DNA from: Natronomonas aquatica
Lineage (GTDB): Archaea; Halobacteriota; Halobacteria; Halobacteriales; Haloarculaceae
Length of the DNA: 32,192 bases
NCBI RefSeq assembly: GCF_024449025.1
Contig: NZ_JAHLKM010000029.1
Coordinates: 1-32,192, forward strand
Reading direction: 5' to 3'
Part shown: piece by piece, positions 1 through 32,192 of the stretch
Layout of the letters: each line of letters begins with the position of its first letter
Position numbering within the stretch: the first letter of the stretch is position 1
The notes under the pieces: generated by a model
Told to the model about the DNA's origin: nothing
Seen by the model: only the letters and a program-made list of their open reading frames with translations
Databases searched by the model: none
Translations under genes and position numbers: made by a program

Positions 1-263
1 AGTGTTGTTTGCCCTTCGGAGCTTACGCGATTCCCGCCCGCCGTGAACGGCGGGACTCCCTCGCTGATTTAGGTGGTTCTGGCGATCATCACGTTCGTCC
101 TCTGGTCAACTTGCATTAGCTGAATCGAATCCTGCCGACTCCGATCCCCGGAAGAACTCCGAAGACGCCTCCTGTTCGATGCACGCCCAGCCGAAAGTCG
201 AGACGGTCCGCGAGAAGTTCGAGCGGAAGACGGCCTGATCGGATCCCCGGGCGGTTTCTGTCG
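1..263. other. Left-edge stretch without a complete gene
   Basis: No full-length gene is supported here. One frame is open from the window edge to a TAG at 70-72. A second frame is open from 68 to a TGA at 236-238 and ends in a hydrophilic, protein-like tail (residues EKFERKTA). A short hydrophobic run (VVLAIITFVLW) is encoded at 73-105. These could be remnants of genes broken by an insertion upstream of the window, or chance. The minus-strand permease that stops at 264 runs into this region, so its 3' untranslated region also lies here. Confidence 0.3.
37..54. repeat. Perfect 8-bp inverted repeat (hairpin)
   Basis: CCCGCCGT (37-44) and ACGGCGGG (47-54) are exact reverse complements separated by only GA. 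Strong hairpins of this kind occur at the ends of haloarchaeal IS200/IS605 (TnpB) elements and overlap their 3' RNAs. No tnpB coding sequence is visible in the window, so that identity is only a suggestion. A transcription or processing signal is the alternative. Confidence 0.5.
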
Positions 264-2534
264 CTATCGACGACCGAACAGCCGCTCCCGAAGCGACCGC
301 GGGGTTGGCCGTTCGGCCAAAAGCACCGGCGTTTCGAGTCGCTCGATCGCCTCGAATGCGAGCGACCCGCGGACGATACGCGAGAGCAGCCCCCGCTCGG
401 TCGCCCCGATGACCACCAGGCTGTACTCGGCGCCGATCTCCCCGATCCGTTCCTCGACGTCGCCCGTTTCGATCCGGAGCTCCGCGTCCGCCAGTTCGTG
501 ACTCCCGGCCCACTCCTCGAGGAACTCGCGTCCGGCGGCCTCGTTCGATTCGCCCGGATCGACGATGTGCAACAGTGAGACGTCCACGCCGACAGCGTCC
601 CGGAGCGCCCGGGCGACCTCCGCGGAGAGATCCGAGGAGGGGCCGCCGGCCGTGGGGACGAGCACGTCCGTGAGATCGAGTTCTTCCCCGTCCAGCACGA
701 GGAAATCACACGGGAGGTCGTGGGTGAGCTCTTCGAGTTTGCCTTCCGCGCGTCCACCGGCGAACTGCGCGCCGCCATAGCCCATCACGACGGTGTCGGC
801 GCCGTTCGTCCGGGCGGCGTCGAAGACCTCCTCGATCCCGCGGTGTGAGAGGATCGTCTTCGTCTCGATCGGCGCGTCGAACGCCCCGGCGTCGATCTTC
901 GCGGCCTCGAGTAACTCCTCCGACGAGGCGTCGATCGCCGATCGGTTCTCGGCGGCGGCGGCGAGCGACGTCTGGTCCGGAACGGTGACGATATGCGTCG
1001 CGAGCACGCGACCGCCTTCGTGTTCGGCGAGCGCGCCGGCCAGCGTGATGAGGTCGCTTTCGGTTCGGGGGTTCGCCACGGCGACCATGATCGTCGGCCC
1101 CTCGTCTCCGGTCGGGGCGACGGCGTCGGCGGCGTCGACGATCTCTTCGGGGAGTTCCTCCTCGCGTCTCCGGATGTAGTCCGAGAGGACACCCTGCTGT
1201 GTCGTTTTATCGCGCGCATACAGGAAGTACCACACCACGGCGGCGACGACGAACCCGCCGGAGAGGGCGATCTCGACCCCGTCCATGAAGGCCACGAGCC
1301 CGAGCGACAGCAGCGCCCCGAGGATCGGCGTGATCGGGTACAGCGGAACCCTGAAGTCCGGATCGTACTCGGGGACCTCGGCCTCCCGGAAGACGATCAG
1401 CGCTACGTTCATCAGCGCATAGACGATGAGATGGAGGACGCTGGCAGCCTTCGCGAGCACTTCGATGTCCCGCCCCAGAAAAGCGATGAACACGATGATG
1501 AGCCCGCCCGTGACGAGGATGGACCGGTACGGCGTCGCGAAGTTCGGGTGGATCTCGTTGAGCCAGTCGGTGACGATCTTGTCCCGTCCCATCGCGAAGT
1601 TGATCCGCGCCGAGGCGAGGATCGAGGCATTCGCCGACGACGCCGTCGCCAGCAGCGCGCCGATGGTCATCACCGCCGCGGCAGCCGCCGCGATCCCGCC
1701 GATCGGTCCGATCGAGACGGGGAAGGCGACTTCGGCCGCCTGGGCGACGGGCGCGTCCTGGCTGAGTTCGGGCCAGGGGATGACCCCGAGCATCGTCGTC
1801 ACGAGGATCGCGTAGATGACTGTGACGATGGCGACGCTTCCGATGATCGCGATCGGGAGGTTCCGCCCGGGGTTTTTCAGCTCTTCGCCGACGGTGGCGA
1901 TCTTCGCGTACCCGAGAAAGGAGACGAACACAAGCGCCGTCGCCGGCAGGATCGCTCCGGTGCCGAAGGGTGTGAGTCCGTCTTCACCGGCGAGCGTCGC
2001 GTAATCGAACGAGAAAAAGCCCGCGACGGCGAAGACGGTGAGTATCGAAAGCAGGGTGAAAACGATGACCGTCTGGAGGCCGCCGGTCTCCTTGGCGCCG
2101 ATGTAGTTGACGGCGACGAAGACGGCCCCCGCCAGCAGCGCCCCGAGTTGGATCGGATTGAGAAACGCGATCGTCGGCAGGCCGACGAAGACGGCGAGAT
2201 ACTGTCCGAAGCCGATACAGTAGAACGCGGAGGCGAAGGCCAGACCCATCCAGTCGCCCATCCCGGCGATCGAGCCGAACATCGGCCCGAGCGACCTGTT
2301 GATGTAATAGTAGCCGCCGCCGGCCTTCGGCATCGCGGTGCCGAGTTCCGAGATCGACAGCGCGTTGACCATCGCGATCACGCCGACGACGACGAAGGAG
2401 ACGACGACGATCGGCCCGGCCGCGTTCGCGGCGACGCCGGGCAACACGAAGATCCCGGCGCCGATCATCGTCCCGATACCGATCGTCATCGCCGAGATCA
2501 ACCCGAGGTCCTTGGCGAGTTCCTCATCGCTCAT
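264..2534 (-). CDS. APC-family amino acid permease fused to two UspA domains
   Basis: 756 residues. Residues 1 to about 440 form an amino acid/polyamine/organocation (APC) transporter core with about 12 hydrophobic segments. The first segment carries a Gly-rich motif ([13 protein letters not shown], 21-33) typical of substrate-binding helix 1. Two universal stress protein domains follow at about 480-616 and 621-741. The second keeps a near-canonical nucleotide loop (GATE...GS, 710-724). The likely role is uptake of amino acids or related amines, with the cytoplasmic UspA pair as a nucleotide-sensing module; the substrate cannot be told. The ATG overlaps the stop of the upstream uspA gene (ATGA), so both are probably co-transcribed. 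It resembles the permease at 3349-5646 along its whole length, including the start (EELAKDLG) and the end (RERLFG). Confidence 0.9.
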   Translation of the reverse strand: MSDEELAKDLGLISAMTIGIGTMIGAGIFVLPGVAANAAGPIVVVSFVVVGVIAMVNALSISELGTAMPKAGGGYYYINRSLGPMFGSIAGMGDWMGLAFASAFYCIGFGQYLAVFVGLPTIAFLNPIQLGALLAGAVFVAVNYIGAKETGGLQTVIVFTLLSILTVFAVAGFFSFDYATLAGEDGLTPFGTGAILPATALVFVSFLGYAKIATVGEELKNPGRNLPIAIIGSVAIVTVIYAILVTTMLGVIPWPELSQDAPVAQAAEVAFPVSIGPIGGIAAAAAAVMTIGALLATASSANASILASARINFAMGRDKIVTDWLNEIHPNFATPYRSILVTGGLIIVFIAFLGRDIEVLAKAASVLHLIVYALMNVALIVFREAEVPEYDPDFRVPLYPITPILGALLSLGLVAFMDGVEIALSGGFVVAAVVWYFLYARDKTTQQGVLSDYIRRREEELPEEIVDAADAVAPTGDEGPTIMVAVANPRTESDLITLAGALAEHEGGRVLATHIVTVPDQTSLAAAAENRSAIDASSEELLEAAKIDAGAFDAPIETKTILSHRGIEEVFDAARTNGADTVVMGYGGAQFAGGRAEGKLEELTHDLPCDFLVLDGEELDLTDVLVPTAGGPSSDLSAEVARALRDAVGVDVSLLHIVDPGESNEAAGREFLEEWAGSHELADAELRIETGDVEERIGEIGAEYSLVVIGATERGLLSRIVRGSLAFEAIERLETPVLLAERPTPRSLRERLFGRR

Positions 2535-2971
2535 TCGTTCGAGTCGTCACGCGGGAGTGCGATTACCGGCCGATCCGCGTTCGTGACGAGTTTTATGGAG
2601 AGATCGCCGGAGAGAAACTGCATGAGGCGGTTGCCACCGCGAGCGCGGTACGCGATAGCGCTCGCATCGACAGTTTCGGCGGCTTCGAAGATCGCCCCGG
2701 CGACGTCCCGGGCGTAGGCGGTATGTTCGTCGGCGTCGGGGAAGACCCTGCGGACGGCGGCGTAGGACTCTTCGGCGAGTTCCTCGGATTGTTCGACGGG
2801 TGTTTTGTCGGGGACTCCCTCACCTTTCTCGACGACGTGGAGCGCAGTTACCTTTTCAGGCCCGTACGGTTCCAGGGCCATCGCCGTCTTCAGGGCGTCG
2901 TCCTCGTGGGCCACCGGCAGAAGGACGTGGCCGAGTAACTCCCGAGATCCGCTGCCCTGATTGTTTTCCAT
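2531..2971 (-). CDS. Universal stress protein (UspA) family
   Basis: 146 residues, the normal length of a single UspA domain, with a beta-strand start (HVLLPVAHEDDA) and an end (RPVIALPRDD) typical of the family. The nucleotide-binding loop is degenerate: the segment around GGNRLMQFLSGD lacks the usual G-x2-G-x9-G(S/T) spacing. It may therefore be a non-ATP-binding Usp acting through dimerisation with the UspA domains of the permease encoded downstream. The gene overlaps the permease start by four bases. Unusually for haloarchaea it has a good Shine-Dalgarno sequence (AAGGAG, complement of 2987-2992) before the ATG. A TATA box lies at 3020-3030. Confidence 0.85.
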   Translation of the reverse strand: MENNQGSGSRELLGHVLLPVAHEDDALKTAMALEPYGPEKVTALHVVEKGEGVPDKTPVEQSEELAEESYAAVRRVFPDADEHTAYARDVAGAIFEAAETVDASAIAYRARGGNRLMQFLSGDLSIKLVTNADRPVIALPRDDSNE

Positions 2972-3019
2972 ATTTGTCGATAACTACTCCTTGTTTTAAA
3001 AACATGTGGTGTTCCACGC

Positions 3020-3030
3020 TTTATATATAG
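3020..3030 (-). promoter_or_regulatory. TATA box for the uspA-permease operon
   Basis: TTTATATATAG on the plus strand reads CTATATATAAA on the minus strand. It lies about 50-60 bases before the uspA ATG at 2971. Initiation 25-27 bases downstream would leave a short leader containing the AAGGAG ribosome-binding site. Confidence 0.6.
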
Positions 3031-3161
3031 ATACTATTAATGCGAGCGTTGGAATCCAGTTTGTTTGTGACATTTACTGTTGTATCGGATCCTACGGGTT
3101 AACAAGTGCCGGTAGCGTCACCCAAAACTGTACGATCACCCGATAGTTCGGGCTTCCGGCG

Positions 3162-3172
3162 TTTATAATATA
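3162..3172 (+). promoter_or_regulatory. Probable TATA box for the second permease
   Basis: TTTATAATATA is the best TATA-like element upstream of the GTG at 3349. Initiation about 25 bases downstream would give a leader of roughly 150 bases, long for a haloarchaeal mRNA, ending in a GGAGG ribosome-binding site at 3336-3340. Confidence 0.5.
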
Positions 3173-3197
3173 GTACTCACCGCAGGTACGTACACAT

Positions 3198-3222
3198 CGA
3201 TCGCACTACGAGTGTGCGATCG
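3198..3222. repeat. 9-bp inverted repeat, possible operator or leader hairpin
   Basis: CGATCGCAC (3198-3206) and GTGCGATCG (3214-3222) are exact reverse complements around a 7-base spacer. The core GTGCGATC recurs at 3303-3310, 38 bases before the permease start. The repeat lies just after the predicted transcription start, so it could bind a repressor or fold in the mRNA. Confidence 0.5.
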
Positions 3223-3348
3223 CGTTGTATCGTCCGCCATCGCTACTATGGGAACTCATAAACCCGATGCCGCAAAACAGGAGACTATGATTCTTCGCTG
3301 TCGTGCGATCACCTGCTGGATATCCCACCAGGGACGGAGGGACGAACC

Positions 3349-5646
3349 GTGAGCGAGGAGGAACTCGCCAAGGACCTGGGGCCGCTTGCGGCCCTCACGA
3401 TCGGCGTCGGGACGATGATCGGGGCCGGAATCTTCGTGCTACCGGGGACGGCGGTGCTCCGGGCGGGCCCGCTTGCCGCGGTCACGTTCGTCCTCGGCGG
3501 CGTGATCGCGCTGTTTACCGCCCTTTCGGCGTCGGAACTCGGTACCGCGATGCCGAAATCCGGCGGCGCGTACTTCTACATCAACAAAGCGCTCGGACCG
3601 CTTTTCGGCTCCATCAGCGGGTGGGCCAACTGGCTCGGACTGGCCTTCGCCTCGGCATTTTATATGTACGGGCTCGGCGAGTACGTCAACACGCTCGTCG
3701 GCGCGCCCGCGCTCTCGGTCGGGCCGCTTTTTCTCGAAGCGGCGCAAGTCATCGGCTTCGTCGGCGCGCTGTTTTTCATCGCCGTCAACTACTTCGGCGC
3801 CAAGGAGACCGGCGGCCTCCAGATCATCATCGTGCTTTTGCTTTTGTGTATCCTCGGCCTTTTCACCGTCGTCGGGCTGTTGAACGCCGATCTCGAGTCG
3901 TTGCGACCGCTCGCACCGCCCGGCGCGGCGGCCGAGGTGTTGCCCGTCACCGCGATCGTCTTCGTCTCCTATCTCGGCTTCGTCCAGATCACCTCCGTCG
4001 CCGAGGAGATCAAAGACCCCGGCCGGAACCTACCGCGGGCCGTCATCGGTTCGGTCGTCCTCGTGACGGTCGTCTACGGGCTCTTCCTTCTGGTGCTTCT
4101 GGCGGCGGTGCCGAACGACCTCGTCGCCGGCAACGACACGGCCGTCGTCGACGCCGCCCAACTGCTCTTCGGCCAGTATAGCCTCTTCGGCTTCGAAATG
4201 GGCGTCTTCGGGTGGGCGCTTTTGCTCTTCGGCGGGCTGTTGGCGACGGCGTCGTCGGCGAACGCCTCGATCCTCTCGTCGTCGCGGATCAACTTCGCGA
4301 TGGGACGAGAAAAGATCGTCACGCCGAGCCTCAACGATATTCACACCCGGTTCGGCACGCCGTACAAGTCGATCGCGCTCACCGGCGCGTTGATCATCGT
4401 CTTCCTGCTCGGCGGCAACCTCGAGTTGCTTGCGACCGCCGGCTCGGTTTTACATCTGATCGTCTACGGGCTGTTGAACCTCGCGTTGATCGTGATGCGG
4501 GAGGCCGAACCGCCCGGATACGACCCCGATTTCGAGGTGCCGCTGTATCCCATCGTTCCGATCGTCGGCGCGATCACGTCTTTCGCCCTGATCGCGTACA
4601 TCGAACCGTTCGTGATCGTGCTCTCGGCCGGGCTTGTCGTCTTTGCGGCGCTCTGGTATTTCTTCTACGCGCGAAGCCGGGTCGAGGCCCGCGGCGTCCT
4701 CGCCGGCTGGATCCTCGATCGCTCCGAGGAACTCCCCGATGCGGCCGTCTCCGCGGCGACCTCCGTCCAGCCGGAAGGAGACGACTATCGGGTGCTGGTA
4801 CCGCTTTCGAACCCCGCGACAGAACAGCATCTCATCACGCTCGCTTCGGCGATCGCAAAACAGAACGACGGTACGGTCGTGGCCGTCAACATCGCGAACG
4901 TCCCAGACCAGACGTCGCTCGCGGCCGCCCGCGACCGCGGCGCCCACGACGCCGCGCGGGATCTGCTCGAACGCGCCCAGGCCGACGCCGAGACCTTCGG
5001 CGCCGAGATCGAGACCCACGTCGTCCTCTCACACCGGACCTTCGAAGAGATCTTCGACGCCGCCCGGACCTTCGGGGCCGACATCACGGTGATGGGATGG
5101 GGCGAGGACGCCCACGGTTCGCCCGGACGGGCCGAATCAGCCGTCGACGAACTGGCCTACTCGTTGCCCTGTGATTTCCTCGTCTTCCGGGATCGTGGCT
5201 TCGATGCTGCCCGAATCCTCGTGCCGACTGCAGGGGGGCCCGATTCGGACCTCTCGGCCGCCGTCGCCCGGATGTTGCGGGCGGAGTTCGACTCCGAGGT
5301 GACGCTTCTGCACGTCGCCGACGACGAATCCGAGGGCCGAGCCCTCCTCGAGCCGTGGGCCGACGAACACGGTCTCGCCGACGCCGAGTTGCGGATCGAG
5401 ACCGGTGACATCGGGGAAAGCATCGCCCGCGCTGCCGAGGAGGCGACGCTGCTCGTCATCGGAGCGACCGAACGGGGACTGATCTCGCGGCTCGTCCGTG
5501 GCTCGCTCGTGTTGGATGTTCTCTATGATGTCGATTGTTCGGTGCTTCTGGCCGAAAAGAAACACGGGCGGGGAGTCCGCGAACGTCTCTTCGGCGCCGG
5601 CGCGCGGGCCGACGACACCCGAAGCGACGTCGGAGACGACGACTGA
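3349..5646 (+). CDS. APC-family amino acid permease fused to two UspA domains (second copy)
   Basis: 765 residues. The APC transporter core covers about 1-440, with the same helix-1 signature ([13 protein letters not shown]) as the divergent paralogue. Two UspA domains follow at about 479-612 and 621-740. The second has a nucleotide loop of the form G-x2-E-x9-GS (GATE...RGS); the first lacks a clear loop. The GTG start is preferred because GGAGG precedes it at a suitable distance and the encoded N-terminus aligns with the paralogue's. The gene seems monocistronic with a long leader containing repeated octamers. It probably imports amino acids or amines under Usp-mediated control; the substrate is unknown. 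The two fusions look like an old duplication, with conserved segments throughout but clear divergence. Confidence 0.9.
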
Positions 5647-5747
5647 TACTGTCGGCTATCGCCATATCGAGATATTCGTATTCCCGGCGATCGCTTCACG
5701 AAACTGTCGCCGAGAGTACGAACAGACACACGGGGGATCCGGGCCGC

Positions 5748-5927
5748 TCAGGACGTCGTAAACCCGGCCGCCCCGTCGTACTCTTCGAGGACCCACTCCA
5801 GTTCCTCGATCGCCCGGAGGACGGCGACCTCCGCGGTGTCCTCGAACTCCGAGGAGGGCGGGTCGTAGTCGTCGTACTGGGATTCGAGTTCGGCGATCCG
5901 CTCTCTGATCTCGTCTTCGGTACGCAT
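5748..5927 (-). CDS. Small acidic, helical protein of unknown function
   Basis: 59 residues from the ATG at 5927. The reading frame continues upstream, but the extension is Arg/Pro-rich and unlike the acidic remainder, so the short form is chosen. The sequence is strongly acidic and predicted helical (EDEIRERIAELE, then AVLRAIEELEWVLEEY), consistent with a short coiled coil or helical hairpin. There are no cysteines, membrane segment or signal peptide. It converges with the permease ending at 5646 and is divergent from msrB. I do not recognise a named family. Its composition is typical of haloarchaeal proteins, which supports a real gene. Confidence 0.6.
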   Translation of the reverse strand: MRTEDEIRERIAELESQYDDYDPPSSEFEDTAEVAVLRAIEELEWVLEEYDGAAGFTTS

Positions 5928-6034
5928 ACCCGGAGGAACCACGGGAACGCTCTTTGGCCTTGTGGGTCCCCTTCGCCGACGTTCCCGACTGCCCCTGTCG
6001 TAACGACAAAGCCATTCGAGCCCCAACAGCGTGT

Positions 6035-6433
6035 ATGGCCGAAACACACGATCTCCCCGAGACCGACGAGGAGTGGCGGGAACTACTCACCGACGAGGAG
6101 TACCGGATCCTCCGCGAGCAGGGCACCGAACCGAAGTTCTCCGGGGAGTACCTCGGGAAGGACGACGACGGGCGCTACCGGTGTGCCGGCTGTGGGGCCG
6201 AACTGTTCGATTCCGAGACGAAGTTCGACTCGAACTCGGGGTGGCCCTCCTTTTACGACGCAAAGGAGGGGGCCGTCGAGTTCCGCGAGGACAGAAGCCA
6301 CGGGATGGTCCGGACAGAAGTCGTCTGTGCGCGGTGTGAGGGCCATCTCGGCCACGTCTTCGAGGACGGCCCCGAGCCGACCGGCAAGCGGTTCTGCATG
6401 AACTCCGCTGCGCTGGAGTTCGACGAGTCCTGA
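6035..6433 (+). CDS. msrB: Peptide-methionine (R)-S-oxide reductase MsrB
   Basis: 132 residues. MsrB reduces the R epimer of methionine sulfoxide in oxidised proteins in the cytoplasm. The catalytic cysteine is Cys121 in RFCMNSAALEF. The structural zinc site is formed by two CxxC pairs (Cys50/53 and Cys98/101). The conserved SGWPSF and GHLGHVF segments are present. The start is set at the ATG at 6035 because the upstream frame is not MsrB-like and the family's N-terminal region begins here. It lies 196 bases upstream of ubaA on the same strand. In Haloferax a methionine sulfoxide reductase (MsrA) has been linked to sampylation, so the proximity may be meaningful. Confidence 0.95.
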   Translation: MAETHDLPETDEEWRELLTDEEYRILREQGTEPKFSGEYLGKDDDGRYRCAGCGAELFDSETKFDSNSGWPSFYDAKEGAVEFREDRSHGMVRTEVVCARCEGHLGHVFEDGPEPTGKRFCMNSAALEFDES

Positions 6434-6457
6434 GCGTCGACTTCGGCCGTCCGGCGA

Positions 6458-6468
6458 TTTATATACTA
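6458..6468 (+). promoter_or_regulatory. Strong TATA-like box without an adjacent gene
   Basis: TTTATATACTA lies 25 bases after the msrB stop and about 160 bases before ubaA, which has its own TATA box next to its start. It could drive a small RNA covering about 6490-6600 or an alternative long ubaA transcript. Confidence 0.45.
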
Positions 6469-6601
6469 TCGGGGGGCCAGACCGCCCGTGACCTGACCGA
6501 TCGACGGCGGTCCGCCGAAGCGAAAGCGCGGTGGACGGATCGCCGGACGGACCCACCGCCTGCACGCCAGACCCTCATCCGGCCGTCGGGACCCCCGGCA
6601 A

Positions 6602-6607
6602 TTTATA
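6602..6607 (+). promoter_or_regulatory. ubaA TATA box (leaderless promoter)
   Basis: TTTATA is centred about 25 bases before the ATG at 6630, the spacing expected when transcription starts at or next to the start codon. No Shine-Dalgarno sequence is present, consistent with a leaderless mRNA. Confidence 0.6.
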
Positions 6608-6629
6608 CGTGGGTATCCAACACCCGACC

Positions 6630-7442
6630 ATGTCCGATCTCTCGCTCGACGCCGAGCAACTCGATCGCTACTCCAGACACATCATCATGGACGGCATCGG
6701 CCCCGAGGGACAAAAACGGCTGCTCGGTTCGAACGTCCTCTGTATCGGGGCCGGCGGGCTCGGGTCGCCGATCCTGCAGTATCTGGCGGCCGCCGGCGTC
6801 GGGACGATCGGGATCGCCGACGACGACGTCGTCGAGCGGTCGAACCTCCAGCGGCAGGTCGTCCACGCCGACGCCGACGTGGGCCGCCCGAAGGTCGACT
6901 CCGCCCGGGAATTCATCGAACGCCAGAACCCCGACGTCGACGTCCGGACCCACGAGACGCGGGTGACCGCCGACAACGTCGAGTCGCTCATAGCTGACTA
7001 CGACGTCGTCGTCGACGGCTCCGACAACTTCGCGACCCGCTATCTCGTCAACGATGCCTGTACGCTCGCGGGCGTTCCCTTCGCCCACGGGGCGATCCTC
7101 CGGTTCGAGGGGCAGATGACCACCTTCGAGGCGAACGAGGGCGGACCCTGTTACCGGTGTCTCTTTCCCGAGGCGCCCGAACCCGGCACTGTCCCCGACT
7201 GTGCGACCGCCGGCGTGCTCGGGGTGTTGCCCGGAACCGTCGGCTGCATTCAGGCGACCGAGGCGATCAAACTCTGTCTGGAGCACGGCGAGACGCTCGA
7301 CGGGCGGATGATCTTCTACGACGCCGCGGACATGACGTTCCAGGAGGTCTCGATCGACCCTCGGCCGGACTGTCCGATCTGTGGCGAGGGCGGAATCGAG
7401 TCGATCCACGAGGTCACCTACGAGTCGACCTGCGCGATCTAG
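6630..7442 (+). CDS. ubaA: E1-like SAMP-activating/sulfur-carrier adenylyltransferase UbaA (ThiF/MoeB family)
   Basis: 270 residues. This family adenylates the C-terminal glycine of ubiquitin-like SAMP proteins. In haloarchaea a single enzyme serves protein sampylation, molybdopterin synthesis and tRNA thiolation. Visible features are the ATP-binding loop GAGGLG (40-45), the ERSNLQRQ helix (69-76), DGSDNFATR (129-137), the probable catalytic Cys191 in DCATAGVLG, and zinc ligands Cys174/177 and Cys248/251. There is no rhodanese domain, as in archaeal UbaA. The ATG at 6630 is chosen because a TATA box sits at leaderless spacing and the protein then begins at the family's usual N-terminus. A JAMM protease gene at 28243 could encode the opposing desampylase. 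Confidence 0.9.
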   Translation: MSDLSLDAEQLDRYSRHIIMDGIGPEGQKRLLGSNVLCIGAGGLGSPILQYLAAAGVGTIGIADDDVVERSNLQRQVVHADADVGRPKVDSAREFIERQNPDVDVRTHETRVTADNVESLIADYDVVVDGSDNFATRYLVNDACTLAGVPFAHGAILRFEGQMTTFEANEGGPCYRCLFPEAPEPGTVPDCATAGVLGVLPGTVGCIQATEAIKLCLEHGETLDGRMIFYDAADMTFQEVSIDPRPDCPICGEGGIESIHEVTYESTCAI

Positions 7443-7463
7443 CGCCGCGATTCCGGCGCGGAG

Positions 7464-8261
7464 CTACCCTGCCGGGGTCGGCGGGTGACGACGCTTGTGG
7501 GCGGTCATCTCGTGTCGGCGGACGATCCGATCGACCACCCCCGCGTCGACCTCGAGCGTCGCCGCGATCCGCTCGGGGCTCTCGTTTTCTTCGATCAACC
7601 GCCCGAGGACCGCATCGATCACCGACTGGGGGGCCTCGAGGTCGTGGCTGTCCGATCGGCCGGGATAGAAGCCGACGGCGGCGGGCCGTTCGGTGACGAA
7701 CGGGGGGATCTCGAGTTCGTCGGCGAGCCGTTCGACCTCGGTCCGGTAGAGTCCGCCCAGCGGCCGGAGGTCGGCCGCACCGTCGCCGTGTTTCGCGAAC
7801 GAGCCCAACAGGAACTCGCTTTTCGTCGTGGTTCCGGCGACGAGCCGCGCCGTCGCGTTGGCCGACAGATACAGCATCGTCATCCGCAGACGGGCGACGA
7901 GGTTCTCGCGGACGATCGGGTCGCCGTGGAGGTCGGTATGTGGTGCCAGGTTCCCGAACTGGACGAGCAACTGCTGGAGGTGGACCGTCTCGGAGTCGAT
8001 CCCGAGGACATCGCTGACGGCTTCGGCGTCCCGGGCGCTCCGCGAGCCGATCTTGCTGCTCGGGAGCACGAGCCCCGAAACGTCGTCGGTCCCGAGCGCC
8101 TCGACCGCGAGCGTCGCGACGACCGTCGAGCCGAGGCCGCCGTCGAGTCCGACCACGACGCCCTCGGCGTCGGCCGTGCTCACGATCGAACGGATGAACG
8201 CGACACACTCTTCGCACATGGCGGCCGTGTCGTCACGGAACTCTGCCGTCCGATCGGCCAT
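7464..8261 (-). CDS. NAD synthetase (NadE)-like protein with altered ATP-binding loop
   Basis: 265 residues, the normal length of ammonia-dependent NadE, which converts deamido-NAD to NAD with ATP. Much of the family signature is present: ENLVARLRMTMLY (119-131), VAGTTTKSEFLLGSFAKHGD (141-160), ADLRPLGGLYRTEV (163-176) and a C-terminal HKRRHPP. However, the N-type pyrophosphatase loop, normally SGGxDS, reads DGGLGS (40-45), so both the first Ser and the Asp are replaced. The usual PSAGLWxGQTDE segment reads PAAVGFYPGRSDS (193-205). The enzyme may be an unusual active form or a non-synthetic paralogue. The start at 8261 gives the usual N-terminal length. A TATA-like sequence lies about 70-80 bases upstream. 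The gene converges with ubaA, 21 bases apart. Confidence 0.8.
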   Translation of the reverse strand: MADRTAEFRDDTAAMCEECVAFIRSIVSTADAEGVVVGLDGGLGSTVVATLAVEALGTDDVSGLVLPSSKIGSRSARDAEAVSDVLGIDSETVHLQQLLVQFGNLAPHTDLHGDPIVRENLVARLRMTMLYLSANATARLVAGTTTKSEFLLGSFAKHGDGAADLRPLGGLYRTEVERLADELEIPPFVTERPAAVGFYPGRSDSHDLEAPQSVIDAVLGRLIEENESPERIAATLEVDAGVVDRIVRRHEMTAHKRRHPPTPAG

Positions 8262-8494
8262 CCTCTCAGCCCCTGTTCCTTCCCGGGCGTTCGTCCGCCG
8301 GTCGCCGGTGACTCGGTCGTTCCATCGTTCGTGTATAAACAGTCACTGGAGACCGTATAAGGATTGTCTACAGACACCTTATTATTCATTTTACAATCAC
8401 TCATCCATTATCTCCGAATAGACAGAAACGATCGTTGGAAACATCGTCCCACGGCGTCCAGCGACCGGGAGGGCCTGCCGTTTCGGTCCCCGGG

Positions 8495-8929
8495 TCAGTC
8501 CGATCCGAGCGGGACGACCAGCGTCGGCTGGGTGGCCTCCGAGACCACGTCCTGTGCGACGCTCCCGAGCATCCGCCGCTCGTGGCCGTCCTTGCTGCGG
8601 GTTCCCATCACGAGGAGATCGGCACCGATTCCCTCGGCGTACGCGAGGATCTCCTCGCCCGGCCGTCCGCGCCGGACGGTGACGCTGCTTTCGACGCCCG
8701 CCTCCTCTGCGGCCCCCGAGATCGTCTCCACGGCGCCTTGCGCGTTCGCTTCGAGCTCTCCCTCGACTGCGTCGGTCAGCTCCTCATCGAGCGTGAGAAA
8801 GACGTTGCTGTCGATGACCGAAAGCGCATGGAGAGTCGCCCCGCGCTGTTTCGCCATGTCGATGGCGCGCTCGATGACCGCTTCCATCCCTTCCCCGCCG
8901 TCCGTCGGAACGAGAATGTCGTCGTACAT
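8495..8929 (-). CDS. Universal stress protein (UspA) family
   Basis: 144 residues, a single UspA domain starting with the classic MYDDILVPTDGG. The nucleotide loop GTRS-x9-GS matches the ATP-binding G-x2-G-x9-G(S/T) pattern except for Ser at the second Gly, so nucleotide binding is likely. The start is the ATG at 8929; the frame extends upstream, but the extension is not Usp-like. An AATAAAC element at 8960-8966 is at promoter distance. It is divergent from a second uspA gene at 9035, with 105 bases between, so the two may share regulatory sites. Confidence 0.88.
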   Translation of the reverse strand: MYDDILVPTDGGEGMEAVIERAIDMAKQRGATLHALSVIDSNVFLTLDEELTDAVEGELEANAQGAVETISGAAEEAGVESSVTVRRGRPGEEILAYAEGIGADLLVMGTRSKDGHERRMLGSVAQDVVSEATQPTLVVPLGSD

Positions 8930-9034
8930 CGGATTCGTCCGCACGTTATCGTGACGAGGAATAAACTGTTGTGAACCTCCCGTCGGCCGGGATCGGGCGA
9001 AACGAATAGGTGGGGCCCACGCCCACGCTTGGGT

Positions 9035-9484
9035 ATGTACGACAGATTGCTGTTGCCCGTCGACACGAGCGCCGGATCCGAACGGGCGATCGACCACGCC
9101 CTCGACGCCGCCGAACGGTACGACGCCGAGCTACACGTCCTCTATGTCGTCGATACCGACGCCTACAGCTCCTATACGGGCGACGAGTACGTCCACGAGT
9201 TCGAGGGGCTCGAGAGCGCGCTCGAACAGGCCGGTAACGAGGCGATCGAGGAGGTCATCGAGGCGGCCGAATCGGCCGGCGTCGACGCCGAGTCGGCGAT
9301 CAGACACGGCGTCCCCCACGAGGAGATCCTCGCGTACGCCGAGGAGGCCGATGTCGGGCTGACCGTTATCGGATCGAAGAACCGTTCGGGGGAGTACCGC
9401 CGGTTGCTCGGCAGCGTCGCCGAACGGGTGACGCGGATGGCCCATCGGCCGGTCACCGTCGTCAAGACGCCCGTCGAGGAGTAA
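9035..9484 (+). CDS. Universal stress protein (UspA) family
   Basis: 149 residues, a single UspA domain beginning MYDRLLLPVDTSAGSE. The nucleotide loop GSKN-x9-GS is close to the ATP-binding consensus. Homology to the divergent uspA at 8495 is visible in the start, the EEILAYAE segment and the RRxLGSVA segment, so the pair probably arose by duplication. The ATG at 9035 is preferred over a TTG six bases upstream because the family starts with M-Y-D. No ribosome-binding site is evident, consistent with a leaderless mRNA. Likely role: stress-responsive nucleotide-binding regulator. Confidence 0.88.
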   Translation: MYDRLLLPVDTSAGSERAIDHALDAAERYDAELHVLYVVDTDAYSSYTGDEYVHEFEGLESALEQAGNEAIEEVIEAAESAGVDAESAIRHGVPHEEILAYAEEADVGLTVIGSKNRSGEYRRLLGSVAERVTRMAHRPVTVVKTPVEE

Positions 9485-9615
9485 CGGCGGCCCACACGCG
9501 TCTTTTATACCTCCCCGTCCACACGGCCGATCGTATCGACGCCGGCAGTTCGTCGAACGTGGGCGGTTCCGGACGTATCCCGTTACCGTACACCTCGACG
9601 TGCGACGACCGACAG

Positions 9616-9629
9616 GTATAAGTTTAGTA
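9616..9629 (+). promoter_or_regulatory. TATA region for the surface protein-RND operon
   Basis: GTATAAGTTTAGTA lies about 22-35 bases before the ATG at 9651, compatible with a leaderless start. The surrounding DNA is clearly AT-richer than the flanking genes. Confidence 0.5.
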
Positions 9630-9650
9630 TTGCACAATATATTCATAACC

Positions 9651-11303
9651 ATGGAACGAGAGAGGTTGCGCGCTGTCGCAACGGTCACGCTATCGGTCGT
9701 CCTGCTGGGCTCGGTTCTCGCGGCGGCGGGGGCCGGTACCGTCTCGGCCGAGCGGTACAACGATTTCTCCGAACCGACGTTGGATCCGTCCGTTCAGGAC
9801 GAAAACGTCGTCTCGCCGGGGGAGACAAAGCGGTTCGAGCTAACCGTCCAGAACCGACACGACGGGACGACCGAGACCGACCGACGGATCGACGGAATTT
9901 CAGAAGTCGTACAATCACATCGGGTCGAGCTCGGCGCGGCGACCGCCACGACAGCGTCGTTCGAGTCGACCGACGCTCCCTTCGACATCAAAAGCGGGAC
10001 ACAGAACCTGGGGACGATCCAGGCAGGAAGCAGTCAGCCGGCCAGTCTGACGGTTGAAGTCGATGAGGGCGCCGAGCCGGGAACGTACCGCGTTCCGGTG
10101 ACGATGAAATACGAGTACGTTCGCGGGATAATCGTGGACAACGACGGGTATATTATCAACCGGAACACCGAGACGGTGACCGAATACGTGACGATCCGGG
10201 TCGAGAAAGCCCCACGGCTGAGCGTCGAAGGGGTGGAAAGCGACGGGATCTACCGGAACGCCGACGGCGCAGTCACCGTTACCCTCCAGAACACGGGATC
10301 GGAGACCGCCCGGGACGCGAGTCTGCGGATGCTCGAGTCGACGCATTTCCGCCCGCGGACCGACGGCGTCTCGGTCGGACGGCTGGAACCCGGAGAGACG
10401 GCGACGGCGACGTTCCAGACGGGGATCGCGAACGTCGACGAGGCGGGCGAGTACGCGGCGAACTTCCGGCTTCACTACGACGACGAGAACGGCAACGCCG
10501 CCGAGTCGGCGGTTCGGACCGGATCGGTCCCCGTCGCCGAGGGCCCGGAGTTCGAACTGTCGGCTGAAACGGAGGCGCTCTACGTCGACTCGATCGGGGC
10601 TGTCTCGGTGACTGTCGAGAACACCGGCGACCGCGCCGCGACGGACGCACGGGCACTTCTCCAGCCGCTCGAACCGTTCTCACGGCTATCCACGCAGGGG
10701 AATCTCGGAACGCTCGAGCCGGGCGAGACGGCGACGACGACGTTCAAACTGGAGGCCTCCGATCGAACCGTCCCACAGACGTACCCGCTTTCGTTCACGA
10801 TCGGCCACGATGACGGCTACGGGAACCGCGTCGAGAGCGACCAACACACCGTCGCTGTCGACGTGGACCCCGAAAAGAAATTCAGGGTGGTCGAGACGAC
10901 CACGCTTGAATCTGGATCGACCGAGACCGTCGAGTTGACCGTCGAAAACACCGGTGGCGGCCCCCTGACGAACGCCGAGATCCGGATCAACACGAACTCG
11001 CCGTTCAGCACCGACGACGACACCGCCTACGTGGGGACGCTCGAACCGGGCGAGACGGAAACGGCGACGTTCACCGTAACGACCGACGGCGCGGCGACGC
11101 CGAAGACCTACTCGCTCGATACGACGATCAAACACGACAACGCGTTCGGAAACACCGTCGTGACCGACATCGAGACGGCGCCCGTCACCGTCACGAGCCC
11201 TGAAGGGCGGCTCTTCGAGATCGTCGCCGTCGTGGTCCTCATCGCCATCCTGGCCGGGGCCGGCATCGCCTACAGAGATCAGATCCGAGCGAGCGTGCGG
11301 TAA
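9651..11303 (+). CDS. Secreted, membrane-anchored CARDB/COG1361-type surface protein
   Basis: 550 residues. An N-terminal signal peptide (basic start MERERLR, hydrophobic 9-28, likely cleavage after TVSA near 33) and one C-terminal membrane segment (about 522-541) followed by a short basic tail put the bulk outside the cell. The exterior part has about four repeats of a beta-sandwich domain of roughly 100 residues. Each has a signature such as VTVENTG and a turn LEPGETATATF or LEPGETATTTF. This matches CARDB-like domains found next to RND exporters in archaea. The ATG at 9651 is favoured over a frame extension because the signal peptide then starts correctly. The RND gene follows after 6 bases, so the protein is probably the external partner of that transporter. 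Confidence 0.85.
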   Translation: MERERLRAVATVTLSVVLLGSVLAAAGAGTVSAERYNDFSEPTLDPSVQDENVVSPGETKRFELTVQNRHDGTTETDRRIDGISEVVQSHRVELGAATATTASFESTDAPFDIKSGTQNLGTIQAGSSQPASLTVEVDEGAEPGTYRVPVTMKYEYVRGIIVDNDGYIINRNTETVTEYVTIRVEKAPRLSVEGVESDGIYRNADGAVTVTLQNTGSETARDASLRMLESTHFRPRTDGVSVGRLEPGETATATFQTGIANVDEAGEYAANFRLHYDDENGNAAESAVRTGSVPVAEGPEFELSAETEALYVDSIGAVSVTVENTGDRAATDARALLQPLEPFSRLSTQGNLGTLEPGETATTTFKLEASDRTVPQTYPLSFTIGHDDGYGNRVESDQHTVAVDVDPEKKFRVVETTTLESGSTETVELTVENTGGGPLTNAEIRINTNSPFSTDDDTAYVGTLEPGETETATFTVTTDGAATPKTYSLDTTIKHDNAFGNTVVTDIETAPVTVTSPEGRLFEIVAVVVLIAILAGAGIAYRDQIRASVR

Positions 11304-11309
11304 CAACCC

Positions 11310-13667
11310 ATGGTGACCGCCCTCGGAGAACGCGTCCGGGATCGCCTCGCGGCGACCGGCCGGTACGCCGCGCAGAACCAAAAACAGGTGTTCGCGATCG
11401 TCGCCGTCACCGCTCTCCTCGCGTTGGCCGTCGGGCTCGCCGGCGTCCAGATGAGCATGGGGATGACCCTCTATATCGATGACGACTCGGCGACGATGCA
11501 CGACTGGGAGACGCTGAAGGACGATTTCGAGACGGGAAACAACGTCTTCGTCCTCGTCGAGTCCGACCGGCCCCACGATCCGGAGACGATCCGCGCGATC
11601 GATCGGCTGGACAGCCGGTATAGCTCGAACGTCAAGGACGTCGAGCGGGTCACGTCGCTGGCCGACGTCGTACGCGCCGGCAACGGCGGCACCATCCCGG
11701 AGACGGAGGCGGGCGTCGAGCGGGCGATCGACCGCGTCGAGAGCCGGAACCCCGAATCGGCGGCGATGGTCGACCGGCTCCAGCCGGAGACGGGGACGAC
11801 CGTGATCCTCGTGAGCTACGGCGAGGTCGACCGCTTCGACCGCGGGGCGTTTCTGCCGACCCGGGGGGCGGACGTGATCTACTCGGAGATCGACTCCGAG
11901 ACCGAAGCCGCCGTGACGCCGCCGGGGGTATCGATCACGGTGACCGGCCAGCCCGTCTTCGAGAACGCCGCCTTCGGGCTGATGCTCCCGGAGATGATCG
12001 GGCTGTTCGCCGGCGCGTTCGCGCTCATTTTCGGGGTCGTCTACGCCGTCATGCGGCGGAAGGTCGAACGCGGCTGGCACGTCCTGTTGCCGCTCGGGAC
12101 CGCGATGACGGCGCTCGTGTACATGTTCGGCGCGATGGGCGCGCTGGGCTACGATTTCAACGCGATCATGCTCGGCGTGATGCCGATCGCGCTGGGGCTG
12201 GGCATCGACTACGGGCTCCAGATACACACCCGGTACGTCGAGGAACGGCATGGCGGCGATTCCCCGACGGAAGCGGCCGCGATGGCGACCCGGACGACCG
12301 GGCGGGCGCTTTTGATCGCGATGGGAACGACGGTCGTCGGGCTGGGATCGCTTCTCGTCTCGGCGGTCCCGCCGGTCCGACAGTTCGGTGTCACGAGCGC
12401 ACTCGCCGTGCTCGCGGCGATGATCCTCTCTGTCACGCTGTTGCCCGCGTTGCTCGTCCGGTACGACCGGGGCGGCTACGGGAACGAGGGCGACGAACGC
12501 GTCGGAAGCGGTCCCGAAGACGACCGACTCGAGGCGGCGACCCGTCGGTTCACGACGAACGTGACGGGCGGCCGGCCGCTTCTCACGCTGTTTCTGGCCG
12601 TCCTTCTGGTCTCCGGCGGGGCGTACGCCTACCCGCAGGTCGAGCCGAAAGAGGAGATGATGGACTTCTGGCCGCAGGACCTCGAGGAGAAAAACGATAT
12701 GGAACGGCTCGCGGATACGGTCGAGAGTCCGAAGGTTATCTACGTGCTGATCGAGACGGACCGGGCGTACACGCCGGAGACGTTCCGGGAGATCGCGACG
12801 TATCAACGGCTGATGCTCGAAAACGACCGGGTGAACTCCGTCCAGAGCCCGGTCACGAGAGTCCAACTGGCGAACGGTGGCCGGATCCCCGAGACCGAGG
12901 CAGAACTGGACCGACACCTCGGGGCGGGGTCCGACGGCTCCGAACTCGCCGTCTCCCGACCGCCCGACGAGAACCCCTCGACGGTACTCGTGACGTTCTA
13001 CGTTGACGATATCGAGGGCGAGATCGTCCGGACGCTCATCGGGGAGTTCGAGGGCAACGCCGAGTTGGCGGTCGAGGGCGCCGACGACGTCCAGGTCACC
13101 GGCAAGCCCGTGCTCAACCGCAACGTCATCGAGAACGTCACCGCGGGGCTGACGCCGATGACGCTTCTGTCCTTCGGGCTCGGGCTGGTGTTTTTGAGCC
13201 TCGCGTTCCTCTCGCCGCGTATCGCCGTGACGCTCATCGCGAGCGTCGCCGGGAGCGCCGCCCTGCTCGTCACCGGGGCGATGTACGTCCTCTCGATCCC
13301 GTGGAACCCGCTGACGATCACGATGTCGTCGCTCACGCTCGGGATCGGCGTCGACTACGGGATCCACCTCTTCGAGCGCTACGAGTTCGAGATCGAATCA
13401 CACGGGGTCGATCGGTTGACCGCGGCTTCGACGGCAGTCTCGAAGCTCTCGCGGCCGATCATCGGTTCGAGTTTCACCACGATATTCGGGTTCGGGGTGT
13501 TGACCATCTCGCGGTTCCCCGTGCTCGCGAACTTCGGGAAGACGACGGTGCTCGCGATCGCCTTCTCGCTTCTGACGGCGTTCACCGTCCTGCCGGCGGC
13601 GCTGACCGTCGTTCATCTCGTCGACCGGACGAGCACGGACACGGATCCCGACGCTTCGGACGAGTAA
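11310..13667 (+). CDS. RND-superfamily (MMPL-type) exporter
   Basis: 785 residues in two homologous halves. Each half has one membrane segment, a large extracellular loop (about 50-220 and 442-605) and a bundle of five segments. Repeated motifs include ALGLGIDYGLQIHTRY in the first half and LGIGVDYGIHLFERYEFE in the second. These carry the membrane Asp expected for proton-coupled RND/MMPL/HpnN-type transporters. Such proteins export lipids, hydrophobic compounds or other substrates across the membrane. The start lies 6 bases after the surface-protein gene, indicating an operon. Squalene synthase follows 69 bases downstream on the same strand, which hints at an isoprenoid lipid as cargo, but this is inference. 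Confidence 0.88.
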   Translation: MVTALGERVRDRLAATGRYAAQNQKQVFAIVAVTALLALAVGLAGVQMSMGMTLYIDDDSATMHDWETLKDDFETGNNVFVLVESDRPHDPETIRAIDRLDSRYSSNVKDVERVTSLADVVRAGNGGTIPETEAGVERAIDRVESRNPESAAMVDRLQPETGTTVILVSYGEVDRFDRGAFLPTRGADVIYSEIDSETEAAVTPPGVSITVTGQPVFENAAFGLMLPEMIGLFAGAFALIFGVVYAVMRRKVERGWHVLLPLGTAMTALVYMFGAMGALGYDFNAIMLGVMPIALGLGIDYGLQIHTRYVEERHGGDSPTEAAAMATRTTGRALLIAMGTTVVGLGSLLVSAVPPVRQFGVTSALAVLAAMILSVTLLPALLVRYDRGGYGNEGDERVGSGPEDDRLEAATRRFTTNVTGGRPLLTLFLAVLLVSGGAYAYPQVEPKEEMMDFWPQDLEEKNDMERLADTVESPKVIYVLIETDRAYTPETFREIATYQRLMLENDRVNSVQSPVTRVQLANGGRIPETEAELDRHLGAGSDGSELAVSRPPDENPSTVLVTFYVDDIEGEIVRTLIGEFEGNAELAVEGADDVQVTGKPVLNRNVIENVTAGLTPMTLLSFGLGLVFLSLAFLSPRIAVTLIASVAGSAALLVTGAMYVLSIPWNPLTITMSSLTLGIGVDYGIHLFERYEFEIESHGVDRLTAASTAVSKLSRPIIGSSFTTIFGFGVLTISRFPVLANFGKTTVLAIAFSLLTAFTVLPAALTVVHLVDRTSTDTDPDASDE

Positions 13668-13736
13668 GCCGGTTCCACAGTCGGATTCCCCGTCCACGAG
13701 ACTTTTCATGGATGGTCCCGTAGGCCGGGTAACCCG

Positions 13737-14816
13737 ATGATCGGCGATACACCCAGTCCGTCCGGCTCCGACCGTGACACCGACGTAGCGTGGTGTCACG
13801 GAGCCGTCCGGAACGTTTCCCGGACGTTCGCACTCACAGTCGAGAGCCTCGATGAGCCGATGGCGACACAGATCTGTCTGGGGTACCTCCTGTGTCGGAT
13901 TCCGGATACGATCGAGGACGCCGGTCACGTGCCGCCCGAAGCGGGGGCGGACCTGTTGCGGACCTACGCCCGGTCGATCGATCCCGACGACGCGCGCGGG
14001 ATCGAGGCGTTCACAGCCGCGGTCGAGCCGTGGCTCCCGCCGGAGGCGGACCGATCCGACGACTGGGACGTCGTCGCGGCGGCGCCGCGGGTGACGTCGG
14101 CGTTCGGAACGCTGCCGGCGGACGTCCGGGAGGCGATCACCCCGCCGGTGATCGAACTCGTCGAGGGGATGGCGACGTTCGTCGAGGAGCACGCCGAAAG
14201 CGACGGGCTCCGGATCGGCACGCGGGCGGAACTCGAGGAGTACTGTCACTACGCCGCCGGCACGGTCGGCATACTCGTCACGAACCTGTTGACACGTGAG
14301 GAGATCGACGAGGGGCGCCGGCGAACGCTGTACGAGACCGCCGAGTCCTTCGGTCTCCTCTTACAGCTCGTCAACATCGCCAAGGACGTCTACGACGATT
14401 ACACCGAGGAAGACAACGTCTATCTGCCGGCGTCGTGGCTCAGCGAGGAGGACGTCCCCCAGGAAGCGATCCTCGAGGAGAAACACCGCGAGCCGGCTGC
14501 GGCCGTCGTCAGCCGTACGGCGGCCCACGCCCGGACGTTTCTCGACGAGGCCGAACGGTACCTCCAGAAGATGCCGCTCAGACACGGCAACACCCTCGCC
14601 GCGTGGGGCGTGCCGTTTCTGCTCGCCGTCGGTACGCTCCGGGAACTCACCGACAGCCCGGTCGACGCGCTCACCGAGCGGGACGCGAAGGTCTCCAGAC
14701 AGGAGGTGTACGCGGTCGTCGAGGCGATGGCCGACGCCGACCGGGCGGCGCTTTCGGAGTTCCGTTCGATCATCGCCCGCGAGCCGTTCCACACCACGCG
14801 TCCGAGCCCGGAGTGA
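13737..14816 (+). CDS. Squalene synthase (farnesyl-diphosphate farnesyltransferase family)
   Basis: 359 residues. The enzyme joins two farnesyl diphosphates into squalene. Both Asp-rich Mg-binding motifs are present: DTIED (57-61), in the form typical of squalene rather than phytoene synthase, and DVYDD (217-221). The SRTFALTVESL segment (28-38) and YCHYAAGTVG (169-178) also match. The squalene assignment over phytoene synthase rests on these motif variants and on overall length. The start is the ATG at 13737, 69 bases after the RND gene, so co-transcription is possible. It converges with the metallohydrolase gene, 9 bases away. Squalenes are abundant neutral lipids in haloarchaeal membranes. 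Confidence 0.85.
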   Translation: MIGDTPSPSGSDRDTDVAWCHGAVRNVSRTFALTVESLDEPMATQICLGYLLCRIPDTIEDAGHVPPEAGADLLRTYARSIDPDDARGIEAFTAAVEPWLPPEADRSDDWDVVAAAPRVTSAFGTLPADVREAITPPVIELVEGMATFVEEHAESDGLRIGTRAELEEYCHYAAGTVGILVTNLLTREEIDEGRRRTLYETAESFGLLLQLVNIAKDVYDDYTEEDNVYLPASWLSEEDVPQEAILEEKHREPAAAVVSRTAAHARTFLDEAERYLQKMPLRHGNTLAAWGVPFLLAVGTLRELTDSPVDALTERDAKVSRQEVYAVVEAMADADRAALSEFRSIIAREPFHTTRPSPE

Positions 14817-14825
14817 CCGTCGGGT

Positions 14826-15446
14826 TTAGCTGTCGGGATACTTCGGCTCGCGCTTTTCCGCACGCCCGAGCGCCGTCTCGACGACGTCGCGGACGTCACC
14901 GTGGAACTCCTCGCCGTGCCCGGCGTACATATGTTCGATCCCCTCGCCCATCTCCGTTAGGAGCGTCCGGAGGCTCTCGATCAGCCGCTCGCGGGACTGA
15001 CCGGCCATATCGGTCCGCCCGAAGCTACCGTACTCGAAGGCGCCGTCGTTGTGGACGACGACGTCGCCGCTGAAAAGCGTCGTCTCGGAGACGAACGAGA
15101 CGTGATCGTCCGCGTGGCCGGGCGTGTAGACGACGTCGAAGGGCTCCTCGCCGATGAAGACCTGATCGCCGGCCTCGAGTGCTGTCTCGCGGCGCGGGTG
15201 CTCGGCGTAGGCGTACAGCGGCGCGTCGAAGGCGTCGAGGACGGCATCGAGCCCGCCGACGTGGTCGGTGTGTTGGTGGGTCAACACGACCGCATCGAGC
15301 GTGTCGGTGTGTTCGGCGATTGCGTCGACGACGCCCTCGTAGGCACCCGCGTCGACGAGGACCGTCCGATCGCCCTCGACGAGATAGGCGTTACAGGTGA
15401 ACGTCTCGGCGCCGGCGGTGACGTTTGTCACGGTTGTCGCGTCCAT
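14826..15446 (-). CDS. Metallo-beta-lactamase-fold hydrolase
   Basis: 206 residues with the dinuclear metal site of the glyoxalase II-like branch: HQHTDH (His57, His59, Asp61, His62), His111 in TPGHADDHV, Asp128 in FSGDVV and His177 in YAGHGEEFH. The first active-site strand LVDAGAYEG (30-38) is also typical. The substrate is unknown; hydroxyacylglutathione-like thioesters are possible, but haloarchaea use other thiols such as gamma-glutamylcysteine. There is no signal peptide, so it is cytoplasmic. It lies 25 bases downstream of the histidine kinase gene on the same strand and may be co-transcribed with it. Confidence 0.85.
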   Translation of the reverse strand: MDATTVTNVTAGAETFTCNAYLVEGDRTVLVDAGAYEGVVDAIAEHTDTLDAVVLTHQHTDHVGGLDAVLDAFDAPLYAYAEHPRRETALEAGDQVFIGEEPFDVVYTPGHADDHVSFVSETTLFSGDVVVHNDGAFEYGSFGRTDMAGQSRERLIESLRTLLTEMGEGIEHMYAGHGEEFHGDVRDVVETALGRAEKREPKYPDS

Positions 15447-15471
15447 ACCGAGGGCTCGGCCGGCGGCGACT

Positions 15472-17487
15472 TCACTCTGACGTCGACCCCCCGGCCCGGT
15501 GGAGTCGGAGGGTCACTTCCGCCCCCGTCTCGGGATCGCCGAAACGGAGCTGGCCGTCGACACCCCGGACGACCCACTGTGAGACCCAAAGCCCCAGCCC
15601 CCGGCTGTGATCGAGCTGGGTTATCTCCCGGTCGCCGCTGACGACCGCGCGTTCCCGTTCGGGGATCCCGGTGCCGTCGTCGCTGACGGTGATATCGAAC
15701 CGCCCCCCGTCGGCCGGCGACATTTCGATATCGACCGTCGGATCGCCGGGGTGGTGTTCGATCGCGTTCTCGAGGAGGTTCTCGATCGCGGTTTCGAGCA
15801 GTTCGTCGGCGACGACCTCGGCGGTCGCCTCCGCCGAGACCCGGATCGTCGCGTCCGGATGCTGCCGGCGGAACCGCTCGGCGATCGATTCGACGATCGG
15901 TTCGGGATCGATCGCGACCCGCTTTCGGTCGACGTCCAGCGCCTGCTTGATCCGTCTGACCTGCTCGCCGAGTTTCGAGACGTCTGTCGCCTCCTCGTAG
16001 ATCCGTTGGCCGAGGGCCCGACACTCCGGGGTCGTCCCCTCCTCGGCCAGCAGATCGGCGTAACCGATGATCGCCGTCATCTCGTTTCGGAGGTTGTGCC
16101 GAAGCACGCGGTGTAACACCCGAAGCCGGCGTTCCTGCTCGAGGCGGTCGGTGATGTCGGTGTAGATACCGAACCCGCGGTCGGTCCCTCCCCGGCGGTA
16201 GGTGAACCCGCGGAAGAGAAACGTCCGTCGGCCGTCGGCGGTCTCCCGTTCGACTTCCGCCGTTCGGTAGCCCTCCCGGATCGCACGTTCGTCCAGCCGT
16301 CCGGCCGTCGCCTGCCCGTCCGGGACGATGAGTTCCGAAACCGGCCTCCCGGCGACCGCCGACTCCTCGCGGCCGAAGGTCTCCTCGAACGCCCCGTTTA
16401 CCCCCCGGACGATCGGGACGCCGTCGCGGAACTCGACGTCCGCGACCGCGTCCGGAAGCCGATCGAAGAGCCGCCGGAACCGGTCGCCACCCGTCGGACC
16501 GGGGGCGTTCTGCCCGGAAGCCGCCGAGCCGGATCCGGTCGAGACGCCGTCGTCCCCTCCGGGGGACGGCGTGGCGGGATCGCTCCGGGCGCCGCCGTCA
16601 CCGATGACCGCCCCGACGGCCGACCCCGATTCCGGGTCGGAACCGATCGTGAACGCCCGCGTTCGCCCGATCTCGGCCCGGACTAGTCCGACGAGCAGCC
16701 GGAGGAAGTCCCGTTCCTCGGTGGTAAAAGCGGACCGGGACCGTTCGCTTCCGAACCAGACCGTCCCGCGGCGGTCGCCGTCGACGGCGAAGTCATCGCC
16801 GATGTAGCTCCGCAGCCGCACGAAGGGGGCGGCGAGCCCCTCGGTCGGAGGGCCCCAGACCGTATCGGGGAGTTCGAGCGGGCCGTCCGTCCGGACCGTC
16901 GCCCGACAGATCGTCCCCGAAAGCGAGTGGTCGGCAGCCGCGACGTCGTCGCCGGCGACGACGGTGTAGTCGACCCCGTCGGTGAGTGCGACGGCGCCGA
17001 TCTCGAGGCCGAGGCGGTCGCGCCCGAGATCGAGGAGCCGTTCGACGGTCCCGACGGCCGACGACAGCCCCAGCTCGGATCCTCCCGTCGATCCCGTGTG
17101 GATCGTCGGCGGGTCCCCTCGCGTTCGCCGACAGACCCGCACGATCAGATCCGCGAGGGAGCGTCCCTCCGGATCCGGGTTCCCGCCGGTCACGTACTCG
17201 GCCGGATCCAGCCGGGCGGCCGCCTCGGCGACGGCCGGATCGTCCGTCCGGTCATAGAGGATCGCCGGGACGGCGGCCTCGGAGAGCGATTCGAGCGCTG
17301 ACAGCCCCCCGCCCGGAACCGCACAGACGACACAGTCGGCGTAGGCCGCGTAGTCGGCGACGAAATCGCTCTCAACGCGCTCGATGCGGACCCGGCCCTC
17401 GGGATCAGTGGGATGTCCACGGCCGACGTAGGCGGCGACCACCGGCGTATCCAGTGGGTCGTTCGTGGTCCGATCCCTGAGCCCCAT
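15472..17487 (-). CDS. Histidine kinase with pseudo-receiver, GAF and PAS domains
   Basis: 671 residues, cytoplasmic (no membrane segments). Order: a receiver-like N-terminal domain (about 12-122), GAF (about 145-278), a low-complexity Gly/Ser/Pro linker (about 282-333), PAS (about 335-450) and a kinase core. The phosphoacceptor is His464 in LRHNLRNEM, followed by the ATP-binding N box ENLLENAIEHH (569-579), DDGTGIP (603-609) and RGLGLW (629-634). The N-terminal domain has the receiver strand pattern (ADCVVCAVPGGGLSALE) but lacks the phosphorylatable Asp, so it is probably a pseudo-receiver. The signal could be redox, light or a small molecule sensed by GAF/PAS. No cognate response regulator is adjacent. 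Confidence 0.85.
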   Translation of the reverse strand: MGLRDRTTNDPLDTPVVAAYVGRGHPTDPEGRVRIERVESDFVADYAAYADCVVCAVPGGGLSALESLSEAAVPAILYDRTDDPAVAEAAARLDPAEYVTGGNPDPEGRSLADLIVRVCRRTRGDPPTIHTGSTGGSELGLSSAVGTVERLLDLGRDRLGLEIGAVALTDGVDYTVVAGDDVAAADHSLSGTICRATVRTDGPLELPDTVWGPPTEGLAAPFVRLRSYIGDDFAVDGDRRGTVWFGSERSRSAFTTEERDFLRLLVGLVRAEIGRTRAFTIGSDPESGSAVGAVIGDGGARSDPATPSPGGDDGVSTGSGSAASGQNAPGPTGGDRFRRLFDRLPDAVADVEFRDGVPIVRGVNGAFEETFGREESAVAGRPVSELIVPDGQATAGRLDERAIREGYRTAEVERETADGRRTFLFRGFTYRRGGTDRGFGIYTDITDRLEQERRLRVLHRVLRHNLRNEMTAIIGYADLLAEEGTTPECRALGQRIYEEATDVSKLGEQVRRIKQALDVDRKRVAIDPEPIVESIAERFRRQHPDATIRVSAEATAEVVADELLETAIENLLENAIEHHPGDPTVDIEMSPADGGRFDITVSDDGTGIPERERAVVSGDREITQLDHSRGLGLWVSQWVVRGVDGQLRFGDPETGAEVTLRLHRAGGSTSE

Positions 17488-17590
17488 CGATCCGACGCTA
17501 CATCAGCGGCTTTGATAACGGTACCGCCGGATTCGAACGCCGATTCTGACGGAGGGTCCGGGGGAGGAGGCGAACCCCACGGGTGCGAAC

Positions 17591-17600
17591 GATTTACAAT
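17591..17600 (+). promoter_or_regulatory. TATA-like element for the DUF5786 operon
   Basis: GATTTACAAT lies 27-36 bases before the ATG at 17627, compatible with leaderless transcription of the DUF5786-DUF99-UDG unit. Confidence 0.4.
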
Positions 17601-17626
17601 CCCGGGGCCGTAAGTCATGAACGACC

Positions 17627-17803
17627 ATGGGGTTCGGCAGTTACGACGAGTCCGAACAGGACAACCAACAGATCGACACGGAGGACATCGAAACGGGCGA
17701 GGGTCGGACGACGTCGATGCACGACGGCGAGGTCAGCTTCGAGTACGACGACGCCTCGAGCGAGGACCTACTCGAGGCCTACGAGGAGTTCAAAAACCAG
17801 TGA
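17627..17803 (+). CDS. DUF5786 family small acidic protein
   Basis: 58 residues, highly acidic (MGFGSYDESEQDNQQ at the start; EDLLEAYEEFKNQ at the end). The start, the central SMHDGEVSFEYDDASS segment and the helical tail match the conserved haloarchaeal DUF5786 family as I remember it; its function is unknown. No cysteines or membrane segments. The stop overlaps the GTG start of the DUF99 gene (GTGA), implying translational coupling. The codon pattern fits its neighbours. Confidence 0.75.
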   Translation: MGFGSYDESEQDNQQIDTEDIETGEGRTTSMHDGEVSFEYDDASSEDLLEAYEEFKNQ

Positions 17804-18393
17804 AACCGGGGCGCCGGGCGCTCGGAGTCGCCGAGTCCTACCGGGGAACCGACGGGACGGCAACCAGCACGCTCGCCGGCGCCGTCGTCCGGGTCGACCG
17901 GGCGGTCGGCGATTTCTCTTTCGCCCGCTGTGCCGTCGGCGGGCGCGACTCGACCGACGCGATCGAAGCCCTCTGGAAGCGACTCGACCGGCCCGACGTC
18001 CGGTATCTCTTCCTCGCCGGGGTCGCCCCGGCGTGGTACAACGTCGTCGATCTCGGGCGGCTCCATCGGGTGATCGAGCGGCCGGTGCTTTCGGTCTCCT
18101 TCGAGGACAGCGGCGGGCTCGAAAGTGGGATCGCCGAGGCGTTCGACGGCGACGAGCGGCGCCTCCGCTTGGAGGCCTACGGGGCGCTTCCGGGCCGGCA
18201 CCGGCTGGAGATCGACGGCGAGCCGCTTTTCGTCCGATCGATCGGGCTCGACCGAACGCGGGCCGATGCCGTCGTTGAGGCCTACACCCAGAAACGGCGG
18301 CCGGAACCGCTCCGGGTCGCGAAACGGCTCGCACGCCGGGTCGACGCCGCCCGCCGTGAGGGGACGATCGCCCCCGACGATCGGCGGGATTAA
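17800..18393 (+). CDS. DUF99 family protein (endonuclease V-like fold)
   Basis: 197 residues. DUF99 (COG1628) proteins are archaeal relatives of endonuclease V without a firmly assigned activity. Matching features are GVAESYRG near the start, AGAVVRVD, YLFLAGVAPAWYNVVDL (about 68-84), RPVLSVSFED and a C-terminal basic helix (PLRVAKRLARRVDAARR). The GTG at 17800 is chosen because it overlaps the DUF5786 stop and fits the family's N-terminus; the open frame extends upstream but is then a shadow of DUF5786. A uracil-DNA glycosylase follows after 25 bases, so a nucleic-acid repair role is plausible. Confidence 0.75.
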   Translation: MKPGRRALGVAESYRGTDGTATSTLAGAVVRVDRAVGDFSFARCAVGGRDSTDAIEALWKRLDRPDVRYLFLAGVAPAWYNVVDLGRLHRVIERPVLSVSFEDSGGLESGIAEAFDGDERRLRLEAYGALPGRHRLEIDGEPLFVRSIGLDRTRADAVVEAYTQKRRPEPLRVAKRLARRVDAARREGTIAPDDRRD

Positions 18394-18418
18394 CTCCCGG
18401 GGCACCGATCGGACGACC

Positions 18419-19000
18419 GTGACAAGCGAGATCGACGTGACGGAGTGTACCCGCTGTGAGACGCTGTGTGGCTCCCGGAGCCGCATCGTCAACGGCGTGG
18501 GGCCCGACGACGCCGAGTTGCTCTTCGTCGGGGAGGCGCCCGGACGGAAGGAAGACGAGGGCGGGGAACCGTTCGTCGGCCGTTCCGGGGACGTCCTCGA
18601 TTCGGCGCTCCGGGATCAGGGGCTCGCCCGAAGCGACGTCCGGATCACCAACTGCGTCCGGTGTCGACCCCCGGAGAACCGCGACCCGACGGCCGAGGAA
18701 CTGGCGAACTGCCGTGGATACCTCGAACGGGAGATCGACGCCGTCGATCCGACGGTGCTGGTCGCGCTCGGGAAGGTCCCCTCAGAACACCTGCTGGGGC
18801 GCTCCGTCGGCGTGACCGCCGAAGCGGGTTCGGTGGACGAGACCCGGATCGCGGGGACGGTACGGCGTGTCGTGGTCTGTGTTCATCCCGCCGCGACGCT
18901 GTACGATCCGGGCCAGCGGGAGCCGTTCACCGAGGCGATCGGCGCGGCCGTCGGCCTCGTCGACGGGGGCGGCGATCAGTCCCGGCTCGGGGAGTTCTGA
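18419..19000 (+). CDS. Family 4 uracil-DNA glycosylase (4Fe-4S)
   Basis: 193 residues. It removes uracil from DNA as the first step of base excision repair. The active-site motif GEAPGRKEDEGGEPFVGRSG (38-57) and the HPAATLYDP motif (156-164) match family 4. Cys10, Cys13, Cys82 and Cys98 have the same spacing (3, 69, 16) as the [4Fe-4S] ligands of the Thermus enzyme. The GTG at 18419 is the start that places CTRC at the usual distance from the N-terminus; the frame is open upstream but overlaps DUF99. It is probably the third gene of the DUF5786 operon. It converges with the zinc-finger gene, 24 bases away. Confidence 0.88.
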   Translation: MTSEIDVTECTRCETLCGSRSRIVNGVGPDDAELLFVGEAPGRKEDEGGEPFVGRSGDVLDSALRDQGLARSDVRITNCVRCRPPENRDPTAEELANCRGYLEREIDAVDPTVLVALGKVPSEHLLGRSVGVTAEAGSVDETRIAGTVRRVVVCVHPAATLYDPGQREPFTEAIGAAVGLVDGGGDQSRLGEF

Positions 19001-19024
19001 CGGGACGACCGCGCCGGGGGGCGG

Positions 19025-19231
19025 CTACCCCGAGAGCCGGAAAACGTGTTCGCGGTCGGCCCCACAGCTCGGACAGACGTGCCGGTAGACGATCCGTCCG
19101 CCGTTCGAGCCGCTCGTCCAGTTGCCCTCCTCGTCGACGTACCCGCAGTCGGGACACTTCGTGTCGGTGGTCTCGTACCGACGCCGGAGCCGCTCGATCG
19201 GCGTCCGCCCTTTCGTGACTCGTGTTACCAT
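19025..19231 (-). CDS. Small CPxCG-type zinc-finger protein
   Basis: 68 residues with two CPxCG knuckles (KCPDCG, Cys26/29, and VCPSCG, Cys53/56) that should bind one zinc. The part between them (EEGNWTSGSNGGRIVYRH) suggests a zinc ribbon. A basic N-terminal helix (PIERLRRRYE) may contact nucleic acid or a partner. Haloarchaea encode many such microproteins, often affecting stress or growth phenotypes; I believe this belongs to the HVO_0649-like group but cannot verify it. A TATA-like sequence (complement of 19253-19263) lies at leaderless distance from the ATG. Confidence 0.8.
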   Translation of the reverse strand: MVTRVTKGRTPIERLRRRYETTDTKCPDCGYVDEEGNWTSGSNGGRIVYRHVCPSCGADREHVFRLSG

Positions 19232-19383
19232 ACCACGTACCTACCTCATCGAGGAAAATAAATGTAGCCCCGGAGGGTTTCGTGCGCACCGAACGCCGAT
19301 CCATTCAGTCGGTTCCCCCCGGATCAATCGAAGCGGCCCGTCCGGAGGGAAACGCACTTGCCCGACGGCCGCCCAGCTAGGGT

Positions 19384-20028
19384 ATGACCACGACACAGCG
19401 GACCGCCGAGGTCGTCCTCGTCGATTACGGGCTCGGGAACCTCCGGAGCGTCACCCGGGGGTTAGAGCGGGCCGGCGCCGACGTGACGCTGTCGGCGGAC
19501 CCCGCGGAGATCGACGCCGCCGACGGGATCGTCCTCCCGGGGGTCGGCGCGTTCAGCGAGGGGATGGAGAACGCCGGACCGTTCCGCGAAACGCTCGTCG
19601 ATGCCGCCGACGCGGGGACGCCGCTCTTCGGGATCTGTCTCGGTATGCAGATGCTGCTTACGACCAGCGAGGAAGCCGAGACGGTCGGGCAGGGCGACGT
19701 CCGGGGACTCGATCTCGTTTCGGGGACGAACCGACGGTTCGACGAGGGCCAGAAAGTACCGCACATGGGCTGGAACGAACTCGACGTCGAACGGGAGCAC
19801 CCGATCGTCGAGGGGGTCGACGGTGAATACGCTTACTTCGTCCACTCGTATTACGCAGCCCCCGACGACGAGGACGCCGTCGTCGCCACGACGGACTACG
19901 GGACGGAGTTCCCCTCGATCGTCGCCAGCGAGGCCGGCAACGTCTTCGGGACCCAGTTCCACCCGGAGAAATCCGGGGAGACGGGGCTCGAGATACTGCG
20001 GAACTTCGTCGAGTACTGTCTGGACTGA
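19384..20028 (+). CDS. hisH: Imidazole glycerol phosphate synthase glutamine amidotransferase subunit HisH
   Basis: 214 residues. It releases ammonia from glutamine for HisF in histidine biosynthesis. The class I amidotransferase triad is visible: Cys85 in GICLGMQML, His193 and Glu195 in QFHPEKSG. The N-terminal DYGLGNLRSV and the oxyanion strand PGVGAF are also typical. The gene is complete and alone; no other his gene is in the window, in keeping with the scattered his genes of archaea. The ATG at 19384 gives the usual N-terminus apart from about 8 extra residues. It converges with the lrp gene, 28 bases away. Confidence 0.92.
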   Translation: MTTTQRTAEVVLVDYGLGNLRSVTRGLERAGADVTLSADPAEIDAADGIVLPGVGAFSEGMENAGPFRETLVDAADAGTPLFGICLGMQMLLTTSEEAETVGQGDVRGLDLVSGTNRRFDEGQKVPHMGWNELDVEREHPIVEGVDGEYAYFVHSYYAAPDDEDAVVATTDYGTEFPSIVASEAGNVFGTQFHPEKSGETGLEILRNFVEYCLD

Positions 20029-20056
20029 CTGCCGACCCGGCAGCGAGGCGGTACGT

Positions 20057-20509
20057 TCAGTAGTCCAGATCGAACTGTTCGTTCTCCGTGACGGTGTTGA
20101 GTACGACGCTCGTGTTCGACTCCTTGATGTCCGGGTCGATGAGCAGTTCCTTGATCTGTTCGTTCATGTGGTCGGTGTCGGTGAACTTCCCGATCGCGAA
20201 GATGTCGTGGTCGCCGGTGACCTCGTAGACCGACACCATGTGTTTGTGGCTCTGGAGCCGGTCGGTGATGTCGGGCAGTGCGCTGCCCTCAACTTTCAGC
20301 TGGATGACGGCCGTCACGTCGTAACCGAGTTCGCCGTAGTCGACGATCGGCGCGTACCCATTAATGATGCCCTGGTCTTCGAGGTCGGAGATGTGGTTCG
20401 AGACGGTCGTAACCGAGACGTTCAGATCCTCGCCGAGCGATCGAAGCGAGGCTCGGCCGTCTTCCAGTAGCGCGTTCACCAACTTCCGGTCGAGATTTTC
20501 GTACGTCAT
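20057..20509 (-). CDS. lrp: Lrp/AsnC-family transcriptional regulator
   Basis: 150 residues. An N-terminal winged helix-turn-helix (about 4-50; [20 protein letters not shown]) is followed by a RAM ligand-binding domain (about 63-140; [16 protein letters not shown]). It is transcribed divergently from glnA, an arrangement known in Halobacterium, where Lrp proteins influence glnA expression. A 6-8-6 inverted repeat (20546-20565) between the genes is a plausible binding site. A TATA-like sequence (complement of 20533-20540) lies 24-31 bases before the start, suggesting a leaderless and perhaps autoregulated mRNA. The effector is likely an amino acid such as glutamine. Confidence 0.92.
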
Positions 20510-20545
20510 TACACCCCGGTACGACGTGGAGGGTTTAGAAGTTTA

Positions 20546-20565
20546 CGAATATACAGTTCTATTCG
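20546..20565. promoter_or_regulatory. Inverted repeat between lrp and glnA, candidate Lrp operator
   Basis: CGAATA (20546-20551) and TATTCG (20560-20565) are exact reverse complements separated by 8 bases. The site lies immediately upstream of the lrp TATA element and about 33 bases upstream of the glnA TATA element, where it could serve autoregulation and glnA control. Confidence 0.5.
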
Positions 20566-20597
20566 GAGGGACAGGAGATTTGCGCAGAACAATAACG

Positions 20598-20605
20598 TTT
20601 TAGTA
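20598..20605 (+). promoter_or_regulatory. glnA TATA-like box
   Basis: TTTTAGTA lies 32-39 bases before the glnA ATG. Initiation at the normal distance would give a leader of only about 5-10 bases, with no ribosome-binding site. Confidence 0.5.
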
Positions 20606-20636
20606 CGGGCACGCATCGGAACAGACGACGAGAAAC

Positions 20637-22007
20637 ATGACGAACGAAAACGTCACTCCCGATGGCGGTCTTACAGCGGAAGCACAGGCTGTGCTCGACG
20701 AAATCGAAGAGAAGGACGTCGGTTTCCTGCGTCTGCAGTTCACGGACATCCTCGGCACCGTCAAGAACGTCGCCGTTCCGGCCGATCAGGCCGAGAAGGC
20801 GTTCACCGACGGGATCTACTTCGACGGCTCCTCGATCGAGGGGTTCGTCCGCATCCAGGAGTCCGACATGCGGCTCATCCCGGACGCGAGCACGTTCGCG
20901 GTGCTGCCGTGGCGGAAACGCGAGGACGGCGCCTCCGCGCGGATGATCTGTGATGTCTACAACACCTCCACGGGCGAACCCTTCGAGGGCGACCCGCGGT
21001 ACGTCCTCCAGCGCGCGATCGACCGCGCCGAGGAGATGGGCTTCGAGATCAACTTCGCGCCCGAACCGGAGTTCTTCCTCTTCGAGGAGGACGAGGACGG
21101 CCGTGCGACGACGAAGACGGGCGATCAGGGCGGCTACTTCGATCTCGCGCCGAAGGATCTCGCAAGCGACGTCCGACGGGACATCATCTACGGGCTCGAG
21201 GAAATGGGCTTCGAGATCGAGGCCTCCCACCACGAGGTCGCCCGCGGCCAACACGAGATCAACTTCGAGTACGACGACGCGCTCTCGACCGCCGACAACG
21301 TCGCCACCTTCCGGACGGTCGTCCGGGCGATCGCCGCCCAGCACGATCTGCACGCGACGTTCATGCCCAAGCCGATCCCGAAGATCAACGGCTCCGGCAT
21401 GCACACCCACCAGTCGCTGTTCAAGGACGGAAAGAACGCCTTCCACGACCCCGACGACGAGTTCAACCTCTCGGGGACGGCCCACTCGTATCTCGCGGGC
21501 ATTCTCGAGCACGCGCCGGCGATCACGGCGGTCTCGAACCCGACGGTCAACAGCTACAAGCGGCTGGTCCCCGGCTACGAGGCTCCCGTCTACGTCGCGT
21601 GGTCCGACCGGAACCGCTCGGCGTTGATCCGTAAGCCCGCCGCGCGCATCCCGGCCGCCAGCCGGATCGAGGCCCGATTCCCCGATCCCTCGTGTAACCC
21701 GTATCTCGCCTTCGCGGCGCTGATCCACGCCGGCCTCGACGGCATCGAGAAGGGTCTGGAGGCGCCGGACCCGATCCGGGAGAACATCTACGAGTTCGAC
21801 GAGGAGAAACGCAAGGAGTACGGCATCGAGACCCTGCCGAGCAACCTCGGCGAGGCCGTTGACGCCCTCGAGGAGGACGAGGTCATCCTCGACGCGCTCG
21901 GCGACCACATCGGCGAGAAGTTCATCGAGGCCAAAACCGAGGAGTTCACCGACTATCTCGTCGACGTCTCGGAGTGGGAACTCGACCGGTACCTCGAGAA
22001 GTTCTAA
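20637..22007 (+). CDS. glnA: Glutamine synthetase (type I)
   Basis: 456 residues. It makes glutamine from glutamate, ammonia and ATP and is the main entry point for ammonia assimilation. Family signatures are FDGSSIEGF (the beta-grasp latch), PEPEFFLFE (metal-binding glutamates), [11 protein letters not shown] (glutamate/ATP site), [11 protein letters not shown] (usually R-x-P-x-R) and [17 protein letters not shown]. The adenylylation loop with Tyr (NLYDLP) is absent, consistent with archaeal GSI-alpha enzymes controlled in other ways. Length is normal. Divergent lrp and the inverted repeat between them suggest transcriptional regulation by Lrp. A hairpin plus T-tract follows the stop. Confidence 0.96.
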
Positions 22008-22008
22008 C

Positions 22009-22056
22009 GCGTCGGAACGCCGAACGAACGCTTTTTTTCGCGAGCGTCGGAACGCC
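22009..22056 (+). terminator. Repeat hairpins with T-tract after glnA
   Basis: The 13-mer GCGTCGGAACGCC occurs at 22009-22021 and again at 22044-22056. Each copy can form a short hairpin (GCGT-CGGA-ACGC). Between them is a run of seven T (22032-22038), the usual archaeal termination signal, placed just after the glnA stop and before the end of the convergent ribB gene. Confidence 0.55.
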
Positions 22057-22058
22057 CG

Positions 22059-22784
22059 TCAGCCGAGCTGTGCGAGGAGGTCGCTCCCCTCGACGTACGG
22101 GAAGCCGTTGCGCTCGGCGTACGCGCGGGCGGCGGCCGGCGACAGCGCGCCGCCGGTCTCGTCGTCGAGCATCTCACAGACCACGACGGCGGGCGCCGTG
22201 CCCGCGGCGGCGGCGAGGGCGAGCCCGAGTTCGGTGTGGCCCTTCCGGTCCTCGAGCAGGTTCGGCGCGCCGCGCAACAGATGGACGTGACCGGGGGCCC
22301 GGAACTGGGCGGCGAAACTGTCGGCGTCGGTCGCGATCGCCCCCGCCGCCCCGTCGCCCGCGACCTGCGTCTCGCGGGCGATATCCCCGGCGGCCGCACC
22401 GAGCGCCGAGATAGTGAGCGCGCGGTCCTCGTCGGTGATCCCGGTGAACGTCTCGCGGTGGTTGACGGTGAGCGAAAACGACGACCGTTCGTCGTATCCG
22501 AGATCGTGGGCCGTGCCGGCCGGATGATCGACGATCTCCTGTGTGAACGGCAGTTCCCACGCTCGACAGACGGTATCCGACAGCGCCACGCACACGAGGC
22601 CGCCGGCGTCGTTTCGCATCCGGGCGACGTCGTCGGGTTCGACGGCGGCCGCCGGATAGACGAGGTCCACCTCCCCTTCCCGGTCGGTCGCGTCGTGGAT
22701 CAGGACGGGCCCGCCGCCGGCGAACGCCGTGATCGCCGCATCCACGCCGGCGCCCGCCCGGGCGGTGTTACTGCTCCGAGACAT
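22059..22784 (-). CDS. ribB: 3,4-dihydroxy-2-butanone 4-phosphate synthase
   Basis: 241 residues. It converts ribulose 5-phosphate to the four-carbon precursor of riboflavin. Signatures are [12 protein letters not shown] (30-41), [10 protein letters not shown] (56-65), [27 protein letters not shown] and the metal/substrate segment [18 protein letters not shown] two codons upstream (22790) is an equally possible start. The gene overlaps the end of the riboflavin kinase gene, so the pair is probably co-transcribed and coupled, placing riboflavin precursor synthesis and FMN formation in one unit. It has no GTP cyclohydrolase fusion, as expected for archaea. Confidence 0.92.
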
Positions 22785-23466
22785 GGACACTCACTCCGTC
22801 CCCGTCCTCGATGTCGAGCGCGTCGCGGAGCTTCACCGGGGCGATGATCTCGAGTTGGTCCGCCCCGTGGTGGGTCCGCTCCGGGGAGATGACGTGGACC
22901 CCCTCCCGGCGGCCGCCGTGGGCCTCGATCGTCGCCGGCCAGCAGAAAGCGGGCCCGTAGGTCCGTTCCTCGTCCTCCCAGCCGTCGATCCCGACCGGAT
23001 CGAGCGCGTCCGTGCGGGCCCGCGCCCGGACGCTCTCCTCGTCGAGGTCGACGTTCAACGTTCCGGGGAACGGCTCGTACCCCAGCCGCTCGCGGAACTG
23101 CCGCATGTAACCCGAAAGCGAAATGTAGTGTTTCCCCTCGCCCATCCCGCTCGTGACGGTGCCCCGGAGCGTCACGTCGGCGTCGCCCTCGAAGAGCCGC
23201 CGGTAGTCGGCGTACTCCCGCTGGAGAGCCCGCTCGCCCTCGTCGGTGACCGCGACACGCTGGCCGTCGCCGGTCAGTTCCCGCGAGAGATAGCCGGCGT
23301 CCTCGAGTTGCTGAAGCCGCCGGGAGGCGGTCTGGTTCGACGCCTCGAGCCGCGCCGCCAGCCCGGAACAGGTGATCGTGGCCTCGCCCTCGAGCGCGCC
23401 GTCGAGGGCGACAAGCTTCAGCGTCGCCAACTCGTCGTGTCCGACGCGCCCGGTCGTCTGTGACAT
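22768..23466 (-). CDS. ribK: CTP-dependent riboflavin kinase with N-terminal winged helix (DUF120)
   Basis: 232 residues. The C-terminal domain (about 97-230) is the archaeal riboflavin kinase that makes FMN using CTP; its signature is [14 protein letters not shown] (108-121) followed by [10 protein letters not shown] (132-141). The N-terminal domain (about 10-85) is a MarR-like winged helix ([20 protein letters not shown]), a fusion known in archaeal RibK proteins that also act as repressors (RbkR) of riboflavin genes. The ATG at 23466 is chosen because the upstream extension is not conserved-looking. It overlaps ribB, so a self-regulated rib operon is likely. Confidence 0.9.
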
Positions 23467-23649
23467 ACCGTCAGGTACGGGCTTTCGGCTCTTAACCGTA
23501 ACGGAACTGGGGAGCATAACAGAAATGGAAAACTGGGTCGCGTCCGTACTAGACTTCAGGGCCTCGAAAGCTAAAAACTGCCGACTGCGGTCCCGCCGGT
23601 CGGGATCCAGCCCGGTGAGGCGTCCGTCCGTCGCCGGCAGCCGGGTCGA

Positions 23650-24612
23650 TCACGACTCGGCGTAGGGACGTTCGCGCCAGAACTCGCTGCCGCCCTTCAG
23701 TTCCGGTACCATCGTGTCGGCCTCGCGGGCCAAAAGCGCGACCCGGGAGGCCTCGACCTCCTTCAGGACGGGATGGGTCGGGAGGTACTCCTGGACGGCC
23801 TCGGTGAACTCGATTACTTCCCCGTGGTCCGGCATGATCTCCCTCTCGAGCCGGTCCCTGGAGTTGCCGACGTGCATGTACGCCTTCAGTTCGACGAAGT
23901 CGGCGTCCGCGCGGTCGAACATCGCCGCGTACCACTCGGGGTGGTGGGTGTTGCGCCCCGACAGCAGCGTCGTCCGGAGGACGGTCCGCGTCTCGTCTTT
24001 CCCCGCCAGCACGTCCAGCGTCTCGATCAGCCGCTCCCAGGCGTCCTCCTCGACGGGGTTTACCACCTCGCGGAACGTCTTCCGGTCGGCGGCGTCGACG
24101 CTTACGTACAGCTGTGTCGGGTCGCACTGCTCGAGGACTGTCGGTCGGGTGCCGTTGGAGACGAGAAACGTCGTGATCCCCCGGTCGTGGAAGGCCTCGA
24201 TGAGCTCCGGGAGATACGGGTACAGCGTCGGCTCGCCGTCCAGCGAGATCGCGACGTGACGCGGTTTCATCGCCTCCTCGAAGACCCGCTCGGGGACCGC
24301 GTCGTTCCCACCGAACCCCGACAGCAGTTTCCGCTGGAGCTCGATCGACGCCTCCGCGACGGCGTCGGGATCGTCCCACTCGACGTCCCCCAACTCGTAG
24401 GCGTGGCCGGCGTGATCCCGCCAGCAGAACACACAGCGCTCGTTGCACTTGACCACCGGGGTCATCTGGATACAGCGGTGCGACTGGATCCCATAGAAAT
24501 GGTTCTTGTAACAACGTCCCTCCCCCCGAAGAGCGTTTGCCGTCCACCCGCAGGTCTGGGCGGCGGTGTGGTTCTCGCTGTGGTAGTCGGGGTCGTCGAC
24601 CTGCTTTGGCAT
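23650..24612 (-). CDS. taw1: 4-demethylwyosine synthase TYW1 (radical SAM)
   Basis: 320 residues. It condenses pyruvate with N1-methylguanosine at position 37 of tRNA-Phe to form the tricyclic base of wyosine. The radical SAM cluster ligands are Cys56, Cys60 and Cys63 (KCNERCVFC). Three more cysteines, Cys21, Cys34 and Cys47, spaced 13 apart, match the second iron-sulfur cluster of TYW1. Other conserved parts are ISLDGEPTLYP, FLVSNGTRP, VSVDAADR and ELKAYMHVGNS. It has no flavodoxin domain, as in archaeal forms. The upstream SDR gene on the same strand ends 96 bases before it. Confidence 0.94.
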   Translation of the reverse strand: MPKQVDDPDYHSENHTAAQTCGWTANALRGEGRCYKNHFYGIQSHRCIQMTPVVKCNERCVFCWRDHAGHAYELGDVEWDDPDAVAEASIELQRKLLSGFGGNDAVPERVFEEAMKPRHVAISLDGEPTLYPYLPELIEAFHDRGITTFLVSNGTRPTVLEQCDPTQLYVSVDAADRKTFREVVNPVEEDAWERLIETLDVLAGKDETRTVLRTTLLSGRNTHHPEWYAAMFDRADADFVELKAYMHVGNSRDRLEREIMPDHGEVIEFTEAVQEYLPTHPVLKEVEASRVALLAREADTMVPELKGGSEFWRERPYAES

Positions 24613-24708
24613 ACGACCGCCTCGGAGTTCGAACGCCTAAAAACCGCGGATCGAGCGGGGCGTCTCGGGTTCCGGCGCTTCCGACGCGTCGAAGGCGGCC
24701 GGCGTCGG

Positions 24709-25425
24709 CTACAGGCTGATCCCGCCGTCGACGGTGAGCGTCTCGCCGGTCACCGACTCAGTCGTCGCGAACAGCCGGATCGCTTCGGCGACCTCCTCGG
24801 GGTCGACGAGCCGGTCGATCGGCGACCGCTCGCGGGCGGCCGGGCGGCGCTCTTCGGCGTACATCTCCGTCTTCGTCGGCCCCGGCGCGACCGCGTTCGA
24901 GAAGATCCCCTCGTCGGTGTACTGCTTGGCAAGCGACTTCGTCAGTCCCAACATCCCGGCCTTCGAGGCGCCGTAGGCGGCGTCCGAGGGGCTCCCCCGT
25001 GTGCCGGCGATCGAGGAGACGTTGACGATCCGTCCCTCGCCGCGCTCTATCATCCCCGGAAGGACCGCACGCGTACAGAAGAGCGTCCCCTCGAGGTTGA
25101 CACGGAGCGTCCGCTGTATCTCCTCGTCGGTGGCCGCCTCCAGGGCGGTCGTATAGAACAGGCCGGCGTTGTTGACGAGGACGTCGACGCCGCCGGCCGC
25201 CTCGCGTATCTCCGCGACCATCGTTTCGATCGCGTCCGGGTCGCCGAGATCGCACTGATAGACGAGCGCCTCCCGACCGTTCGCCTCGATATCCGCGGCG
25301 ACGGATTCCGCGCTCTCGCGGTCGCTGTTGTAGTGGACGACGACGTCGTGGTCGGTTCCGAGGTCGCGCGCCGTCGCGCTGCCGATACCGCCGCTTGCTC
25401 CGGTGACGAGTGCCGTGGGTGTCAT
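24709..25425 (-). CDS. Short-chain dehydrogenase/reductase (FabG-like)
   Basis: 238 residues, a classical SDR. The cofactor loop is TGASGGIG (8-15), followed by NNAG, a catalytic Ser in VSSIAG and the YGASK active site. The C-terminal [12 protein letters not shown] is typical of 3-oxoacyl-ACP reductase-like members. It likely reduces a ketone with NAD(P)H; the substrate cannot be told, and haloarchaea lack a standard fatty acid synthase, so relatives serve polyhydroxyalkanoate or other pathways. It is divergent from argS, with 100 bases between, and lies upstream of taw1. Confidence 0.9.
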
Positions 25426-25525
25426 CGTCCTCGCGTTCGGGACCGGTGTAGTAAATACGTTCGACCGATCGGAGCGTCCCGGCCGAACCCGTTACCCCTA
25501 TACCCGACGCTCGGGAAACGGGGGT

Positions 25526-27268
25526 ATGTTCCGTCCCTTCCGCGAGTCGGTCGAAGCCGCCCTCGGGTCGGCCCTCGAGGCTCGCGAGCTTTCGACCGAC
25601 GACCTCGGCATCGAGGAACCGCCCGAGGACGTCGACGCCGTGTTGGCCTCCTCGATCGCGTTCCGGCTTGCCGGCGAACTCGGGGCCGCCCCGCCGGAGG
25701 TGGCCGCCCGACTCGCCGACGAGATCGACGCCGCCGGCTACGAGTACGTCGACCGCGTCGAGCCGACCGGCCCCTACCTGAACTTCTTTCCGGACGAGGC
25801 CTACTTCGAGGGGACCTTAGAGGCCGGGCAGGACTCCGCCTACGGGGCGCTCCCCCCGAAAGACACCTCGATCGTCGTCGAGCACACCTCCGCGAACCCG
25901 ACCGGCCCGGTCCACGTCGGGCGGGCGCGCAACCCGATCGTCGGCGACGCGGTCGCCAACCTGCTCGAGTACGCCGGCTACGACGTCGACCGACACTACT
26001 ACGTCAACGACGCCGGCCGACAGATGGCGGTGTTCACGTGGGCCTACGAGCGCTTCGAGGAATCCGAGCTCCCGGAGCCGGCCCGCGACCGCGCCGAGTA
26101 CCGGATGGTCCGGTACTACCGGAGGGGCAACGATTTCCTGGAGAACGCCGATCCCGAGGCCCTCGAGGCCGCCGAAGCGGAGATCGAGACGATCCTCCAG
26201 GGGCTGGAGGCCGGCGACGAGGAGACCTACGAGCGCGTCACCGAGGTCGTCGATACGGTGCTCGCCGGCATGAAGGCGTGTCTGGGCCGCCTGCCGGCGA
26301 CGTTCGACGAGTTCATAAAGGAGACCCGGTTCATGCGGGACGGCTCGACCGACGACGTCGTCGTCCGGCTCAAGGAACTCCACGGGGCGGTCTACGAGAA
26401 CGACGCCTGGCAACTGGAATTCGAGGACATCGAAAAGAACCTCGTCTTCCTGCGGGCCGACGGTACCTCGCTGTACACCACCCGGGATCTGGCCCACCAC
26501 GAGTGGAAGCTCGAAAACTACGACCGGGCGGTGACGGTGCTCGGCGAGGACCACAAGCTGCAGGCCCGACAGCTCCGGTCGACGCTTTCGTTGCTCGGCC
26601 ACGACACCGACCGGCTCGATTCGGTCATCTACTCGTACGTGAACCTCCCGGAGGGGAAGATGTCGACCCGCCGGGGGACGGGCGTCCAGCTCGACGATCT
26701 GCTCGACGAGGCGATCGATCGCGCCCGCGGGGAGGTCGAAGACAGACTCGGCGACCGGCTCCGGAGCGACGACCTCGACGAGAACGCCGTCGAGCGGATC
26801 GCCCGGCAGGTCGGGGTCGGCGCGGTCAGATACGACATCGTCTCCAAGCAGCCGACGAAGGCGATCACCTTCGAGTGGGACCGGGCGCTCGACTTCGAGG
26901 CCCAGTCGGCGCCGTACGTCCAGTACGTCCACGCACGCTGCTGTGGGATCGAAGGCGAGGCCGACGGGATCGAGCCCACACTCGACGCTTCCGTCCTCGA
27001 AACCGATGCCGAGCGCGAACTCCTCGCGACGATCGCCCGCTTCCCGGGTGTCGTCGAGGGCGCCGCCGACGAGCACGAACCCCACCGGATCGCGACCTAT
27101 ACCCGCGAGATTGCCGACCGGTTCAACGGCTTCTACCGGGAGTGTCCCGTCGTCGGCGCCGACGACGAACGGACCCGAAGCGCCCGGCTCGCGCTCGTGA
27201 TCGCGGCCCGACACACCGTCGCGAACGCCCTCGATATCCTCGGCGTCGAGGCCCCCGAGTCGATGTAG
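25526..27268 (+). CDS. argS: Arginyl-tRNA synthetase
   Basis: 580 residues, class I. The HIGH motif reads HVGR (130-133) in [15 protein letters not shown], and the KMSKS motif reads KMSTRRG (378-384). The N-terminal additional domain for the tRNA elbow covers about 1-108. The C-terminal anticodon-binding domain ends, as is usual, with a Met (EAPESM). The ATG at 25526 is chosen because it gives the normal N-terminus; the open frame extends upstream into non-conserved sequence. The next gene begins 63 bases downstream on the same strand. Confidence 0.96.
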
Positions 27269-27331
27269 CCGGGGCGGCGCCAGCAGATTCATTTCGCTCG
27301 CGACCGAACGGAAGACTGGAGGATTCCCAGA

Positions 27332-28246
27332 GTGCCCCCCCGCGTCGTTTCGCTTCTTCCCTCGGCGACGGAGATCGTCGCTGCCCTCGGCATCGAGCCG
27401 GTCGCGACGTCCCACGAGTGTGATTACCCGCCCGAAATCGAGGACGTCCCGTCAGTCGTCGACTCGCGGATCGACGCCGACGCCTCCAGCGCCGAGATCG
27501 ACGAACAGGTCCTAGAGGCGGCCGAGGACGGTGCGGGCGTCTATCGGATCGACCGCGAGGCGCTCGCCGCGGCCGATCCGGACATCGTCATCGCCCAGGG
27601 GATCTGTGAGGTCTGTGCGGTCGATACCGTCGTCGTCGAGGCCGCGATCGAGGACCTCGGGTTGGACTGTCGGCTCGTGACGACGGATCCCCACAGCGTG
27701 GCGGACGTCCTCGCCGACATCGAGCGGATCGGAGCGGCGCTGGACCGAAGCGGTCGGGCCGAAGAGCTGGTCGCGGACCTGCGGTCCCGGATCGACCGCG
27801 TGGCCGAATCCGAGAGCCTGATCGAGCCGACGGTCGCGGTGCTCGATTGGCTCGACCCGCCGATGGTCGCCGGCCACTGGGTGCCCGAACTGGCCGATCT
27901 CGCCGGGGGTGCCTACGGTCTGGCGGCCCCCGGTGACGCCTCGAAGCCCCGCGAGTGGGCGGCGATCCGCGAGTACGATCCGGACATCCTCGTCGCCGCC
28001 CCCTGTGGGTTCGACCTCGGGCAGACCTTCGAGAACCGCACGGATCTGACCGACCGGCCGGGCTGGTCGGAACTGCGGGCCGTCCGGATGAACCGGGTCT
28101 ACGCCGTCGACGGCCACCATCTGATGAACCGTCCCGGACCCCGGATCGTCGAGTCCCTCGAGACGCTCGCGGCGCTGCTACAGCCGGAGGCGTTCGACGT
28201 CCCGGAACCGTGGATGGCCCGGCCGCTCTCGGAGCCGCCGCCATGA
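27332..28246 (+). CDS. BtuF-like (cobalamin/siderophore) binding-protein family, cytoplasmic form
   Basis: 304 residues. The N-terminus SLLPSATEIVAALG and the VTTDPHSVADVLADI segment are typical of the periplasmic-binding-protein type 2 fold of BtuF-like proteins. There is no signal peptide, lipobox or membrane anchor, so it should be cytoplasmic. A conserved-looking GICEVCAV segment (Cys92, Cys95), plus Cys30, could bind a metal or cobalamin. No ABC transporter genes are nearby. The GTG at 27332 is chosen from the family N-terminus. The stop overlaps the JAMM gene start (ATGA), so the two are translationally coupled. Its real ligand is unknown. Confidence 0.8.
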   Translation: MPPRVVSLLPSATEIVAALGIEPVATSHECDYPPEIEDVPSVVDSRIDADASSAEIDEQVLEAAEDGAGVYRIDREALAAADPDIVIAQGICEVCAVDTVVVEAAIEDLGLDCRLVTTDPHSVADVLADIERIGAALDRSGRAEELVADLRSRIDRVAESESLIEPTVAVLDWLDPPMVAGHWVPELADLAGGAYGLAAPGDASKPREWAAIREYDPDILVAAPCGFDLGQTFENRTDLTDRPGWSELRAVRMNRVYAVDGHHLMNRPGPRIVESLETLAALLQPEAFDVPEPWMARPLSEPPP

Positions 28247-28656
28247 CGCTTCTCGTCCCGGCCGCGATCCGCGATGCGCTTTCCGAGCACGCCCGTGCGG
28301 GAGCACCCGAGGAGGTCGTCGGCGTCCTCGCGGGCCGTCACGGCGCCGCCGAATCGACCGTCTCGCGGGCCTATCGCGCGCGAAACGTCGCGGATCGGCC
28401 GACGACGCGGTACGAGATCGACTCCGAGACCGAACTCCGGCTGCTGGAGCGGATCGAAAATACCAGGCTCGAGTGTGTCGGCTTCTATCACTCCCACCCG
28501 GCGGGCCCGCCGGAGCCGAGCGACACCGACGCCCGCCTCGCGGCGTGGCCCGGCTACTCGTACGTCATCGTCTCGCTGGCCGGCGGATCCGTCGAACTGG
28601 GGAGCTGGCGGTGGAACGGCGACCGCTTCGACCCCGAGCCGGTTCAAACCGAGTGA
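28243..28656 (+). CDS. JAMM/MPN metalloprotease, possible desampylase
   Basis: 137 residues, a single JAB1/MPN domain. The zinc-binding JAMM motif is complete: catalytic Glu (Glu24 in PEEVVGVLAG) and HSHPAGPPEPSDTD (His83, His85, Ser93, Asp96). Haloferax HvJAMM1 of similar size cleaves SAMP-protein isopeptide bonds, so removal of ubiquitin-like SAMPs is the best guess. The UbaA E1 gene elsewhere in this window supports that such a system operates here. It is coupled to the BtuF-like gene by a 4-base overlap. An alternative is processing of sulfur-carrier proteins or small peptides. Confidence 0.87.
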   Translation: MTLLVPAAIRDALSEHARAGAPEEVVGVLAGRHGAAESTVSRAYRARNVADRPTTRYEIDSETELRLLERIENTRLECVGFYHSHPAGPPEPSDTDARLAAWPGYSYVIVSLAGGSVELGSWRWNGDRFDPEPVQTE

Positions 28657-28871
28657 CGCGGCGAGTCGAAACGGAAACCACGCTTTCATCGCTCGATTCC
28701 TTCGGGCGCATCAGGTGATCGCTTCGTTCAGCCCCGGTAGTCTCATGAGTCTCCAAAGCACCCGCGGGATCGACGACGGATCGACGACGGACCGTCGACG
28801 GCGCTTCCCTGACCGATTCGATGGACGCCGACCGGCCGGCCGACTGATCGGGCCGACCGCATCGTTCCGCC

Positions 28872-30203
28872 TCAGGCGCCGTCCGGCGACGGAGCCACGA
28901 ACTGCCCCTCGTCGTCAAACTCGACGGGGGCGGGCTCGGCCACGACCCGGAGGTCATCGCGCTCGCGGGCGGCCGTTATCAGGGGTTCGGAGGCGTAACA
29001 CCGCTTCAGCCGCATCGTGTCCGTCACGCGGAGGATGCGTGCCTCGTCGCCGGGAACGGGGCCGATGGTCCCCAGCGAGGCCAGCAGGCCCGCACGGTCG
29101 GTCTCGACGACGGGCGGCAACCGCACTCCACGGACGGTACTGGCCGTGATGGCGTTGATGAGCGACTTCGACCACTCGAGCCCCTCCAGGACGTCCTCGT
29201 GGGCGAGGTCGGCCTGGCCCATCCCCATCGCGTTGCCTTTGGTCTTCGCGGTGTATCCGCGGAGGTAGATCCGCTTTATATCGGGCGATTCGGGCTCGGG
29301 TTCGTTGATGGTGAAGTGTCGCCGGCCGGTGACGTTCGTGTCCATCCCCTGCCCGCTGACGTCCTTTCCTAGCTGGTCGACGACGAGGACGTCCAGCCCC
29401 TCGAAAGGCAGTTTCGGCATCCGCTCCCAGGCCATCTCGAGCAGTTCCGCCTCCCGGTCGAGGAACTCCGAGGCGGGCACGCCCTCGATGAGCGTGGTGT
29501 CGTCGTGTTCGTCCTCGACGATGGCGACGCCACCGAGGACCGGCAGGTCCGAAAGCAGCCGCTGGGCGATCTCGGGGAGCATGTTCCGCAGACTCCAGTC
29601 GACGGCCCAGTCGTGGGCCATCTTCGCCCCCCGCTGTTTGCCCATGCCGATGACGAGCATCTTCGAGAGCCCGCTTTCGACCTCGCCGCCGAAATCGGTG
29701 TGGGGTTTGATACGGTTGACCGGGACGATGGCGTCGGCCTCGGCCGCGATGGCGTCGAAATACACCGGTACGTCGCGTTCGGGCGTCCGGCCGACCTCGA
29801 CGACGTCCATCGTCGCGCGGATCTCACAGCCGACCGCTTCCTCGGTGACGCCGAGCGTGGCGAGTTTCTCCCGTTGGCCGTCGGCGGTCGCGCCGCCGTG
29901 GCTCCCCATCGCCGGGAAGACGAAGGGGTCGTACCCCTGCTCGTGTACGCCGCGAACGACGCCTCCGACGATGGCCGGCAGGTTCGCGATGCCGCGACTG
30001 CCGGCTCCGACGGCCACTTCCCCACCTTCGGGGACGTCCCCGAAGTCGAGCTCCCTCACTGCCGTCGCTGCCCGGTCTTCGATCCCCGCCTCCGGAATCG
30101 GGTCGACGTCCCAGACCTGTTCGACGACGCCCATCTGCGGGAGGGCGATTTCGCCACAGGCCCGTCTGACGTCCGCTTCGGGTACTGCGAGTCCCTCTCT
30201 CAT
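28872..30203 (-). CDS. LarA-like (DUF2088) protein, possible nickel-pincer isomerase
   Basis: 443 residues. The N-terminal region resembles the lactate racemase LarA/DUF2088 domain: GAGSRGIANLPAIVGGVV (67-84) and PAMGSHGGATADGQREKL (97-114), where LarA binds substrate and cofactor. Further candidates for active-site residues are Lys166 and His168 in NRIKPHTDFGG and His197 in AKMAHDWA. It could therefore be a nickel-pincer-dependent epimerase or racemase of hydroxyacids; the substrate is unknown. No larB, larC or larE gene is in the window. The ATG at 30203 is chosen because an AT-rich promoter (complement of 30226-30235) lies at leaderless distance; a longer form starting further upstream is less likely. 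Confidence 0.75.
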   Translation of the reverse strand: MREGLAVPEADVRRACGEIALPQMGVVEQVWDVDPIPEAGIEDRAATAVRELDFGDVPEGGEVAVGAGSRGIANLPAIVGGVVRGVHEQGYDPFVFPAMGSHGGATADGQREKLATLGVTEEAVGCEIRATMDVVEVGRTPERDVPVYFDAIAAEADAIVPVNRIKPHTDFGGEVESGLSKMLVIGMGKQRGAKMAHDWAVDWSLRNMLPEIAQRLLSDLPVLGGVAIVEDEHDDTTLIEGVPASEFLDREAELLEMAWERMPKLPFEGLDVLVVDQLGKDVSGQGMDTNVTGRRHFTINEPEPESPDIKRIYLRGYTAKTKGNAMGMGQADLAHEDVLEGLEWSKSLINAITASTVRGVRLPPVVETDRAGLLASLGTIGPVPGDEARILRVTDTMRLKRCYASEPLITAARERDDLRVVAEPAPVEFDDEGQFVAPSPDGA

Positions 30204-30740
30204 GGTCGGGAACTCTGACGGCTGGACAAATAAACACACGGACCGCGCAGTGCTGGCCACGCATACGGCGCTCGTGGATGTGCCGGTGTCGTGGACCTGG
30301 CGGGGTTTCGTTACGCCGCGTGAAAAGTTCGTTTTAACCTCTTTGCTGTCTGTCGGTTCGGCTGACGAGTAAGGATGTTTGTTATATCCTTATAATACAG
30401 TTCATCCGGCTCGTCAACTGCGGATCGGTACGAGACGGGGACCGAGCCCTAACAACTATTTTAAGTACGATACATCCGTTTCGTTCCGAAAACGCTTGAC
30501 GGCTGTCGTGTACGTTACGAGTCCTTGCTCCCGTGGCAAATTCAAATATCTCTACAAACCCATACTAGCTAGAACGAGTGCGGCGAGTCTGTACACCCCG
30601 GACCCCATCGTACATAGGAGAGACAAACTACTGCTGGTCCGCAATTAGGCGCATACGTACGGTAGCTGTGCCCGAGGCGGATTCCCGTGTGGACGCATCT
30701 CACCCTAACCGATTTAATACAGTATTGTGAATAATGTGTA
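30204..30740. other. Intergenic region, AT-rich, with divergent promoters
   Basis: This 537-base stretch holds the LarA-like promoter (complement of 30226-30235) and the PAS-gene TATA box (30712-30719). An inverted repeat AAGGAT-N9-ATCCTT lies at 30371-30391, next to an AT-rich segment. One 89-codon open frame (30379-30648) is rich in Arg, Tyr and Pro, lacks the acidic bias of haloarchaeal proteins and is not accepted as a gene. Confidence 0.6.
30712..30719 (+). promoter_or_regulatory. TATA box of the PAS-protein gene
   Basis: ATTTAATA lies 22-29 bases before the ATG at 30741, the spacing of a leaderless haloarchaeal promoter. Confidence 0.55.
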
Positions 30741-31154
30741 ATGCCATCGCATTCGGATCGCTCAAAAACCCAAGCCCTCATCGACGAGGCCCCGATCGGG
30801 ATCTTTGAGATCGACGATGACGGCCAGTACATCGACGTGAATCAGGCCGCCTGTGATCTCGTGGGCTATTCTGAAGCCGAACTGCTGGATATGTCGATCA
30901 CAGACCTGCATCCAAACAGTGACACCCTCGACGACGTGAGTCTCTTTTCGGAAGTTCAAGAGCACGGCCAGGCGCGAACTGAGACGGCGCTCCAACAGAA
31001 AACAGGCCAGAACATAGGTGTGATACTCGATGCAGTGCACATCGATGACCGAATCGTCGGGTATGTCGAAGAGATCACCGAGGTAGACCACTCAGAGCCA
31101 CAGGTCGAAGAGGAAAGTGCAGCCTCAGTACCTCACACCGTCGAATCCGACTGA
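30741..31154 (+). CDS. Stand-alone PAS-domain protein
   Basis: 137 residues forming one PAS domain (about 8-115): an IDEAPIGIFEIDDDGQYIDVN start, NQAACDLVGYSEAELLDMSI, and a C-terminal strand ending in VGYVEEITE. No kinase, HTH or other output domain follows; the last 25 residues are acidic and probably disordered. Such short PAS proteins may act as sensors that bind partner kinases, or be remnants of a longer histidine kinase. No HisKA-like coding sequence is seen downstream, so a truncated kinase is possible but not demonstrable. A run of six T (31163-31168) just after the stop could end transcription. Confidence 0.8.
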   Translation: MPSHSDRSKTQALIDEAPIGIFEIDDDGQYIDVNQAACDLVGYSEAELLDMSITDLHPNSDTLDDVSLFSEVQEHGQARTETALQQKTGQNIGVILDAVHIDDRIVGYVEEITEVDHSEPQVEEESAASVPHTVESD

Positions 31155-31177
31155 TCCGTCTGTTTTTTACCGATCGG

Positions 31178-31277
31178 TATGTGGTGTGTTAGCATAGTTG
31201 TCAACCACCAACTATCTCTCTTTACACTCTATAGAGGGATACTTGGCGATTGGCACCCCCTGTTAACATACCACATG
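31178..31277 (+). repeat. Long imperfect inverted repeat enclosing smaller hairpins
   Basis: Arms 31179-31194 and 31261-31276 match at 14 of 16 positions when inverted. Both mismatches become G-U pairs in a plus-strand RNA, and one further U-G pair extends the stem. Between the arms lie TAGTTG/CAACTA (31195-31200 with 31209-31214) and TCTCTC/GAGGGA (31215-31220 with 31234-31239). It could be a structured RNA or a miniature inverted-repeat element. Confidence 0.5.
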
Positions 31278-31390
31278 ACACCCGTTCTACCCGACTGACC
31301 AGACATGGCACCACAAGCGATAGTCCTCGATTACCGGACACTCAGATACCGGATACTAACCAGGCACCCGTCGTTGACGATTGATTGCGC

Positions 31391-31412
31391 CCACCCGATG
31401 GCTTCCGGGTGG
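31391..31412. repeat. 7-bp stem hairpin
   Basis: CCACCCG (31391-31397) and CGGGTGG (31406-31412) are exact reverse complements around an 8-base loop. It may be a mobile-element end or RNA structure; nothing further identifies it. Confidence 0.4.
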
Positions 31413-31883
31413 CCCAAACCCCACCCTATTGGGAGGAATATCGCTCTCTACAGGTCTTGTGATTCCCCGATCCCTCGATACACCCAATTCGCTGAAGTGC
31501 CACCACAATCGGTTAGAGAGCTTCTATTGTCCAGTAAACTGCTAAAGTCTCTTTGAAAATTCACACAGTAAAGAAGCCTGTCACGCGTGAATGAACGTGA
31601 TACGTCTCGCGCTGATGGTGGCATTCAGATGACAGGAGAGATATGGCGATTCAGTAGCAGGAAAATTTAGACCGCGCTGAAAAGTATTACACCCAAGTAC
31701 GACTTCACGCAGTGTTAGCCGACGAGATCGACTCGTCATGGGAAGCAAGAGATACCTACGGACTGGCTAACATCTCGTAGTTTCGTCCATAGACACCCTG
31801 AAGCCGAGCATCTTATGATCTAACCTAATCAGATTTGGTATTTGTCCCTTAGTTCTAAGTGAGTCCGGTTCTGTGGTTCTTCT

Positions 31884-32099
31884 ATGGTCGCTCACGCAGT
31901 GGATACGGTAAAAACCGAGGACAAGCGGAGGATGAAAGAAATCTTGCGAGGGATGGATGAAGTTTCAGTCGATGAAATAGTTAATCGAGATGATACACCT
32001 TTTGACAACAAACAGGAAGTAGTGTCCGTTCTTCATGCTTTGTTGAACGAAGGAGAAGTCTCTCATAATGTAAGTCGAGAGTACTACCTAACAGCATAG
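31884..32099 (+). CDS. Small winged-helix-like protein
   Basis: 71 residues from the ATG at 31884. The sequence has helix-turn-helix character: MKEILRGMDEVSVDEIVNR, then NKQEVVSVLHALLNEGEV and a final short beta wing (VSREYYLTA). This suggests a small winged-helix DNA-binding protein. Codon use is AT-rich (for example AAA, GAA, TTT and ATA codons are common), unlike the core genes, indicating recent acquisition. I cannot assign it to a named family. Neighbouring DNA on both sides is also AT-rich and carries no other gene. Confidence 0.55.
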   Translation: MVAHAVDTVKTEDKRRMKEILRGMDEVSVDEIVNRDDTPFDNKQEVVSVLHALLNEGEVSHNVSREYYLTA

Positions 32100-32192
32100 G
32101 TCGGAATCAGATCTTAGTGTAGCTTCAGCCATTGTCTCACTAGCTTTCGGCAACCGGGACTGGATAGAGTCCACGTAGCTTGATGCGCGCGT

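Follow-up and report, generated by a model that had tools for sequence, protein, structure and literature searches.

A NadE-like protein of Natronomonas aquatica with a substituted active site: a probable retained pseudoenzyme of the NAD synthetase fold

The NadE-like gene and its altered positions

The window, which is the whole stretch of 32,192 nucleotides analyzed from a contig of Natronomonas aquatica, carries a gene for a NadE-like protein on its minus strand. The gene, the altered sites within it and one upstream element are as follows.

7464..8261, minus strand: NadE-like coding sequence, 265 aa, with an ATG start at 8261, a TAG stop and no internal stops in the translation
8127..8144, minus strand: pyrophosphate loop DGGLGS for SGGxDS, residues 40-45 (Ser40 to Asp, Asp44 to Gly), from the sequence and alignment
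7824..7826, minus strand: Thr146 for a near-invariant Asn, in the column of B. subtilis His160
7800..7802, minus strand: Ser154 for an invariant Tyr, in the column of B. subtilis Phe168, the probable nicotinate-stacking position
7743..7745, minus strand: Arg173 for a near-invariant Lys (LYKTEV to LYRTEV), from the alignment
7647..7661, minus strand: P2-loop segment GRSDS for GQTDE/GQSD, residues 201-205 (Gln202 to Arg)
7626..7637, minus strand: EAPQ after the P2 loop, residues 209-212 (Gly209 to Glu, Tyr212 to Gln), with both residues lost in all three Natronomonas orthologues
8341..8372, minus strand: upstream AT-rich stretch with TTATA elements, partly common to the three orthologues, tentatively a promoter candidate

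Translation of the open reading frame confirmed the two substituted motifs, DGGLGS for SGGxDS and GRSDS for GQTDE, that an earlier note had read from the same DNA. The loop stands in the context VGLDGGLGST (residues 37-46), and its exact position differs slightly from the approximate 8125-8143 first given. Three of the signatures described as kept are indeed retained (KSEFLLG, GDGAADL and the HKR tail), but LYRTEV does not belong with them, since it contains the exchange of Lys173, a residue that 98-99% of intact relatives have. This is presumably the catalytic phosphate lysine of the family. The losses at positions 146, 154, 209 and 212 extend the original list. A scan for promoters and terminators, made without archaeal promoter models, gave no matches.

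Other genes in the window include one at 28872-30260 (minus strand) for a 462-aa DUF362/lactate-racemase-N-like protein, possibly a divergent LarA type, which matches PF04015 just over the cut-off and PF09861 just under it. At 264-5646, a Usp-like gene stands between the genes for two related amino-acid-permease-like proteins, each of about 760 aa, and the Natronomonas genomes G121 and G123 have related genes close to this locus.

Family, predicted fold and active site

The protein belongs to the Pfam NAD_synthase family (PF02540, 207.6 bits against a cut-off of 21) and passes the broader TIGR00552 model (183.6 against 63.65). For the NAD+ synthase equivalog model of NCBIfam, PRK13980, its score of 214.9 bits falls below the curated cut-off of 255. 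An AlphaFold2 model built from 33 aligned sequences had a pLDDT of 87.7 and a pTM of 0.88, and the best match among solved structures in a Foldseek search was the P. horikoshii NAD synthetase 2e18 (TM 0.86). The NadE scaffold is thus predicted to be intact.

Compared with the NH3-dependent NadE enzymes (P. horikoshii PH0182/2e18, B. subtilis 1nsy/1kqp and M. jannaschii MJ1352), the protein has the same fold, length and Pfam family, and it likewise conserves Arg124/Arg126, Asp160/Asp164 and the core. Unlike them, it has replacements in the pyrophosphate loop, the phosphate lysine, the nicotinate-stacking aromatic residue and the P2 loop. Where a NadE enzyme would have SGGxDS(T), Lys173, an aromatic residue at the nicotinate and Gln, Gly and Tyr in the P2 region, the window protein has DGGLGS, Arg173, Ser154 and Arg202, Glu209 and Gln212. 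A NadE homologue with altered specificity, the NMN synthetase of F. tularensis (3fiu), was 28% identical in the fold comparison. That protein is an active enzyme (PMC3376133), and its loop in the PDB alignment begins with SGG and reads SGGIDS, unlike DGGLGS.

In human NAD synthetase, the ATP pyrophosphate motif binds MgPPi, Tyr525 stabilizes the nicotinate ring and the P2 loop shuts over the active site (PMC6946656). Judging from the sequences, Tyr525 is probably equivalent to column 154, and the loss of this probable nicotinate-stacking position argues against tight binding of NaAD. The window protein retains Glu149, Lys157, Asp160, Asp164 and His255, and it could have residual metal or nucleotide binding through Glu149, Lys157 and His255.

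A canonical nadE in the same genome

The earlier note had proposed looking for a second, canonical nadE, and one was found. The genome (82 contigs, 3.2 Mb, 99.4% complete) carries on another contig a fully canonical copy with IGLSGGIDST and GQTDE, scoring 274.9 bits in the Pfam search and 357 against the cut-off of 255 for PRK13980. This copy and the window protein share 37% identity. The cell therefore does not rely on the window protein to make NAD. All 13 further genomes that were checked also have canonical copies, and each checked genome with a degenerate copy has a canonical NadE. Some Natronomonas genomes (G120 and G132) have only the canonical copy.

These results bear on the suggestion that the lineage uses a different loop chemistry. 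Both the canonical nadE of this genome and the copy in G121 at the same locus as the window gene keep SGGxDS, which contradicts it; the suggestion is also unsupported because the changes are not confined to the loop and include the phosphate lysine and the probable site of nicotinate stacking. That the window protein alone is a working NAD synthetase with an unusual loop is very unlikely. The predicted fold, several signatures and the remaining Glu149, Asp160, Asp164, Lys157 and HKR tail speak for such an enzyme. However, the loop and the phosphate contacts are altered together, the orthologues lose still more (Glu149 to Asp, Lys157 to Glu or Arg, and Asn120), and a canonical enzyme exists in the same genome. 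In addition, a single substitution in the SGGxDST motif of Salmonella NadE raises the ammonia Km about 70-fold (PMC3376133).

Orthologues and locus

Identity to the window protein was highest in proteins of four genomes, G134 (67%), G121 (64%), G123 (58%) and G122 (56%), followed by a large group from family f2 at 51-56%. We presume G121 to be N. pharaonis and the f2 genomes (f2/g23) to be Halorubrum. The gene occupies the same locus in G134, G121 and G123 as in the window, convergent with ubaA and near msrB. This arrangement was found in only four Natronomonas genomes, and the others have no copy beside ubaA. A functional link to UbaA, the SAMP-activating E1, was considered and rejected, since an adjacency of such narrow distribution points to positional linkage. 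The neighboring genes gave no metabolic hint.

In the maximum-likelihood tree, the window protein, G134 and G123 form one clade (support 100/98) with G121 as sister. The trio remained monophyletic when the catalytic columns were removed, with support down to 89/80. The alignment included B. subtilis NadE, whose sequence was confirmed against the PDB chain. It contained 44 columns that were at least 97% invariant in the 68 other sequences. Eight of these were lost in all three orthologues, namely Ser40, Asp44, Asn146, Tyr154, Lys173, Gln202, Gly209 and Tyr212, each conserved in 97-100% of the other 68 homologues. The intact paralogues of G121 and family f2, an orthologous clade 49-63% identical to the window protein, keep SGGLDS, Tyr154, Lys173 and the P2-loop residues, all of which the window protein has lost.

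The loops of the orthologues are DSGLAS in G134, DGGVES in G123 and the canonical SGGLDS in G121. A sequencing or assembly error at 8125-8143, which the earlier note had named as a possible refutation, can be dismissed for practical purposes. The window lies on a draft contig of an 82-contig assembly, which would leave room for an error, but the gene has changes in eight catalytic columns along its length and keeps its reading frame intact, and matching losses occur in two independent genomes (G134 and G123).

Selection after the loss

A branch codon model (GY94-type, F3x4) gave omega values of 0.082 on the post-loss branches and 0.064 on the background branches (lnL -5023.2), values that are rough, as synonymous sites are near saturation. 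Fixing omega at 1 on the post-loss branches lowered lnL to -5139.2, a drop of about 116 log units. Despite the rough values, neutral evolution after the loss is clearly rejected. Pairwise omega between degenerate sequences ranged from 0.03 to 0.13, with neutrality rejected for every pair. With an omega of about 0.08 and neutrality rejected, the gene is therefore no decaying pseudogene.

It is quite improbable on this evidence that the gene is a leftover, dispensable paralogue whose constraint has relaxed and which is heading for loss. Such a relic would be consistent with the faster evolution of the paralogue compared with the canonical NadE of the same species (amino acid identity within the trio of 0.57-0.66 versus 0.79-0.83), with the genomes that have a canonical copy only and with the lack of a gene beside ubaA in most of Natronomonas. 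Against it stand the rejection of neutrality and the intact open reading frames in three diverged species, in which the segments GLVLPSSK and DLHGDP are highly identical.

Degenerate NadE-like proteins in other haloarchaea

The SGGxDS motif was kept in 163 of 174 distinct NadE-like sequences. Of the 72 rows in a tree, 12 were degenerate sequences, counting the window protein, and the tree required at least four separate changes. The first group is the Natronomonas trio. The second comprises G435, G245 and G282 of family f5 together with G219, and the third is a pair, G376 and G281, from genus g68. The fourth consists of the C-terminal halves of tandem NadE-NadE proteins in the Halobaculum (g63) genomes G331, G335 and G260. 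All 12, although chosen by the loop alone, have jointly lost Ser40, Tyr154 and Lys173, and all 12 keep Arg124, Arg126, Asp164, Asp216 and the core positions.

In the Halobaculum tandem proteins (for example, that of H. magnesiiphilum), the C-terminal half has lost the same residues as the window protein. Its loops are GTGRES, GAGRES or GAGVDA, with Ala at position 173 and Arg at 154, and selection acts on this half as well, with a pairwise omega of 0.087 between the two closest sequences. In all three proteins the N-terminal half is intact. Thus the degenerate domain is fused to an intact one, whereas the window protein is free-standing. Both halves are intact in the Halobaculum congener G295 and in the Haladaptatus and Halocatena-type tandem proteins.

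Several other NadE-like arrangements were observed in the survey. In G122, two adjoining NadE-like genes follow a urease cluster (L039 14-7607; ureC/G/D/E/F-like by eye) that would provide ammonia, and a second tandem pair lies elsewhere in this genome (L038). An insert of about 40 residues before the GNxxxRxR helix occurs in NadE-like proteins of G122 (L039 5831-6736 and L038 8605-9684) and G118 (L117 6840-7739). The two G122 proteins with the insert make up a separate branch close to canonical NadE. On a plasmid of Haladaptatus pallidirubidus, a tandem fused NAD+ synthase (L103 9131-10831) directly follows genes at 6108-9128 for a DUF7331-like protein, an amt ammonium transporter, a PII regulator and a 7-cyano-7-deazaguanine synthase-like protein. 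PII control of NadE is known in bacteria (PMC7196632), and this locus is a candidate haloarchaeal parallel. Small proteins are encoded upstream of tandem NadE-NadE genes at L102 7615-9620, L103 6108-6368 and L106 7679-9650, and those of L102 and L103 have a weak DUF7331 match just under the cut-off.

The survey also provided the evidence for a neofunctionalized enzyme, in which an altered site (Asp-Gly-Gly-x-non-Asp-Ser/Thr with Arg or Ser at 173) would carry out another reaction on a nucleotide substrate. Parallel changes would fit this: Ser40 to Asp in the Natronomonas trio and in the f5 group L216/L226/L218, Tyr154 to Ser in both the trio and L216, Lys173 to Arg in the window protein, G134, L216 and L226, and DGGVE followed by Ser or Thr in G123 and L216/L226. 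The strong purifying selection would fit as well. However, the three orthologues carry Gly, Ala or Glu at position 44 and Arg or Ser at 173, more variation than a new site would be expected to show, and there is no diagnostic neighbor gene. We consider such an enzyme unlikely. Of the other activity that the earlier note had offered as an option, one part stands, in that the protein is most likely no NAD synthetase; no sign of a new enzymatic activity was seen.

Discussion

The best explanation for the window protein, to which we assign a probability of roughly 0.65, is a retained NadE-fold pseudoenzyme. Catalytic residues are lost, the fold is predicted to be kept, and purifying selection continued after the loss. 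The broader statement that the protein is no NAD synthetase and yet still functional is very probable, and the sequence comparisons support both inactivity and selection well. ATP-dependent adenylation and amidation of NaAD would be lost because the protein lacks the loop Ser and Asp, the Lys, the probable nicotinate-stacking aromatic residue and the P2-loop residues. On this reading, the separate canonical NadE makes the NAD, and the window protein would work without catalysis.

As such a pseudoenzyme, the protein might pair as a subunit with an active NadE-fold protein or act as a nucleotide-binding regulator. The partner role in particular is put forward tentatively. It fits two observations: the NaAD sites of the NadE family are built at the dimer interface (PMC6946656), and Halobaculum fuses live and dead domains. 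For the window protein, which is neither fused to nor adjoining another NadE, this role is proposed by analogy with Halobaculum and the tandem genes of G122. A free-standing Natronomonas protein would need to pair with the canonical NadE or with itself. A more general proposal, rather doubtful at present, is that dead NadE subunits arose at least four times in haloarchaea and pair with active NadE, thereby regulating NAD synthesis. In Halobaculum the dead subunit would then be one half of a fusion, and in Natronomonas a protein of its own.

The fold, the family and the existence of a NadE homologue with changed specificity (the F. tularensis NMN synthetase) were already known. In a search of the open-access literature, no paper was found that described NadE paralogues inactivated repeatedly and kept under selection. 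The name NadE2 was avoided here because it is in use for the bacterial glutamine-dependent type (PMC7196632).

These proteins matter for several reasons. First, databases list such proteins, the Halobaculum fusions among them, as NAD+ synthase, which would lead metabolic reconstructions to treat them as active. Secondly, pairing with dead subunits, if true, would be an undescribed kind of NAD synthetase regulation. Lastly, dead NadE paralogues arose repeatedly and are under selection, in some cases with a live domain attached. This suggests an unrecognized layer, regulatory or structural, in the NAD synthesis of archaea, which could be tested in culturable haloarchaea.
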